A DNA stretch of 64,000 bases from Phytohabitans rumicis. GTDB lineage: Bacteria; Actinomycetota; Actinomycetes; Mycobacteriales; Micromonosporaceae. How positions within the stretch are numbered: position 1 is the stretch's first letter; each line of letters begins with the position of its first letter. The position numbers were made by a program, and so were the translations under genes. Positions 1 through 64,000 of the stretch are shown here, in pieces. The notes beneath the pieces were generated by a model that did no database searches, was not told the DNA's origin, and saw nothing but the letters and a program-made list of their open reading frames with translations. Where the stretch lies: the NCBI RefSeq assembly GCF_011764445.1, contig NZ_BLPG01000001.1:3968001-4032000 (forward strand), written 5' to 3'.

Positions 1-221
1 TGTACGACGGGCACCCGGGCGGGGCCGGGTTCGCCGAGCGGGCGTACGGCGTGGCCGCGGCGTGGCTGCGCGCGACCCGGGACGCGATCGCCGACTGCGC
101 GTGCGAGACGGGCTGCCCGTCCTGCGTGCAGTCCCCAAAGTGCGGCAACGGCAACAATCCGCTATCCAAGGCCGACGCGGTGCGGGTCCTGGACGTCGTG
201 CTGTCGTCCCTGCCCGGCTAG
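1..221 (+). CDS. DEAD/DEAH-box helicase, C-terminal end only (partial)
   Basis: The window opens inside this gene; about 72 codons in frame 3 remain, ending in TAG at 219-221. The visible part holds a four-cysteine cluster (CACETGCPSC followed by KCGNGNNP), the zinc-binding C-terminal module (DUF1998 type) found in MrfA/Rv3649-like superfamily 2 helicases that take part in DNA repair. The helicase motifs themselves lie upstream of the window, so the family call rests on the cysteine module and on the neighbouring tad locus, which accompanies the same helicase in Mycobacterium. It converges on the minus-strand tad genes. Confidence 0.75.
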   Translation, partial: YDGHPGGAGFAERAYGVAAAWLRATRDAIADCACETGCPSCVQSPKCGNGNNPLSKADAVRVLDVVLSSLPG

Positions 222-235
222 GTCAGAGCTTCCGC

Positions 236-682
236 TCAACCCGGCACCCGGACAGGGCCGGCGCGCGCGGCGGCCCGGGCGGTACGGGTGAGCCCAGGCA
301 GCGGCGTCACCGTCACCTCCGCGGCGATGACCACGTCGAGACCATCCACTGTGCACTCCGCTAGCCGGCCGCCGTTTCTGGCGACCAGATCCGCGGCCCG
401 GGCGCATGTTGCTTCCGGCCCCTCCAGGACACGCATCGCCCCGGCCAAAGCACCGAAGTCGGCGGCGACCCTGGCCTCGTGCCGAGCCACCCGTGCGGCC
501 CCGATGGCCGCACCGGCCACGCCGGCCGCCACCAGCATGAGCGCGACGGCCAGCACCCAGATGGTGGCGGCTCCCCGGTCGCTGCCGGACGTCTTGCTCC
601 GGCGACTTCGGCGGCCGGTCATGGGACCGGCTCCGGTCGGTTGTTGCCAGGCGTCTTGCTCCGGTCTTCGGCGGCTGGTCAT
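236..682 (-). CDS. TadE-like / Rv3654c-type pilus accessory protein
   Basis: A 148-residue protein, the last gene of the minus-strand tad locus. A basic N-terminus is followed by SDRGAATIWVLA and one hydrophobic segment (about residues 39-62), the layout of pseudopilin-like TadE proteins of the Rv3654c family, whose N-terminus is cleaved by the TadV/CpaA prepilin peptidase and which sit in the pilus export machine. I chose the ATG at 682 because it overlaps the stop of the preceding tadE gene by 4 bp (ATGA). An in-frame ATG at 622 lies in an equivalent sequence context, because the start region is tandemly duplicated, and would give a 128-residue protein. Which start is used cannot be settled by eye. 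Confidence 0.75.
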   Translation of the reverse strand: MTSRRRPEQDAWQQPTGAGPMTGRRSRRSKTSGSDRGAATIWVLAVALMLVAAGVAGAAIGAARVARHEARVAADFGALAGAMRVLEGPEATCARAADLVARNGGRLAECTVDGLDVVIAAEVTVTPLPGLTRTARAAARAGPVRVPG

Positions 683-696
683 GGGACTGGCTCCGG
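591..696. repeat. imperfect tandem duplication of a translation start region
   Basis: Two units of about 60 bp (591-652 and 653-696), each running from GTCTTGCTCC through the (reverse-strand) CAT of a start codon to GGCTCCGG. They differ by a 2-bp indel and a few substitutions. The duplication places two in-frame ATGs in the Rv3654c-like gene. Confidence 0.7.
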
Positions 697-1029
697 CGCA
701 CCGGGCTCGGCGGCCGCGACCGCGGTCGCGGCGACGGTCATGCCGGGCAGCAGCCCGCCGAGCCCTCGCACCGGCGCCCGCACGGTCGCCACGACCGTGT
801 CGCCGTCCACGGTGACGGACACCGTGGCGCCCGCCGGCCCCGCCCGCTCGCCGGCCGCGCGGCCAGGCTCGCCCCGGGAGGCGGCCAGCGCCGCCTCCCG
901 TGCCGCATCGACGCACTGCGCCTTCGTCGTCACCGCGCCAACCGCGGTGAGCCCGGCGAAAAGCAGCAGCATCAATGCCGGCAGCCCAGCCGCGAGCTCG
1001 GCGGTGAACGATCCACGGTCGCGGCTCAA
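679..1029 (-). CDS. TadE family pilus minor pilin
   Basis: A 116-residue protein with a short N-terminus MSRDRGSFTAELAAGLPALM and one transmembrane helix at about residues 9-33. The conserved Glu in FTAE is the prepilin-like signature of TadE. TadE proteins are processed like pilins and are needed for assembly of Flp/Tad pili. It overlaps its neighbours on both sides by 4 bp, so it belongs to one translationally coupled operon from cpaE to the Rv3654c-like gene. The rest of the protein is Ala/Gly/Val-rich with no recognisable catalytic motif. Confidence 0.85.
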   Translation of the reverse strand: MSRDRGSFTAELAAGLPALMLLLFAGLTAVGAVTTKAQCVDAAREAALAASRGEPGRAAGERAGPAGATVSVTVDGDTVVATVRAPVRGLGGLLPGMTVAATAVAAAEPGAPEPVP

Positions 1030-1238
1030 TTCAGCGCCTTGGTGATGATGCCGGTGAGCGCCCCCTGCACCGGGTCGCTCATCAGCACCTTCATCAGGAC
1101 GCCGGCGAAGGCCACCGCCGCGAGCGTCCCGACGGCGTACTCGGCCGTGTTCATTCCCGCGTCAGCCGGCAGCCGCCGCCCTCGCGCCGCCATTCCCCGT
1201 TGCCCCGCTCCCCACAGCCGGGCGATCAGCTTGCGCAC
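1026..1238 (-). CDS. DUF4244 family Flp-type pilin
   Basis: A 70-residue protein. A basic leader is followed by DAGMNTAEYAVGTLAAVAFAGVL: an Ala/Gly-rich hydrophobic helix preceded by a glutamate (TAEYA), as in Flp pilins. DUF4244 proteins occupy the structural pilin slot in actinobacterial tad loci (Rv3656c in M. tuberculosis). The gene lies between tadC and tadE and overlaps tadE by 4 bp. It is probably the main subunit of the fibre made by this locus; that role is inferred from position and size. Confidence 0.85.
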   Translation of the reverse strand: MRKLIARLWGAGQRGMAARGRRLPADAGMNTAEYAVGTLAAVAFAGVLMKVLMSDPVQGALTGIITKALN

Positions 1239-1265
1239 GACGATTCCCCTCTCCTCGCACGGTGT

Positions 1266-1976
1266 TCACAACACGTCGCCGAGCACGGCGACGATCACCG
1301 GCACCAGGCCGGCAAGAATGAAGGCGGGCAGGAAGCACAGCCCGAGCGGCAGCACGATCAGCACACCCGCGCGGCGCGCGGCCGCCTCGGTAGCCACCGC
1401 ACGGTCGGCGCGCAGATCGTCCGCGAGCCGCACGAACGAACCCGCCAGCGCGGCACCGCTCGCACTGGACCGCACCGCCGCCCGTGCCATGCGTTCGGCG
1501 CCCGCGACGCCCCGCACGTGGACCCACGCCTCTTCCGGCTCTGCCCCGAGCCGCAGCGACCTCGCCACGCGTACCAGGCGCTCGCCGAGCGGACCGCCGA
1601 TCGCCTCGGCAACCGCCGCGGCGGCACGGTCGACCGGCGCGCCCGCGCGCAGCCCGGCCGCCATCAGGTCGGCGGCCAGCGGAAGGTCTGCCACCTCGCG
1701 CAGCCGGCGCGCCCGAACCTCGGCCGGCTCAAGACGCCGCAACAGCCGATCCAAGGCGATCGCGACCGCGCAGCCCACCACCAGGCCGGGCCACCCGCCG
1801 ACGACGACCGCGACCGCGAGGCCGCCCAACCCGGCGGCGGCCCGGATCGGGGCCGGTCGCCGGCGCCGCGCCCGGACGGACAGGGCCGCCAGCCTCCGGC
1901 GTACGGGCCGTCCGGTCACGCCGGCCACGACGGCCGCCGCGATCAGGCAGCCGGTGATCAGGACATCAGCCGCCAT
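1266..1976 (-). CDS. tadC: type II secretion F-family membrane protein (TadC-like)
   Basis: A 236-residue integral membrane protein of the T2SSF fold, the inner-membrane platform that couples the CpaF/TadA ATPase to pilin extrusion. It has hydrophobic segments at the N-terminus (about 4-20), near residues 55-75, and a pair at the C-terminus ending in VPVIVAVLGDVL. The start at 1976 overlaps the end of tadB by 11 bp. A longer upstream reading is possible but only translates a shadow of tadB. This is the second of the usual TadB/TadC pair. Confidence 0.85.
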   Translation of the reverse strand: MAADVLITGCLIAAAVVAGVTGRPVRRRLAALSVRARRRRPAPIRAAAGLGGLAVAVVVGGWPGLVVGCAVAIALDRLLRRLEPAEVRARRLREVADLPLAADLMAAGLRAGAPVDRAAAAVAEAIGGPLGERLVRVARSLRLGAEPEEAWVHVRGVAGAERMARAAVRSSASGAALAGSFVRLADDLRADRAVATEAAARRAGVLIVLPLGLCFLPAFILAGLVPVIVAVLGDVL

Positions 1977-2778
1977 GGGTCGGCCCTCGCGTGTTTGTGG
2001 GCGCGGTGCCGGTGAGCCGATCGGCCCACGCGAGGCCGGCGGTCTGGAGTGCGATCGCACCCGCCGCGCAGGCCGCCCCGACCGGGGTGTGCAGCAGCAC
2101 GTCGACCGGGTCGACGCCGATCCCGAACCCGAGCGCGATGCCGCCAACGGGAAGGCCGGCGAGCAGCCACGCCGTGGCCCGCGCCCCGGCCGCCTGGGCC
2201 GCCGCGGCCGCGCCCGCCCGGTCCGTCGCGCGGGCATCGGCCTCGACGCGCTCGATCAGTTCCGCGATGGGGGCGCCGGTCCGCTCGGCAAGACGCCACG
2301 CCGCCGCGGCCAGCTCGGCCATCCTGCGGTCTTCGATCCGAGCGGAACTCGCCGTCATCGAGTCCGCGCCCACGGCCAACCGACCCGTACCGTCCGGCCC
2401 CGCGGCCACCGGAGGCAACCCGGCGCGCAGGTCGGCGGCGAGAAAACACAAGACATCCAAGGACCGTGCCCGCTGCCGAGCCGCCTCCCGTGCCGCCCGC
2501 CCGCGCACCACCGCCCGCACCGCGAGCCGGCCGTACGCCCCGGCCACCAAGCCGGCGACCGGGCCGACCAGCAGGGCCCCGCCCAGGCCCAGGACGGCGA
2601 CCGAGAGCATCATGGCGCGCGGCGTGGACAGCGCGTCGAGGATCTCGATCGGACGGCGACGCCCCCAGGCTGCCGGCCGGGTCCGGCCCATCAACCGCTG
2701 TTGCCGGCCACGATCGGGCCAGCAGGTGACCACCGCCGCCACGACGAGGCAGGCGGCGGCGAGCCACCACGCCGGCAT
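1966..2778 (-). CDS. tadB: type II secretion F-family membrane protein (TadB-like)
   Basis: A 270-residue T2SSF-fold protein with an N-terminal hydrophobic helix (MPAWWLAAACLVVAAVV), a second near residues 60-85 and two near the C-terminus, separated by a cytoplasmic helical domain (RARSLDVLCFLAADLRAGLP). The ATG at 2778 shares one base with the restored stop codon of cpaF (TGATG). TadB forms the platform with TadC for the CpaF ATPase in Flp pilus assembly. Confidence 0.85.
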   Translation of the reverse strand: MPAWWLAAACLVVAAVVTCWPDRGRQQRLMGRTRPAAWGRRRPIEILDALSTPRAMMLSVAVLGLGGALLVGPVAGLVAGAYGRLAVRAVVRGRAAREAARQRARSLDVLCFLAADLRAGLPPVAAGPDGTGRLAVGADSMTASSARIEDRRMAELAAAAWRLAERTGAPIAELIERVEADARATDRAGAAAAAQAAGARATAWLLAGLPVGGIALGFGIGVDPVDVLLHTPVGAACAAGAIALQTAGLAWADRLTGTAPTNTRGPTHGG

Positions 2779-3966
2779 CACGCCGGTACCCCGTCGCCCG
2801 CGAGCACCGGCGGCACCGGCACCGAGCGGTCGAGGAGCATCCGGGCCAGGGCGCGAGCGGCCGGGCCGAGGCCGTGCCCCGCCGCCAGACGGGCACCACT
2901 GTGACGAGCCGGTCGCTACCGGCCGGCGCGAGAATGCAGACCGAATCCAGGAGCCGGCCGCTCGCCGTACGGCGCATGTGGAGCACGGCCTGGATGGCGG
3001 CCGCCGCCTGGGCGTGGAGCGCGACGCGGGGCAGGCCGCCCAGCAGCCCGAGCGCCTCCAGCCGCGCGGGGACGTCGCCGGGCGAGTTGGCATGCAGGGT
3101 GCCTGCGCCGCCCTCGTGACCCGTGTTGAGCGCGCCGAGCAGGTCGACGACCTCCGCGCCCCGGCACTCCCCCACGACCAGCCGATCGGGTCGCATCCGC
3201 AGTGCCTGGCGCACCAGGTCGGTCAGCGCCACCGTGCCCGCCCCTCCACATTGGACGTACGCGCCTGGAGGCCGACCACGTGGGGGTGGACCGGCCGGAG
3301 CTCCGACGCGTCTTCCACGAGGACGATCCGCTCGGTGTGCGGCACCAGGCCGAGCAGCGTGTTGAGCAGCGTCGTCTTGCCCGAGCCCGTACCACCGGTG
3401 ACCAGGTAGGCAAGGCGGGCACCGACGATCGCGGCGAGCAGCGCGGCGACCGGCTCCGGGACGGTGCCGTGCTCGACGAGCTCGTACAGCGTGAAGGGCC
3501 GCTGCCGAAACGTCCGCAGCGACAGATACGGCCCGCTGGTGGCCACCGGCGGCAGTACGGCGTGCAGCCGGGTGCCGTCGGCCAGCCGCGCGTCGACGTA
3601 CGGGCTGGCGTCGTCGAGGCGCCGACCGCAGGCTGCGGCGAGCCGCTGGGCCAGCCGGCGCACCTCGTCCACGCCGCCGAGCACCGTCGACACCCGGTGC
3701 AGGCCACTTCCCCGGTCGACCCACACGTCCCGCCCGTTCACCAGTACGTCGGTGACGGTCGGATCGGCCAGGAACGCCGTCAGCGGACCGGCGCCGGCCA
3801 GGTCACTGTGGACCTGGTTGGCCAGGCGCAGCACGGCGGTGTCGCCGAGCAGGGAGCCGTCGGGCTCGCCGCGTACCGCCGAGACGACCGCCGCGGGCGT
3901 GGCCTCGACGCCCTCGACGGCGAACCGCTGACGTACCCGGCTGGCGAGGTCGACCCGGGCCGTCAT
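2778..3966 (-). CDS. cpaF: CpaF/TadA type IV pilus secretion ATPase (frame broken twice as sequenced)
   Basis: The hexameric AAA-type ATPase that powers Tad pilus secretion. The N-terminal part is intact with Walker A GGTGSGKTTLLN and the Asp box VLVEDASEL. After TSNVEG the frame ends in a premature TGA, while the next frame carries on with AGTVALTDLVRQALRMRPDR and GECRGAEV, the expected CpaF sequence. One extra G in the run at 3241-3244 joins them. A second break near 2872-2873 separates WRRGT from the expected LGPAARALARMLLDR. With both bases restored the gene is 396 codons and its TGA overlaps the tadB ATG, strong support for the reconstruction. The start overlaps cpaE by 4 bp. Sequencing error is more likely than decay. 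Confidence 0.85.
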
Positions 3967-5057
3967 GCCGCCCTCTTCTCGGCCGCCGCCATCACGTCCG
4001 CCAGCAGGCGATGGCACAGCGTGGCAAGCGGTCCACGACCGGTCGACGCCGGCGCCTCGCCGCGCTCCAAGCCACGGCACAACGCCGACTCCGGACGAAG
4101 CGTGCCGACCAGCGGCAGTTGGAGCGAGTCCGCCACATCCTTTGCGCGCAACCGCCCGGGCGTCGGCCCGCGCACGATCAGGGCAAGGTCGGGACAGTGC
4201 ACTCGCGCCGCGGCGGCGACCCGGGTGGCGGCCGCTGTGGCACGCAACTCGGCCGGCACGACCAGATAGACGCGGCAGGCGCTCTGCAGCGCCAGCACCG
4301 CCGCGTCGTCGAACCGCCGAGGCAGATCGACCACCACGAAGTCGCACGCGCGGCGAGCCGCGTCCATGGCCGCCGCCATCGCCTGTACCGGCAGGGAGAA
4401 GAGCGTCCCGCGGTCCCAGGACAGCACCACCAGGCCGCCCCGGCTGGGTAACGCGTCCACCAGCGCCGCGGCGTCGATCCGGCCCTCGGCGTCACCCAGC
4501 TCCGGCCACCTGACGCCGTCGATGTCCTCCCACCCGAGCACGAGGTCGAGCCCGCCGCCGAGCGGATCTCCGTCGACGAGAAGCGTGCGCAAGCCGGCCC
4601 GCTTCGCTGTCACCGCGAGGCCGCCAGCCAGCACGCTCGCGCCGGCACCCCCGCGCCCGCCGACCACAGCGACGACGACCGCGTCATCCCGCCCTGTCAG
4701 ACGCTCCGAAAACCGGTCCACCAACCACGGCTCGGCGGACGGAAGCGTCGCCACGTGCTCGGCGCCGAGCATCTCGGCCATCTGCCACGGGTCGTCCACG
4801 TACCCGGTCCTGCCGACCAGCACGACGCGGGGGCGGCGCGGCAACCGCGCCCGCATGCTGGCCTGGGCCTGATCCATGCCGATCAGGACCAGTGAGGCGG
4901 TCGGATATCGCGGCTTCGCGGCAGTCGGGTCGGGCGCGAGATCGAGCTCGGAGCCGCCGGCGGCGGCCAATCGGAGAACGTCGTCGAGGAGTTCGCCGTC
5001 GCTGGTCACAAGGAGGGGCAACCGGCGTGCGGCGGGAATCGGGGTACGCAGTGGCAT
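3963..5057 (-). CDS. CpaE/Ssd-like MinD-family ATPase of the tad locus
   Basis: A 364-residue protein with an N-terminal receiver-like region (to about residue 130) and a C-terminal MinD/ParA-type domain. The deviant Walker A reads VVGGRGGAGASVLAGGLA and lacks the usual signature lysine, as is common in actinobacterial CpaE proteins; the A-prime motif is LLVDGDPLGGGLD. CpaE proteins place the pilus machine in the cell; the M. tuberculosis homologue Ssd (Rv3660c) affects septum placement. The ATG at 5057 has AGGAG five bases upstream. It is the first gene of the tad operon and overlaps cpaF by 4 bp. Confidence 0.85.
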   Translation of the reverse strand: MPLRTPIPAARRLPLLVTSDGELLDDVLRLAAAGGSELDLAPDPTAAKPRYPTASLVLIGMDQAQASMRARLPRRPRVVLVGRTGYVDDPWQMAEMLGAEHVATLPSAEPWLVDRFSERLTGRDDAVVVAVVGGRGGAGASVLAGGLAVTAKRAGLRTLLVDGDPLGGGLDLVLGWEDIDGVRWPELGDAEGRIDAAALVDALPSRGGLVVLSWDRGTLFSLPVQAMAAAMDAARRACDFVVVDLPRRFDDAAVLALQSACRVYLVVPAELRATAAATRVAAAARVHCPDLALIVRGPTPGRLRAKDVADSLQLPLVGTLRPESALCRGLERGEAPASTGRGPLATLCHRLLADVMAAAEKRAA

Positions 5058-5139
5058 CGCTGCTCCTACGGCGGGTGCGGGGGTACGGCGAACACGGTCC
5101 CGCCCGCGGCTTCCCGAGCCAACGCCGTCAAGATCCAGA

Positions 5140-5178
5140 TGTGGATAACCGATCCCGCTGTGGAAAACGTCCACAGCG
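5140..5178. promoter_or_regulatory. DnaA-box-like nonamers and a 9-bp hairpin upstream of the tad operon
   Basis: TGTGGATAA at 5140-5148 is a perfect match to the DnaA-box consensus read on the reverse strand, and TGTGGAAAA at 5159-5167 is a one-mismatch copy. CGCTGTGGA (5156-5164) and TCCACAGCG (5170-5178) form a perfect 9-bp stem with a 5-base loop. The site lies in the 198-bp gap between cpaE and the Lrp gene, so it could be an operator of either. Function is not known. Confidence 0.35.
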
Positions 5179-5255
5179 CCAAAGGATCTGCTATGTCAGC
5201 CCACACAAAGTCGGACGCAACGGCCAGATGGCGAGTGTCCGATTCCCGCTAGCGC

Positions 5256-5708
5256 TCACAAATTCGTTCGGCCCGGCCCCCGGTACGGCAGCGTCTGGCT
5301 GTAGACGAGGTTGGTCGTCGTGCTGCCGAACTGGGCCAGGTCGTCGACCACCTCCTCGAGGTGCGCCATCGAGGTGGCGGCCACCTTCAGCAGGTAACAG
5401 TCGTCGCCCGTCGTTCGCAGGCACTCCAGGATTTCGAGGCGCTTCTCCAGCAGCCGGTGCAGGGGTTGATGTTGACTGCCCGGATACTTCAGGCGCACCA
5501 CCGCGAGCAGCGCGTACCCGGCCTTCGGCAGGTCGATGGCCGCGTGATAGCCGGTGACGACGCCGGTGGACTCCAAGCGCTTGACCCGCTCGGTGGTCGC
5601 GGAGGCGCTGAGATTCACCCGCCTACCCAACTCCGTGAGCGGGATGCGGCCGTCTCGCTGGATCTCGTCCAGGATCGCCCAATCGGTCGCGTCAAGACTC
5701 TCGGCCAT
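5256..5708 (-). CDS. Lrp/AsnC family transcriptional regulator
   Basis: A 150-residue protein with an N-terminal AsnC-type winged helix-turn-helix (about residues 8-60, including IPLTELGRRVNLSASATTERVKRLE) and a C-terminal RAM ligand-binding domain (LLAVVRLKY onward). Lrp proteins respond to amino acids and form octamers on DNA. It is divergent from the F420-type oxidoreductase at 5801, and the 92-bp gap between them is the natural place for its own operator. The effector cannot be told from the sequence. Confidence 0.88.
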   Translation of the reverse strand: MAESLDATDWAILDEIQRDGRIPLTELGRRVNLSASATTERVKRLESTGVVTGYHAAIDLPKAGYALLAVVRLKYPGSQHQPLHRLLEKRLEILECLRTTGDDCYLLKVAATSMAHLEEVVDDLAQFGSTTTNLVYSQTLPYRGPGRTNL

Positions 5709-5800
5709 CCGGCAAAAATACCGGCGGATCCACGGCTGGCCGGCCGATACGACGCGAGGACTCGGTTCCGGCCCGGATCACCGCTGGATACCCTGAACCG

Positions 5801-6646
5801 GTGCGAATAGGCGTCAACGTACTCAACTTCGGTCCTGGCACCGACCCCGGACGGCTGCGAAGCTGGGCGCAGACCGTCGAAGGACTGGGCTTCGACCTGC
5901 TCATGGTGTCCGACCACGTGGTCGTAACCCCCGACGTCGCGGCGCAGTACCCGGCGCCGTTCTACGAGCCGTTCACCACGCTGTCCTGGCTCGCCGGCAT
6001 CACCAGCCGCGTCCAGCTGGGCACGACGGTCCTGATCGTGCCGTACCGGCATCCGTTGCTCGTGGCCCGCATGGCCGCCAACCTCCACCAGCTCAGCGGC
6101 GGCCGGCTGGTCCTCGGCGTCGCGGTCGGGTGGGCCCGGCAGGAGTTCGCGGCGCTGGACGTGCCGTTTGAGCAACGCGGCAAGCTGACCGACGACGCGC
6201 TGGAGACAATGCGTGCCGCCTGGGCCAATGAAGACGACTACCGCAGCGGCCAGATCCCGATCTGGGTCGGCGGAAACAGCGACGCCGGCATCCGCCGCGC
6301 GGTACGCCTGGGCGACGCCTGGCACCCATTGGGGATCACGCTCCCCTGGTTTCGCGAAGCCGTCGAACGGCTAATGGTCGTCGCGGAAAAGGAACGAAGG
6401 CCCGTGCCCCGCCTCGCGCCGCGCATCAACCTGCACCTCACCGCGGCGCCCGTCACCGACCCCGACCGGCGCGCCGGCGTCGGCACGATCGAGCAGATCA
6501 TCGACGACCTCGACGAACTGCGCCGCCTCGGCGCGGACGCGGTCATCCTCGACCCCTTCAACGGCGACCCCGACGAGACACGCCACCCGGAAGCGGCGTG
6601 GCGCGCGCTCGCGACGGTCGCCGCCGCACGAATGGAGCAACGGTGA
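5801..6646 (+). CDS. LLM class (probably F420-dependent) oxidoreductase
   Basis: A 281-residue luciferase-like TIM-barrel protein. The N-terminus MRIGVNVLNFGPGTDPGRL, the segment GFDLLMVSDHVVV, the core LGTTVLIVPYRHPLLVARMAANL, and GGRLVLGVAVGW are typical of actinobacterial F420-dependent LLM enzymes. The substrate is unknown. Translation starts at a GTG. Its TGA overlaps the GTG of the deaminase gene (GTGA), so the two are coupled and may act on one nitrogenous substrate; that link is inference. Confidence 0.85.
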   Translation: MRIGVNVLNFGPGTDPGRLRSWAQTVEGLGFDLLMVSDHVVVTPDVAAQYPAPFYEPFTTLSWLAGITSRVQLGTTVLIVPYRHPLLVARMAANLHQLSGGRLVLGVAVGWARQEFAALDVPFEQRGKLTDDALETMRAAWANEDDYRSGQIPIWVGGNSDAGIRRAVRLGDAWHPLGITLPWFREAVERLMVVAEKERRPVPRLAPRINLHLTAAPVTDPDRRAGVGTIEQIIDDLDELRRLGADAVILDPFNGDPDETRHPEAAWRALATVAAARMEQR

Positions 6647-7068
6647 CACACGACAACGAACAGCTTCTCCGGCGCGCAATCGAACTCGCGCGAGCCGCCC
6701 GGGAAGGCGGCAACCCGCCATTCGGATCATTGCTGGTGGGCCCCGATGGCACCGTGCTCGCCGAGGAACACAACACGTCGATCACCGACGACGACATCAC
6801 CGCCCACCCCGAGCTGAAACTCGCCCGCTGGGCCGCCCGCGCACTGGAACCCGACATCGCGGCCGCCACGACCATGTACACGAGCTGCCAACCTTGCGGC
6901 ATGTGCACCGGCGCTATCGAACGCTCCGGACTCGGCCGAGTGGTATTCGCCCTCTCCGGCGAGCAGCTCAACTCGCTCAAGCCGTCCGGCGGCTTCCCGC
7001 CCGTACCCCAGGAGGGGCCTGCCCTGTTCGACGAGGCACGCCTGCCCGTCGAGGGCTACTACACCTGA
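6643..7068 (+). CDS. nucleoside/cytosine deaminase family zinc hydrolase
   Basis: A 141-residue protein of the CMP/dCMP deaminase fold. The zinc site is HPE (H55, E57, with the catalytic Glu) and PCGMC (C85, C88). This is the tRNA-adenosine/guanine/cytosine deaminase layout, but the usual HAE is replaced by HPE. The GTG start at 6643 overlaps the upstream stop and has GGAG a few bases before it. A longer N-terminus from 6598 would lie within the upstream gene and is not supported. Substrate unknown. Confidence 0.82.
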   Translation: MTHDNEQLLRRAIELARAAREGGNPPFGSLLVGPDGTVLAEEHNTSITDDDITAHPELKLARWAARALEPDIAAATTMYTSCQPCGMCTGAIERSGLGRVVFALSGEQLNSLKPSGGFPPVPQEGPALFDEARLPVEGYYT

Positions 7069-7139
7069 AGATCCACAACGGACGTACGAAGAGGACCGTA
7101 GGGGCTCTGAGCTGGGCGGGAACGCTTCCAGAGAAGGGG

Positions 7140-7170
7140 ACGACCCCCGCCGGGGGGAGGCGGGGGTCGT
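7140..7170 (+). terminator. strong GC-rich hairpin after the deaminase gene
   Basis: ACGACCCCCGCC (7140-7151) pairs perfectly with GGCGGGGGTCGT (7159-7170) around a 7-base loop. It lies 72 bp after the deaminase stop and has no U-tract, as is usual for actinobacterial terminators. Confidence 0.65.
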
Positions 7171-7212
7171 CTGGGGTCCGGCTCCGGGGGGGGTCGAGCC
7201 GAAACCCACTCA

Positions 7213-7289
7213 GCGGTCACGGGGGGTGCAACCGCCGAGAGCCTGGCACGGATACGTCGAGTAGGGACGCGAAACCGTGTCGTAAACAC
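7213..7289 (+). ncRNA. candidate structured RNA (family not identified)
   Basis: GCGGU (7213-7217) pairs with ACCGC (7231-7235). GGCACGG (7245-7251) pairs with CCGUGUC (7275-7281) and encloses CGUC (7255-7258) with GACG (7266-7269). GUGU (7277-7280) can instead pair with ACAC (7286-7289), which competes with the second stem, as in a switch. GGGACGCGAAACC inside it is faintly like the core of c-di-GMP-I riboswitches, but the other conserved segments are missing, so I do not assign a class. Confidence 0.3.
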
Positions 7290-7315
7290 AAGCATGCCTG
7301 AGCGGACCGGCGCGC

Positions 7316-7359
7316 GTCGAGTGGCGTTTGCCGCAACTCTCGCGACACGCCGACTCGAC
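7316..7359. repeat. inverted repeat with one bulge
   Basis: GTCGAGT (7316-7322) pairs with ACTCGAC (7353-7359), and GGCG (7323-7326) pairs with CGCC (7348-7351), with one bulged base. It lies about 120 bp before the HAD phosphatase start. Confidence 0.5.
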
Positions 7360-7478
7360 ACGGTGATCCGGGTCGCCGTGTCGCTGATCAGCGGCTCAGA
7401 ACCGCAGGTCGGCGCCCGCGACGGCCACGACCCCGGGGCACCCGCTGACCTTAAACCATCCGGCTAGACTGGCGCGTC

Positions 7479-8285
7479 GTGGGCCGGAGCGCCGCCTTTT
7501 TTGACCTCGATAAGACCGTGATCGCTAAGTCCAGCGCCTTAGCGTTCGGCCGGCCGTTCTACCGGGACGGCCTCATCACCAGGCGAGACGTGGTGAAGTC
7601 GGCGTACGCCCAGCTGATGTTTCGGCTTGGCGGCACCGACGAGCAGAGCATGGCTCGCACCCGCGACTATCTCGCGGAGCTGTGCAAAGGCTGGCAGGTG
7701 GACCAGGTCCGCCAGATCGTCACCGAGACACTCCACGAGCTGATCAACCCTTACGTGTACGCCGAGGCAGCGGCCCTGATCGAGGAGCACCACGCGGCGG
7801 GGCGGGACATCGTGCTGGTCTCCGCGTCCGGCGAGGAGATGGTGCGCCCGATTGGCGAGTTGCTGGGGATCACCGACGTGATCGCCACCCGCATGACCAT
7901 CGAGAACGGGCGCTACAACGGGCAGGTCGAGTTCTACGCGGCCGGCCCGAGCAAGGTCAAAGCGGTGACCGAGTTGGCCGAGGAGCGCGGGTACGACCTT
8001 GCCGAGTCGTACGCCTACTCGGACTCCTTCAGCGACGCACCGCTGCTGGAGTGTGTGGGCCATCCGACGGCGGTCAACCCGGACCGGGCGCTGCGCCGGC
8101 TCGCGACCGAGAACGCCTGGCCGGTGCTGGAGTTTCGCCATCCGATCCCACTGGGCCGGCGGCTACGGGAGCGCCCGGCCGTGCCGATGGCGGCCGCGGC
8201 GATCGGCGTCGGAGTGGGTGTCGCGATCGGCATCGCATGGTACGGACGGCATCGGCGTGCCCGCACCAACAATGCGACCCAGTAA
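7479..8285 (+). CDS. HAD-IB family phosphatase with C-terminal membrane anchor
   Basis: A 268-residue protein. Motif I FFDLDKT gives the nucleophile D9 and acid/base D11, motif II is VSASGEE, the conserved Lys lies in PSKVKAV, and motif IV is SDSFSDAPLL. This is the SerB-like HAD-IB subfamily (phosphoserine phosphatase relatives). A hydrophobic helix near the C-terminus (about 222-245, AAAAIGVGVGVAIGIAW) followed by basic residues suggests it is tethered with its catalytic domain in the cytoplasm. M. tuberculosis has a similar protein (Rv3661) beside its tad locus, so the position is conserved. GTG start. The physiological substrate is not known. Confidence 0.85.
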   Translation: MGRSAAFFDLDKTVIAKSSALAFGRPFYRDGLITRRDVVKSAYAQLMFRLGGTDEQSMARTRDYLAELCKGWQVDQVRQIVTETLHELINPYVYAEAAALIEEHHAAGRDIVLVSASGEEMVRPIGELLGITDVIATRMTIENGRYNGQVEFYAAGPSKVKAVTELAEERGYDLAESYAYSDSFSDAPLLECVGHPTAVNPDRALRRLATENAWPVLEFRHPIPLGRRLRERPAVPMAAAAIGVGVGVAIGIAWYGRHRRARTNNATQ

Positions 8286-8538
8286 TCACCCACCGTCACA
8301 CAATATTGCAGAGGGCTAGCGATCTAGGCCGGAGCGGCGTAGAACAAGGGGTGCGGACTCCGCCAAGCGGACTCCGTGCACGGCCACCGGGCACCCACGC
8401 GCGACCAGCCGCGGCAGGCGCGTTGCGGCGGCACCGTCAAAGGACCGCTGACAACGACATGGAGGTGCACGCTTGGTAACCCGGATGGACGTGTGGTGAC
8501 GGCGCCTCATCAGTGAGGCGCCGTCCACGTGTCCGGGG
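8286..8538. other. gap between convergent genes
   Basis: No supported gene. It holds a direct repeat of GCGGACTCCG (near 8353-8376), a possible 6-codon reading frame at 8459 (MEVHAW) that I do not consider real, and the terminator at 8498-8525. Confidence 0.5.
8498..8525. terminator. bidirectional terminator hairpin
   Basis: GACGGCGCCTCA (8498-8509) pairs perfectly with TGAGGCGCCGTC (8514-8525) around a TCAG loop, between the convergent HAD phosphatase and PH-domain genes. It can serve both. Confidence 0.75.
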
Positions 8539-9009
8539 TCAGGTGGTCGCCATGCCCAGCGCGGCCGCGTGCCGTTCGCGCAGATCGTGGTAGACCGCGC
8601 GAAACGCACCGGGCTGCCGGTGGAAGTCGACGCCTTGGGCCCACAGCGAGGTCGGGACGTCCACGCCGTCGCACCGTTCGATCAGCACGGTCATCCCGCT
8701 CGGGATCTCCAGCCGCCCGAGCCGGTGGGCGGCCCGGTGCAGGCGGATGTGCTCGACGTCGCGCCACGCCATCGTCCGGGAGCGCAGCAGGCCGCGGACG
8801 CGCACGCCGTACTCGCTCACGTAGACGCCCATCCGCGCGATCCGCCAGCTACCCAGCACCCACAGCAAGGTCAGCGCGGCGGCCAGCAACGCGATGCCGG
8901 CGCCGCGAAGCTCGAAGAGCTCCGCGGTGCTCCAGCCGAACACGGCGAGCGCCACCAGCTCCCACAGCATGATCAGGCGACGGCCCTGGCCCGGCGTGTA
9001 GGGACGCAT
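8539..9009 (-). CDS. PH-domain membrane protein (hypothetical)
   Basis: A 156-residue protein from the ATG at 9009. Two adjacent transmembrane helices (about residues 12-52) are followed by a bacterial PH-like (YdbT/DUF2581-type) soluble domain with VYVSEYGVRVRGLLRSRTMAWRDVEHI. Proteins of this form are common in actinobacteria and have no assigned reaction. The open frame extends to 9069, but that extension runs into the palindromic repeat at 9061-9180, so the shorter start is preferred. Confidence 0.7.
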   Translation of the reverse strand: MRPYTPGQGRRLIMLWELVALAVFGWSTAELFELRGAGIALLAAALTLLWVLGSWRIARMGVYVSEYGVRVRGLLRSRTMAWRDVEHIRLHRAAHRLGRLEIPSGMTVLIERCDGVDVPTSLWAQGVDFHRQPGAFRAVYHDLRERHAAALGMATT

Positions 9010-9060
9010 CCACCGGTGACCCACCCGGTTAAGGCTAGCCACGACCCGCACGCGCGCCGC

Positions 9061-9180
9061 ATCGATCAAGGACTTTCGCGTCGATCAAGGGCATACGGTC
9101 GTGGTTTAGAGATCAAAGCACGGCCGTATGCCCTTGATCGACGCGCAGAGGGGGTTGCCCTTGATCGACGCGCAGAGGGG
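9061..9180. repeat. palindromic repeat family PR1, copy A, with an extra tandem arm
   Basis: The left arm (9077-9103) and right arm (9119-9145) are 27 bp each, pair with one mismatch, and contain GATCAAGGGCATACGG and its complement. The loop is about 15 bases (TTTAGAGATCAAAG). A further arm copy CCCTTGATCGACGCGCAGAG is repeated in tandem at 9158-9180, and GATCAAGGACTT precedes it at 9063. Related copies are at 21249-21331 and 47631-47715. It lies between the PH-domain gene and the Fic-like gene and overlaps the 3' end of the latter. Confidence 0.9.
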
Positions 9181-9928
9181 GCGCGGGCGGCGCGGCGCCA
9201 TCCAGGAACGCGGCGCATACCGACTCCAGTTCGTCGGCGGAGGTTGTTACGGCGGTGCAGTAGTGGCGGAGCCAGGAGCGCAGGCCGTCGGGGGTGCCCG
9301 TGGCGAAGGCGCCGGCCGCGCCGACGTACTCGGGTTGGCGGGTCAGATGCCCGACCTCGACGGCGAGCAAGCCGCGCGGGTCGAAGCCCCCGGAGATCAG
9401 CGTAAGCCGCGCGGCGGCGCGCGCCACCACGCCCGACGGGCCGGCGAAGGGGCGCAGTGCGAGCAGTTCGCCGTGTACGACGGCGGCCAGCACCAGCGGT
9501 GGCACCTTCGTGCCGCCGGTCACCAGGGCGGCCAGCGCGTCCAGGCGAGCCGTGGGCCCGGCAGGATGCCCCAGGTCGGACGGGGCCACAGCGCCGCGCG
9601 CCGCCAGGACGTGCAGCTTGGCGAGCACCTGCCGGGGCGCCTTGGCCCACAGGTCGGCGAGGCCGGGCAGGGCGCCGGCCACCCGGAGCGCGCCCTGCAG
9701 GACGGGGTCGGTCACGGTCCCGGCGCGTACGGCTTCGCGCTCGTGGGCGTACCCCTCAAGGGCGGCGCTGGCCACCGCGGACCGCAGGCTGACCTCGGCC
9801 GCGACCTGGCCGCCCTGCCGCCGCAACGCGCGGTGGCGCATCGCCTGGTCGACCCGGTCGCGGGCGGCGTTCACCGCATCGCGGACGTCGGCGAGGTCGA
9901 GCAGCGGCGCGAGCGGATCGGCGGTCAC
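9113..9928 (-). CDS. degenerate Fic-like protein (Rv3662c-type) with repeat-derived C-terminus
   Basis: A 271-residue, mainly helical protein. The arrangement resembles Fic/DOC proteins: a region with SLRSAVASAALEG (residues 47-59) recalls the inhibitory helix, and LALRPFAGPSGVVARAAARL recalls the catalytic HPFxxGNGRxxR loop. However, the catalytic His is Arg and the GNGR core is PSGV, so AMP transfer is unlikely. Homologues are often labelled oxidoreductase without evidence. The last 20 or so residues (RVDQGQPPLRVDQGHTAVL) are translated from two tandem arms of repeat PR1, so the original C-terminus seems to have been replaced. Start ATG at 9928. Confidence 0.6.
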   Translation of the reverse strand: MTADPLAPLLDLADVRDAVNAARDRVDQAMRHRALRRQGGQVAAEVSLRSAVASAALEGYAHEREAVRAGTVTDPVLQGALRVAGALPGLADLWAKAPRQVLAKLHVLAARGAVAPSDLGHPAGPTARLDALAALVTGGTKVPPLVLAAVVHGELLALRPFAGPSGVVARAAARLTLISGGFDPRGLLAVEVGHLTRQPEYVGAAGAFATGTPDGLRSWLRHYCTAVTTSADELESVCAAFLDGAAPPAPPLRVDQGQPPLRVDQGHTAVL

Positions 9929-10140
9929 GCCGATCTACGGTACGCGAGTGCGCGAACCGTGCGCGGGACTGTTCGTAACAGGCTCGAAACGGCAAGATGT
10001 GCGCAGGCGTCCCCAGTTACCGCTCCGATGGCCACGCTCGGCGATCGAGCCAACCCGCGCAGCGGTGATCGGTCACGCCGGCACTAACCTCACAAGCGAT
10101 GGCCCGAGACTGAAATCACACCCGCCGGAGGAGCCTACTC

Positions 10141-12102
<1,962 letters not shown>

Positions 12103-12239
12103 TCACGAAGGGTCTTCACAGCAGTCACATAAATGCATAGGTTTCACTCTGGCCCCAAAAAGATGGGTCACCCCATCCGGACGGCCGGGCGCAGCTAACC
12201 AAGTGGCGCCCCGGCCTCCGACAAACCGGAGGTTACCTA

Positions 12240-14643
12240 GTGCGCAAAGTCATGGTGGGTCTGCTCACCGTGTCGCTGGCGACGGGCATGGGCGTCTCGC
12301 TCGGCCCGTCCGCCATCGCGGCACCGCCGGCAGACTCGCCCTCACCTGTCGGGCCGGCGACTGGCGACGCCGCTCCGCGACGCGACGAACTACCAAACCC
12401 CTCGAAGACAAGCGCCGCGACCTGCGCGAGCAGGGCCTCAACGACGTCCTCAGTGGACGCGCGACGCCGCAGACCATCAACGGCAGCTCGGTCGTCAAGG
12501 TTGGCCAGGCCAACGGCACCGGCCCGCTGGCCCGCAAGGGCGGTGCGAAGAACACCAAGAAGGACCAATACGTCGAGCTGGCGCGCGAGCGGACCGACCG
12601 GATCTTCGTGATCCTGACCGAGTTCGGCAACGAGCGGCACGCCGACTACCCGGACGTCGACAGCGACCCGTCCGTGCCTGGACCGGCCCGCTTCGACGGC
12701 CCGGTGCGCAACCAGATCCCGGCGCCGAACCGGTCGGTCGACAACTCCACGGTGTGGCAGGCGGACTACAACGCCGACTACTACCGCAAGCTCTACTTTG
12801 GTACGGGCAAGGGCGTCGAATCGGTCAAGACGTACTACGAGGCGCAGTCCTCGGGCCGATACAGCGTGGACGGCACCGTCACCGACTGGGTGAAGGTCAA
12901 GTACAACGAGGCCCGCTACGGCCGCGACGCCTGCTCCGTCTGCGACGGCCGCAACCCGTGGAACCTGGTCCAGGACGCCGCCAACCAGTGGTACGCCGAC
13001 CAGAAGGCCCAGGGCCGTACGGAAGCGCAGATCGCCGCGGATCTGAAGGCCCTCGACCAGTGGGACCGGTACGACCACGACGGTGACGGCAACTTCAACG
13101 AGTCCGACGGCTACATCGACCACTTCCAGATCGTCCACGCGGGTGGCGACGAGGCGGATGGCGACCCGTGGCAGGGCGAGGACGCGATCTGGAGCCACCG
13201 CTGGTACGCGTTCGTCGACCAGGCCGGCATCACCGGCCCGGCCACGAACCCGCTCGGCGGCACCCAGATCGGCAACACCGGCATCTGGATCGGCGACTAC
13301 ACGGTCCAGCCGGAAAACGGTGGCCTGAGCGTCTTCGTGCACGAGTACGGGCACGACCTGGGCCTGCCGGACGACTACAACATCCACAACGGTGGCGACA
13401 ACAACAACGAGCACTGGACCCTCATGGCCCAGAGCCGGTTGTCCGCCAAGACCGACCAGGCCATCGGCACCCGCCCCGGCGACATCGGCGCGTGGAACAA
13501 GCTCCAGCTCGGCTGGCTCGACTACGAGATCGTGGCGGCCGGGCAGAAGCGCACGCTGACCCTCGGTCCACAGGAGTACAACAGCACCAAGCCACAGGGC
13601 GTCGTCGTGGTCCTGCCGAAGCGGGCCCGGACCCTCGACAACGGCGCGCCGTTCGAGGGCACCAAGCAGTGGTTCTCGGGTAACGCGGACGATCTCCGCA
13701 CCTCGCTGACCGCCCCGGTGAACCTCACCGGCAAGTCGTCCGCGACGCTGACCGCCAAGGTCCGGTACTCGATCGAGGCCGGCTACGACTACCTCTACAT
13801 CGAGGGGTCGACGGACGGCACGACGTGGACGCCGCTCGGCGGCACGGTCGACGGCCACGGCTTCAGCCAGGACAGTGCCGGCCGCCCGTCCATCGACGGT
13901 GCCAGCTCGGGCTGGGACGCCCAGTCCTGGGTCGACCTGTCGGTGCCGCTCGACGCGTACGCGGGCCAGAACGCCCAGATCCGCTTCCGCTACGTCACCG
14001 ACGGCGGCGTCTCGGCGGGTGGCTTCTACGGTGACGCGATCACGGTGACCGCCGACGGCGCGACCGTGCTGAGCGATGGCGCGGAGGGCACCGGCCCGTT
14101 CGTGGCGGACGGTTTCACGGCGCGCACCGCGTCCGAGACCAACTACTACGACAACTACTACATCGCGGGTCACCGCTCGTACGTCTCGTACGACAAGTAC
14201 CTGCAGACCGGTCCGTACTTCTTCGGGTACGCCAACACGAAGCCGGACTGGGTCGACCACTACGCGTACCAGCAGGGCCTGCTCGTCTCCTACTGGGACA
14301 CGTACTACGCCGACAACGACACGTTCGACCACCCGGGTGAGGGGCGCAACCTGATCGTCGACGCGCACCCGCGGCCGTTCTACCGGATCGACGGCCTGCC
14401 CTGGCGGGCCCGGGTCCAGGTGTACGACGCACCGTTCGGCCTGAAGAAGGCCGACTCGTTCACCCTGCACGTGAACGGCCAGCCGTCGTACATCCGGGGC
14501 AGAACGCCCAGCCGGTGTTCGACGACACCCAGAAGTACTGGTACGAGGAGCTGCCGAACCACGGGGTCAAGCTGCCCGCGGTCGGCGTCAAGATCCGCGT
14601 GCTCTCGGTCAACGGCACGTCCGTCAAGATCGCAATTTCGTAA
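12240..14643 (+). CDS. secreted M6 (immune inhibitor A) family metalloprotease (frame broken twice as sequenced)
   Basis: A GTG start gives a signal peptide (MRKVMVGLLTVSLATG, cleavage near AIAA). The frame then breaks at the C run 12398-12401; the mature protein continues in the next frame from LEDKRRDLREQGLNDVL. The zinc site HEYGHDLGLPDDY (about residue 368) is intact, followed by a C-terminal jelly-roll/MAM-like region. A second break at 14496-14500 shifts out of the expected tail QNAQPVFDDTQKYW, which ends in TAA at 14641-14643. Restoring one base at each site gives 801 residues. M6 proteases are secreted, calcium-stabilised extracellular proteases. Both breaks are missing C, so sequencing error is likely. 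Confidence 0.85.
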
Positions 14644-14648
14644 CCTAG

Positions 14649-14685
14649 CGGCCGGCCGCCGGAACCAACGTCCGGCGGCCGGCCG
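14649..14685 (+). terminator. perfect 15-bp hairpin after the M6 protease gene
   Basis: CGGCCGGCCGCCGGA (14649-14663) pairs perfectly with TCCGGCGGCCGGCCG (14671-14685) around a 7-base loop. It starts 6 bp after the protease stop, upstream of the lipoprotein gene. Confidence 0.8.
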
Positions 14686-14696
14686 TCGAAAGCGGT

Positions 14697-15101
14697 GTGG
14701 TGCGAAAAACTCTCGCGGTGCTGACGATGCTCCTGCTGGCCGGCTGCGCCGGCACGGAAGACAACGGCGCCGCCCCAACGGTGACGCCCTCGACGCCCTC
14801 GACGCCCTCGACGCCGTCAACGTCGTCGACTCCCTCGACGCCGCCAGCCCAACCTCCCACGACGCCCAGCGACCCCCGCCCACCCAAGGACGTCCTCGTC
14901 GGCCAGGTGACCCTCGGCGGCTCCGGCCCCTGCTACGGCATGGTCACCGACGACGGCAAGGAGTACGCCTTCTACAGCACCGCCGGCACGACCCTGGACA
15001 AGGGCACCACCGTCAAGATCCAGTTCGAGCCGCTGCGGCTGAAGATCTACTGCGGCCCCGGCGAGCACGTGAGCGCCATCAAGATCACTCTAGTGAAGTG
15101 A
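14697..15101 (+). CDS. secreted lipoprotein, function unknown
   Basis: A 134-residue protein with a lipoprotein signal peptide, lipobox LLAGC (Cys17). A low-complexity Thr/Pro/Ser linker (residues 28-60, repeating TPS) leads to a small C-terminal domain of about 70 residues rich in beta strands, with two cysteines (SGPCYGMV and KIYCGPG) that could form a disulfide outside the cell. The start is one of two consecutive GTG codons at 14697 or 14700. I recognise no enzyme family. Confidence 0.7.
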   Translation: MVRKTLAVLTMLLLAGCAGTEDNGAAPTVTPSTPSTPSTPSTSSTPSTPPAQPPTTPSDPRPPKDVLVGQVTLGGSGPCYGMVTDDGKEYAFYSTAGTTLDKGTTVKIQFEPLRLKIYCGPGEHVSAIKITLVK

Positions 15102-16172
15102 ACGCGTACTCGTGCTGGCACGGCGGGCCGGCCGCGATGCCGAACCGCCGCCGGTCGAGGTCCAGCAGCACCGAGTAGACCGTCTCGGCGCGTTCCACCG
15201 GCTCGTCCCGCTCGTCCACGTGCCGGCAGATCGACATCGGAAAGCCACCGTGGTCGCGGAAGAGCGCGATGAAGTCGTCCTCGGTCACCTTCCGGGCCGC
15301 CACCGCGTCGGCGAGCAGCCGCCGGGCCCGCGCCCCCGGAAGAACGACGAACCGCCGAAGTCCTTGGCCCGGTCGCGCACCGGCAGCGGCGTCTCCAGAT
15401 GGTTGGCGTGCGTGACGTACCCGTCGACCGGGTGCAGCCAGCCCACGTCACCCGGCACGACCTCCAGATCGAGGATCTCGCCGCCGCCCGCCGCGGCCTG
15501 CCCGAGCAGCAGGTTGAGCGAGGCGCCGCGCGGGGTCCGGCAGGCCACCCGCGTCGCCGCGCCCAGGTGGTCCGTCTCCAGCACCGCGCGCAGCAGCACG
15601 TGGTACGGCACGACGCCCTCCCGTGGCCCGTCCCGGTCGGTGCCCAGCATGTTCAGGCACACGCCGAGACCAGCCGAGTTGAGCCCGGCCTTGGCGAGCA
15701 TCCCGGCCTCCGCCAGCGTGATCACCGCGAGCCCGCGCTCGTCCCGGGTCGCCAGGACGACCATCGCCTCCCGCTGCGCCGGATGCCAGTCCCAGTTCTG
15801 GCCCAGCAGGAGCGTGCCGGTCGCGGTGTGGGTGCCCAGAACGCCGGCCGACGTACAGCCGCCATCCCGGCGTGACCCGTAGATCAGCTCGGTGCGGCCG
15901 TTGATCGCGTACAGCTCCTCGGCGTTCGCGCCCGCGCCCTCGGCGACCCCGTCCAGCATCGCGGCCACCCGCGGGAGCAGCTCGTGGGCGGACCGGCGGA
16001 AGGCGGCCCCGGAAATCCGTACGGCGGTCGCGTCCAGCCCCGCCTGATCCCGGAAGCGCTGCAGGTAGAGATCCACATTGGCGCCGACGAGCGCGGCGGT
16101 CGCGGCGCCGTACGCGGCACCACACTCGGCGGGCGTCCCGGTCACCGAGATCAGCGGAAGAGGCAAGGCCAC
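15085..16172 (-). CDS. C45-like Ntn hydrolase (acyl-CoA:6-APA acyltransferase family; frame broken once)
   Basis: The intact part (residues 1-278) begins MALPLPLISVTGTPAECGAAYG and contains DGGCTSAGV, where the Cys would become the N-terminal nucleophile after self-cleavage, and LLLGQNWDWHP. These are features of the C45/isopenicillin-N acyltransferase-like family. Most bacterial members hydrolyse or transfer acyl groups on unknown amides. At the C run 15333-15337 the frame shifts, and the C-terminus (ARKVTEDDFIALFRDHGG to AFTSLE, stop at 15085) is in another frame. Adding one base restores 362 residues. The 3' end converges on the lipoprotein gene and overlaps it by 17 bp. Confidence 0.8.
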
Positions 16173-16199
16173 CCTTGCAGGCTAGTAGGGTCGGCAATC

Positions 16200-17472
16200 A
16201 TGGCGACCCGGGCCGCGAAGGTGCGTGGAGCAGCCGCTGAGGTGGTCCGCTACCTGCGTACCGAGCAGATCGGCGGGCTCATCCTGCTCGGCGCGACCGT
16301 CCTGGCCCTCGCTGTCGCGAATTCGGGACTCGCCGACGCGTACCAAAATCTTGCTGGCACTGTCATCGGACCGCATGCCCTGCATCTGGATCTCGCGGTC
16401 GAAGATTGGGCCAAGGACGGCCTGCTGGCCTTCTTCTTCCTGGTCGCGGGCCTGGAGCTCAAGCGCGAGCTGGTCGAGGGCGAGCTGCGCGACCCGCGCC
16501 GGGCGCTGCTGCCGATCGCCGGCGCCATCGGCGGCATGGTGGCGCCGGCGCTGGTCTTCCTCGCGGTGGCCGCCGGCGCGCCCGGCGCCGGGGACGGTTG
16601 GGCGGTGCCGACCGCCACTGACATCGCGTTCGCGCTGGCCGTGCTGGCGATCACCGCGCGCACGCTGCCGCCCAGCGTGCGGATCTTCCTGCTGTCCCTG
16701 GCGATCGTCGACGACCTCGGCGCGATCCTGCTCATCGCGGTCCTCTTCACCACGTCGATCTCCTGGTGGCCGCTCTTCGGCGCGGCGCTGGCCGTCGGGC
16801 GTACGCCCTCCTGCAGCGCCGCCGCGTCCGCGGCTGGTGGATCTACTGGCCGCTCGGCATCTCCGCCTGGGCGCTGGTGCACGCCTCCGGGGTGCACGCC
16901 ACCGTGGCCGGCGTCGCGATCGGCCTGGCCACCCGCATCGGCCCTGGGGGCGGCGACGTCCAGTCCGAGGAGCGCAGCGACGAGGTTGGACGGCGCCGGC
17001 AGCCAGGGCCGAAGCGAGCGAAGCGAGCCAACAGACAGGGTCCCGCCTCCGAGGTGCTCGAACACCGGCTCCAGCCGTTCTCCGCGGGGGTGTGCGTGCC
17101 GGTCTTCGCCTTCTTCGCCGCCGGCGTCGCGATCTCCAGCGACATGCTCCGGGCCTTCGCCACCGACCGGGTCGCCTGGGCGGTCGTCGCGGGCCTGGTG
17201 GTCGGCAAGACGGTCGGCGTGTTCAGCGGCGCGCTGGTCGCGGTCCGCTCCGGCGCCGCCCGCCTCCCGGCCGGCATGACCTTGCGCGACCTCTTCGCGG
17301 TCAGCGTGCTGACCGGCTGCGGTTTCACCGTCAGCCTGCTGATCGCCGAGCTGGCGTTCGCCGGGGTGGGGCGCAGGACCGGGTCAAGGGCGCGGTCCTG
17401 CTGGGCTCGCTGCTGGCGTCGCTGCTCGCTGCGCTCATGCTCCGCCGCAGAGTACGAGCTCTTTCGCCGTAG
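16200..17472 (+). CDS. nhaA: Na+/H+ antiporter NhaA (frame broken twice; contains an unusual insert)
   Basis: An inner-membrane sodium/proton antiporter. TATDIAFALAVLAI and LAIVDDLGAILLIAV carry the three acidic residues of the E. coli NhaA ion path (D133, D163, D164), and LVVGKTVGVF carries the K300 equivalent. The frame breaks at the G run 16797-16799 and again at 17368-17371; one G restored at each gives 424 residues ending LLRRRVRALSP-like at the TAG 17470-17472. About 25 residues between helices (from DVQSEERSDEV to RANRQGP) have no counterpart in usual NhaA proteins and look like a translated repeat. The gene is divergent from the C45 gene. Confidence 0.85.
16960..17046. repeat. repeat-like insert inside nhaA
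   Basis: The segment has GAGGAGCGCAGCGACGAGG and the internally repetitive, partly palindromic GAAGCGAGCGAAGCGAGCC. It codes for a charged loop (EERSDEVGRRRQ, KRAKRANRQ) between two NhaA transmembrane blocks. Its base composition and strings differ from the surrounding antiporter sequence. It keeps the local frame. Confidence 0.5.
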
Positions 17473-17482
17473 GCTGGGCGGC

Positions 17483-18391
17483 ATGGATGAATCCCAGGTG
17501 CTGGTGGACGGTCCATGGACGCACCGGTTCGTGGGCGCGAACGGCACCCGGTTTCATGTCGTCGAGGCCGGCGCCGGGCCGCTCGTCCTCTTCCTGCACG
17601 GATTTCCGGAGTTCTGGTGGGCCTGGCACGAGTTGCTGCCCGCGGTCGCCGACGCCGGCTTCCGCGCCGTCGCGGTCGACATGCGCGGGTACGGCGCGAG
17701 CGACAAGCCCCCGCGCGGGTACGACGGCTACACGATGGCGGCGGACATCACCGGTCTGATCCGGGCGCTCGGCGAGCGGTCGGCGGCGATCGTGGGCACC
17801 GGGTTCGGCGGGATGCTCGGCTGGACCACCGCCGCGTTCCACCCCAAGATGGTGCGCCGGCTCGTCGTGCTCGGCGCCGCACACCCGCTGCGGCTGCGTA
17901 CCGCGCTCTTCAACGACCCGCGCGGCCAGATCGCCGCTGCCGCGCCGACCCTCAAGTTCCAGCTTCCCCGGTACGAGCATGTGCTGACCAAGGACGACGC
18001 CGCGCTGGTCGGTGACTTCCTGCGCCGGTGCGGTGGCCCCGACTGGGTCAACGGCCCCGCGTACCCGGACTACGAGCGGCGCTGCCGGGAGGCCATGCAG
18101 ATCCCGCAGGCGGCCTTCTGCGCGCTGGAGGCGTACCGGTGGGCATTCCGGTCGGTGCTGCGCCTGCACGGTTACCGCTTCGTCAAGCTGCTCCAGCAGC
18201 CCCTGGTCACGCCGACGCTGCAACTGCACGGCGCGCTCGACACCGCCGTCATGCCGCGCACCGCGCAGGGCTCCGGCCGGTACGTCATCGCCCAGTACGA
18301 GTGGCGCCTGCTGGACGGCGTCGGGCACTTCCCGCACGTCGAGGCGCCTTCCTCGGTGCTTGGCGAAGTGCTGCGCTGGGTGAAGTCCTAG
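17483..18391 (+). CDS. alpha/beta hydrolase, epoxide hydrolase-like, without the usual nucleophile
   Basis: A 302-residue alpha/beta-hydrolase-fold protein. HGFPEFWWAW (oxyanion loop, residues 39-48), AVDMRGYGASDKP and the C-terminal HFPHVEAP with the catalytic His fit the EphA/EphE epoxide hydrolase group. At the nucleophile elbow, where this group has GHDWGG, the sequence is GTGFGG (residues 105-110), so the Asp nucleophile is Gly107. Either the subfamily is non-hydrolytic or it uses another residue. M. tuberculosis has ephE (Rv3670) in the comparable position near acs. The ATG at 17483 lies 10 bp after nhaA. Confidence 0.82.
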   Translation: MDESQVLVDGPWTHRFVGANGTRFHVVEAGAGPLVLFLHGFPEFWWAWHELLPAVADAGFRAVAVDMRGYGASDKPPRGYDGYTMAADITGLIRALGERSAAIVGTGFGGMLGWTTAAFHPKMVRRLVVLGAAHPLRLRTALFNDPRGQIAAAAPTLKFQLPRYEHVLTKDDAALVGDFLRRCGGPDWVNGPAYPDYERRCREAMQIPQAAFCALEAYRWAFRSVLRLHGYRFVKLLQQPLVTPTLQLHGALDTAVMPRTAQGSGRYVIAQYEWRLLDGVGHFPHVEAPSSVLGEVLRWVKS

Positions 18392-18757
18392 CTAGGCTCG
18401 GTGCTCGCGTAGGTCGGTCACCTCGTGGGCCGGTGCCCAGCCCTGGTAGACCCCGAAGTCGAACTCCTCCAGCCCCAGCGCGTTGGCCACCGGCCAGCGA
18501 CCGCCGGTGTACTCCACCCGCAGCCAGGCGTCGTGCTCGGCCAGCACGATGAACGGCTCACCCTTCCAGGTGCAGGTCGTGCGGACGTACGCGACGTCTT
18601 CGGGCTCCCCGACGGACAGGATGCGCACGAACCGTCCCGGCCGTACCTCCTCGAACCCGTCGCCCGCCTCCGGCTGGTAGATACGGACGCCGTCGCCGTC
18701 CGGGCTGGCCTCGTACTCCCGGCCGCGCCACCGCGCGACATAGCCGTCCCGCATCAT
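18392..18757 (-). CDS. hypothetical protein at the end of the type VII cassette
   Basis: A 121-residue acidic protein with several aromatic residues (REYEASPDGDGVRIYQPE, WLRVEYTGGRW) and no signal peptide or membrane segment; a small beta-rich domain is likely. Its ATG overlaps the stop of the SseB-like gene by 4 bp (18754-18757), so it is co-translated with it. I recognise no family; role in secretion is inferred from position only. Confidence 0.75.
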   Translation of the reverse strand: MMRDGYVARWRGREYEASPDGDGVRIYQPEAGDGFEEVRPGRFVRILSVGEPEDVAYVRTTCTWKGEPFIVLAEHDAWLRVEYTGGRWPVANALGLEEFDFGVYQGWAPAHEVTDLREHRA

Positions 18758-20922
18758 TCGTCACCGACCTTGCGCCAGGTCGGCGCGTCCGCGTCGAGCA
18801 GCGCGACCAGCTTTTCCGTGCCGTCGGAGGAGATCCGCCACAGCTGGGCGCCGTGCGGCAGGCGGGCACTGTCCACCTTGAACTCCGCGATGACGTCGCC
18901 GCTGTCGCCGGGCGCGAAACCGTTGCCACGGAACGGCGCCCGCTCGATGACCCAACCCTCCATCGCGCGCATCGCGGCCTCGTTCTGCCCGCCGTACGGG
19001 ATGCGGTAGAGGCTCGGCCGGTACGCCGGCCAGCGCAGCACGTAGATCTCGTCGGCGTCCCGCATGAACGGCGAGCCGGCGTAGACCAAGCCCAGGGCCG
19101 CGTGCAGCTTCGCCGGCGTGGTGAGGTGTGCGACCTCGTTGGCGCGGTGCACGAAGCCGGAGACCCGCTCGTACCCCCGCTCCAGGTAGTAGCTGACCTG
19201 GCTGGGCGCGACCGCCTTCTGCATCAGCGTCGGCTGGCCCGGATCGTGGCCGGTGGTGGCCTTCGTCGGGCGCGCCATCGGAGCCGGCTCGGGCTGAGTG
19301 TCGGCCTCGGCGCCCAGCCCCACCTCGGCCGCCCAGCTCGCCAACGCCAGGATCTGCGCGCCCGGCAGCTTCGCGCCGACCGGGGTGCTCGGGTTGACCG
19401 CGAACGACCACGTCGGATCCGGCCACGCCTTGATCAGCTGCATGAACTTGACGTCGATGGTGTCGATCACCTCGCCCAGGTGATCACGGAGCCGCTCCAT
19501 CGACGTGAACACCACCACGTACGGCTCGCCGTCGATCGTCTCGGTGAGCCACGCGAAGCCGGGATCCCCGGGGCGCGTGCCGTCGGCCGACACGGGCGAG
19601 ACCGGCAGCAGGACCTTGGCCAGCAGCAACGTGGACAGGAACGCGTCGGTGCTCCCGCCACCGGCGGCCGCGATCAGGTCCTTCTCCACGTCGTTCGCGG
19701 GCGTGAAGTCGATCGGCGGCGGGGGCGGGGCGGGCGCGGGCTCCGGCTGGCGCCGTACCGGCTCGGGGGGCAGCGGCGACGCGTACGGCTGCGGAGGCGG
19801 CGCGATGACGGTCGGCTCCTGCTCGACCACCCGCCCCGGCACGACCGGCGGCGGTGGCGCGCTGTACGCGGCCGGGACCACCGGCTCTCGGGGCCCGGCG
19901 GGGCGCTCCGCCACCGTGGCGCCACCACCGTTGGCGGCCGGCGCGCTGAGGTTGGCGCCGATCGGGCCGAGCGGAATGCCCGGCGAGGCCCCGGCCACCC
20001 GGCGCGGCAGGCCGGTCTCCCTGGCTGGCGGTTGGTCTTCGTGGCCTTCCCGAGCGGGGATGCGGGTGGGCAGCTGGCCCTCGTGGGCCTCGTGGGCCGG
20101 GGCCTGGCTCGCCCGGCTGGGCAGCTGAGCCTCGTAGGCCGGAGCGGCCTCGTAGGCCGGGGCCTGACCTCCCGTGGTCGGCATGTGGCCCTCGGCCTCG
20201 TAGTCCGGGGCCTGGCCCGCTCGGCTGGGCAGCTGAGCCTCGTAGGCCGGGGCCTGGGCCCCTCGGGTCGGCAGCTGGCCCTCGTAGGCCGGAGCGGCCT
20301 CGTAGGCCGGGGCCTGGTCGGGGAGGGGCGGCCGGGCGGCGGCGGCCGGCAGGTTCGTCGGAGCAGGGCTGGTCGGTGCTGGGCTGGTCGGCGCGGGGCT
20401 GGTCGGCGCGGGGCTGGTCGGCGCGGTGCCCGGCGGCGAGATCCGCCCAGGTACGACGGCCGTGGCGCGGGCCCGGGCGGCGGTCTCCGCACGCTCGAGG
20501 CGGGCGCGGGCGGCGATGGACCGCCCCGGCAGCCGCACGTCACCGCGGGCGAGCTGGGTCACAAACCACGCCGGCAGGTAACCCTCGATCGGCAGGCCCG
20601 GGTTGATCGCCAGCCACCACTCAAGGTTGGGCCAGGCAGCGGCAAGCTCCTGGTACGTCATCCGGCGGGCCGAGCCGGCGTTTTCCGCGAGACACGCCTG
20701 CAGCGCGACGCCAGATGTGAACGCGAGCACGTGCGTACGCCCACTGGTGGTCCAGGTGCCCCAGCCCACCTCGGCACGGCCCGAGATCGAATCGGCCGAA
20801 ACCGGGAGCAACAACTCGGCCTTCGACAGGATCCGGAAGTATTGCTCCTGGTCACCAGCGCGCAGCGCGTCTCGCATGGCAGCCTCGGCCTCGGTGGCCG
20901 GCTCCCATTCGGTCACGGCCAC
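18754..20922 (-). CDS. large double SseB-domain protein with proline-rich repeats
   Basis: A 722-residue cytoplasmic protein. SseB-like domains are at about residues 10-125 (AELLLPVSADSISG) and 405-535 (KVLLPVSPVSADGT); these domains occur beside type VII secretion genes in actinobacteria. The linker is low-complexity: PTSPA repeated four times (167-190), then repeats of QAPAYEA and QLP(T/S)R (203-288), then a Pro-rich stretch with runs of PPPP. The C-terminal 160 residues (from VSYYLERGYERVSGF) form a further domain that I cannot assign. No membrane helix. It lies directly downstream of two WXG100 genes on the same strand, and its stop overlaps the next gene. Likely an ESX-associated accessory protein. 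Confidence 0.75.
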   Translation of the reverse strand: MAVTEWEPATEAEAAMRDALRAGDQEQYFRILSKAELLLPVSADSISGRAEVGWGTWTTSGRTHVLAFTSGVALQACLAENAGSARRMTYQELAAAWPNLEWWLAINPGLPIEGYLPAWFVTQLARGDVRLPGRSIAARARLERAETAARARATAVVPGRISPPGTAPTSPAPTSPAPTSPAPTSPAPTNLPAAAARPPLPDQAPAYEAAPAYEGQLPTRGAQAPAYEAQLPSRAGQAPDYEAEGHMPTTGGQAPAYEAAPAYEAQLPSRASQAPAHEAHEGQLPTRIPAREGHEDQPPARETGLPRRVAGASPGIPLGPIGANLSAPAANGGGATVAERPAGPREPVVPAAYSAPPPPVVPGRVVEQEPTVIAPPPQPYASPLPPEPVRRQPEPAPAPPPPPIDFTPANDVEKDLIAAAGGGSTDAFLSTLLLAKVLLPVSPVSADGTRPGDPGFAWLTETIDGEPYVVVFTSMERLRDHLGEVIDTIDVKFMQLIKAWPDPTWSFAVNPSTPVGAKLPGAQILALASWAAEVGLGAEADTQPEPAPMARPTKATTGHDPGQPTLMQKAVAPSQVSYYLERGYERVSGFVHRANEVAHLTTPAKLHAALGLVYAGSPFMRDADEIYVLRWPAYRPSLYRIPYGGQNEAAMRAMEGWVIERAPFRGNGFAPGDSGDVIAEFKVDSARLPHGAQLWRISSDGTEKLVALLDADAPTWRKVGDE
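20061..20424 (-). repeat. in-gene tandem repeats coding PTSPA and QAPAYEA/QLPTR units
   Basis: Within the SseB-like gene, residues 167-190 are four PTSPA units (about 20355-20424), and residues 203-288 are irregular repeats of QAPAYEA, APAYE and QLP(T/S)R (about 20061-20318). Copies differ slightly, suggesting recombination-driven change in length. Confidence 0.8.
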
Positions 20923-21060
20923 CTCCCTTCCACCGAACGGGCCACATGCATCGCGTACAACCTACAAGGTAAGAGCAAGATCACAATGGCCGGCTTGTAT
21001 CGGTCTCGCAGTATGGCGCACAGCACGGTGGCAATTCCCCCACAAAGGGAGGTCTCCACC

Positions 21061-21121
21061 CGTGGGTGGAACACCAGTGCTGTTAACCGGCCCACATAGC
21101 AGCACTGACGTTCCACCCACG
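21061..21121. repeat. 22-bp inverted repeat forming a large hairpin
   Basis: CGTGGGTGGAACACCAGTGCTG (21061-21082) pairs with 21100-21121 with two mismatches; the loop is 17 bases. It may be a terminator, an operator, or the remains of a small mobile element. I did not see a second copy in the window. Confidence 0.7.
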
Positions 21122-21248
21122 AGGTCGACCCGCTCTCGCGGGCGGAGCGCAGCACTGCGTCCCGGTGGTACCCGGCGTTGCGAGCCAAGCCCGCCGCCGG
21201 GGACGCCACCACAGCGCCGCGACCGCGCCGGAGCCGCGCCGGGGCCGC

Positions 21249-21331
21249 GTCGATCAAGGACTTTTGCGTCGATCAAGGGCAAACGGCCGTGGATTGGAGA
21301 TCCAAGCACGACCATATGCCCTTGATCGACG
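21249..21331. repeat. palindromic repeat family PR1, copy B
   Basis: The left arm (21266-21291, GCGTCGATCAAGGGCAAACG then GCCGTG) pairs with the right arm (21307-21331) with a few mismatches; the loop contains a small nested palindrome (TTGGAGATCCAA). An upstream half-copy, GTCGATCAAGGACTT, is at 21249. It lies just 3' of the first WXG100 gene. Confidence 0.88.
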
Positions 21332-21383
21332 GGCGAGGGGCGGGGCGGGTCCGGGCCGGCGACAGCGAGCCGGGCGCGCGGGG

Positions 21384-21674
21384 TTAGAAGCGGGAGGCGG
21401 CGCGGTGTTCGGTGGCGGTGTAGTCGGCGGCGCTCTCCTCCATCGCGATCTTGATCTCGCGCAGGACGGCCTGGAGGTCGCGGGACGCTTGGCGCCACTG
21501 GGCTTGGCGGGCGTCGTACGCCTGCCGGGCCTCGCCCTCCCACGTCGCGACCATCGGGGCGGCGTCGCGCTCCAGTTGCCCGAGGTGCGTGTCGAGCGCG
21601 CTCAGCGCCCGTTGGATGTCGGCGCTGGCCTGGTGCAGAGCCGCGAAGTTGACGACCAGCCGGCTGTCGCTCAT
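21384..21674 (-). CDS. WXG100 family type VII secretion target
   Basis: A 96-residue, all-helical protein without a signal peptide. The hallmark turn is WEG (W45-E-G47), between two helices of about 40 residues. WXG100 proteins are exported as helical dimers by the ESX/type VII system. The ATG at 21674 lies 10 bp after the stop of a second WXG100 gene, so the two probably form the exported heterodimer. No YxxxD/E is obvious at the very C-terminus (ASRF); TATEHRAASRF ends the protein. Confidence 0.88.
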   Translation of the reverse strand: MSDSRLVVNFAALHQASADIQRALSALDTHLGQLERDAAPMVATWEGEARQAYDARQAQWRQASRDLQAVLREIKIAMEESAADYTATEHRAASRF

Positions 21675-21684
21675 GGGCCCTCCT

Positions 21685-22002
21685 CTACAGCGGCAGGGTG
21701 ATGCCGCCGCCGGTCGCGGCGACCCGGCTGGCCGCCTGGCTGTCGGTCGCCTCGTAGCCGCGGCCGGCCGTACGGATCGCGGCGGCGGTCTCGGCCAGGC
21801 TCTGCTGGATCCCCGCCTGGTCGCGCACCCACTGCGACTTGACCTGCTCGAACGACCGCCCGCCCGCACCCTGCCAGGCGCTGCGCAGCACTTCCAGCTC
21901 GGCCATGAGGCCCTTGAGCATGGCCTCCAGCTCGCGGTTGACCTCGTCGAACTTCGCCGCGGTCCGCTCCAGCACCGCGGCCTCAGCCTGGGTCTGCTCC
22001 AC
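21685..22002 (-). CDS. WXG100 family protein, partner of the downstream paralogue
   Basis: A 105-residue helical protein with WQG (W43-Q-G45) at the inter-helix turn. The C-terminal extension ATGGGITLPL follows YEATDSQAASRV, similar to the YTATEHRAASRF of its partner, which suggests gene duplication. GTG start at 22002; the upstream gap to eccB is 55 bp. An export substrate or half of a dimer with the 96-residue protein. Confidence 0.87.
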   Translation of the reverse strand: MEQTQAEAAVLERTAAKFDEVNRELEAMLKGLMAELEVLRSAWQGAGGRSFEQVKSQWVRDQAGIQQSLAETAAAIRTAGRGYEATDSQAASRVAATGGGITLPL

Positions 22003-22057
22003 GCAGCAGACCGTAGCCCCCAAGCGACATAGATCGATACCCCTGTGGATAACCCCG

Positions 22058-23284
22058 CTACGCCGGCGAGCGGGCCGCCGAGGGGTCGAGTGTGGCGCCC
22101 GCGGGGACCAGTTCCAGCACCGCGCGCGGCACCCGCAGCGGCCGCACGTCCGCGTACCCGAGAAGAGCCGGCACCTCGCGGTCGGACATGGCGTGCCGCC
22201 GCCCGCGGTCGGTGACGATGTGGACAGCGCCGGCCTCGACGAGCGCGGCGCGGCCGGGCTCGACGGTGACGCCGGCGCGCGGCACGGTCGCCTCGACGCG
22301 CACCTCGGCCACGCCGGAATCGTCGCGCACCTCGCCGCAGACCGGGCCGGCCGCGGCCAGCACCGGGGTGGTCGCCGGCAGCCCGGCCGGGAAGGGCGAA
22401 GCCACCTTGGGCCGGTCGGCGAAGGCGCCCTGGGACAGCGGCGTCGGCGCCGCCTGGTCGAGGTCGGTGAGCAGCAGGTCGGCCTGCACCTGGGTGATCG
22501 GGGCGAGGCCACCGTCGACCGCGACCGCGTACTGGCGGCCGCCGCCCTGGCTCGCCACGACGAAGACCTCGCCAACCGGGCCCGCGACGCGCGCCAGGTC
22601 GGGCCCGGCCGGCAGCGCGTCGAGCAGCGCGGCCGCGACCGGGAGCGGCCGTTCGCCGGTCCAGCCCAGCGCGGCGAGCACGAGGTCGCGGTCGCGCAGC
22701 AGGTGCCGCCGGGCCTGCCAGATCAGGTGCAGCGCACCCTCCGGATGCCGCGCCAGCACCGCGCGGTCGGCCAGCGCGGCGCCGGTCGCGCGAGCGCCGA
22801 CCAGCACCGCCCAGCGAGCGTCCGATGTGGAACAAACCTGCCAGGCCGCCGTGGTCAGCCGCCGCGCGTCCGGCAAGGCATCGGGCGCGTCAGCAATCCC
22901 CAGGGGTACGCCGCGCGGCTCACCTTCGATCGAGCGACCCGACACCAGCACGGTCTGCGCGCCCGGCCCGACGATGAGCAGAGCCGACACATGGTTGGGC
23001 ACCGGATGCAGCGCGCCGTCGCGGTAGACGTACCGGGCGCCGGACTCCTTCTCGACGAGCACCGACCGGCCGTCGCGCCAGTCCGGAGTGCCGGCACCCG
23101 CGACGGTGCCGTAGATGGCCGCCCCACCGATGCCGATCGCGGCGACCACGACGCTGGCCAGCGCCGCCCCCGCCGCCCGGCGAAACGGTGACCGGCCGGG
23201 GTCCGCGTCGCGCATCACCAGGGCGGCCACGACCCGCTGCACCATGAACTGGTACGAGTGCAACTGGTCCTGCCGGGACGACAT
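22058..23284 (-). CDS. eccB: type VII secretion core protein EccB
   Basis: A 408-residue membrane protein. It has the EccB N-terminus MSSRQDQLHSYQFMVQRVVAALVMRD, one transmembrane helix (about residues 40-60) and a long extracytoplasmic domain with two cysteines (QVCSTSDARW and GPVCGEVRDD) that usually form a disulfide. EccB is one of the conserved membrane components with EccC, EccD and EccE. None of these, nor a mycosin, lies in the window, and the gene upstream is on the other strand. First gene of the esx cassette. Confidence 0.9.
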   Translation of the reverse strand: MSSRQDQLHSYQFMVQRVVAALVMRDADPGRSPFRRAAGAALASVVVAAIGIGGAAIYGTVAGAGTPDWRDGRSVLVEKESGARYVYRDGALHPVPNHVSALLIVGPGAQTVLVSGRSIEGEPRGVPLGIADAPDALPDARRLTTAAWQVCSTSDARWAVLVGARATGAALADRAVLARHPEGALHLIWQARRHLLRDRDLVLAALGWTGERPLPVAAALLDALPAGPDLARVAGPVGEVFVVASQGGGRQYAVAVDGGLAPITQVQADLLLTDLDQAAPTPLSQGAFADRPKVASPFPAGLPATTPVLAAAGPVCGEVRDDSGVAEVRVEATVPRAGVTVEPGRAALVEAGAVHIVTDRGRRHAMSDREVPALLGYADVRPLRVPRAVLELVPAGATLDPSAARSPA

Positions 23285-23323
23285 TGACCGGAGGCTACTC
23301 GTCATCCCCTAAGATCGCCGGCC

Positions 23324-23701
23324 ATGGGACTCCTCATCCGGCTCGCCATCAGCGCCCTCGCGTTGTGGATCGCCACGATCCTCATCCCCGGCATCACACT
23401 GTCTACCGACTCGGTCCCGAAGGCGATCGTCACGCTGGTGATCGTCGCGGTGATCTTCGGCCTGATCAACGCGTTCCTGCGACCGATCATCAAGACCGTG
23501 GGCTGCGCGTTCTACGTGTTCACCCTCGGCCTGGTCGCGATCGTCGTCAATGGGGCGCTCTTCCTGCTCACGAGCTGGATCGCCGGTGAGTTGGAGCTGC
23601 CGTTCCACGTCGACGACTTCTGGCCGAGCGCGGTGGTCGGCGCGCTGCTCGTCGGGATCGCGAGCTGGGTGCTCAACGCCCTCGTGGGAGACAAGGACTG
23701 A
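23324..23701 (+). CDS. phage holin family (YvlD-type) membrane protein
   Basis: A 125-residue protein with four transmembrane helices (about 2-20, 30-50, 58-80, 98-118). IPGITLSTDSVPKAIVTLVIVAVIFGLINAFLRPIIK is typical of the PF04020/YvlD family, small integral membrane proteins of unknown function that are not phage lysis proteins despite the name. Divergent from eccB with a 39-bp gap. Confidence 0.8.
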   Translation: MGLLIRLAISALALWIATILIPGITLSTDSVPKAIVTLVIVAVIFGLINAFLRPIIKTVGCAFYVFTLGLVAIVVNGALFLLTSWIAGELELPFHVDDFWPSAVVGALLVGIASWVLNALVGDKD

Positions 23702-23760
23702 CCACAACCTGAGAATTGGCCGCCATGCCCGGCCGGGTCGCGGGCTACCGTCGGGCAGTG

Positions 23761-24195
23761 GTGACGATCAAGCGCGAAGACGGGTACGTGCTGTCCAGCG
23801 ACCCGGAGCGGGTCGACGTCGACCTTGTCCACCGCTGGTTGTCGACCGACGCGTACTGGGCCGTCGGGCGGCCCCGCGAGGTGTTGTCGCGGGCGATCGC
23901 GGGTTCGCTGGTGTTCGGCGTCTACCGGCCGGACGGCGGCGTACAGGTCGCGTTCGCCCGCGTGGTGACCGACCGGGCGACGTTCGCGTACCTCTGCGAC
24001 GTGTACGTCGACCGGGCCGAGCGCGGGCGCGGGCTGGGCACCTGGATGGCCGGGGCGATCCGCGACGACCTGGCGGAGCGGGGCGTACGCCGGATCATGC
24101 TCGCGACCGCCGACGCCCACGGGGTGTACGCCAAGATCGGCTTCGTGGCGATCGCCGAGCCGGACCGGTTGATGGAGCTGTACCCCCGTGGGTGA
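23761..24195 (+). CDS. GNAT family N-acetyltransferase
   Basis: A 144-residue protein of the GNAT fold. The acetyl-CoA loop is ERGRGLGTWMAGAI (R/Q-x-x-G-x-G/A), preceded by the strand FAYLCDVYVD and followed by RRIMLATADAHGVYAKIGF, a pattern of the YjdJ/aminoalkyl-type GNATs. I used the GTG at 23761 (VTIKREDGY); an upstream ATG at 23725 would add an unlikely Arg-rich leader. Overlaps rarD by 8 bp. Substrate unknown. Confidence 0.82.
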   Translation: MTIKREDGYVLSSDPERVDVDLVHRWLSTDAYWAVGRPREVLSRAIAGSLVFGVYRPDGGVQVAFARVVTDRATFAYLCDVYVDRAERGRGLGTWMAGAIRDDLAERGVRRIMLATADAHGVYAKIGFVAIAEPDRLMELYPRG

Positions 24196-25102
24196 GGTGC
24201 GCAAGGGCTACCTCTTCGGGCTCGCGGCGTACGGGATCTGGGGCTTCTTCCCGCTCTACATCCGGCTGCTGCGCCCGGCGGGCCCGGTGGAGATCCTGGC
24301 GCACCGGGTGGTGTGGTCGTGCGTGTTCGTGGCGCTGCTGCTGACCGGGCTGCGCAACTGGCGGTTCCTGCGCGAGCTGGCCCGCCACCCGGGAAAGCTC
24401 GCCGGCATCACGCTGGCCGCCTTGCTCATCGCGGTCAACTGGGGGATGTACATCTACGGCGTCAACTCCGAGCGGGTGGTGGAGACGGCGCTCGGCTACT
24501 TCATCACCCCGCTCGGCCTGGTGCTGCTGGGAGTGGTGGTGCTGCGGGAACGGCTGCGCCCGGCGCAGTGGGCCGCGGTCGGCATCGGCTCCGTGGCGGT
24601 GGCCGTGCTGACCATCGACTACGGGCGGCTGCCGTACATCGCGCTCAGCCTGGCGGTCAGCTTCGGGGGATACTCGCTGGTCAAGAAGCGGCTCGCGCTG
24701 CCCGCCGCCGAAGGGCTCTTCGTCGAGTCGGCGGTGCTGGCCCTGCCGGCGCTGGGCTACCTCGGCTGGCTGACGTGGGCGGGCGAGTCCACGTTCGGCG
24801 GCGTGTCGGCCGGGCACACCGCGCTCCTGGTGGTGGCCGGCGCGGCCACCGCGGTGCCGCTGCTGCTCTTCGCCGGCGCGGCCAACCGGATCCCGCTCTC
24901 CGGCGTCGGCATCCTCCAGTACCTCGCCCCGATCCTGCAGCTCGGCTGCGGCGTACTCATCTTCCACGAGCCGATGCCGCCGGCGCGGCTGGCCGGGTTC
25001 GTGCTGGTCTGGCTGGCGCTGGTGATCTTCACGGTGGACGGACTGCGGTCGGCGCGGGCGACCGCCCGGCAGCGCGAGCTACGGGACCTTGTACTCCAGT
25101 AG
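24188..25102 (+). CDS. rarD: EamA family transporter RarD
   Basis: A 304-residue membrane protein with about ten helices in two EamA repeats. The N-terminus GYLFGLAAYGIWGFFPLYI and the segment NWGMYIYGVNSERVVETALGYFITPL are characteristic of RarD (chloramphenicol-sensitive protein family). It exports or takes up an unknown metabolite. The start overlaps the GNAT gene by 8 bp, so the two are an operon. The 3' end overlaps the anti-sigma gene by 24 bp, tail to tail. Confidence 0.9.
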   Translation: MGEVRKGYLFGLAAYGIWGFFPLYIRLLRPAGPVEILAHRVVWSCVFVALLLTGLRNWRFLRELARHPGKLAGITLAALLIAVNWGMYIYGVNSERVVETALGYFITPLGLVLLGVVVLRERLRPAQWAAVGIGSVAVAVLTIDYGRLPYIALSLAVSFGGYSLVKKRLALPAAEGLFVESAVLALPALGYLGWLTWAGESTFGGVSAGHTALLVVAGAATAVPLLLFAGAANRIPLSGVGILQYLAPILQLGCGVLIFHEPMPPARLAGFVLVWLALVIFTVDGLRSARATARQRELRDLVLQ

Positions 25103-25765
25103 CGGGGTGCCGTCCTTCTTGGTCAGCGCGATCCGCTGGATCTCACCGACGGCGAAGCTGGTCATCCCGGTGAAGGAGACGTCGGCGCCGGGCGCGACGG
25201 CCCACGAGCCGATCTGCTCCTTGTCGCCCTCGGAGTCCCACGCGTAGAGCCGGTACGTGTACGTGTGGGTGTCGCTGTTCTTCACCGGGTACGAGCAGTG
25301 CATGGTGATCTCGGTGCCGTACTTCGTGGTCGTCAGCCCGATCTCCGCGGTCACCGGGACGCCGGAAGAGAGTGACTGCATCGATGCCAGCTCCACCCGT
25401 GGGGTCTGCACCCCGCCGCTGTCGCGCAGGATGCCGGCGCCCAGCCCGACGAAGAGCGACAGGCACGCCGCGGCCAGCACCGAGCCGCCGGTACGCCACC
25501 GGCGGGCGTTCCGCTCCCGGCGGCGGGAGTCGGAGACGGCAGCCAGCAAATCGGGCATCCGGGACTCGGCGGGCGGCGCCGACGCGATCTGCTCCAGCCC
25601 GGCCGGGTCCAGCCTCCCCAGGAGGCCCGGCAGGACGGCGACGTCGCCAACCGCCTCCCGGCACGCCTCGCACCCGGCCAGGTGGCGCTCGTAGGCCGCT
25701 CGGTCGGCGGGTGTGAGGGCGCCGAGGACGTAGGCACCGCTGTCGTACGCGTAGTCACATCTCAT
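25079..25765 (-). CDS. membrane-bound anti-sigma factor
   Basis: A 228-residue protein. The N-terminal anti-sigma zinc-binding motif is HLAGCEAC (HxxxCxxC) after GAYVLGALTPADRAAYER. A single transmembrane helix lies at about residues 93-113 (SVLAAACLSLFVGLGAGIL), and an extracytoplasmic domain of about 115 residues follows (ITMHCSYPVKNSDTHTYTYRLYAWD). Its ATG overlaps the sigma factor stop by 4 bp, the standard arrangement of a cognate pair. The outer domain would sense the signal that releases the sigma factor. Confidence 0.9.
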   Translation of the reverse strand: MRCDYAYDSGAYVLGALTPADRAAYERHLAGCEACREAVGDVAVLPGLLGRLDPAGLEQIASAPPAESRMPDLLAAVSDSRRRERNARRWRTGGSVLAAACLSLFVGLGAGILRDSGGVQTPRVELASMQSLSSGVPVTAEIGLTTTKYGTEITMHCSYPVKNSDTHTYTYRLYAWDSEGDKEQIGSWAVAPGADVSFTGMTSFAVGEIQRIALTKKDGTPLLEYKVP

Positions 25766-26277
25766 CTCGTCACCCCCATCTCCTCCAGAACAAGGCGCAA
25801 TGAGCGCAGGGCGTAGTGCGTGCGGGACTTCACGGTGCCCGGGGGCACGCCGAGCCGGGTCGATGCCTCGGCCACTGAGCGCCCCTCGTAGAAGCACTCC
25901 ACGAGCACCTCACGGTGCGACGGGGAGAGCCGTCCGAGGGCCTCGGCGACCGTCCATGCCTCGACCGCCCGGTCTGCCTCGTCCACCGCGGGCGGCGGCT
26001 CGGGCAGCTCGTCGGTGACGATCTCCCCGACCCGGGCGGAACGCCGCCGCCACGCGTCGATTGCCAGGTTTCGCGCGGTGGTAAACAACCAGGCCCGCAC
26101 CGAGCCACGTTGCGGATCCAGTGCCTCCGGATGCCGCCACGCGCGCAGCAGCGTTTCCTGCACTAGATCCTCGGCTCGCTGTCGGTCGCCCCCGGCTAGC
26201 CGTAAGGCGTGAGCGAAAAGCGCGTCGCCGTGCTCGTTCTGCAACGCGCGCAGCAACTGCGCATCCTGGTCGGTCAA
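25762..26277 (-). CDS. ECF RNA polymerase sigma factor
   Basis: A 171-residue group IV sigma factor. Region 2 is visible as DRQRAEDLVQETLLRAWRHP and VRAWLFTTARNLAIDAWRRR, region 4 as LSPSHREVLVECFYEGRSVAEASTRLGVPPGTVKSRTHYALRSLR. There is no C-terminal extension. It resembles SigK/SigL-type factors paired with a zinc anti-sigma. It is divergent from phoX and the 167-bp gap holds a PHO box, so phosphate limitation may also affect this gene; that is inference. Confidence 0.92.
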   Translation of the reverse strand: MTDQDAQLLRALQNEHGDALFAHALRLAGGDRQRAEDLVQETLLRAWRHPEALDPQRGSVRAWLFTTARNLAIDAWRRRSARVGEIVTDELPEPPPAVDEADRAVEAWTVAEALGRLSPSHREVLVECFYEGRSVAEASTRLGVPPGTVKSRTHYALRSLRLVLEEMGVTR

Positions 26278-26341
26278 TCCACCCCGCGCCTCCCTTCGCC
26301 CAGTCTTACGCAGGGCGTTGCCAAGTGGTTCATTCGGCGAC

Positions 26342-26363
26342 GTTCATCTTCCGTTCACCAAGC
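26342..26363 (+). promoter_or_regulatory. PHO box (PhoP binding site) upstream of phoX
   Basis: Two direct repeat units exactly 11 bp apart: GTTCATCTTCC (26342-26352) and GTTCACCAAGC (26353-26363). Both match the Streptomyces-type PhoP direct repeat consensus GTTCACC plus four bases. A further GTTCATT at 26328 is out of phase (14 bp). The site is about 80 bp upstream of the phoX ATG. Confidence 0.8.
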
Positions 26364-26444
26364 GGCTCAGCAGCGCTCACGGCCTCCTTTTACCGTCCGG
26401 CAAGCGCGCCATGCGCGCATCTACCAGCGAGGAGGCTCTTCTCC

Positions 26445-28550
26445 ATGAGCGAGCGACCGCGACTGCTTCCGATCCTCGGCCAAACCGGCCACTCCGGACG
26501 CAGCGCGATGACCTGTCAGTTCCGCTGCGGCAACGCGTGCGACCACCCCGTACCCAACGAGTCGGACAACCCGTACTTCGGTGATGTCGTCAAGGCGGAG
26601 GTGACCCGCCGCGGCGTGGTGCGGGCGGGCGCCGTCGGCGCCCTCGTCCTCGGCTTCGCCGGGGCCGCCGCGACCCAGGCGGCGCCGGCGCTGGCTGCGC
26701 CCGGCGACGCCGCGCCGGACCTGGACGCGCTGACCTATTCGCGCCCGAGCGGCGCGCTGACGTTCAAGCCCATCCCGCCGAACCGGCTCGACACCTTCGT
26801 CGTTCCCAACGGGTACGACCACTCGGTGGTCATCCGCTGGGGCGACGAGGTGGTGCCGGGCGCGCCCGACTTCGACCTGGACAACCAGACGGCGGCCGCC
26901 CAGTCCAAGCAGTTCGGCTACAACAACGACTTCCTCGCGGTGCTGCCGCTCGACAAGCACGGCGAGCGGGCGCTGCTCGTGGTCAACCACGAGTACACCA
27001 ACGAGAACCTGATGTTCCCCGGCTTCACCACGCTCGACGCGCTCTCCGTCGAGCAGCTCAAGGTGGCCATCGCCGCGCACGGGCTCTCCGTGGTCGAGCT
27101 GGAGCGGGCCGGGCGTACCGGTGAATGGGTGCCGGTCCGCAAGGGCTCGCGCCGCTACAACCGCCGCCTCACGGCGCTGGCGACGAAGTTCGACTTCACC
27201 GGCCCGGCGGCCGGCTCGGCGTGGCTGAAGACCGCGGCCGACCCGCGCGGCACGACGGCGATCGGCACGCTCAACAACTGCGCCGGCGGCGTCACCCCGT
27301 GGGGCACCACGCTGCACGGCGAGGAGAACTTCAACCAGTACTTCGTCGGCGGCGACGGCGCGCCGGCGGCGGACAAGCCGAAGCTCGCCCGGTACGGCAT
27401 CAGCACCACCGTCCGGTACACCGCCGACAGCCGCAAGTGGGACCGGGCCGACGAGCGCTTCGACCTCACCAAGCACCCCAACGAGGCCAACCGCTTCGGC
27501 TGGATCGTCGAGCTCGACCCGTTCGACCCGGACTCCCGCCCGCGCAAGCACACCGCGCTGGGCCGGTTCAAGCACGAGGGCGCGAACGTCATCGTCGCCA
27601 AGAGCGGCCACGTCGTGGCGTACATGGGTGACGACGAGCGGTTCGACTACCTGTACAAGTTCGTGTCGGACAAGAAGTTCATGAAGGGCAACTCCTGGGT
27701 CGCCCGCAAGCACAACCTGACCCTGCTGGAGTCCGGCACGCTGTACGTGGCCAAGCTGGACTACACCAGCGCCGCCGAGATCGACGGAACCGGCAAGCTG
27801 CCCACCGACGGCGCGTTCAACGGCACCGGCCGCTGGATCAAGCTGGTGCAGGGCAACAAGTCGTATGTGGACGGTATGACCGCGGCGGACGTGCTCACGT
27901 TCACCCGGCTGGCCGGCGACGCGGTCGGCGCGACCAAGATGGACCGTCCCGAGGACGTCGAGCCGAGCCTGCTCACCGGCAAGGTGTACGTGGCGCTGAC
28001 CAACAACACCAACCGCGGCGTCGGCACCAACCCGAAGGCCGACGAGGCCAACCCGCGCAACGCCAACAAGCACGGGCACATCCTGGAGCTCGTCGAGGAC
28101 AAGGGCGAGAACGCGGCCGAGACGTTCACCTGGTCGGTGCCGATCGTCTGCGGCGACCCGACGGACGCGTCGACCTACTTCGCCGGGTACGACAAGACCA
28201 AGGTCTCGCCGATCTCCTGCCCGGACAACGTCGCGTTCGACGGCGCCGGCAACCTCTGGATCTCCACCGACGGCAACGCGCTGGGCAGCAACGACGGGCT
28301 CTTCGCGACCGCCATCGAGGGGCCGGAGCGGGGCCACCTCAAGCAGTTCCTCACCGTGCCGTTCGGTGCGGAGACCTGCGGGCCGTTCATCACGACCGAC
28401 AACAGGTCGGTGTTCGTCGCCGTACAGCACCCCGGCGAGATCACCGGCGCGTCCGTCGAGAACCCGGCCTCCACCTGGCCGGACGGCGACTACGCCAAGC
28501 CCGGCGTGGTGGTCACCTGGCGGCTCGACGGCAAGTCCGTGGGCAGCTGA
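26445..28550 (+). CDS. phoX: PhoX family alkaline phosphatase, Tat-exported
   Basis: A 701-residue protein of the DUF839/PhoX family, a calcium/iron-dependent phosphatase that releases phosphate from organic esters outside the cell. A twin-arginine signal is present after a 55-residue N-terminal extension: TRRGVVRAGAVGALVLGFAG, with cleavage likely at ALA-APGD. Conserved stretches include NHEYTNENLMFPGF, GTLNNCAGGVTPWGT, GRFKHEGANVIV and PDNVAFDGAGNLWISTDGN. GGAGG lies nine bases before the ATG. The PHO box upstream predicts induction by phosphate starvation. Confidence 0.93.
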   Translation: MSERPRLLPILGQTGHSGRSAMTCQFRCGNACDHPVPNESDNPYFGDVVKAEVTRRGVVRAGAVGALVLGFAGAAATQAAPALAAPGDAAPDLDALTYSRPSGALTFKPIPPNRLDTFVVPNGYDHSVVIRWGDEVVPGAPDFDLDNQTAAAQSKQFGYNNDFLAVLPLDKHGERALLVVNHEYTNENLMFPGFTTLDALSVEQLKVAIAAHGLSVVELERAGRTGEWVPVRKGSRRYNRRLTALATKFDFTGPAAGSAWLKTAADPRGTTAIGTLNNCAGGVTPWGTTLHGEENFNQYFVGGDGAPAADKPKLARYGISTTVRYTADSRKWDRADERFDLTKHPNEANRFGWIVELDPFDPDSRPRKHTALGRFKHEGANVIVAKSGHVVAYMGDDERFDYLYKFVSDKKFMKGNSWVARKHNLTLLESGTLYVAKLDYTSAAEIDGTGKLPTDGAFNGTGRWIKLVQGNKSYVDGMTAADVLTFTRLAGDAVGATKMDRPEDVEPSLLTGKVYVALTNNTNRGVGTNPKADEANPRNANKHGHILELVEDKGENAAETFTWSVPIVCGDPTDASTYFAGYDKTKVSPISCPDNVAFDGAGNLWISTDGNALGSNDGLFATAIEGPERGHLKQFLTVPFGAETCGPFITTDNRSVFVAVQHPGEITGASVENPASTWPDGDYAKPGVVVTWRLDGKSVGS

Positions 28551-28567
28551 GGATCGTAATTTCAAGC

Positions 28568-28595
28568 AAGGGGCGCGGCTCCGGCCGCGCCCCTT
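28568..28595. terminator. bidirectional terminator between phoX and the IclR gene
   Basis: AAGGGGCGCGGC (28568-28579) pairs with GCCGCGCCCCTT (28584-28595) around a TCCG loop. It lies 17 bp after the phoX stop and 2 bp before the 3' end of the convergent iclR-type gene. Confidence 0.85.
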
Positions 28596-28597
28596 TG

Positions 28598-29380
28598 CTA
28601 CGGCTCCGAGTTGATCGCTTCCAACAGCTCCTTCGCGACCGTCGCGAGCCGGTTGCGCACCACCCGCGCCGTCGTCATCAGCTCCGCGGCCGGCATCGCG
28701 CACGCCACCACCACGCGCCGTTCCAGGTCCTTGTCGGTGGTGACCAGGACCGCCGCGCATCCGACGCCCTGCCGGTACTGCCCCATCTCCAGCTGCATGC
28801 CGCGCCGGTCGCCGGCGGCAAGATCCGCCTCGAACGCCTCCGGCGTGGTGAGCGTCTGAGCCGTGAACGCCCGCATACCCCACTCCTTGAGGTACCGGAA
28901 GCGCTGATCGGGCGTCAGCGTGGACAGCAGGGCCTTTCCCAGCGCCGTCGCATGCGCACCCTCGTCGAACCCGGGCACCAGATCTTCCAGGTACGGCGAT
29001 CGGGGCCCCTCCGCGGCGGCGGTGACCGCCACCCGGCCACCCACGAACCGCCCCACATAGTGGCTGTACCCGGTCTCCACCGCGGCCTTACGCAACGACT
29101 CGCCCACCGAAGCCGGGCCGCGGAACGCCGCGACGAGCTCCCGGTAGCGGTCGGCCACCTCCAGGCCCACGATGTACGTGCCATCTTCCCGCCGGATCAC
29201 GTAGCCCTCATAGGCGAGCGTGCGCACAAGGTGGTACGTGGTGGCGACGGTCAGCTCGCAACGGCGTGCGATCTGCTTCACCGTCAGGCCCCGTGGAGCC
29301 CGACCAACCGCCTCCAAAACACGTAGCGCGCGCGAGACGCTACGGATCAGATCCGAAGGTTCCGCCAAGGGGTCGCGCAC
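28598..29380 (-). CDS. IclR family transcriptional regulator
   Basis: A 260-residue protein with an N-terminal winged helix-turn-helix (SVSRALRVLEAVGRAPRGLTVKQIARRCELTVATTYHLVRTLAYEGYV) and a C-terminal IclR effector domain (GFDEGAHATALGKALLSTL). The GTG at 29380 has GGAGG five bases upstream; longer starts lack this. It has no divergent metabolic gene next to it, so the target and effector are unknown. Effector-domain members bind small carboxylates or aromatic acids. Confidence 0.88.
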   Translation of the reverse strand: MRDPLAEPSDLIRSVSRALRVLEAVGRAPRGLTVKQIARRCELTVATTYHLVRTLAYEGYVIRREDGTYIVGLEVADRYRELVAAFRGPASVGESLRKAAVETGYSHYVGRFVGGRVAVTAAAEGPRSPYLEDLVPGFDEGAHATALGKALLSTLTPDQRFRYLKEWGMRAFTAQTLTTPEAFEADLAAGDRRGMQLEMGQYRQGVGCAAVLVTTDKDLERRVVVACAMPAAELMTTARVVRNRLATVAKELLEAINSEP

Positions 29381-29556
29381 AACCACCTCCGCCGGCCGGG
29401 GACTTACACCATATGAAAAACCGGCCGATAGCGAAATGCCCGTTCGGATCGAAGCCATCAGATATCCGGCGACACATAGTGGGCGTAGCACCACGTTGCG
29501 TAGGTTCGCCCCTTTTCACGTTCCCACCGTCCACAATCCACCGGGCGCCCCCGTCG

Positions 29557-29619
29557 CGGTGATCATGAAGTTATCCCCGCCGGAGAGCGCTCTCCCCGGC
29601 GACAACTTCATGATCACCG
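29557..29619. repeat. palindromic repeat family PR2, copy 1
   Basis: CGGTGATCATGAAGTT (29557-29572) pairs perfectly with AACTTCATGATCACCG (29604-29619). The centre is the palindrome GGAGAGCGCTCTCC (29582-29595). It lies 27 bp after the stop of the polyprenyl synthase gene. A second copy is at 47954-48014. Confidence 0.88.
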
Positions 29620-29646
29620 TGGACCGGGCGGCGGGGAGGGAGGGGG

Positions 29647-30651
29647 TTAGTTGGTGCGGTCGGCGATGAAGTCGCAGAGGGACTCCAGCGCTCGCCGCGA
29701 CGAGGTGTCCGGCAGCGAGGCGAGCTGCGAGCGGGCCTCTTCGGCGTACGTCCGCACGGTCTCGCGGGCCCGCTTGAGCGCCGGCGACTCGCGCAGCAGG
29801 CCCAACGCCTCGGCGTGCAGGTCGTCGTCGGTCACCGGGCCGGCGGCCAGGATCTCCCGCAGCCGCACCGAGGCGGCGTCCGCGTCGTCGGAGGCCAGGG
29901 CGTACAGGACGGGCAGGGTGGGCACGCCCTCGCGCAGGTCGGTGCCCGGCGTCTTGCCCGACTGCACCGAGTCGGACGCGATGTCGAGCAGGTCGTCGGA
30001 GAGCTGGAACGCGACGCCGATCGTTTCGCCGTACCCGGCGAGGGCCTCGATGTGCGCGGGCGTGGCGCCGCCGAACATGCCGCCGAAGCGCGCGGACGTC
30101 GCGATGAGCGACCCGGTCTTTTCGGAGATCACGTCGAGGTAGTGGGCGACCGGGTCGTCGGTACGCGGGCCGACCGTCTCGGCGATCTGACCGTGCACGA
30201 GCCGGGCGAACGTGCGCGCCTGCAGGCGTACGGCCTCGGGGCCCAGGTCGGCGGCGATGTCGGCGGCGCGGGCGAAGAGGTAGTCGCCGACCAGGATGGC
30301 CACCGAGTTGGTCCAGCGGGAGTTGGCGCTGGGGGCGCCCCGCCGCACGGCGGCCTCGTCCATGACGTCGTCGTGGTAGAGCGTCGCCAGGTGAGTGAGC
30401 TCCATCACTACCGCGGCCGGTACGACCAGTGGGGCCGAAGGATCACCGAATTGGGCACCCAGCGCCACGAGGAGAGGGCGGAAACGCTTGCCCCCCGCAT
30501 CGACGAGGTGGCGTGCCGCTTCGGTCACGAACGGGTCGGCACTCTCCACGCTTAAGCGCAGCTCAGCCTCGACGGCGCCCAGCGTACGCAGCACCGACGC
30601 CTCCAGTACGGAATCGACAAAATCGACCCCGATCGACGTCAAACCCGCCAT
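29647..30651 (-). CDS. polyprenyl diphosphate synthase (menaquinone side chain)
   Basis: A 334-residue all-helical prenyltransferase. The first Asp-rich motif is LYHDDVMDEA (DDxxD) and the second is QLSDDLLDI (DDxxD). GGKRFRPLL and the segment MELTHLATL complete the trans-prenyl synthase signature. The residues before the first motif (THLATLY) do not carry a large chain-stopper close by, in keeping with a long product (probably octaprenyl or nonaprenyl), used for menaquinone. It lies directly downstream of nuoN with a 70-bp gap, as in other actinobacteria. ATG at 30651. Confidence 0.88.
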   Translation of the reverse strand: MAGLTSIGVDFVDSVLEASVLRTLGAVEAELRLSVESADPFVTEAARHLVDAGGKRFRPLLVALGAQFGDPSAPLVVPAAVVMELTHLATLYHDDVMDEAAVRRGAPSANSRWTNSVAILVGDYLFARAADIAADLGPEAVRLQARTFARLVHGQIAETVGPRTDDPVAHYLDVISEKTGSLIATSARFGGMFGGATPAHIEALAGYGETIGVAFQLSDDLLDIASDSVQSGKTPGTDLREGVPTLPVLYALASDDADAASVRLREILAAGPVTDDDLHAEALGLLRESPALKRARETVRTYAEEARSQLASLPDTSSRRALESLCDFIADRTN

Positions 30652-30686
30652 ACCCTGCACCCCACCCACGCCCCAACCATGCCACA

Positions 30687-30710
30687 CCCGCCCGACCGGA
30701 GCCGGGCGGG
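30687..30710 (-). terminator. hairpin after nuoN
   Basis: CCCGCCCG (30687-30694) pairs with CGGGCGGG (30703-30710) around an 8-base loop in the gap between nuoN and the prenyl synthase gene. It may only partly separate the two. Confidence 0.5.
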
Positions 30711-30721
30711 GGGCGGCAAAG

Positions 30722-32254
30722 CTAGCGGACGAACTCGGCCGCGTTGGCGGTCAGGTCGAGCAGGGGGGCCGGAGCCACGCCCAGCACCAGGGTGGCCACC
30801 ACGCCGATCATCAGGGCGGCCGCGGTCATGCCGCCCGGGATCGACACCGACGGCGTCGACTCGCCCGGCTCGGAGAGCCACATCATCACGACCACCCGCA
30901 GGTACGGGAACGCGAGCAGCATGCTGGTGATCACGCCGAAGATGACCAGCCACGCCTCACCCGAGTCCAGGGCCGCCCCGAAGACCGCGAACTTCGCGAT
31001 GAAGCCGCTGGTCAGCGGGATGCCCGCGAACGCCAGCAGGATGAACGTGAAGATGCCCGCGAAGAGCGGCGACCGGCGGCCCAGCCCGGCCCAGCGGGAC
31101 AGGTGGGTGGCCTCCCCGTCGGCGTCCCGCACCAGCGTGACGATCGCGAACGCGGCGATCACGGTGAAGCCGTACGCGACGAGGTAGAACATCGTGCTGG
31201 ACAGGCCGTCCTTGGACAGCGCCAGCACACCGACCAGCAGGTAGCCGGCGTTGGCGATCGACGAGTACGCGAGCAGCCGCTTGATGTCGGTCTGGGTGAC
31301 CGCCAGCACGGCCCCCACCAGCATCGTCAGCACCGCGATCCCGCCAAGTATCGGCGTGTAGTCCCACGCCGCGCCGTCGAACGCGACGTACAGCACGCGC
31401 AGCAGGGCGCCGAACGCGGCCACCTTGGTGCAGGCCGCCATCAGGCCGGTGATGGGCGTCGGCGCGCCCTGGTAGACGTCCGGCGTCCACACGTGGAACG
31501 GGGCGGCCGCGGCCTTGAAGAGCAGGCCGATGGCGAGCAGCGCGATGCCGCCGAAGAGCAGGACGGTGCTGCGGTCCGACTCGCGCACCGCGTCGTGGAT
31601 CGTGCCGAACTCGACGCCGCCGGCGAAGCCGTACACGAGCGCGACGCCGAAGAGGAAGAACGCCGAGGCGTACGCGCCGAGCAGGAAGTACTTCAGCGCC
31701 GCCTCCTGGCTGAGCAGGCGCCGCCGGCGGGCTAGCGCGCACAGCAGGTAGAGCGGCAGCGAGAAGACCTCCAGCGCCACGAACATGGTCAGCAGGTCGT
31801 TCGCGGCGACGAAGAGGAGCATGCCGCCGAGGGCGAACAGGGCCAGCGGGTAGATCTCGGTGGCGCCCTGCGAGCGCCCCGCCTGCCGGCGGTCGGCGTC
31901 GGAGCCCACGGTGATCGCGGCCTGCGCCACGAACGCGCCGCCGTGCTCCAGCGAGCGGTCGCCGACCAGCAGCAGCGCCATCAGGCCCAGCAGGATGATC
32001 GCGCCCTGCAGGAAGAGCGTCGGGCCGTCGACGGCCACCGCGCCGCCCGCGGTGAGGATCCGCTTGTCGGACTGCAGGACCACCATGACGAACGCCGCCA
32101 CGAGCCCGGCCAGGGCCAGCACGAGCTGTACGGAGCGGCGCACGGACCGGGGCAGCAACGCCTCGACGAGTACGCCCAGGCACGCGACGCCGAACAGGAT
32201 CAACATCGGCGCGACGGCCGCGTAGTCGATCTTAGGCAGGCTGAGATTGTCCAT
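30722..32254 (-). CDS. nuoN: NADH-quinone oxidoreductase subunit N
   Basis: A 510-residue antiporter-like membrane subunit of complex I, with about 14 helices. The conserved segments FKAAAAPFHVWTPDVYQGAPTPITGLMAACTKVAAFGALLRV and LLAYSSIANAGYLLVG carry the channel lysines and histidine. The ATG shares a base with the nuoM stop (TAATG). It is the last gene of the nuo operon. A short charged insert (DADRRQAGRSQGATE) is present before the fifth helix. Confidence 0.95.
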   Translation of the reverse strand: MDNLSLPKIDYAAVAPMLILFGVACLGVLVEALLPRSVRRSVQLVLALAGLVAAFVMVVLQSDKRILTAGGAVAVDGPTLFLQGAIILLGLMALLLVGDRSLEHGGAFVAQAAITVGSDADRRQAGRSQGATEIYPLALFALGGMLLFVAANDLLTMFVALEVFSLPLYLLCALARRRRLLSQEAALKYFLLGAYASAFFLFGVALVYGFAGGVEFGTIHDAVRESDRSTVLLFGGIALLAIGLLFKAAAAPFHVWTPDVYQGAPTPITGLMAACTKVAAFGALLRVLYVAFDGAAWDYTPILGGIAVLTMLVGAVLAVTQTDIKRLLAYSSIANAGYLLVGVLALSKDGLSSTMFYLVAYGFTVIAAFAIVTLVRDADGEATHLSRWAGLGRRSPLFAGIFTFILLAFAGIPLTSGFIAKFAVFGAALDSGEAWLVIFGVITSMLLAFPYLRVVVMMWLSEPGESTPSVSIPGGMTAAALMIGVVATLVLGVAPAPLLDLTANAAEFVR

Positions 32255-33789
32255 TAGGGAGCTGCCTCCGTTACCGCCGGAGCGGGGTCAGGGTTATCGA
32301 CGACGTCCTGCATGGTGGCCTGGACAGCCGGGTTGATGACGTCGGTGACCGGCTTCGGGTAGAAGCCGAGCAGCAGGATCAGTGCGATCAGGGGGGCGAC
32401 CACGACCTTCTCCCGCAGGCTGAGGTCCTTGCGCATGCCGTCCACGGTCTTCAGCGCCGGGTTGAGGGTGCCCTGCGTGGTGCGCTGCACCATCCACAGC
32501 ACGTACGCGGCGGCCAGGATGATGCCGGCGGTGGCGATGACCGCGACCGGCTCGTTCACCTTGAAGGTGCCCAGCAGCACCAGGAACTCGGAGACGAACG
32601 GCGCCGTGCCGGGCAGCGCGAGCGACGCGAGACCGGCGAAGAAGAGCACCCCGGCCAGCGCCGGCACCAGCTTGCCGGCCCCGCCGAAGTCGCTGACCAG
32701 CGACGAGCCGCGCCGGGCCACGAACATGCCCACGACCAGGAAGAGCAGGCCGGTGGCCAGGCCGTGGTTGACCATGTACAGCACCGCGCCGGTGCCGGCC
32801 TGGGTGGTGAACGCGAAGATGCCGATGCCGATGAACCCGAAGTGCGCGATCGAGGTGTACGAGACCAGCCGCTTGAGGTCGTTCTGCCCGACGGCCAGCA
32901 ACGCCGCGTAGATGATGCCGATCAGCGCGATCGCGAGGGCGTACTTGGCGAACCAGCGGGACGCCTCCGGGAAGAGCGGCAGGCAGTACCGCAGGATGCC
33001 GAACGTGCCCACCTTGTCCAGCACGCCGACGAGCAGGGCGGCCGATCCGGCGGGCGCGGCGCCACCGGCGTCCGGCAGCCAGGTGTGGAACGGGAAGAAC
33101 GGCGCCTTGATGGCGAACGCGACGAAGAAGCCGAGGAACAGCCACCGCTCGGTGTTCGTCGCGAACTCCGCCGACAGCAGCGACTGCCAGTCGAACGTCT
33201 TCCCGCCCAGCGCCCACAGCCCGACCACCGCGGCCAGCATGAACAGGCCGCCGACCAGGGAGTACAGGAAGAACTTCACCGCGGCGTACTGGCGCTGGTG
33301 GCCGCCGTACGAGCCGATGAGGAAGTACATCGGCACCAGCATGATCTCGAAGAACACGTAGAACAGGAACACGTCGGCCGCCGCGAAGACGCCGATCATC
33401 GTGCTTTCCAGGGCCAGCAGCAGGGCGAAGTAGACCGGCACGCTCCGCTTGGAGGCGTCCGCGTCGTGCCACGACGCCAGGATCACCAGGGGTACGAGGA
33501 TCGCGATCAGCAGCAGCATGACGAGCGCGATGCCGTCGACCGCGAACGTGAACTTCGCGTTCCAGGCCGGGATCCAGGTGTACGACTCGCGGAACTGGAA
33601 GCGGTCGCCGCCGGCGTCGTACGCGATCCACAGCGCGACGGCGAACGCGGCGACCACGACCGACCAGCCGAGCGCGACCCGCTTGGCCAGCTCCGGCTTG
33701 GTCCGCGGGAGGAACGCCACGACCAGCGCGCCCACCAGCGGCGCCCCGGTCAGGACGCTCAGGAAGGGAAAGTCACTCACGAGAGCCAT
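32254..33789 (-). CDS. nuoM: NADH-quinone oxidoreductase subunit M
   Basis: A 511-residue antiporter-like complex I subunit with 14 helices. FFEIMLVPMYFLIGSYGG holds the conserved Glu of helix 5, and FAIKAPFFPFHTWLPDAGGAAPAGSAALLVGVLDKVGTFGILR holds the channel Lys/His residues. The start may be the ATG at 33789 (MALVSDF), which overlaps nuoL by 13 bp, or the GTG at 33780, which would overlap by 4 bp. I list the longer form. Confidence 0.95.
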   Translation of the reverse strand: MALVSDFPFLSVLTGAPLVGALVVAFLPRTKPELAKRVALGWSVVVAAFAVALWIAYDAGGDRFQFRESYTWIPAWNAKFTFAVDGIALVMLLLIAILVPLVILASWHDADASKRSVPVYFALLLALESTMIGVFAAADVFLFYVFFEIMLVPMYFLIGSYGGHQRQYAAVKFFLYSLVGGLFMLAAVVGLWALGGKTFDWQSLLSAEFATNTERWLFLGFFVAFAIKAPFFPFHTWLPDAGGAAPAGSAALLVGVLDKVGTFGILRYCLPLFPEASRWFAKYALAIALIGIIYAALLAVGQNDLKRLVSYTSIAHFGFIGIGIFAFTTQAGTGAVLYMVNHGLATGLLFLVVGMFVARRGSSLVSDFGGAGKLVPALAGVLFFAGLASLALPGTAPFVSEFLVLLGTFKVNEPVAVIATAGIILAAAYVLWMVQRTTQGTLNPALKTVDGMRKDLSLREKVVVAPLIALILLLGFYPKPVTDVINPAVQATMQDVVDNPDPAPAVTEAAP

Positions 33790-35693
33790 CCCAGTTGGAG
33801 TGCGAAGAACGCGGCCACGATCAGCAGCGCGCCGGTGAGCATGGACATCGCGTACGACCGCACGAAGCCGGTCTGCAGGCGGCGCAGGCGGCCCGACCCG
33901 CCCCCGACCGCGGCGGCGAGCCCGTTGACGAGCCCGTCGATGCCGCGGTTGTCGAGGAAGACGAGCGCCCGCGTGAGGAAGATGCCGGGCTTCTCGAAGA
34001 CCGCCTCGTTGAACGCGTCGGCGTACAGGTTGCGCCGGGCGGCCGTCACGACCACGCCCGCCGGCTGCTCCTGCAGCGCGGTGCCGTTGCGGAACAGCGC
34101 CCACGCCAGACCGCCGCCGAGCACGGTGACCACGATGGACAGTGCGGTGATCACGCCGTGCGAGAGGACCGGCTCGTGCTCCGTGTGCGGCCCGAACACC
34201 GGCTCCAGCCAGTCGGGCACGCTGGACGCCATCAGCGCGCCCGCCGCGATCGAGCCGACCGACAGCAGGACGAGCGGGGTCGTCATGATCGGCGGGGACT
34301 CGTGCGGGTGCTTGATGTCCTCGGTCCACCGCTTCGGGCCGTGGAAGGTGAGCACGAACAGCCGGGTCATGTAGAACGCGGTGAGCGCCGCACCGAGCAG
34401 CGCGGCCCCGCCGTACAGCCAGGCGGTCCAGCCTTCGCGCTCGAAGGCGGACACGATGATCGGCTCCTTGGTGAAGTACCCGGACAGCGGCGGGATGCCG
34501 ATGATGGCGAGCCACGCCAGGCCGAACGTGGCCCAGGTGATCCGCATGTACCGCCACAGCCCGCCGAAGCGCCGGATGTCGGTCTGGTCGTTCATGCCGT
34601 GCATGACCGAGCCGGCACCCAGGAAGAGCCCGGCCTTGAAGAAGCCGTGCGCCAGCAGGTGGATGATCGCCAGGGCGTACGCGCCGCCGCCGAGGCCCAC
34701 GCCCAGGAGCATGTAGCCGATCTGGGAGACCGTCGACCAGGCCAGCACGCGCTTGATGTCGTCCTTGGCGCAGCCGATGACGCAGCCGATCAGCAGGGTG
34801 AGCGCGCCGACGCTGACCACGACGGTCTGCAGCGTCTCGTTGGCGGAGAAGATCGGGTTGGACCGCGCGATGAGGTAGATGCCGCCGGTGACCATCGTCG
34901 CGGCGTGGATGAGCGCCGACACCGGGGTCGGGCCCTCCATCGCGTCCGGCAACCACGCCTGCAGCGGGAACTGGCCGGACTTGCCGCACGCACCGAGCAG
35001 GAGCAGCAGGCCCATCGTCAGCACCACGCCGGAGGACAGCGCGCCGACGCCGTTGAACACCTCGTTGAACTGGGTCGTGCCGAGCTGGGCGAACATCAGG
35101 AAGATGGCGATCGCGAACCCGGCGTCACCGACGCGGTTCATCAGGAACGCCTTCTTGCCCGCGGTGGCCGCCGACGGCCGGTCGTACCAGAAGGCGATCA
35201 GCAGGTACGACGCCAGACCGACGCCCTCCCAGCCGAGGTAGAGCATCACGTAGTTGTTGCCGAGCACCAGCAGGAGCATCGCGGCGACGAAGAGGTTGAA
35301 GTACCCGAAGAACGTGCGCCGCCGCGGGTCGTGCTCCATGTAGCCGACCGCGTACAGGTGGATCAGCGAGCCGACGCCGGTGATCAGCAGGACGAACACC
35401 GCGGCCAGCGGGTCGAAGAGCAGCCCGAAGTCGACGTGCAGCGAGCCGACCTCGATGAAGTCGAACAGGCTCACCTGGACCGCGCGGTTGTCCAGCCCGC
35501 GGAGCTGCAGGAAGTAGGTCAGCCCCAGCACGAAGCACACGGCGACGCTGCCGACGCCCAGCCAGTGCCCCCACCGGTCGGCCCGCTTGCCGAGCAGCAG
35601 CAGGATGGCCGCGCTCGCCAGCGGGATGGCTACGAGCAGCCAGACGGAGGACAGGAAGCCGTCCGCCGTCGCGTATTCCACGGTCTCGTGCAT
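33777..35693 (-). CDS. nuoL: NADH-quinone oxidoreductase subunit L
   Basis: A 638-residue subunit, the largest proton-pumping membrane subunit of complex I, with 16 helices and the long lateral helix near the C-terminus. GWEGVGLASYLLIAFW, GKSGQFPLQAWLPDAMEGPTPVSALIHAATMVTGGIYLI and AWSTVSQIGYMLLGVG are diagnostic. It lies 7 bp after nuoK. The central part shows no frame break. Confidence 0.96.
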   Translation of the reverse strand: MHETVEYATADGFLSSVWLLVAIPLASAAILLLLGKRADRWGHWLGVGSVAVCFVLGLTYFLQLRGLDNRAVQVSLFDFIEVGSLHVDFGLLFDPLAAVFVLLITGVGSLIHLYAVGYMEHDPRRRTFFGYFNLFVAAMLLLVLGNNYVMLYLGWEGVGLASYLLIAFWYDRPSAATAGKKAFLMNRVGDAGFAIAIFLMFAQLGTTQFNEVFNGVGALSSGVVLTMGLLLLLGACGKSGQFPLQAWLPDAMEGPTPVSALIHAATMVTGGIYLIARSNPIFSANETLQTVVVSVGALTLLIGCVIGCAKDDIKRVLAWSTVSQIGYMLLGVGLGGGAYALAIIHLLAHGFFKAGLFLGAGSVMHGMNDQTDIRRFGGLWRYMRITWATFGLAWLAIIGIPPLSGYFTKEPIIVSAFEREGWTAWLYGGAALLGAALTAFYMTRLFVLTFHGPKRWTEDIKHPHESPPIMTTPLVLLSVGSIAAGALMASSVPDWLEPVFGPHTEHEPVLSHGVITALSIVVTVLGGGLAWALFRNGTALQEQPAGVVVTAARRNLYADAFNEAVFEKPGIFLTRALVFLDNRGIDGLVNGLAAAVGGGSGRLRRLQTGFVRSYAMSMLTGALLIVAAFFALQLGWLS

Positions 35694-35700
35694 GTCCGCC

Positions 35701-36009
35701 TCAGTACTTCAACAGGTTGGCGTCGTCGACGCTCGCCGACCGCCGGGTCCGGAAGATCGACATGATGATGGCGAGCCCGACCACGACCTCGGCGGCGGCC
35801 ACCACCATCACGAAGAACGCCATGATCTGGCCGTCGAGGTTGCCGTTGATCCGGCTGAAGGTCACCAGCGCGAGGTTGGCCGCGTTGAGCATCAGCTCGA
35901 CGCACATGAACAGCACGATCGCGTTGCGCCGGATCAGCACCCCGACCGCGCCGATGGTGAAGAGCACCGCGGCCAGGACCAGGTACCACTCAGGGTTGCT
36001 AGCGCTCAT
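35701..36009 (-). CDS. nuoK: NADH-quinone oxidoreductase subunit K
   Basis: A 102-residue, three-helix membrane subunit. [19 protein letters not shown] carries the conserved Glu of helix 2, and [19 protein letters not shown] carries the Glu of helix 3, both part of the proton path. The ATG shares one base with the nuoJ stop (TAATG). Confidence 0.96.
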
Positions 36010-36770
36010 TACTTCTCTGTCCCCTTAGGCGCCGACTCCGACGGGGTCAGCTCGCGTACGGGCAGGATCTTCGAGATGCTGCGCTCGGTCAGCGTGCCGT
36101 CGGGCAGCCGGCCCGGGGTCGCGACCGAGTCCGACGTGGCGTACACGCCCGGACCGGGCTTCGGGCCGGGGTAGTTGCCCGGGGCGAAGCGCGCCCGCAT
36201 CATCTCCGGCTGGCTGAGCTTTTCGCCCTTGCGCCGCTCGATGTGGGCCAGCACCATCGCGCCGACCGCCGCCGTGATCAGCAGGGCGGAGGTGACCTCG
36301 AACGCGAAGACGTACTTGGTGAAGAGCAGGGCCGCGATGCCCTGCACGTTGCCGTTCGCGTTGGCCTGGTCGAGCCCGGCGGCCGTGGTGTCGGACAGGG
36401 CCCGGTACACGCCGGTGCCGACGAGCGCCGCGAAGCCGATGCCGAGCACGATGGCGGCGAGCCGCTGCCCGCGCAACGTCTCGATCAGCGAGTCGGACGC
36501 GTCCCGGCCGACCAGCATCAGCACGAAGAGGAACAGCATCATGATGGCGCCGGTGTAGACGATGATCTGCGCCAGCCCGATGAACGGCGCGGCCTGCAGC
36601 ACGTAGAACACGCCGATGCAGAGCATGGTCAGCACCAGCCACAGCGCCGAGTGGATCGCGTTGCGGGCGAAGACCATGCCGATGGCGCCGATCAGGGCCG
36701 GCCACACCAGGATCCAGAAGGTCACCGCCTCGCCGGTGGACATCCCACCGGCGGCCGCGAGAGCGTTCAT
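36009..36770 (-). CDS. nuoJ: NADH-quinone oxidoreductase subunit J
   Basis: A 253-residue membrane subunit with five helices, [24 protein letters not shown] being the conserved third helix with its pi-bulge. The last 65 residues (from [18 protein letters not shown]) form a hydrophilic, Pro/Thr-rich tail that is typical of actinobacterial NuoJ and absent from E. coli. Overlaps nuoI by 4 bp. Confidence 0.95.
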
Positions 36771-37312
36771 GAGGACCCCCCAGCACGCTCGGCGCCGGCC
36801 GAGGTGCCCGGATTGGTCAGCGCGCCGAGGTAGTAGTCCTTCTCGGAGTCGCCGAGGTACATGGCGTGCGGCGGCTGATCCATGCCCGGCAGCAGCGGCG
36901 CGAGCAGCTGCTCCTTCGTGAAGATGAGGTCCTGCCGGCTGTCCCGGGCCAGCTCGTACTCGTTGCTCATGGTCAGCGAACGGGTCGGGCACGCCTCGAT
37001 GCACAGCCCGCAGAAGATGCAGCGGGCGTAGTTGATCTGGTAGACGCTGGCGTACCGCTCACCGGGCGAGAAGCGCTGCTCCTCGGTGTTGTCCCCGCCC
37101 TCGACGTAGATCGCGTCGGCGGGGCAGGCCCAGGCGCACAGCTCGCACCCGATGCACTTCTCCAGGCCGTCCGGGTGCCGGTTGAGGATGTGCCGCCCGT
37201 GGTAGCGCGGGGCGGACACCGGCGTCTCGAACGGGTACTTCGTGGTCACCGTCTTGCGGAACATGTGGGCGAAGGTGACCCCGAAACCCTTGAACGCTCC
37301 GATGGCGCTCAT
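36767..37312 (-). CDS. nuoI: NADH-quinone oxidoreductase subunit I
   Basis: A 181-residue peripheral arm subunit that carries clusters N6a and N6b. Two 4Fe-4S motifs are visible: [16 protein letters not shown] and [16 protein letters not shown]. It passes electrons from NuoG to NuoB. The C-terminus is extended by about 25 residues ([15 protein letters not shown]). Confidence 0.96.
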
Positions 37313-38680
37313 CTAAATCTCCTTATCCGCAACGTCCCCGTCGACGACGCCGGCGCCGACGTTCGCGGGCTCGCGTTCGGCCACCGCGCGGCGGGCCCGC
37401 GGGCTCGGCGGGACCTGCAGGTCCATGGGCGGCAGCGGGAAGCTACCCGGCGGCCGGGCCTTCGCCTGCTGCTCCAGGCTCGGCGCTGGCGGCTTCTTCT
37501 TCGTCGGCCAGGCCAGCGCCGCCACGAGTACGGCGAGGATGGCGACCGCGACGATCGTGTACCGCTGGGTGTCCGAGATCTCGGCGTTCTGCAGGGTGCG
37601 GATGCCGGCCAGCGTGAGGATCCAGGCCAGGTTGATCGGCAGGAGCACCCGCCAGCCCAGCCGCATGAACTGGTCGTACCGCAGCCGGGGCAGCGTGGCC
37701 CGCAGCCAGACGAAGACGAAGACCAGCAGCACGACCTTGATGAAGAACCAGAGCAGCGGCCACCAGCCGGAGTTGGCGCCCGCCCAGACCGTGGTGACCG
37801 GTGCCGGCATCCGCCAGCCGCCCAGGAAGAGGGTGACCGTCGCGGCCGACATGGTCACCATGGCGACGTACTCGGACAGCATGAAGAGCAGGAACTTCAG
37901 CGACGAGTACTCGGTCATGTAGCCGGCGACCAGCTCGGACTCGGCCTCGGGCAGGTCGAACGGCGCCCGGTTGGTCTCGCCGACGATCGCGATGAAGAAG
38001 ATGATGAAGCTCGGGAAGAGCAGGATCGCGTACCAGCCCGGCGCGGGGACGTCCCAGCCGAACAGGCTGATCCTCTCGCCGCTGGCCTGGGCCGCCACGA
38101 TCTGGCTGGTCGACATCGTGCCGGAGAGCATGAAGACGGCCACCACGGACAGGCCCATCGAGATCTCGTACGAGATCATCTGAGCGCTCGACCGGAGGCC
38201 GCCCAGCAGCGGGTACGTCGAGCCGGAGGCCCACCCGCCGAGCACGATGCCGTACACGGCCATGCCGGAGCAGGCCAGGATCAGCAGCACCGCCACCGGT
38301 ACGTCGGTCACCTGAAGCGCGGTGCGGTGCCCGAAGATGCTCACCACGCCGCCGAACGGGATCACCGACAGCGACGTCATCGCGCAGATGACCGCGATCG
38401 TGGGCGCGAAGAAGAAGACCACCTTGTCCGCCGTACGCGGCATGATGTCTTCCTTGAACGCGCCCTTCAGGCCGTCGGCGAGCGTCTGCAGCAGGCCGAA
38501 CGGGCCGGCCTGGTTGAGGCCGGGGCGCACCGCCATGCGGGCCACCACGCGGCGCTCGAACCACACGCCGAGCAGCGTGCAGACCATGCCGAAGACGAAG
38601 GCGAAAAGCACCTTGCCGATGACCAGCCACCATGGATCGTGGCCGAAGTCGGCGAGGGTCGGGTCCTGGGCGAGATACAT
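37313..38680 (-). CDS. nuoH: NADH-quinone oxidoreductase subunit H
   Basis: A 455-residue membrane subunit that forms the quinone-binding cavity with NuoB and NuoD. QAGPFGLLQTLADGLKGAFKEDI, ETNRAPFDLPEAESELVAGYMTEYSS and RYDQFMRLGWRVLLPINL are diagnostic. The ATG at 38680 shares a base with the nuoG stop (TGATG); a GTG one codon earlier is possible. The C-terminal 60 residues are a Pro-rich extension. Confidence 0.96.
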   Translation of the reverse strand: MYLAQDPTLADFGHDPWWLVIGKVLFAFVFGMVCTLLGVWFERRVVARMAVRPGLNQAGPFGLLQTLADGLKGAFKEDIMPRTADKVVFFFAPTIAVICAMTSLSVIPFGGVVSIFGHRTALQVTDVPVAVLLILACSGMAVYGIVLGGWASGSTYPLLGGLRSSAQMISYEISMGLSVVAVFMLSGTMSTSQIVAAQASGERISLFGWDVPAPGWYAILLFPSFIIFFIAIVGETNRAPFDLPEAESELVAGYMTEYSSLKFLLFMLSEYVAMVTMSAATVTLFLGGWRMPAPVTTVWAGANSGWWPLLWFFIKVVLLVFVFVWLRATLPRLRYDQFMRLGWRVLLPINLAWILTLAGIRTLQNAEISDTQRYTIVAVAILAVLVAALAWPTKKKPPAPSLEQQAKARPPGSFPLPPMDLQVPPSPRARRAVAEREPANVGAGVVDGDVADKEI

Positions 38681-41145
38681 CACGCGCCCCCCAAATCTTT
38701 CTTCGGGCTTTCCCCAGATGGCAGAGCGGAGAGCTTCACAACAGCTCCGGACGTGGCACCGAGGGCCCGGCGCACGGTGGAGCCCGGCGAGTTCGTCGGC
38801 AGCCAGACCACGCCGTCCGGCATGTCGGTGACCGCCGCGCCGAGGGTGATCGCGCCCCGGTCGGTGCCGACCGTCACCGGGTCGCCATCCGCCACACCCA
38901 GCGCTTCGGCGGCGGCCTTGGACAGGCGCACCACCGGCGGGCGGGCGGTGCCGCCCAGGTACTCGTCGCCGTCGGTCAAGCTGCCCAGGTCGATCAGCTG
39001 GTGCCAGGTCGCCAGCACCGCCTCACCGGCGGCCGGGGTGGGCACCGGCTGCGGCGCGACGACCGGCGCATCCGGCCGGTCGGCGCGGGTCGCCGGCAGC
39101 GAGCCCAGCTCGCGGCGCACGAGGTTGACCTGGCCGGTGCCGAGGTCCAGGCCGAGTTGGGCGGCCAGCGCGTCGAGCACGCGAGCGTCGTTCATCGCCG
39201 GCGTCGACAGGACCGCCTCGAACGTGCGCAGCCGGCCCTCCCAGTCGACGAAGCTGCCGGCCTTTTCCACCACCGGGGCGACCGGGAAGACCACGTCCGC
39301 GCGCCGGCTGACCGCGCTGCGCCGCACCTCCAGGCTGACCAGGAACGGCACCTTGTCCAGCGCCGCCTCGGCCAGCCGCGGGTCGGCCAGGTCGGCCGGG
39401 TCCACGCCGGCGACGACCAGCGCGCCGATCCGGCCGGCGGCCGCCGCCGCGACGATCCCGTTGGTGTCGCGGCCGGGCTGGCTGGGGATGACCCCGGCCT
39501 CGAGGTCCCAGGCACCGGCCAACTCGGCCCGCGCGGCCGCGTCGTTCACCAGGCGTCCGCCGGGCAACAGGTTGGGCAGGCAGCCCGCGTCGACCGCGCC
39601 GCGGTCACCCGCGCGCCGCGGCACCCAGGCCAGCTTCGCTCCGGTACGCGCGGCGAGCGCGGCGGCCGCGGACAGTCCACCGGGTACGGTGGCCAGCCGC
39701 TCGCCCACGATCAGGACGGCGCCCTCGGCCCGCAGTGCCTTGTCGATCGACTCGTCCTCGGCCAGCGCCCGCGCCTCTTCGCCGGGCACGACGGTGGCGA
39801 CCGAGGCGCCGACCTTCTCGAAGCCGCGGGTGGCGTACGGCGCCAGCGCCAGCACCTTGAGCCGCTTCTTCTGGTACGCCTTGCGCAGCCGCAGGAAGAG
39901 GATCGGGCACTCCTCCTCCGGCTCCAGCCCAGCGATGACCACGACCGGCGCGTTCTCCACGTCGGCGTACGTCACCTCGGTCGCGCCGACCACATTGGAC
40001 GCCAGGAAGTCCGTCTCTTCCGTCGAGACCGGCCGGGCCCGGAAGTCGATGTCGTTGGTGCGCAGCGCCACCCGGGCGAACTTCGCGTACGCGTACGCGT
40101 CTTCGACCGTCAGCCGGCCGCCGGTCAGGACGCCCACGCCGTGCGCGCCGTCCCGGGCGTTGCGCAGCCCCTCGGCGGCCACGGCGAGCGCCTCCGACCA
40201 CGGGGCCTCGCGCAGCTCACCGGTCTTCGCGTCGCGCACCATCGGGGTGGTGATGCGGTCGAACGCGGTGGCGTACTGGAAGCCCCACCGGCCCTTGTCG
40301 CAGTTCCACTCCTCGTTCACCTGCGGGTCGTCGCCGGCCAGCCGGCGCATTACCTTGCCGCGGCGGTGGTCCGTGCGCTGCGCGCAGCCGGCCGAGCAGT
40401 GCTCGCACACGTTCGGCGAGGACACCAGGTCGAACGGGCGGGCCCGGAAGCGGTACTGCGCGCCGGTGAGCGCGCCCACCGGGCAGATCTGCACGGTGTT
40501 GCCGGAGAAGTACGAGTTGAAGGGCACATCCCCTTCGGGGCTCTCCGACTCCCCGCCGAAGAAGTCGTCCCGGTACACGTTGATCTGCTCGCCCGAGGAC
40601 CGGTCCATCAGGTCGATGAACTTGTCCCCGGCGATCTCCTCGGAGAACCGGGTGCAGCGCTGGCACAGCACGCACCGCTCGCGGTCGAGCAACACCTGGG
40701 AGGAGATGGGCAGCGGCTTCGGGTACTCGCGCTTGTGCTCGTGGAACCGGGACTCGGCACGACCGGTCGACATCGCCTGGTTCTGCAGTGGGCACTCGCC
40801 GCCCTTGTCACACATCGGGCAGTCGAGCGGGTGGTTGATCAGCAGCAGCTCCATGATCCCGGCCTGTGCCTTCTCGGCGACCGGGGAGGTGAGCTGAGTC
40901 TTGACCACCATGCCGTCGGCGACCGTCTGGGTGCAGGAGGCGACCGGCTTGCGCTGGCCCTCCACCTCGACCAGGCACTGCCGGCAGGCGCCGGCGGGCG
41001 CGAGCAGCGGGTGGTCGCAGAACCGCGGGATCTCGATGCCCATCTGCTCGGCGACCCGGATGAGCAGCGTGCCCTTGGGCACGGTCACCTCGATCCCGTC
41101 GATGGTGAGCGTGACGGTGTCGACCTTCTTGGCTACGTCAGTCAT
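38680..41145 (-). CDS. nuoG: NADH-quinone oxidoreductase subunit G
   Basis: An 821-residue peripheral arm subunit. The N-terminal 2Fe-2S domain ([21 protein letters not shown] and CTQTV), the His-Cys cluster [10 protein letters not shown], two further 4Fe-4S motifs ([10 protein letters not shown] and CEHCSAGC) and a molybdopterin-oxidoreductase-like C-terminal part are present in order. Starts 4 bp after nuoF. It moves electrons between NuoF and NuoI. Confidence 0.96.
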
Positions 41146-41148
41146 GAG

Positions 41149-42480
41149 TTAGTGCGCTCCCACCAACTGCTTCGCGGACAGCTTCGGCGCGGTCCGGCCC
41201 TCGATGTAGTCCAGGTAGTCCTGCTTGAAGTACTGCAGCGAGGAGGTCACCGGGCTGGTCGCGCCGTCACCGAGGCCACAGAACGAGCGGCCGAGGATGT
41301 TGTCGCAGGTGTCCAGCAGGGTGTCGAGGTCCTCGTGGGTCCCTTCGCCGGCAAGGATCCGGCGGTAGACCCGCACCATCCAGAAGTTGCCCTCGCGGCA
41401 CGGCGTGCACTTGCCGCACGACTCGTGGTGGTAGAACTCCAGCCACTTGTAGGTGGCGTAGACCGGGCAGTCCTGGTCGGAGAAGATCTGCGTCGCCGTG
41501 GTGCCGAGGATCGACCCGGCGGCCGCCACGCCCTCGAAGTCGAGCGGCACGTCGAGGTGCTCGGCGGCCAGCAGCGGCGTCGACGAGCCGCCCGGCGTCC
41601 AGAACTTCAGGTTGTGCCCCGGCAGCATGCCGCCGGCCAACTCGATCAGCTCGCGCAGCGTGACGCCGAGCCCGCACTCGTACTGGCCGGGGTTGGCGAT
41701 CCGGCCGGACAGCGAGTAGATCATCGGGCCGGACGACTTTTCCGTGCCCATCGACTTCCACCAGGCCGCGCCGCCCAGCACGATGTACGGCACGCTCGCG
41801 ATGGTGCCGACGTTGTTGACCACCGTCGGGCTCGCGTACAGGCCGTGCGTCGCGGGGAACGGCGGGCGCAGCCGGGGCTGGCCGCGGAAGCCTTCGAGCG
41901 AGTCCAGCAGCGCCGTCTCCTCGCCGCAGATATACGCGCCCGCTCCACTGTGGACGACCAGGTCCAGGTCGTGCCCGGAGCCGAGGATGTTGGTGCCGAG
42001 GTAGCCGGCCGCGTACGCCTCGCGGACCGCGTTGCGCAGCCGCCGGGCGGCGTGCACCGCCTCGCCGCGGATGTAGATGAACGCGCGGTTGGCCCGGATC
42101 GCGTACGCGGCGATGATGACGCCCTCGATCAGCGAGTGCGGGTCGTGCGTCATCAGCGGCAGGTCCTTGCAGGTGCCTGGCTCGCCCTCGTCCGCGTTGA
42201 CCACGAGATAATGAGGATTTGCCGGCGGATTTCCGTTTGGCTCTTGCGGGATGAAGCCCCACTTCAGACCGGTCGGGAAGCCCGCCCCGCCGCGACCGCG
42301 CAGGCCCGAGTCCTTGATCAGCTGGATCAGGTCGTCGGGGTGCACGCGGAGCGCCTTACGCAGCGCGGCGTAGCCGTCGAGCTGCTCGTAGACGCCGATC
42401 CGCCAGGCTTCCGGCGAGAGCCAGCGCTTGGTGAGGACCGGGGTGAGCTTCTCCAGGACCTCACGCCTGGGCGCCGTCAT
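41149..42480 (-). CDS. nuoF: NADH-quinone oxidoreductase subunit F
   Basis: A 443-residue subunit with the NADH and FMN sites and cluster N3. SGLRGRGGAGFPTGLKWGF and NADEGEPGTCKD are the nucleotide-binding signatures, and ESCGKCTPCREG is the 4Fe-4S site with the fourth Cys further on (FCGLGDGA). Its ATG overlaps the restored nuoE stop by 4 bp. Confidence 0.96.
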   Translation of the reverse strand: MTAPRREVLEKLTPVLTKRWLSPEAWRIGVYEQLDGYAALRKALRVHPDDLIQLIKDSGLRGRGGAGFPTGLKWGFIPQEPNGNPPANPHYLVVNADEGEPGTCKDLPLMTHDPHSLIEGVIIAAYAIRANRAFIYIRGEAVHAARRLRNAVREAYAAGYLGTNILGSGHDLDLVVHSGAGAYICGEETALLDSLEGFRGQPRLRPPFPATHGLYASPTVVNNVGTIASVPYIVLGGAAWWKSMGTEKSSGPMIYSLSGRIANPGQYECGLGVTLRELIELAGGMLPGHNLKFWTPGGSSTPLLAAEHLDVPLDFEGVAAAGSILGTTATQIFSDQDCPVYATYKWLEFYHHESCGKCTPCREGNFWMVRVYRRILAGEGTHEDLDTLLDTCDNILGRSFCGLGDGATSPVTSSLQYFKQDYLDYIEGRTAPKLSAKQLVGAH

Positions 42481-43168
42481 TTCGCCTCCTCCTTGCGGGC
42501 GATCGGAGTCGCCGGGTCGAACCCGGCGACGCTCACGCCGTACTCCTGAGCAAGCCGGACCCCCGCAACGTGGCGTCGCCGGCGGGGCCGTCTGCCACGG
42601 CCTCCGCGCGATCGTCGGCGAAGCCGGCGAGCTGCAGCGACATCTCCTTGAGCGTGCAGAGCCGCCCGCCGCGCGTGGGCAGCGGTCGCTGCCCGTCCTG
42701 CAGCTGCTCCACCACGTGTACGGCGGTGTCCGGGTCGACCTTGTCGAAGAACTCGTAGTTGACCGTCATGACCGGGCCGTAGTCGCACGCGGCCAGGCAC
42801 TCGGCGTGCTCGAACGTGATCGTGCCGTCGGCCGTCGTCTCGTCGTGCCCGACGCCCAGGTGCTCGCTCAGCCGGTCGTAGACCTCCTGGCCGCCGAGCA
42901 CGTTGCACATCGTGTTGGTGCACACGCTGACCAGCCAGTCGCCGGTCGGCCGGCGCTTGTACATGGTGTAGAACGTGGCCACGGCGCCGACCTGGGCCTT
43001 GGTGATGCCCAGCAGCTCCGCGCAAAACTCGACGCCGGCCGGGGAGACGTGCCCCTCCTCGGTCTGCACCAGGTGCAGCAGCGGCAGCAGCGCCGACCGG
43101 GACCGGTCGGCCGGGTAACGCGCGATGATCTCCCGCGCCTGCTCGCGCGTCGCGTCACTGAATCCCAC
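42477..43168 (-). CDS. nuoE: NADH-quinone oxidoreductase subunit E (frame broken near the 3' end)
   Basis: The 2Fe-2S subunit (cluster N1a), with thioredoxin-like fold: VCTNTMCNVLGG and AECLAACDYGPV supply the four cysteines. After GDATLRG the sequenced frame turns into SGLLRSTA and stops, while the neighbouring frame continues VRLAQEYGVSVAGFDP and ends in EEAK with a TGA that overlaps the nuoF ATG. One extra G in the run at 42560-42564 joins them (230 residues). The catalytic part is unaffected. GTG start at 43168, overlapping the nuoD stop. Confidence 0.93.
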
Positions 43169-44484
43169 TAGCGGTCACACCCACCCATCACGGGGTCGAG
43201 AGAAGCGCCCCCGGCGATCACGTCGGCGATCAGGCCGCCCTCGGCCATGGCCGGGATCGCCTGGAGGTTGATGAAGCTCGGCTCCCGGTAGTGCACCCGG
43301 TACGGCCGGGTGCCACCGTCGGAAACCGCGTGCACACCGAGCTCGCCGCGCGGCGACTCGATGCCCACGTAGACCTGGCCCGGCGGGACCCGGAAGCCCT
43401 CGGTGACCAGCTTGAAGTGGTGGATCAGCGACTCCATCGACTGACCCATGATCTTGGCGACGTGCTCCAGCGAGTTGCCCATGCCGTCGACGCCGATGGC
43501 CAACTGGGCCGGCCAGGCGATCTTCTTGTCGGCCACCATGATCGGGCCGGGCTTGAGCCGGTCGAGGGCCTGCTCGATGAGCTTCATCGACTCGCGCATC
43601 TCGGCCATCCGGACCAGGTAGCGGCCCCACACGTCGCCGGTCGGCGTGGTCGGCACGTCGAACTCGTACGTCTCGTAGCCGCAGTACGGCATCGTCTTGC
43701 GCAGGTCCCAGGGCAGGCCGGCCGAGCGCAGCACCGGGCCGGTGATGCCCAGCGCCAGGCAGCCGGTCACGTCGAGGACCGCCACGTCCTTGGTCCGCTG
43801 GTGCCAGATCGGCTGGCCGGAGAGCAGGTCCTCGTACTCCTTGAGCTTCTTCGGGAACATTTCCAGAAACTCGCGGATCTTCACGATCGCCTCGTCCGGC
43901 ACGTCCTGCGCGACGCCGCCCGGCCGGACGTACGCCATATTCATGCGCAGACCGGAGACCATCTCGAAGATCTCCAGGATGTACTCCCGCTCGCGGAAGC
44001 CGTAGAGCATCATCGAGATCGCGCCGAGTTCCAGGGCGGTGGTGCCGAGCCAGACCAGGTGCGAGGCGATCCGGTTGAGCTCCATCATGAGCACCCGGAT
44101 GGTGGTCGCCCGCTCGGTGACCTGATCTTCGATGCCGAGGAGCTTTTCGACCGCGAGGGCGTACCCCGTCTCGTTGAAGATCGGCGCGAGGTAGTCCATC
44201 CGGGTCACGAACGTCGAACCCTGCACCCAGTTGCGGAACTCGAGGTTCTTCTCGATGCCGGTGTGCAGGTAGCCGACGACGACCCGCGCCTCCCGGACGG
44301 TCTCGCCCTCAAGCTCCAGGACCAGCCGGAGCACGCCGTGCGTCGACGGGTGCTGGGGACCCATGTTGACGACGATGTGCTCGTCCTGGATCGGGTCGGT
44401 CCCGCCGACGACGGTGTCCCAGTCGCCGCCGGTGACGTTGAAGACCTTGCCCTCGGTGGTCTCGCGCTCGGTCGCGTACGTCAT
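43168..44484 (-). CDS. nuoD: NADH-quinone oxidoreductase subunit D
   Basis: A 438-residue 49-kDa-type subunit that helps form the quinone site. [23 protein letters not shown] is the conserved beta-hairpin with the quinone-head His, and [20 protein letters not shown] and [14 protein letters not shown] follow. Overlaps nuoC by 4 bp. Confidence 0.97.
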
Positions 44485-45122
44485 TGGTAGCTCCTCCGCT
44501 TGTCCGGCGGTGGTATCTCGGCGCCCTTGTACTCCACTGGCACCCCGCCGAGCGGGTAGTCCTTGCGCTGCGGGAAGCCCTCCCAGTCGTCCGGCATGAG
44601 GATCCGGGTCAGGTTGGGGTGGCCCTCGAAGACGACGCCGAAGAAGTCGTACGTCTCCCGCTCCTGCCAGTCGGCGGTCGGGTAGACGCTGGTGACGCTC
44701 GGCACGCGCGGGTTGTCGGTGCTCACCGCGACCTCCAAGCGCACCCGGCGCCGGTACGTCATCGAGGTGAGCTGGTAGATCACGTGCAACCGCCGGTCGT
44801 CGGTCCCGAGGTAGTCCGCGCCGGACACCGACGAGCACAGCTCGAAGCGCAGCGCCTCGTCGTCGCGCATCACCTGGCAGACCTCGGCGATCCGCTCCGG
44901 CTTGATGTGCAGGGTCAGCTCGTCCCGGTGAACGACCACCTTCTCGATCGCGTCGTGCAGGCCCGGGAAGGCTTCGGCCAGCGCGTCGTACACGTCGTCG
45001 AAGTAGCTCCCGTACGGCCGCGGCGCGCCCACCGGCTGGTCCCGGTGGCGTATCAGGCCACCGAAGCCGGACGTGTCACCGGAGCCGTGGATGCCGAACA
45101 TGCCCTGGTCGATCTCGCTCAC
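44481..45122 (-). CDS. nuoC: NADH-quinone oxidoreductase subunit C
   Basis: A 213-residue 30-kDa-type subunit of the peripheral arm. [44 protein letters not shown] is the family signature. The N-terminal 30 residues are Gly-rich and likely disordered. GTG start at 45122, which overlaps nuoB by 4 bp. Confidence 0.96.
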
Positions 45123-45793
45123 CAGCGACCTCCGCCCTGCAAGTGCCTCTCCTCTTGCATCCACTTCTCGATGCGGAGCTGCTCCTCGCGGCCCTCGAGC
45201 ACCGCCTGCGTCCACTCGGCGCGCTTGGCCTTGTCCGAGCGGTACGACGACGGCATCGACCCGGGCGCGACCGCCGGCACGTCGCCGCGGGCGATCCGAG
45301 CCTCCAGCATCTTGCGGCCGTTGGCGCCGAGCGGCTCGTACATGATCTTCTCGCGCAGCTTGAGGATCGCGTCGATCAGCATCTCGGGCCGCGGCGGGCA
45401 GCCGGGCAGGTACATGTCGACCGGTACGACGTGGTCGACGCCCTGCACGATCGCGTAGTTGTTGAACATCCCGCCGCTGCTCGCGCACACGCCCATCGAC
45501 AGCACCCAGCGGGGCTCCGCCATCTGGTCGTAGATCTGCCGGAGCACCGGGGCCATCTTCTGGCTCACCCGGCCCGCCACGATCATCAGGTCGGCCTGGC
45601 GGGGCGAGGCCCGGAAGACCTCCATGCCCCAGCGGCCCAGGTCGTAGTGCGGAGCGCCGGCGGCCATCATCTCGATCGCGCAGCACGCCAACCCGAAGGT
45701 GGCGCCCCACGTCGACGTCTTACGAGTCCAGTTGACCAGCTTCTCGACGCTGGTCAGCAGGATGCCGCTCGGCAGCTTCTCTTCGATTCCCAT
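45119..45793 (-). CDS. nuoB: NADH-quinone oxidoreductase subunit B
   Basis: A 224-residue subunit that carries cluster N2, the last cluster before quinone. [15 protein letters not shown] gives the tandem cysteines, and [10 protein letters not shown] and LPGCPPRPE give the other two. The C-terminal 40 residues are a charged extension. Lies 13 bp after nuoA. Confidence 0.97.
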
Positions 45794-45806
45794 GACGCCT
45801 CAGACC

Positions 45807-46172
45807 TCAGTCCCAGTCCAGCCCGCCACGCCGCCAAACGTAGGCGTACGCGATGAAGACCGTCCCAATGAACAGCAGCATCTCCACGAACCCGAAGAGG
45901 CCGAGCGCGTCGAACGACACGGCCCACGGGTACAGGAAGATGATTTCGATGTCGAAGACGATGAAGAGCATCGCCGTCAGGTAGAACTTGATCGGGATCT
46001 TTCCGCCGCCGATCGGCTCGGGCGACGGCTCGATGCCGCACTCGTACGCGGCGAGCTTGGCCTTGTTGAAGCGGCGCGGGCCGAGGATCGGCGCGATCGC
46101 GACCGACATGACCGCGAACGCGGCGGCCAGCCCGAAGAGCCCGATGATCGGTATGTAAGGCGAGAGCGACAT
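45807..46172 (-). CDS. nuoA: NADH-quinone oxidoreductase subunit A
   Basis: A 121-residue, three-helix membrane subunit. RRFNKAKLAAYECGIEPSPEP is the conserved loop with the Cys near the quinone entry, and FYLTAMLFIVFDIEIIFLYPWAV is helix 2. I chose the ATG at 46172 (MSLSPYIPI); a TTG at 46214 would add 14 residues that do not resemble NuoA. First gene of the operon. Confidence 0.95.
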   Translation of the reverse strand: MSLSPYIPIIGLFGLAAAFAVMSVAIAPILGPRRFNKAKLAAYECGIEPSPEPIGGGKIPIKFYLTAMLFIVFDIEIIFLYPWAVSFDALGLFGFVEMLLFIGTVFIAYAYVWRRGGLDWD

Positions 46173-46240
46173 CGTCTTGCCTGCCCGTCCTTCCCTGACC
46201 TGCTCCAAAGTCAATTCACACTATTCACACGCTGGTGACG

Positions 46241-47506
46241 TCAGACGGCGGGGGCCACCCTGGTCATCGCGTTGATGATGCGGTCCATCGCGTCGCCGCC
46301 CCGCGGATCGGTCAGGTTGGCCAGCAGCTTGAGCACGAACCGCATCAGCGTCGGGTGCGGCATGCCGTGCTTCGTGGCGATCCGCATGACCTGCGGGTTG
46401 CCGATCAGCTTCACGAAGATGTTGCCGAGCCGGTAGTACCCGCCGTACCGGGCCTTGAGCTCGGCCGGGTAGGCGGCGAGCGCCCGCTCCCGGGCCGGGC
46501 CGACGGGTCGGGACAGCGCCTGCACCGCCACCTCGGCGGCCAGCTCGCCGGACTCCATCGCGTACGCGATCCCTTCGCCGTTGAAGGGGTTGACCATGCC
46601 GCCGGAGTCGCCGACGAGCAGCACGCCCCGGGTGTAGTGCGGCACCCGGTTGAAGCCCATCGGCAGCGCCGCGCCCAGGATCGGGCCGTCGGCGTTGGCC
46701 TCGTCGGCCATGCCCCACTCCGGCGGGGTGCTGCCGAGCCAGTCGACCAGCAGCCGCCGGTAGTTGGTCTTGCCGAACGCGGCCGACGAGTTGAGCACGC
46801 CCAGCCCGACGTTGACCCGGCCATCGCCCATGCCGAAGATCCAGCCGTACCCGGGAAGGAGCTTTTCGCCCGCCTCCCGGCTGCGCAGCTCCAGCCAGGA
46901 CTCCAGGTAGTCGTCGTCGTGGCGCAGCGGCGAGTGGTAGTACCGCCGGACCGCGACCCCGATCGGCCGGTCTTCGCGCTTGGCGAGGCCCATGGCGAGC
47001 GGGAACCGGCCGGAGACGCCGTCGGCGGCGATGGTGAGCGGCGCGCGGAACGTCAGCTCCTCGCCGCCTTCCCCTTCCGCGACCACGCCGACGGTCCGCC
47101 CGGCCTCGTCGAGCAGCGGGCCGGTCACGTTGGTCTTGGTGTGCAGCACCGCGCCGGCCTTGACCGCCTGCTTGACCAGCATGTCGTCGAAGTCCAGCCG
47201 GGTGCGCACGAGCCCGTAGTCGGGGAAGCTGGCCAGATCCGGCCAGTCCAGCTCCAGCCGTACGCCCCCGCCGATCACGCGCAGGCCCTTGTTGCGCAGC
47301 CAACCGTTTTCCGGGCTGGTATCGATGCCTAGCTTGATGATCTGCTTGACCGCGCGGGGGGTGAGGCCGTCGCCGCAGACCTTCTCCCGGGGGAACTCGG
47401 TCTTCTCCAGCAACAGCACCCGCAGACCGTGCTGCGCCAGGTGATACGCCGTGGTGGAACCACCCGGACCGGCGCCCACGACGATGACGTCGGCTTCGTC
47501 GGTCAC
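46241..47506 (-). CDS. geranylgeranyl reductase family flavoprotein (MenJ-like)
   Basis: A 421-residue FAD enzyme. The Rossmann motif is VIVVGAGPGGSTTAYHLAQ (residues 7-25), FPREKVCGDGLTPRAV is the family's PxxKxCG motif, and LLVGDSGGMVNPFNGEGI is the second FAD contact. Members reduce isoprenoid chains. In mycobacteria MenJ saturates one double bond of the menaquinone side chain, and the position directly before nuoA here suggests the same. It lies 68 bp upstream of nuoA on the same strand and might be co-transcribed with it. Confidence 0.88.
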   Translation of the reverse strand: MTDEADVIVVGAGPGGSTTAYHLAQHGLRVLLLEKTEFPREKVCGDGLTPRAVKQIIKLGIDTSPENGWLRNKGLRVIGGGVRLELDWPDLASFPDYGLVRTRLDFDDMLVKQAVKAGAVLHTKTNVTGPLLDEAGRTVGVVAEGEGGEELTFRAPLTIAADGVSGRFPLAMGLAKREDRPIGVAVRRYYHSPLRHDDDYLESWLELRSREAGEKLLPGYGWIFGMGDGRVNVGLGVLNSSAAFGKTNYRRLLVDWLGSTPPEWGMADEANADGPILGAALPMGFNRVPHYTRGVLLVGDSGGMVNPFNGEGIAYAMESGELAAEVAVQALSRPVGPARERALAAYPAELKARYGGYYRLGNIFVKLIGNPQVMRIATKHGMPHPTLMRFVLKLLANLTDPRGGDAMDRIINAMTRVAPAV

Positions 47507-47630
47507 GGTTCCACCTCCGCTCGGGGCCGCTAGTGAAATGCTTCACAAGCGTTTCCGGTTGGAGTCTAGAACCGCGGAAGACCCCGCTGCGGGTTAGGCA
47601 ACCCTAAGCCCGGCAGCCCACCCCCGCTTT

Positions 47631-47715
47631 CCGTCGATCAAGGGCAAACGGCCGTGCTTTGATCTCTAAACCACGGCCGTTTGCCCTTGATCGAGACGAA
47701 AGTCCTTGATCGACG
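47631..47715. repeat. palindromic repeat family PR1, copy C
   Basis: The left arm (47631-47656) and right arm (47672-47698) contain GATCAAGGGCAAACGGCCGTG and its complement, with a loop CTTTGATCTCTAAAC that is the reverse complement of the loop of copy A, so the element is inverted relative to copy A. A half-copy AAGTCCTTGATCGACG follows at 47700-47715. It lies between the 5' end of the MenJ-like gene and the 3' end of the small 57-residue gene. Confidence 0.9.
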
Positions 47716-47722
47716 GGTCCGG

Positions 47723-47896
47723 CTAGCCGCACTCGACCTCGGGCTCGGACAGGTACGTGCTGTCGATACGCACCCCGGCTCGATCAAGCGTCGCCGTCAG
47801 GTCCGCGACGAGCTTCTGCGCCGCCTCCGGATCCTCCGCGGCGAGCCGCTGAATCTGCGCGATCATGCTTGAGATCTCTTCGGTCTCAACCAACAT
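47723..47896 (-). CDS. small acidic protein of 57 residues, function unknown
   Basis: ATG at 47896, TAG at 47723. The product begins MLVETEEISSMIAQIQRLAAE and ends YLSEPEVECG; it is helical, acidic, with one Cys next to the C-terminus. Codon third positions are G/C-rich, as in the neighbours, and the reading frame is clean. No clear Shine-Dalgarno sequence is visible. No family recognised. It lies 8 bp from repeat PR1 copy C and 115 bp from menG. Confidence 0.6.
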   Translation of the reverse strand: MLVETEEISSMIAQIQRLAAEDPEAAQKLVADLTATLDRAGVRIDSTYLSEPEVECG

Positions 47897-47953
47897 GTGG
47901 CGCAGCTTACACCCGTTATGCCCGAATTGTCGGCACCCTCGCCGGACCGTCCC

Positions 47954-48014
47954 CGTTGATCATGAAGTTGTCCGCAGCAGGGAGCGCTCTCCGCGCCGCT
48001 AGCTTCATGATCAC
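47954..48014. repeat. palindromic repeat family PR2, copy 2
   Basis: GATCATGAAG at 47958-47967 pairs with CTTCATGATC at 48003-48012; the centre GGAGCGCTCT matches the centre of copy 1 at 29557-29619, and the flanking TTGTCC/GCTAGC parts have diverged. The menG stop codon (48011-48013) lies inside the right arm. Confidence 0.85.
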
Positions 48015-48702
48015 CGGCGGGTGGCGCGGTGGAGGGCGACGATGCCGCCGGTCAGGTTGCGCCAACCCACAGCCGTCCAGCCCGTCGCGGCGATGCGGGT
48101 GGCCAGGTCGGGTTGGTTGGGCCAGGCGCGGATGGACTCGGCCAGGTAGACGTACGCGTCCGGGTTGCTCGACACCCGCCGGGCCACCGCCGGCAGCGAG
48201 CGCATCAGGTACGACAGGTACGCGCCCCGGAAGGCCGCGTTCGTCGGGTGGCTGAACTCACACACCACCAGGCGCCCGCCCGGCCGGGTCACCCGGGCCA
48301 GTTCGCGCAGCGCGGCATCGAGGTCGACCACGTTGCGCAGCGCGAACGAGATCGTCACCGCGTCGAACGTCTCGTCGGCGAACGGCAGCCGCAGCGCGTC
48401 GCCGGCCAGCAGCGGCACGAACGGCCGTACCCGGCGCCCGGCCTGCAGCATGCCGATCGAGATGTCCAGCCCGACGGCGTACGCCCCGGAGGCGGCCAGC
48501 TCCTGCGTTGAGACGCCGGTGCCGGCCCCACGTCCAGCACCCGCTGCCCCGGCGCGAGCGCCAGCGCCTCCCGCGTCGCCCGCCGCCAGCCACGGTCCCG
48601 GCCGAAGGAGAGGACCGTGTTGGTGAGGTCGTACCGCTGGGCCACGCCGTCGAACATGGCGGCGATCTCGTGCGGCTGCTTGTCCAGGTCTGCGCGGGTC
48701 AC
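48011..48702 (-). CDS. menG: demethylmenaquinone methyltransferase MenG/UbiE (frame broken once)
   Basis: A class I SAM methyltransferase that makes menaquinone from demethylmenaquinone. The N-terminus has [32 protein letters not shown] and motif I RVLDVG; the frame then breaks in the run at 48526-48529. The rest, from [30 protein letters not shown] to EFSHPTN and [20 protein letters not shown], is in another frame. One restored G gives 230 residues, the usual size. The stop codon lies in repeat PR2. It fits the futalosine genes mqnA and mqnC elsewhere in the window. Confidence 0.88.
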
Positions 48703-48728
48703 CGCCCCATCATCGGGTACCCGGATAT

Positions 48729-48764
48729 GCCGCGGGCGGGGTGGTAGTCCACCCCGCCCGCGGC
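48729..48764 (-). terminator. perfect 16-bp hairpin after the LPLTG protein gene
   Basis: GCCGCGGGCGGGGTGG (48729-48744) pairs perfectly with CCACCCCGCCCGCGGC (48749-48764) around TAGT. It lies 24 bp after the stop of the surface protein gene and 26 bp before the menG start. Confidence 0.85.
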
Positions 48765-48788
48765 GGTCTTGCTCTATATAGACGACCG

Positions 48789-49952
48789 TCAGGCGGTCGG
48801 AACTTCGTCGTCGCCCGCTACCAGGACGACCTTGCGCCGGCGCGCCATCAGGAACAGCACGCCGCCACCGGCCAGCGCGGCCAGGCCGACGCCACCGATG
48901 AGGCCGGCCTGCACGCCGGTCAGGGGCAGCTCGCCGTCGCCACCACCGCCGCCACCGTCGGCAGCGCCGACGAAGACCGCGAACTCGGCGTCGTTGTCAC
49001 CCGGGTCGACGTCGGCCGGGGGCTCCTCGTCGACCGGAGCGATCTCGAAGCTGCCGAACGACTGCGACGCCTTCGCGTCGAGCGCGGCGACCTCGGGCGG
49101 GGTGACGGCGCTGCCGCCGGTGACCTTGAGCAGGCCGCCGGTGAGCGTCACCGGGCCGGACGCGTCCTCGGACACCGTGACCGGGAGGCCGTCGCCGGCG
49201 TCGATCACGTAGCCGGGCTCGAGCACGGACTCGGGGTCCTCGCAGGTGAGGACCCGCCGGTCGGCGCTGGTCACGCACCCGTCGTAGTCCTCGGCGAAGG
49301 TCGCCTTCTCCGGCAGGGTGAGGCTCAGCGTGAGGCCCTTGACCGCCTGGTCGCCCTGGTTCGCGATCTCCCAGTAGAGCGACCCGGTCCCACCCGGCTT
49401 GATCGGGTTGCCGTCCAGGTCACGGACGTCGTACGCGATGCTCGCCAGGTCGAAGCCGCTGTCCACCACCTCGACGGGGATGGTGGCCGAGTTGTTGGTC
49501 TCGTCCGGGTCCGTCGCGGTCGACTTCACCGAGACCTTGAACGACCCGGCGGAGCCCTTGTCCACGCCGTCCTTGAGGATGATCGGGAGGCCGAAGGGAA
49601 GCGTCTCGCCCGACGCGCCGTCGCCGATCTCCAGGACGATCTCGTCCTCCGTGGCCTCGGCCACCTTCACGTTCTCGCCCTCGATGTCCTCCGCGAGGAG
49701 GTCGATCTTGTTGGGGTCCAGCCCGGAGATGTCGAACGTGATGGTGGTGTCCGTCGCCACGCCCGGTCCCGCGTTCTTGATGTCAAAGCGGAAGATCTTG
49801 AGCTCCGCACCCACAGCGATCTTGCTCGACAGCGGCTTGACCAGCACGTCTGCCTCGTCTGCGGCGAGCGCCGGTGCGGCGAACGCGCCAGCGGCGAACA
49901 GGCCCGCGGCACCGGCACCGGCGTAGGCCAGCGCACGGTTACGGAAGTTCAT
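48789..49952 (-). CDS. LPXTG-type cell wall anchored surface protein
   Basis: A 387-residue secreted protein. The signal peptide ([25 protein letters not shown], cleavage near ALAA) is followed by two or three beta-sandwich, DUF11-like repeats ([64 protein letters not shown]). The C-terminal sorting signal is LPLTG, then a hydrophobic helix ([19 protein letters not shown]) and ARRRK, so a sortase should join it to peptidoglycan. The ligand is unknown. A GGGGG ribosome site lies upstream of the ATG at 49952. Confidence 0.85.
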
Positions 49953-50130
49953 CAAGATGCCCCCGTGAGTGATGGGTTAAGAGAAACCAAAGGTGCGACG
50001 CGGGGACGCTAGCGTTTCGACGTCCCCACGCGCTACCCCACCGGACACGGGGTTGGAAAGATCAGGCTCGCCGTCTGGCAACCGTCGGCCGTTCGGCTGA
50101 CCATTGACGCACGTCAGCGTGCCGGTACGA

Positions 50131-51324
50131 CTACCGACTGTCAACCAGCGGGAGACTGGCGCGGGCACCGCCACCGGGCAGCGCGATCGACGAGAAGTGC
50201 GACACGACGCGGTCGTCGACCGGATCGTCGGCGGGGGTGTGGTGCACCGCCAGGTGCCGGTACAGCGTGTCGCGCTGGGCCGGGATGCGGCCGGCCGACC
50301 GGATCATCCAGATCAGCTCGTGCAGGTTGGACCGGTGCCGGGCGCCGGCCGAGGAGATGACGTTCTCCTCCAGCATGATCGAGCCGAGGTCGTCCACGCC
50401 CATGTGCAGCGAGAGCTGGCCGGCCTCCTTGCCCGTGGTGAGCCAGGACGCCTGTAGGTGCGCCACGTTGTGGAAGAAGAGCCGGGCCACCGCGATCAGC
50501 CGCAGGTACTCCAGCGTGGTGGCCTGCGTACGGCCCTTGAGGTGGTTGTTTTCCGGCTGGTACGTCCACGGGATGAACGCCCGGAACCCGCCGGTGCGGT
50601 CCTGTACGTCGCGGATCATCCGCAGGTGCTCGATGCGCTCGGCGTTGGTCTCGCCGGTGCCCATCATCATCGTCGCGGTCGACTCCACGCCGAGCCGGTG
50701 CGCCTGCTCCATGACCTCCAGCCAGCGGGCGCCGGACTCCTTGAGCGGCGCGATCGCCGTACGCGGGCGGTCCGGCAGCATCTCCGCGCCCGCGCCCGCG
50801 ATGGAGTCCAGTCCGGCGGCCTTGATCCGGACGATCGCCTCCTCGATGGACACCCCGGAGACCTTCGCCATGTGCAGGATCTCGCTCGGGCCGATCGAGT
50901 GGATCGCGAGCTGCGGGTACGCCGCCTTGACCGTGGCGAAGAGCTCCTCGTAGTACTCCACGCCGTACTCGGGATGGTGTCCGCCCTGGAGCATCACCTG
51001 CGTCGCGCCGAGCTCGACCGCCTCGGCGCACCGCCGCAGGATCTCCTCCATGGGGTGCGACCAGCCCTCGGCGTGCTTGGGCGCCCGGTAGAACGCGCAG
51101 AACTTGCAGGCCGTCACGCACACGTTGGTGTAGTTGATGTTGCGGTCGATCAGGTACGTGACGATGCCGTCCGGATAGCGCCGGCGGCGTACCGCGTCGG
51201 CGGCCTCGCCCAACGCGTGGAACGGCGCCTCGGTGTAGAGCAGCAGCGCCTCCTCGGGCGAGATCCGCCCGCCGTCGGCGCCGCGCTGCAGGATGCTGTC
51301 GATCTCCGAGCTGCGTGCGGTCAC
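50131..51324 (-). CDS. mqnC: cyclic dehypoxanthinyl futalosine synthase
   Basis: A 397-residue radical SAM enzyme. NVCVTACKFCAFYR holds the CxxxCxxC cluster (C69, C73, C76). GGHHPEYGVEYYEELFATVK and the segment HSIGPSEILHMAKVSGVSIEE are typical of MqnC, which cyclises dehypoxanthine futalosine in the alternative menaquinone pathway. PDRPRTAIAPLKESGARWLEVMEQAH distinguishes it from MqnE. A single-gene transcript; mqnA is 9 kb away at 59690. Confidence 0.92.
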   Translation of the reverse strand: MTARSSEIDSILQRGADGGRISPEEALLLYTEAPFHALGEAADAVRRRRYPDGIVTYLIDRNINYTNVCVTACKFCAFYRAPKHAEGWSHPMEEILRRCAEAVELGATQVMLQGGHHPEYGVEYYEELFATVKAAYPQLAIHSIGPSEILHMAKVSGVSIEEAIVRIKAAGLDSIAGAGAEMLPDRPRTAIAPLKESGARWLEVMEQAHRLGVESTATMMMGTGETNAERIEHLRMIRDVQDRTGGFRAFIPWTYQPENNHLKGRTQATTLEYLRLIAVARLFFHNVAHLQASWLTTGKEAGQLSLHMGVDDLGSIMLEENVISSAGARHRSNLHELIWMIRSAGRIPAQRDTLYRHLAVHHTPADDPVDDRVVSHFSSIALPGGGARASLPLVDSR

Positions 51325-51512
51325 GAATCCGAGCCTACGCGAGCAGGGCGGACGTAACCCCGCACGGTCATCTTCTGTGAAGGTCGCCGCAACGTGGCCG
51401 CCCTATTGTCCCGGCGGCGGGCACCGCCCGCACGGCCTTGCCTAAATCCACTTAAGTATCGGCAAATGGCTCATAGTCTGACGGCGACCGCCATCGGAAG
51501 CGAGGCGACCTC

Positions 51513-52955
51513 TTGACCGCCACCCTCAGCCCACAGGTGGAGGCACCGTCGAGGCCGGCACGATCCCGTTACCGCGCCGTCGACCTGCTCCGCCGGCACC
51601 GGGCCTTCGCCGTACTTCTCCTGCTCGGCGTCGCTCTCCGCCTGCTCTTCATGATCGCGTACCGGCCGGCCTTCTGGTACAACGGCGACAGCGGCGTGTA
51701 CGTGCAGATGGCCGAGCGCGAACTGGTCCCGAGCCCGCTGCGGGCGCAGGGCTACCCGGTGCTCCTGAAGGTCTTCGCCCCGACCGGAACCTTCACCTCG
51801 GTGGCGCTCTTCCAGCACCTGCTCGGCCTCACGCTCGCCGTGCTCGTGTACGTCTTCCTCCGGCGCCGTCACGTCAAGACCTGGGTGGCGTGCGTCGCCG
51901 TCGTACCGCTGCTCTTCGACTCGCTGGTGCTCACCGTCGAGCACTACCTGCTGCCCGACACCCTCTTCACGTTCCTGCTGGCCGTGAGCGTCCTGCTGGT
52001 GCTCTGGCACCGCAAGCCGGGCTGGCGGGCGACGACCGCATCCGGGCTCCTGCTCGCCGGCGCGTGGTGCACGAAGCCGACCGCGTTCCCGGTGGTCCTG
52101 CTCATCGGCCTGTTCCTGCTGGTACGGCGGGCCGGCTGGCGACCGGTGATCGCCTTCGCGGTGGCGTTCGCGGTGCCGTACCTCGCCGTCATGTCCTGGG
52201 TGGGCGACCGGCAGAGCGTGTACGGCTCGCAGGCCGGCATCGCCCTGTACGGCCGGGCCGCGATGATCGTCGACTGCGACCGCGTCACGCTCACGGCGCA
52301 GGAACGCACGCTGTGCCCCACGCGCCGCTTCGACCGCGCCGACGCGTACTTCTGGACCATGCCGACGAAGCAGCGCTTCCAGGGGTACACGCCGGCGGGC
52401 GAGAAGCTGTTTCGGGACTTCTCCGTCGCGGTGATCCGCCAGCAGCCGCTGGACTACCTCCGTACCGTGGGCAAGGAGTCGGTGGCCCACTTCGTGCCCG
52501 GCTTCCGCCTCGGCCCCAACAACGACTGCCTGCGCCTGCGTTGGGCGCCGCCGGAGCAGTGGCGGGACAGCACGCCGGTGCCGTACCGCTGCCCACCGGC
52601 CCGCGCCCGGGCCGACTTCGCGCCGCCGTCGGCCAGCCTCGTCAACGCGCCGACCGCGACGCCGCTGACCCGCGCGCTGCACGCCTACGGGACGTACGTG
52701 CGGCTGATCCCGATCACGCTGTCCGCCTGCCTGCTGCTCACGCTCGCCGCGCTGGCACTCGTCCGGCGCGGACGCGCCGAACTGCTCCTGCTGCTCCTGT
52801 CCGGCGTGGGCCTGACGATCCTCACCGTCGCCCTGGGCATGTATGAGGCCCGCTACGCCATGCCCGCTCTCCCACTGGCCGCCGCCGGGGCCGCGCTAGC
52901 CTGGCACGGGCTACGGGAGAGGGAGAGCCACCATGGAGCAGCGCCGTCTGGGTAA
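51513..52955 (+). CDS. GT-C type glycosyltransferase (ArnT/PMT-like membrane protein)
   Basis: A 480-residue integral membrane protein with about ten helices. The first helix (31-49) is followed by FWYNGDSGVYVQMA, where the Asp lies in the first outside loop, as in GT-C enzymes that use polyprenyl-linked sugars. Large C-terminal extracellular loops carry several Cys (VDCDRVTL, LCPTRRF, NNDCLRLRW, YRCPPAR) that may pair. The start is a TTG at 51513 with GAGG seven bases upstream. The 3' end overlaps the aldo/keto reductase gene by 23 bp. Sugar and acceptor unknown. Confidence 0.78.
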   Translation: MTATLSPQVEAPSRPARSRYRAVDLLRRHRAFAVLLLLGVALRLLFMIAYRPAFWYNGDSGVYVQMAERELVPSPLRAQGYPVLLKVFAPTGTFTSVALFQHLLGLTLAVLVYVFLRRRHVKTWVACVAVVPLLFDSLVLTVEHYLLPDTLFTFLLAVSVLLVLWHRKPGWRATTASGLLLAGAWCTKPTAFPVVLLIGLFLLVRRAGWRPVIAFAVAFAVPYLAVMSWVGDRQSVYGSQAGIALYGRAAMIVDCDRVTLTAQERTLCPTRRFDRADAYFWTMPTKQRFQGYTPAGEKLFRDFSVAVIRQQPLDYLRTVGKESVAHFVPGFRLGPNNDCLRLRWAPPEQWRDSTPVPYRCPPARARADFAPPSASLVNAPTATPLTRALHAYGTYVRLIPITLSACLLLTLAALALVRRGRAELLLLLLSGVGLTILTVALGMYEARYAMPALPLAAAGAALAWHGLRERESHHGAAPSG

Positions 52956-53874
52956 CTCGGGCCTCGTGGTCTCGGTCGTCGGTCTGGGCTGCAACAACTT
53001 CGGTCGCAAGCTGGACCAGCAGGGCACCACCGCGGTGGTCGAGGCGGCGCTGGACGCGGGCATCACCCTCTTCGACACCGCCGACATCTACGGCACCCCG
53101 CACGGCCTGTCCGAAGAGTTCCTCGGCAAAGCCCTGCGCGGCCGGCGCGACGACGTGATCCTCGCCACCAAGTTCGGCATGGACATGGAGGGCGCCAACG
53201 GGGAGGACTTCGGGGCGCGCGGGGCGCGGCGCTACATCGCCCGCGCGGTCGAGGCGTCGCTGCGCCGGCTGGGCACCGACCACATCGACCTCTACCAGAT
53301 GCACGAGCCCGACCCGGGCACCCCGATCGAGGAGACGCTGGCCGCCCTCGACGACCTCGTGCACGCCGGCAAGGTGCGCTACCTGGGCAACTCCAACTTC
53401 GCCGGGTGGCAGATCGCCGACGCCGACTGGGTGGCGCGCACCCAAGGGCTCACCCGTTTCATCAGCGCGCAGAACCGCTACAGCCTGCTGCACCGGCACG
53501 TGGAGAAGGCGACCGTGCCGGCCTGCGAGCGCTTCGGGCTGGGCCTGCTGCCGTTCTTCCCGCTGGAGAGCGGCCTGCTCACCGGCAAGTACAAGCGCGG
53601 CGAGGCGCCCGCCGCGGGCACCCGGATGTCCCAGGATCGCTACGCGCACTGGATCGCGAACGCGCCGTGGGACGCCATCGAGGCCATCGAGAAGTACGCC
53701 GCCGCGCGCGGCCTCACCCCGCTCGACGTGGCGATCGGCGGGCTCGCCGCGCGGCCGGCCGTCGCCTCGGTGATCGCCGGCGCCACCACGCCCGAGCAGG
53801 TGCGCGCGAACGTCGCCGCCGGCTCCTGGCGTCCGTCCACTGCGGACCTCGCTGAGCTAGGGCCTGTTTTATGA
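52933..53874 (+). CDS. aldo/keto reductase, with a repeat-derived C-terminus
   Basis: A 313-residue TIM-barrel NADPH oxidoreductase. The catalytic tetrad is visible: Asp and Tyr in LFDTADIYG, Lys in LATKFG, His in DLYQMHEPD. The cofactor end is IAGATTPEQVRANVAAGSW. The last four codons (GPVL) and the TGA come from the left arm of the MITE-like element at 53858-53974, so the original C-terminus was cut by a few residues. Substrate unknown. Confidence 0.9.
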   Translation: MEQRRLGNSGLVVSVVGLGCNNFGRKLDQQGTTAVVEAALDAGITLFDTADIYGTPHGLSEEFLGKALRGRRDDVILATKFGMDMEGANGEDFGARGARRYIARAVEASLRRLGTDHIDLYQMHEPDPGTPIEETLAALDDLVHAGKVRYLGNSNFAGWQIADADWVARTQGLTRFISAQNRYSLLHRHVEKATVPACERFGLGLLPFFPLESGLLTGKYKRGEAPAAGTRMSQDRYAHWIANAPWDAIEAIEKYAAARGLTPLDVAIGGLAARPAVASVIAGATTPEQVRANVAAGSWRPSTADLAELGPVL

Positions 53875-53974
53875 GGGTCGGTCGAGCCGAGGCGAGGCCC
53901 AGGCGGCGGTCCGGCGGCACCGGTCGTCGTCTGGGTCCGCCGCAGGCCGGCCAGCCCTCATAAAACAGGCCCTA
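53858..53974. mobile_element. MITE-like element with 20-bp inverted ends
   Basis: TAGGGCCTGTTTTATGAGGG (53858-53877) and its exact reverse complement (53955-53974) bound 117 bp with no coding capacity. A TA dinucleotide is at both outer edges, which would fit a TA target duplication (IS630/mariner type), or may just be part of the palindrome. The interior is GC-rich and partly self-complementary. It sits between two convergent genes and supplies stop codons to both (53872-53874 TGA for the reductase and 53972-53974 for paaE). Confidence 0.75.
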
Positions 53975-55075
53975 AGCGTCGTAATCAACGACTAGGCGGC
54001 CGGTCGTGGGGCTTGACTGGCAGGTCAGTACGTAGCCGGCGGCCACCTCGTCGGGCTCCAGCGCGTAGTTGCGCGCCATCGTCACCGCACCCTCGACGAC
54101 CTTCCCTCGGCAGGTCGAGCAGACGCCGCCCTTGCACGCGTACGGCAGCTCCGACCGCACCTTCAGCGCCGCGTCAAGCACCCGCTCGTCCGCGTCCATC
54201 GTGAAGCTGGACGCCCGCCCGTCCAGCAGGATGGTCACTTCGGTCCCGGCCGCCGCCGGGGTCGGCCGCCGCGGCGGCACCGGCGTCTCCTCCACATGAA
54301 AAAGCTCAGTGTGTACGCCATGGTCCGCCACGCCTCGCGAAGAGAGCACGGCGCGGGCGTCCGTGACCATGCCATACGGTCCACAGAGGAACCACTCGTC
54401 CACGCGATCCGCCGGCACCAGCCGGTCGAGCAGCTCCGCCAGCCGTTCGGCGTCGATCCGGCCGGAGAGCAGCCGGGCCTCCTGCGGCTCGCGGGACAGC
54501 ACGTGGACGATGTGCAGCCGGTCGGCGTACCGGTCCTTCAGGTCGGCCAGTTCCTCGGCGAACATGACGCTGCGGGCGTACCGGTTGCCGTACAGGATCG
54601 TGAATCGGCTGGCCCGCTCGACGGCGAGGCCGGTCGCGACCAGCGAGAGCACCGGGGTTATGCCCGACCCCGCGACCACCGCGCCGTAGTGGCGGACCCG
54701 GTCCGGCGCGAACGCCGTGGTGAAGTGGCCCAGCGGCGGCATCACCTCGATGGTGTCGCCGGGGCGCAGCGAGTGCGCGGCGAAGCCGGAGAACGCGCCG
54801 CCCGGGATCTCCTTGACCCCGACCCGCAGCCGGCCGTGCGCGGCCAGGTCCGCCGGCGTGGAGCAGATCGAGTACGACCGGCGCACGTCACCCTGCTCGT
54901 CCGCGCGGCGCACGGTCAGGTGCTGCCCGGCGTCGAACTCGAACCCCTCCCGCAACTCCGGCGGGACCGCGAACGTGATGGCGACCGAGTCGTCAGTCAG
55001 CCGGTCGACGGCTTCGACGGCGAGCGGGTGGAAGACCGGCCGCCGCCGGACCGGGCGGGTGATGGTGACTGTCAT
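53972..55075 (-). CDS. paaE: phenylacetyl-CoA epoxidase reductase subunit PaaE
   Basis: A 367-residue protein with an N-terminal ferredoxin-NADP reductase-like domain (FAD motif RRSYSICS, NAD part GSGITPVLSL and FLCGPYGMV) and a C-terminal plant-type 2Fe-2S domain (CKGGVCSTCRGKV plus a last Cys in LTCQSS). It passes electrons from NADPH to the PaaAC oxygenase. Last gene of paaABCDE; its ATG overlaps the paaD stop by 4 bp. Its stop codon lies in the right arm of the MITE-like element. Confidence 0.94.
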   Translation of the reverse strand: MTVTITRPVRRRPVFHPLAVEAVDRLTDDSVAITFAVPPELREGFEFDAGQHLTVRRADEQGDVRRSYSICSTPADLAAHGRLRVGVKEIPGGAFSGFAAHSLRPGDTIEVMPPLGHFTTAFAPDRVRHYGAVVAGSGITPVLSLVATGLAVERASRFTILYGNRYARSVMFAEELADLKDRYADRLHIVHVLSREPQEARLLSGRIDAERLAELLDRLVPADRVDEWFLCGPYGMVTDARAVLSSRGVADHGVHTELFHVEETPVPPRRPTPAAAGTEVTILLDGRASSFTMDADERVLDAALKVRSELPYACKGGVCSTCRGKVVEGAVTMARNYALEPDEVAAGYVLTCQSSPTTGRLVVDYDA

Positions 55076-55535
55076 ATGCTCTTCATTCGGTCGAACGGCT
55101 CAGTACAGGCCCGGCATCGCCACAGCGACTTGCACGCCGTGGAGCCGAATCGGCTGAGCTGCTCGGTGTCCGGCGACCCGCACCGGGGGCAGCGCACGGT
55201 CAGCGCCAGCGCGACCGGGCCGCTCGGGTGCGGCGGGGCGATGCCGGCGGCGGCCAGCTTCGCCCGCCCCGACTCGCTGATCCAGTCCGTCGTCCACGGT
55301 GGACCAAAGACGGTGACCACCTCGGCGTCGGGGTGGCCGGCGGCGCCCAGGGCGGCGTGGATGTCTTCCCGGATCACATCCATCGCCGGGCAGCCCGTGT
55401 ACGTCGGCGTGATGGTGACGGTCACGTGGCCCTTGTGGTCCACCTGGACGTCCCGCAGGATGCCCAGCTCCTCGATGGTGACGACCCTGAGCTCCGGATC
55501 CACCACCGAGGCGACTGCCTGGGTCGGGTCACCAT
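55072..55535 (-). CDS. paaD: phenylacetate degradation protein PaaD (frame broken just after the start)
   Basis: A DUF59/MIP18-type iron-sulfur assembly factor for the epoxidase. The core VVDPELRVVTIEELGILRDV, TPTYTGCPAMDVI and the C-terminal zinc-like cysteines (VRCPRCGSPDTEQLSRFG, WRCRACTEPF) are complete. The frame has no start codon of its own near PaaC; the natural ATG at 55533-55535 is out of frame by one base. Adding one C to the run at 55526-55528 gives M-V-T-P-T-Q-A-V and 154 residues. That ATG overlaps the paaC stop, as expected for this operon. Confidence 0.85.
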
Positions 55536-56224
55536 CTCGCCCCCGGGTGCGCCCGGTGCACGACCTGCATCTCGGCCAGCAGATAGGACAGGTGCTCGGT
55601 GTGCACGCCCGTACGCCCACCGGCCGGCGCCCAGCCGTCGGCGGGACGCTCCACTGTGGCCTCGGCCAGCACCGGCTCCACGGTGGCGAGCCAGTCGGCC
55701 CGGCTCACCTCGCCGGCGGTCAGCTCGTGCGTGTACGGCCACAGCTCGTCGACCGCGTCCTGCATGCGCCGGTGCGACTCCTCGGTGCCGTCGCCCAGCC
55801 GGATGGTCCACTGTGCACTGTGGTCGAGGTGGTACGCGGACTCCTTACGCGCCTTGCCGGCGATCGCGGCGAGCCGCTCGTCGGGGTGCCCGACCAGCGC
55901 CGTATACCGGCGCAGCTGGTACGCCGACAGGAAGAGCAGCTTGGCCATCGTGACCGCGAAGTCGCCGTTGGGCAGTTCGACCAGCAGGCAGTTGCGAAAC
56001 TCGCGGTCGTCGCGCAGGTAGGCGAGCGCGTCCTCGTCGCGGCCCAGCCCTTCGACCTCCCCGGCGTACGACAGCAGCAGCCGCGCCGCGCCGAGCTGGT
56101 CGAGCGCGATGTTGGCCAGCGCGACGTCCTCCTCCATCTCGGGGGAGCTGGCATGCCACTCGGCCAGGCGCTGCGCCGCGATCAGCGCGTCGTCGCCGAG
56201 CTGGAGTAGGTAGTCCACGTTCAC
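55529..56224 (-). CDS. paaC: phenylacetyl-CoA epoxidase structural subunit PaaC
   Basis: A 231-residue ferritin-like helical protein that pairs with PaaA but has no diiron site. EEDVALANIALDQLGAARLLLSYAGEVEG and KESAYHLDHSAQWTIRLGDGTEESHRRMQ are typical. The GTG start at 56224 overlaps the paaB stop by 4 bp. Confidence 0.94.
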   Translation of the reverse strand: MNVDYLLQLGDDALIAAQRLAEWHASSPEMEEDVALANIALDQLGAARLLLSYAGEVEGLGRDEDALAYLRDDREFRNCLLVELPNGDFAVTMAKLLFLSAYQLRRYTALVGHPDERLAAIAGKARKESAYHLDHSAQWTIRLGDGTEESHRRMQDAVDELWPYTHELTAGEVSRADWLATVEPVLAEATVERPADGWAPAGGRTGVHTEHLSYLLAEMQVVHRAHPGARW

Positions 56225-56517
56225 AGGTGTTGCACCCCATCGGGCACGTCGTAGAACGTCGGGTGCCGGTAGACCTTGTCGGCGGCCGGGTCGAAGAACG
56301 CGTCCTTCTCGTCCGGGCTGGACGCGGTGATCTCCGCGGCCGGCACCACCCAGATCGACACGCCCTCCTGGCGGCGGGTGTAGAGGTCGCGGGCGTTGCG
56401 CAGCGCCATCGTCGCGTCCGGCGCGTGCAGGCTGCCGACGTGCCCGTGCGAGAGCCCGCGGCGCGGCCGCACGAACACCTCCCACAACGGCCACTCATTA
56501 CTGCTGCTACTGCTCAT
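56221..56517 (-). CDS. paaB: phenylacetyl-CoA epoxidase subunit PaaB
   Basis: A 98-residue protein that bridges PaaAC subcomplexes. [26 protein letters not shown] and [18 protein letters not shown] are the conserved blocks. Overlaps both paaA and paaC by 4 bp. Confidence 0.95.
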
Positions 56518-57548
56518 GGCTTTGCCTTTTTGGCGTAGGCGGCGGCGGCTTCGCGTACCCAGGCTCCGTCCGCGTGTGCGCGGCGGCGATGGGCCATGCG
56601 CTGCCGGTTGCCGGGCCCATCACCCTTGATCACCCGCATCAGCTCTTCGTAGTCGGGCTGGGTGTAGTCGTGCGCGCCGCGCTCCTCGTTCCACCGCAGG
56701 TCCGGGTCGGGCAGCGCGAGGCCGAGCACGCCGGCCTGCTGCACGCACATGTCCACGAAGCGCTGCCGCAGGTCGTCGTTGGAGAAGCGCTTGATCTTCC
56801 ACGCCATGGACTGCTCGGAGTGGGTCGAGTCGGTGTCCGGCGGGCCGAACATGGCCAGCGACGGAAACCACCAACGGTCGATCGCGTCCTGCGCCATCGC
56901 CCGCTGCCCCTGCGTGCCGTGGGCCAGCGTGTGCAGGATCTCGAAGCCCTGCCGCTGGTGGAACGACTCCTCCTTGCAGATGCGGATCATGGCTCGCGCG
57001 TACGGCCCGTACGAGCAGCGGCACAGCGGGACCTGGTTGACGATCGCGGCGCCGTCGACGAGCCAGCCGATGGCGCCCACGTCGGCCCAGGTGAGGGTGG
57101 GGTAGTTGAAGATCGAGCTGTACTTCTGGCGGCCCTCCAGCAGGAGGTTGACCAGTTCGTCGCGGCTCACGCCGAGGGTCTCGGCCGCCGCGTACAGGTA
57201 GAGCCCGTGGCCGGCCTCGTCCTGGACCTTGGCGAGCAGGATCGCCTTGCGCTTGAGCGAGGGCGCCCGGCTGATCCAGTTGCCCTCCGGTTGCATGCCG
57301 ATGATCTCGGAGTGGGCGTGCTGGGCAATCTGCCTGATCAGCGTCTTGCGGTATGAATCCGGCATCCAGTCACGCGGCTCCACCTTCTGGTCCGCGTCGA
57401 TCACCGCATCGAAGTACGCCTGCGATTGCTCTGCGCCACCCAGCTCTGCCTGCTCCCGCCCGCCCACCTGACGGTCGGCGGCGGCGCGCAGTGCAACCTC
57501 AGCCGCCTCAACCTCGCCGAGGAGGCCCGGGATGTCGTTTCCGTACAC
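56514..57548 (-). CDS. paaA: phenylacetyl-CoA epoxidase catalytic subunit PaaA
   Basis: The diiron oxygenase subunit that makes ring-1,2-epoxyphenylacetyl-CoA. Helical ferritin-like fold with [46 protein letters not shown] (ExxH) and [12 protein letters not shown] (ExxH). I chose the GTG at 57548 (344 residues), which has a GGGAG overlapping the start; the open frame runs further upstream to 57791 but the extra part does not look like PaaA. Homologues from related actinobacteria share the [16 protein letters not shown] lead. Confidence 0.92.
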
Positions 57549-57556
57549 CTCCCAAG

Positions 57557-57595
57557 TGTTACAGCTCGCCGGCCCAGATGCCAGACGGTGTAACA
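57557..57595. promoter_or_regulatory. candidate operator of the paa operon
   Basis: TGTTACA (57557-57563) and TGTAACA (57589-57595) are perfect inverted half-sites, 32 bp centre to centre (three helical turns), located 9-47 bp upstream of the paaA start. This spacing could suit a dimer of dimers such as a TetR-type PaaR. No regulator gene is nearby. Confidence 0.4.
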
Positions 57596-57837
57596 GATAT
57601 GTACCTTTAGTGAGGATCGAACTACGCTTAGTGTTGAGTCGTCTCCACAAAGGAGAATGACGACCATCACAATCAATCCGGAATACCGGATCTGTTGCTA
57701 CATAACGGTTTATTTCATCCTGACTTTGAGGAACTTGAAAGCCGCGCGGCGTGGCGCCCCGAGATTTGCCCCGTAGACTCCACACGGTCAACCCCCGGTG
57801 CCATCCCCTCGGCCCTGAACCTGGAGCTCACCCCTCC

Positions 57838-58767
57838 ATGCGTCTTCGCGTCGCAGTGATCATCACTGCTATCGCGGTCGTACTCGGCGGAGCTTTGCTC
57901 GCGCCGACGGCGTACTCGCGATTGAATGACAACGACCACGACGCGCCCGCCGCCAGCGGCGCCGGTGCGGGTGGCGCGGCGCCCGTGACCACGGTGCCGG
58001 CCACACCGTCCGCATCTCCTACACCTTCGGCGGCGCCCGACTCATCCGCGCTCGCCGCCGGGCCCGTAAAGATGAGCGTGGACGGCTTCTCGGCCTGGGC
58101 GCTACTCGACCGGAGCACCGGCAAGATCACGGGCTCGGCGAACCTCACGGCGACCAACTCGACCGAGTCGATGATCAAGATTTGGCTGGTCTCGGACTAC
58201 CTCCGCCGCACCGCGCAGCCCTCGGCCGCCCGGTTGGCGCAGGCCAGCACCGCGATCCGGGACAGCGACGACAACGCGGCGCAGGCGCTGTACGAGGCGG
58301 GCGGCGGCGACGCGGTCGTCCAGCGAATGATCTCGACGTGCGGGCTGACCGACACGTCGATCGCCCGCCCCGGCTGGTGGAGCTACACCCAGATGTCCGC
58401 CCGCGACGCCGTACGGCTGGGCGACTGCGTCAAGAACGGCACCGCGGCCGGGCCGAAGTGGACCGCGTGGGTGCTGAAGGAGATGTCCCAGGTGCGCGGC
58501 ACCACCGCCGCCGAGGACCAGCACGAAACGTCCGGCGGCGGCCGGTGGGGCATCATCGACGGCCTCCCCGACGCGGTCGTCAAGCAGGGGGTCGGCATCA
58601 AGAACGGCTGGACGGCGATCGGGGCCGACAACAACTGGCACGTGAACTGCCTGGCCGTGGCCGACGACTGGGTGCTCGCGGTGATGATGCGCTATCCCAT
58701 CGACCTCGGTCTCAACTACGGCGCCAACGTCTGCAAGAGCGTTACCCAACAGCTGGTCCGGAGGTAG
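57838..58767 (+). CDS. secreted serine hydrolase, beta-lactamase/DD-peptidase fold (copy 1)
   Basis: A 309-residue protein. An N-terminal hydrophobic signal or anchor (VAVIITAIAVVLGGALLA) is followed by a Pro/Ala/Ser-rich linker and a class A beta-lactamase-like domain. The active-site motifs are SMIK (SxxK, S111-K114) and RDSDDN (SDN), and KNGW stands for KTG. No clear Glu166 (ExxLN) motif is visible, so beta-lactam hydrolysis is doubtful. Three or four Cys (STCGLTD, GDCVKN, NCLAVAD, NVCKSV) are conserved with the tandem copy. First of two tandem paralogues. Confidence 0.82.
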   Translation: MRLRVAVIITAIAVVLGGALLAPTAYSRLNDNDHDAPAASGAGAGGAAPVTTVPATPSASPTPSAAPDSSALAAGPVKMSVDGFSAWALLDRSTGKITGSANLTATNSTESMIKIWLVSDYLRRTAQPSAARLAQASTAIRDSDDNAAQALYEAGGGDAVVQRMISTCGLTDTSIARPGWWSYTQMSARDAVRLGDCVKNGTAAGPKWTAWVLKEMSQVRGTTAAEDQHETSGGGRWGIIDGLPDAVVKQGVGIKNGWTAIGADNNWHVNCLAVADDWVLAVMMRYPIDLGLNYGANVCKSVTQQLVRR

Positions 58768-58774
58768 GCGTCTG

Positions 58775-59677
58775 ATGGGTCGAAAGCGCCGTAGTAGTAC
58801 GCGTGGACTCTGGTGGTTGCTCGGCGGTACGGCGTTCCTCGGCCTGGTGCTCGCCGGCCTCGGCCTGCGTACCCTGCCGGGCTCGCCGCTGGCCGCGACC
58901 GCCGCCGGCTCGCTGTGGGAGGCCACTACGGGACCGTCGGCCTCCGCCAAGGCATCGCCGACGCCCTCGCCCAGCCCGTCCCTGGAGCCGCTCCTGGTCG
59001 AGCCGGGGAAGGTCACCGTCAAGGCCGCCGGCTTCTGGAACTGGGCCATGCTCGACCAGCGCACCGGCAAGATCTACGGCTCGTCCAACATGGCGTCGAC
59101 CAGCACCACCGCCTCGCTGATCAAGGCGTGGATCGGGGCGGACTACCTGCGACGAGCGGCCGAGAACGGGCAGAAGCCCAGCGCCGCCCGCATGCAGCAG
59201 CTCCGCATCATGATCCGGGACAGCGACAACGCCGCCGCGTCCTCGCTGTGGCAGGTGGTCGGCGGCGCCGCCTCGGTCAACCGCCTCATCAAGATCTGCA
59301 AGCTGACCGACAGCAAGGCGAGCAGCAACTGGAGCAACACCCGGCTGTCCGCCCGCGACACCGCCCGGATGGGCGCCTGCATCGCCGACGGCCGCGCCGC
59401 CGGCAAGCAGTGGACGAACTACCTGCTCAACGAGATGCAGGAGGTACGCGGCGTCGGCGACTTCGGCGTCCGCAAGGCGTTCCCGACGAAGGTGGCACAG
59501 ACCATCGCGATCAAGAACGGCTGGGTGACCCGCAGCGCCACCAACGAGTGGAACGTCAACTGCCTCGCGATCGGCGACGGCTGGACGATCGGCGTGATGA
59601 CCCGGTACCCGGCCAACCTCGGCTACACGTACGGCGCCAACATCTGCAAGAGCGTGGGCCAGCAGCTCAAGGTTTAG
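58775..59677 (+). CDS. secreted serine hydrolase, beta-lactamase/DD-peptidase fold (copy 2)
   Basis: A 300-residue paralogue of the gene 7 bp upstream. N-terminal anchor helix (LWWLLGGTAFLGLVLAGLGL), Ser/Pro linker, then a catalytic domain with SLIK (S114-K117), RDSDN and KNGW. The endings YGANICKSVGQQL and YGANVCKSVTQQL are nearly the same, a sign of recent tandem duplication. As in copy 1, ExxLN is not seen. Likely acts on peptidoglycan or an ester in the wall; substrate unknown. Confidence 0.82.
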   Translation: MGRKRRSSTRGLWWLLGGTAFLGLVLAGLGLRTLPGSPLAATAAGSLWEATTGPSASAKASPTPSPSPSLEPLLVEPGKVTVKAAGFWNWAMLDQRTGKIYGSSNMASTSTTASLIKAWIGADYLRRAAENGQKPSAARMQQLRIMIRDSDNAAASSLWQVVGGAASVNRLIKICKLTDSKASSNWSNTRLSARDTARMGACIADGRAAGKQWTNYLLNEMQEVRGVGDFGVRKAFPTKVAQTIAIKNGWVTRSATNEWNVNCLAIGDGWTIGVMTRYPANLGYTYGANICKSVGQQLKV

Positions 59678-59689
59678 CTCTCGCTCGCC

Positions 59690-60601
<912 letters not shown>

Positions 60602-62101
60602 CTACGGCCTCCGGTTGACCCTCCAACGCCGCTTCAGCTCAGCGACCACTGCGAGGACCTCGTCGTCGGGGACGGCGGCACCGAGTTGCGCAACGAACTT
60701 CTGTGCCCCCAAAGCAAGTTCCTGCTCGTCCACCCGTTCGGCCAAGGCGAGCAGGTCAATACGCTTTAGAAGCTTCTTGGTGATAGGCCTCTTCGCGTCC
60801 CAAAATGCGAGGGACTGGAAGAAGCCTTCGGCCTCGTCAGTGGCGAGGAGGGCTGCGACGATACCGGCCTCGGCCGGGTCATGGAAAGGCAGCAGATAAC
60901 AGGTATCGTCGAAAAATACGGGCTTTCCGGCCACCGGGCCCACTGCCCGGAAGCTCGCCGACTTATGCAGACCCGAGACGGCTATCTTGTACGGTGCAAA
61001 TGAATAATCACCGATACCGAAGATGCAGAACCGAGGGCGATTCCGGTAAATCGAAGACTTGCGACCGTCCAGAACGTCGGCATTCTTACTGAGATATCCC
61101 CAGAGCCTCGGAGCGTCTCGCTCCAGAAGTCGTGTGTCTTCACCGAGGGCACGCTGCGGCACGATCACCCGCCTACGCGGGTCAAGTTTTGACCGAAAAA
61201 CATCGGTGCCCTTCAAGAGGGGATAAACGTAGTCGTCTTCGACGTCGACAATACGATCGCTCGGCAGCTCCATGACGCTCGCAGCATCATGCTTCATCCC
61301 CTGGCGCCATTCGACCGGGCATTCACCATCCAAATAGCGAGCCCGCTCATATGCATCAAGATCGGCCACAAGACGCCCGTCGACCATGCCGAACCTTCGT
61401 GCGGGATCGACCGATTCTAGCGTGTCGTACAGGTCGCACACTTGATCGGCACCGCCCTGGCCTTCCGCGCCCACCTCAATAGTGAGCAGGCACGCGTCGA
61501 CGGCAGCGGCAAACCACTTCTTCGCGTCGATGAGCCGTAGCGAGGCGGAGGAGATAGGCAGCCCAATACGCCACGAGTGTTCCAACACGTTGCGAGCGAC
61601 CTGAGTCTTGCATAGTAGGCTAATCACTGGGCGGTGCGAGCGAAGTTCAGAGATAAGCTTCAGCCAAATAAACTCAGCGATATCGAAGTTTGACGCACCA
61701 GTCAATGCGTCCATCCCGGCCAGGTTCTTGATGTTGACACGTTCTGGGCGGTTGTTGGAGTCAAGCCGCGTAAGCTGGGCATTGGTCACCCATGGCGGAT
61801 TCCCGACGACGAGCATCGGACCTTCAATGCGCCACGACAAATCTGTTCCAGCATTCATCGAAAAGAGGTCAGACTCGATAATGTCAGCGGACGTGCGTCG
61901 TGCTTCACCGACATACCCGCTCTGTATTTCAATGCCTATAAGATGCGCTTCCTCAATTTCGCTTGCCAACTCATGGAGAAAGTTTCCGACCCCACACGTA
62001 GGTTCGAGGATCCGCTTCCAACTCCGCTTCGGAAGTGACCGGAGTACCCGCTGAGCCAGTTCGCGCGGCGTCTGAAAATCGCCAAACTCATTATTTGGCA
62101 C
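60602..62101 (-). CDS. N6-adenine-type DNA methyltransferase of a type II RM system
   Basis: A 499-residue enzyme. Motif I is EPTCGVGNFL (about residues 33-42) and motif IV is NPPW (101-104), the order of gamma-class adenine methyltransferases (motif I first). The C-terminal half (from ERARYLDGECPVEWRQGM) resembles target-recognition regions. I used the GTG at 62101: GGAGG lies six bases upstream and the start overlaps the endonuclease stop by 11 bp. An ATG at 62131 is weaker. It has more A/T and more AAT, ATA, GAT codons than its neighbours, so it was probably acquired. Recognition site unknown. Confidence 0.8.
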   Translation of the reverse strand: MPNNEFGDFQTPRELAQRVLRSLPKRSWKRILEPTCGVGNFLHELASEIEEAHLIGIEIQSGYVGEARRTSADIIESDLFSMNAGTDLSWRIEGPMLVVGNPPWVTNAQLTRLDSNNRPERVNIKNLAGMDALTGASNFDIAEFIWLKLISELRSHRPVISLLCKTQVARNVLEHSWRIGLPISSASLRLIDAKKWFAAAVDACLLTIEVGAEGQGGADQVCDLYDTLESVDPARRFGMVDGRLVADLDAYERARYLDGECPVEWRQGMKHDAASVMELPSDRIVDVEDDYVYPLLKGTDVFRSKLDPRRRVIVPQRALGEDTRLLERDAPRLWGYLSKNADVLDGRKSSIYRNRPRFCIFGIGDYSFAPYKIAVSGLHKSASFRAVGPVAGKPVFFDDTCYLLPFHDPAEAGIVAALLATDEAEGFFQSLAFWDAKRPITKKLLKRIDLLALAERVDEQELALGAQKFVAQLGAAVPDDEVLAVVAELKRRWRVNRRP

Positions 62102-62771
62102 GCAGATCCTCCACTCCGGGCTGACCACCAAATTGCGCAGCCTTTATCGCGTGTCCGTATTGAAGCCGCCACTGCAAGGCGTTCGAGATAGTAATGTACC
62201 CCAGCTCGGGTGGATCTTGCGAGATCCTGATGGCCAAACTCCGTCGACTCTCGGGGTCCAGGGGAATATTGCGATCCTCCAGGTAGGCGTCGATATCGTC
62301 GACGACACCCTCTAGATCGAATAGCGCATTGTCGATCATATTCCGAATGCCACGCGTCAGCTGATAGTCCGCCGTACGTTCACGCTCGATAAAGATCACG
62401 TTGCGTATGTCTAGCCGAGCGGTCGCCGTCGAGGGCGAGTCGACCTTGTCGTACACCATTACTAACAGGTGATAGCCCAGCCCGTACACCTTCTGCACCG
62501 CATCCCGAAACGGGCAACTCGACTGCGGTTTGCTATACGACGTAACCTTTAGGTCCACGTCAAGATCTGGAAAATCGATCCCTTTTGCGGCATTGCCAGG
62601 GATGTGGAGGAAATTGTTTGTGATGTAGGTGTTGAACCCGGCCTCAACGTATGTTCCTACCGCCTTTCCGTCGGTGACTCCGTATAGCTCTGGTATCTCT
62701 CGCTTACTCAAGTCGTCCGCATAGGCGACCGCCGCGACCTTGAGAGCTTGAAGGTTGAGGGGTTCCTGCAT
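62091..62771 (-). CDS. type II restriction endonuclease
   Basis: A 226-residue protein, upstream of and overlapping the methyltransferase. A PD-(D/E)xK-type core is visible: E43 in GTYVEAGFNTYI, then GIDFPDLDVDLKVTS with D66 and DLK (D73-x-K75). SCPFRDAVQKVYGLGYHLLVMVYDK follows, a strand-helix pattern of this fold. ATG at 62771 with GGAGG nine bases upstream. Lower GC than the flanks, like its partner. It should cut DNA at the site that the partner methylates. Confidence 0.75.
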   Translation of the reverse strand: MQEPLNLQALKVAAVAYADDLSKREIPELYGVTDGKAVGTYVEAGFNTYITNNFLHIPGNAAKGIDFPDLDVDLKVTSYSKPQSSCPFRDAVQKVYGLGYHLLVMVYDKVDSPSTATARLDIRNVIFIERERTADYQLTRGIRNMIDNALFDLEGVVDDIDAYLEDRNIPLDPESRRSLAIRISQDPPELGYITISNALQWRLQYGHAIKAAQFGGQPGVEDLRAK

Positions 62772-62998
62772 GTAAGCATCCCTCCCAGGACCGGCCAGCT
62801 AATGGTGGTCATACCCGGCGATCACCGTGGTGATGTTATCCCGCAGGCAGGCGATGATGTTGCACCGTCGCCCAGTAAATCGGTCGCGGGCGGGTACGAC
62901 CGCGGGTAGCGTAGAACGCTCTCTCGGGCACAGCCGGCACCGCGTCGTACGGAGCGCCGGGCGGCCCATCCGACAACCACATGCGGAAGGTCCGCCGG
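62772..62998. other. gap between the endonuclease and helR
   Basis: No supported gene. A palindrome ATCACC-GT-GGTGAT lies at 62821-62834. I do not see the 19-bp rifamycin-associated element GGGGCTTGCGGCAAGCCCC known upstream of some helR genes. Confidence 0.5.
62821..62834. promoter_or_regulatory. 14-bp palindrome between the RM genes and helR
   Basis: ATCACC (62821-62826), a GT spacer, and GGTGAT (62829-62834). It lies 50 bp upstream of the endonuclease start and about 165 bp upstream of helR, so it is a possible operator of the RM operon. Confidence 0.35.
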
Positions 62999-64000
62999 AT
63001 GACCCTGCCTGCCCACGATCTCGAGACCGAACGCGCCCACCTCACCGCCTCCCGCACCGCGCTGCGGCGGATGCGGGAGCGCGCCGAGGCACTCTTCTCG
63101 ACCGGCGAGAACGTCGCCGGCGACGCGTACGCCGCCGAGACCCTCGGCCGTACGCTGTCCCGCCGGGTCGCCGAGCTGGCCGACGACCCCAACACCCCGC
63201 TCTTCTTCGGCCGTCTCCGGTTCGCCGACAGCGACCACCACATCGGGCGGCGGCACGTCGTCGACGCGGTGGGCGAGCCGATGGTGCTGGACTGGCGGGC
63301 GCCGATCTCGACCGCGTTCTACCGGGCGAGCGCGCGGGACCGGCGCGGGGTCAACACGCGGCGCCGGTTCGGGTTCTCCGGCGGCGTGCTGACCAGCTTC
63401 GAGGACGAGCACCTGGACCGCGGCGAGGAGTTGGGGACCGCGTCGCGGATCCTCACCGCCGAGATCGAGCGTCCCCGGGTGGGACCGATGCGCGACATCG
63501 TCGCCACCATCCAGCCCGAGCAGGACGAGCTGGTCCGGGCCGAGCTAGGCGACTCGATCTGCGTCCAGGGCGCCCCCGGCACCGGCAAGACGGCGGTCGG
63601 CCTGCACCGCGCGGCGTACCTCCTCTATGTGCACCGCGAACGCCTACGCCGCTCCGGCGTGCTCATCATCGGGCCCAACCGCGCGTTCCTGTCGTACATC
63701 TCGGCGGTGCTGCCCGCCCTCGGCGAGGTCGAAGTGGCCCAGACCACGGTGGACGAGCTGATCGCCGCTGTGGCCGTACGCGGCACCGACGCCCCGGAGG
63801 TCGCCGCCCTCAAGCACGACGGCCGGATGGCGACCGTGCTGCACCGGGCGCTGTGGGGCAATGTCCGCAAGCCGGACGCCCCGATCGTCGTGTCCGACGG
63901 GTCGTACCGGTGGCGGATCGCCGAGGAGCCGCTGCGCCGGGTGGTCGACGAGGCGCGCCGGGAGGGTCTGCCGTACGGCACCGGGCGGGAGCGGGTCCGG
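62999..64000 (+). CDS. helR: HelR-like RNA polymerase recycling ATPase (5' part only)
   Basis: 334 codons are in the window and the frame is open at the right edge. It is a UvrD/HelD-like superfamily 1 ATPase. The N-terminal coiled coil (HDLETERAHLTASRTALRRMRERAE), the segment PLFFGRLRF and VDWRAPIS-like (VLDWRAPISTAFYRA), and Walker A GAPGTGKTAVGLHRAAYLLY (about residue 190) fit the actinobacterial HelD/HelR group, which frees stalled RNA polymerase; Streptomyces HelR also displaces rifamycins. The ATG at 62999 has GAAGG eight bases upstream; an in-frame ATG at 62981 lacks one. Confidence 0.8.
   Translation, partial: MTLPAHDLETERAHLTASRTALRRMRERAEALFSTGENVAGDAYAAETLGRTLSRRVAELADDPNTPLFFGRLRFADSDHHIGRRHVVDAVGEPMVLDWRAPISTAFYRASARDRRGVNTRRRFGFSGGVLTSFEDEHLDRGEELGTASRILTAEIERPRVGPMRDIVATIQPEQDELVRAELGDSICVQGAPGTGKTAVGLHRAAYLLYVHRERLRRSGVLIIGPNRAFLSYISAVLPALGEVEVAQTTVDELIAAVAVRGTDAPEVAALKHDGRMATVLHRALWGNVRKPDAPIVVSDGSYRWRIAEEPLRRVVDEARREGLPYGTGRERVR

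Follow-up and report, generated by a model that had tools for sequence, protein, structure and literature searches.

PR1 copies in the window and structure of the unit

The window, the whole stretch of 64,000 nucleotides that was analysed, carries three copies of a palindromic repeat, PR1. Copy 1 lies on the plus strand. It consists of a 5' outer half-arm (9060..9079; ATCGATCAAGGACTTTCGC with C before), a 63-bp hairpin (9080..9142) with the loop TTTAGAGATCAAA, and a G-rich tail (9143..9195) whose 27-nt unit GCGCAGAGGGGGTTGCCCTTGATCGAC starts from the hairpin base and restarts at 9170. Copy 2, on the same strand, has its half-arm at 21248..21267 and its 63-bp hairpin at 21268..21330; a palindrome of another family, GGAACACCAGTGCTGTTA..., is located at 21061..21121 on its half-arm side. 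Copy 3 is inverted, with the 63-bp hairpin at 47633..47695 and the 5' outer half-arm at 47696..47715 on the minus strand. The positions of the three copies and the inversion of the third had been given in the initial annotation and were confirmed. A half-arm/arm pattern with at most 2 mismatches found 10 matches in the 64-kb window against 0.17 expected, and none of 100 shuffles reached 10. The arms are complementary over 31 nt (94%) in copy 1, 25 nt (88%) in copy 2 and 27 nt (96%) in copy 3. Predicted RNA folds of single strands range from -42 to -57 kcal/mol (z -6.6 to -11).

Each copy had been described as lying 3' of a gene. This is clear for copies 1 and 2; copy 3 adjoins the 3' end of a short, weakly scored ORF (47723-47896), and its opposite side faces a gene start. 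Copy 1 supplies the C-terminus and the stop codon of the neighbouring gene (9113..9928, minus strand), which ends ...RVDQGQPPLRVDQGHTAVL with its stop in the loop. The C-terminus is lengthened by element sequence (RVDQG repeats) relative to the shorter end of its relative in the congener G003. By eye, the orthologous stretches of four congeners (G002-G005) contained no element like copy 1 at the end of this gene. In the congener G001 the equivalent gene end carries an element of the G001 type where the window has copy 1. With Rfam at gathering score no match to PR1 was obtained in the window; the sole match, elsewhere, was 6C RNA (RF01066; 7135-7208, minus strand, 65.1 bits).

The unit was characterised in 1,459,304 bases (1.46 of 10.7 Mb) of the window's genome, G000, which is assembled in 3 contigs. 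This sample comprised stretches partly chosen for listed matches, the 264-kb neighbourhood of the window, the element-rich region 1.82-2.68 Mb, and contig 2 and 3 pieces. Since it derives partly from element-rich stretches, densities and fractions describe the sample and not the genome. In each inner arm, and likewise in the loop core, the finder tolerated two mismatches; the half-arm was ignored. Of its 124 matches, PR1 with a hairpin of 63 bp accounts for 115 and other palindrome families for 9 (8 without the loop orientation, 1 of 56 bp; types GATCTAGG, GATCAGGG and CGTGATCAAGGCGTCC).

PR1 is asymmetric: a half-arm of 20 nt is followed by a hairpin of 63 bp, whose GAGATC loop is constant, and by a G-rich, often tandemly repeated tail. 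The consensus of about 84 bp reads half-arm CGYCGATCAAGGNNTTYYSC, then GYCGATCAAGGGCRWAYGGYCGYGG-NNNN-GAGATC-VAAS-CRCGRCCRTWYGCCCTTGATCGRC, then G. When the copies are oriented by their loop, GATCAAGG stands at the same offset in the half-arm in 113 of 115; a matching half-arm is present on the 3' side too in 47. GAGATC and, in the left inner arm, GATCAAGGGC occur in all 115 copies, and the right inner arm carries GCCCTTGATC in 113. Both hairpin ends show the terminal inverted repeat GYCGATCAAGG. The stem of 24 bp begins with GATC after CGTC and encloses a loop of about 15 nt. The hairpin foot is CGTC in 95/115 copies and CGYC in 113/115.

Family size and placement in the genome

The arm GTCGATCAAGGGCAWACGG was found at 589 + 597 sites in the genome with at most 3 mismatches, compared with 1 + 2 for the reversed-pattern control. 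Palindromes of the form GATCAAGG-N28-58-CCTTGATC number 595 (control 0), of which a few belong to another family (3 of the 118 GATCAAGG matches in the stretches read; the other 115 are PR1). Thus, PR1 is a family of about 590 nearly identical hairpin-forming elements, mostly located just 3' of genes. The proposal of a large family was right but understated.

Genes were called with our own codon-usage predictor. Although coding sequence makes up 83.8% of the 1.46 Mb, only one of the 115 copies falls within a predicted gene. The 114 intergenic copies, without the 56-bp match, are found between convergent (54), tandem (52) and divergent genes (8); by intergenic length, 17.0 convergent and 32.8 divergent copies were expected. 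Hence, a bias to intergenic 3' ends, which had also been postulated, exists, and the family is not restricted to the copies first noted. The tail side faces a gene 3' end in 85/114 cases, with a median distance of 83 nt to that stop codon.

Adjacent copies less than 1.6 kb apart are mostly oriented -+ (24 pairs), never +- (0), and rarely ++ (5, three of them in one tandem array) or -- (4). With the 56-bp match included in the counts, single copies in tandem contexts showed only a 23 vs 12 preference of orientation relative to the upstream gene, and a second palindrome family, GAGTAGGGCGCCCC..., stood between facing PR1 copies in 10 of 12 cases. On the same basis, 38 of 144 other intergenic hairpins were located within 400 bp on the half-arm side (12.3 expected; p 2.5e-10), 4 within 400 bp on the tail side (6.0 expected) and 102 far away. 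Other palindrome families in the sample, e.g. at window 29541-29635, are GATCATGAAGTTAGCG...CGCTAACTTCATGATC, GATCAGGGA...TCCCTGATC and GATCTAGGA...TCCTAGATC. Further ones are AAGGGCMCCTTGTTATGCAAAAAGCGATAACAAGGKGCCCTT, GCGTCCTTCAAGTCG...CGACTTGAAGGACGC and CTAGACGAGTTAGGGCTC...; some families have a common GATC head. Among the listed exact forward-strand arm matches, gaps of more than 1 Mb occur on the first contig (0.84-1.84 and 4.70-6.04 Mb); from these gaps, PR1 may be unevenly spread along the chromosome.

Conservation, tails and distribution

Conservation within PR1 is specific to position. Of the 63 hairpin positions, 45 have the same letter in at least 97% of the 115 copies (19 exceptions among 5175 cells); the other 18 positions hold 550 minor letters in 2070 cells. 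A set of 80 copies contained 75 distinct 63-mers, and there was hardly any linkage between its variable positions (median r2 0.01; 12/253 pairs with p < 0.001). The copies of G001 vary at most of the same positions, and their stem core differs. No half-decayed copies were detected in 659 kb scanned: profile scores drop from 37.7 to 21.2 bits, and the matches at 21.2 bits are half-arm fragments. The lack of decayed copies and the sharp conservation are compatible with two situations, renewal of the population through copying and strong selection acting on every copy.

The variable positions follow every third base in both arms (hairpin 14, 17, 20, 23, 26, 29 and the mirror positions). Twelve of the 18 fall into one codon phase (Fisher p 0.0008 when both mirrored arms are counted, 0.013 when only the left half is). 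Despite this periodicity we do not believe in a coding origin, because 114/115 copies lie between genes and GATCAAGG shows no variation at its synonymous sites.

Paired changes between the arms, taken by the initial annotation as a sign that the hairpin is maintained, are real between the three copies noted there but are not general. For the six variable stem pairs of the 115 copies, the Watson-Crick fraction was 0.641 with a copy's own arms and 0.630 with swapped arms, and 470 of 2000 swaps reached the own value. In 27 copies of G001 it was 0.549 (own) and 0.578 (swapped). Own arms pair no better than swapped ones; thus, the arms look like two independent instances of one motif and not like a stem protected by compensation. 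Within G000 and G001 the swap tests therefore reject arm covariation as a sign of a selected stem. Pair 20/44 even leans weakly to mismatches (p 0.039, 115 copies). In the related elements of G032, another genome of the family, own arms pair better than swapped ones (0.80 vs 0.74 and 0.88 vs 0.72; 0/2000 swaps reach the own value; 34 of 38 copies used); part of this excess may be due to subfamilies. As to which strand might give rise to an RNA, the number of G.U cells on the loop strand was compared with that of A.C, which is G.U on the other strand. With 63 vs 76 cells in 80 copies of G000 and 35 vs 69 in 29 copies of G001, the loop strand is not preferred, and G001 leans to the gene-sense strand.

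The 3' flank is G-rich (skew +0.331) and repetitive; its tail repeat score of 0.209 exceeds those of the 5' flank (0.101) and of 436 3' regions that lack an element (0.029). In 50/115 copies the first 10 nt past the hairpin recur 6-45 nt further out, e.g. as GGCATTAGCGGGC-GGCACTAGCGGGC-GGCACGAGAGGGG; elsewhere a 20-nt unit is present four times. Recurrence is 0.43 at the hairpin base (0.19 in shuffled tails) and up to 0.58 further out; being no higher at the base, it indicates that tail growth is not confined to this point. At E 1e-6, 33/115 tails resembled another tail, including three from one tandem array; at E 1e-3 the number was 69/115, as expected of G-rich sequence. Most tails differ from each other but are not wholly copy-specific. 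On the gene-sense strand between stop codon and hairpin, C and G amount to 0.491 and 0.279 after 46 genes with an element in G000, compared with 0.343 and 0.336 after 294 genes without one. The values for G001 are 0.489 and 0.306 after 22 genes with and 0.365 and 0.336 after 89 genes without an element. In both genomes, C-richness after the stop codon is seen only where an element is present.

The distribution among genomes is patchy. The stricter pattern CGATCAAGG-N26-56-CCTTGATCG, searched in 354 genomes of the family, gave 548 matches in G000, 242 in G001, and 1, 1, 8 and 0 in the congeners G002-G005; the 8 matches of G004 have other interiors. G032 showed 34 matches, all other genomes of the family 0-7. 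With a looser pattern G032 had 38 matches and G368 had 50 with unrelated interiors. The sites of G368 are palindromes of about 57 bp with GATCAAGG ends and very different, only partly palindromic interiors; possibly they form a separate, related family. In a phylum sample of 396 genomes, 17 including G000 had a match, the other 16 with 1 or 2 each. Copies of the G001 type were found among named records in at least two contigs of Micromonospora sp. CPCC 205371, with a pattern one base short that undercounts; these matches place the family near Micromonosporaceae. Carriage by phages or plasmids was considered, and no PR1 match was obtained in viral contigs (exact pattern), plasmids or phages. 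In the open papers searched, no description of PR1 was found.

The 264-kb neighbourhood of the window contains 21 copies. For eight of them synteny with G003 was displayed, and all eight sites are empty in G003. In seven cases the G000 block is 116 to 245 bp longer than the corresponding block of G003; that of the eighth site (e5) spans a gene as well. In 200 kb of G003 no PR1 was present, and the one finder match has a different sequence. Of five G000 sites in one stretch, two could be compared with G001 on a single contig, and both are empty there. Sites filled in one genome and empty in a related one indicate that the PR1 family spreads.

Interpretation and comparison with known systems

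With its length of about 84 bp, PR1 is probably a mobile element of a REP-like, non-autonomous type that settles at 3' ends and is moved by an enzyme presumably other than Y1. New copies of it would enter intergenic DNA, for the most part next to a gene 3' end and alongside other palindromes, towards which their half-arm side would be directed. Copying would occur in trans by an enzyme that reads the sequence of arms and loop and not the pairing of the arms. Slippage at the hairpin base, or repeated rounds of synthesis there, may lengthen the tails. Hairpin and C-rich gene-sense tail could act as a putative 3'-end or Rho-type termination module, which would aid the persistence of PR1. Against mobility it can be argued that no mobilising gene was found among the proteins encoded between facing copies and that no target-site duplication was seen as footprint of insertion in 83 copies. 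Furthermore, undecayed copies with freely varying tolerated positions are equally expected of a site under strong selection, and some tails resemble one another.

Selection is the basis of a second reading, which is possible but in our view somewhat unlikely. PR1 sites would be selected as predicted RNA hairpins at 3' ends, either terminators or protectors of mRNA 3' ends, and mobility would be old or incidental. As a tentative mechanism, the C-rich stretch past the stop codon would load Rho, and the hairpin would stall the polymerase or block 3' exonucleases. The strong RNA folds, the median of 83 nt between stop codon and hairpin on the tail side, and the C-richness confined to genes with an element in G000 and G001 are in line with such a role. 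In G032, 12 of the 15 hairpins inspected stand 6-38 nt from a predicted stop codon, and pairing is better in own stems than in swapped ones. In the genus g4, each of three palindromes with the PR1 tag recurs at an identical gene end in two or three genomes. However, all eight displayed sites are empty in G003, the arms in G000 and G001 lack the covariation that a selected RNA stem should show, and orientation in tandem contexts is only 23 vs 12.

Returning to the mobile element, a spread of PR1 by a replicative system of a new kind, neither Y1/RAYT nor DDE, seems unlikely to us in this specific form. Such a system would read the GATCAAGG-type arms and the GAGATC loop without arm pairing, leave no target duplication, and synthesise a one-sided G-rich tandem tail from the hairpin base. 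This tail would somewhat resemble the simple-repeat tails of eukaryotic short retroposons. A reverse transcriptase as mobiliser of a retroelement-borne repeat was considered as well. RVT_1 is not common to the carriers, with 1 match in G000, 0 in G001 (a draft of 480 contigs), 7 in G032 and 0-5 in G002-G005. The single RVT_1-domain protein of G000 lies near the start of the first contig (10603-11034; 58.5 bits). Y2_Tnp (IS91/ISCR-type) was not matched in any of 8 genomes, and its control was likewise silent. Moreover, no autonomous partner was recognised between facing pairs: among 15 proteins encoded there, none matches a transposase or recombinase in Pfam and 10 match nothing. A mobilising enzyme could still be among these 10 proteins.

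It is very unlikely that PR1 is a MITE whose arms serve as terminal inverted repeats and are bound, in duplex form, by a mobilising DDE transposase. In favour of a MITE, each of the two arms is an independently conserved sequence motif, and the arrangement of two tandem sites at the left and a single one at the right is reminiscent of transposon ends. Nevertheless, no target-site duplication rose above noise in 83 copies (lengths 2-9, many offsets), no full-length relative with a transposase gene was recognised in 1.46 of 10.7 Mb, and the 3' end is ragged and often tandemly repeated. No palindromic extension beyond the element was found either.

Least probable is a classical REP/REPIN family with a RAYT (Y1, HUH) transposase acting on single-stranded hairpins, as the initial annotation had suggested. 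PR1 does agree with REPs in the literature (PMC3733652, PMC3116915) in its copy number, its extragenic position at 3' ends, its pairs of opposite orientation and the architecture of its hairpin; the absence of target-site duplications agrees too, and the family genome G013 with 4 GATCAAGG palindromes of other kinds has Y1_Tnp fragments. However, with the one Pfam model used (PF01797, Y1_Tnp) the element-rich G000, G001, G032 and G368 gave 0 matches while control genomes were positive, GTAG or CTAC occurs within 8 nt of a hairpin foot in only 4/115 copies, and arm covariation is absent. RAYT is therefore rejected as mobiliser of PR1. The first interpretation, a REP-like family with RAYT and a maintained hairpin, is thus partly supported: the large repeat family with its extragenic 3'-end bias stands, and neither the RAYT nor maintenance through paired changes in G000 and G001 does.

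REPs are described as located mainly between convergent and tandem genes, as forming opposite-orientation pairs and as able to supply gene ends (PMC3733652). According to PMC3116915, REPINs carry GTAG and RAYT; hosts of REP/REPIN with RAYT named in these sources are Pseudomonas and enterobacteria (PMC3116915, PMC3733652). PR1 likewise comprises hundreds of extragenic palindromes at gene 3' ends, in convergent and tandem contexts and in opposite-orientation pairs, and sometimes supplies the end of a reading frame (copy 1). It differs from REP/REPIN by the lack of a Y1_Tnp match and of the GTAG tag, by the 24-bp stem, and by the fixed one-sided 20-nt half-arm with tandem-repeat tails opposite. 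A second class, the CGTC-tagged REPs, 'apparently lack a dedicated transposase' and have stems of 8-9 bp almost always starting with AT pairs, loops of mostly 4-5 nt, and CCA-like tails (PMC3733652). For PR1, too, a dedicated transposase is not known, and its foot is mostly CGTC; in contrast, its stem of 24 bp starts with GATC and its loop has about 15 nt. Insertion sequences that target REPs include IS110, IS3 and others (PMC1525189). PR1 shares their association with palindromes but carries no transposase and was seen beside other palindromes. In general, PR1 works like a REP family but belongs to neither described class, because it is without the RAYT and GTAG of REPINs and does not have a stem as short as that of CGTC REPs.

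Elements of the REP type belong to the common bacterial repeat families; for the tagged ones, RAYT enzymes are usually named as the agents of spread. About 590 REP-like copies in an actinomycete without a Y1_Tnp match suggest another route to REP-like swarms. Testable clues to this route are the sharp division into fixed and variable positions, the lack of covariation between the arms and the tandem-repeat tails, and the two carrier species make the change from an empty to a filled 3' end directly measurable.
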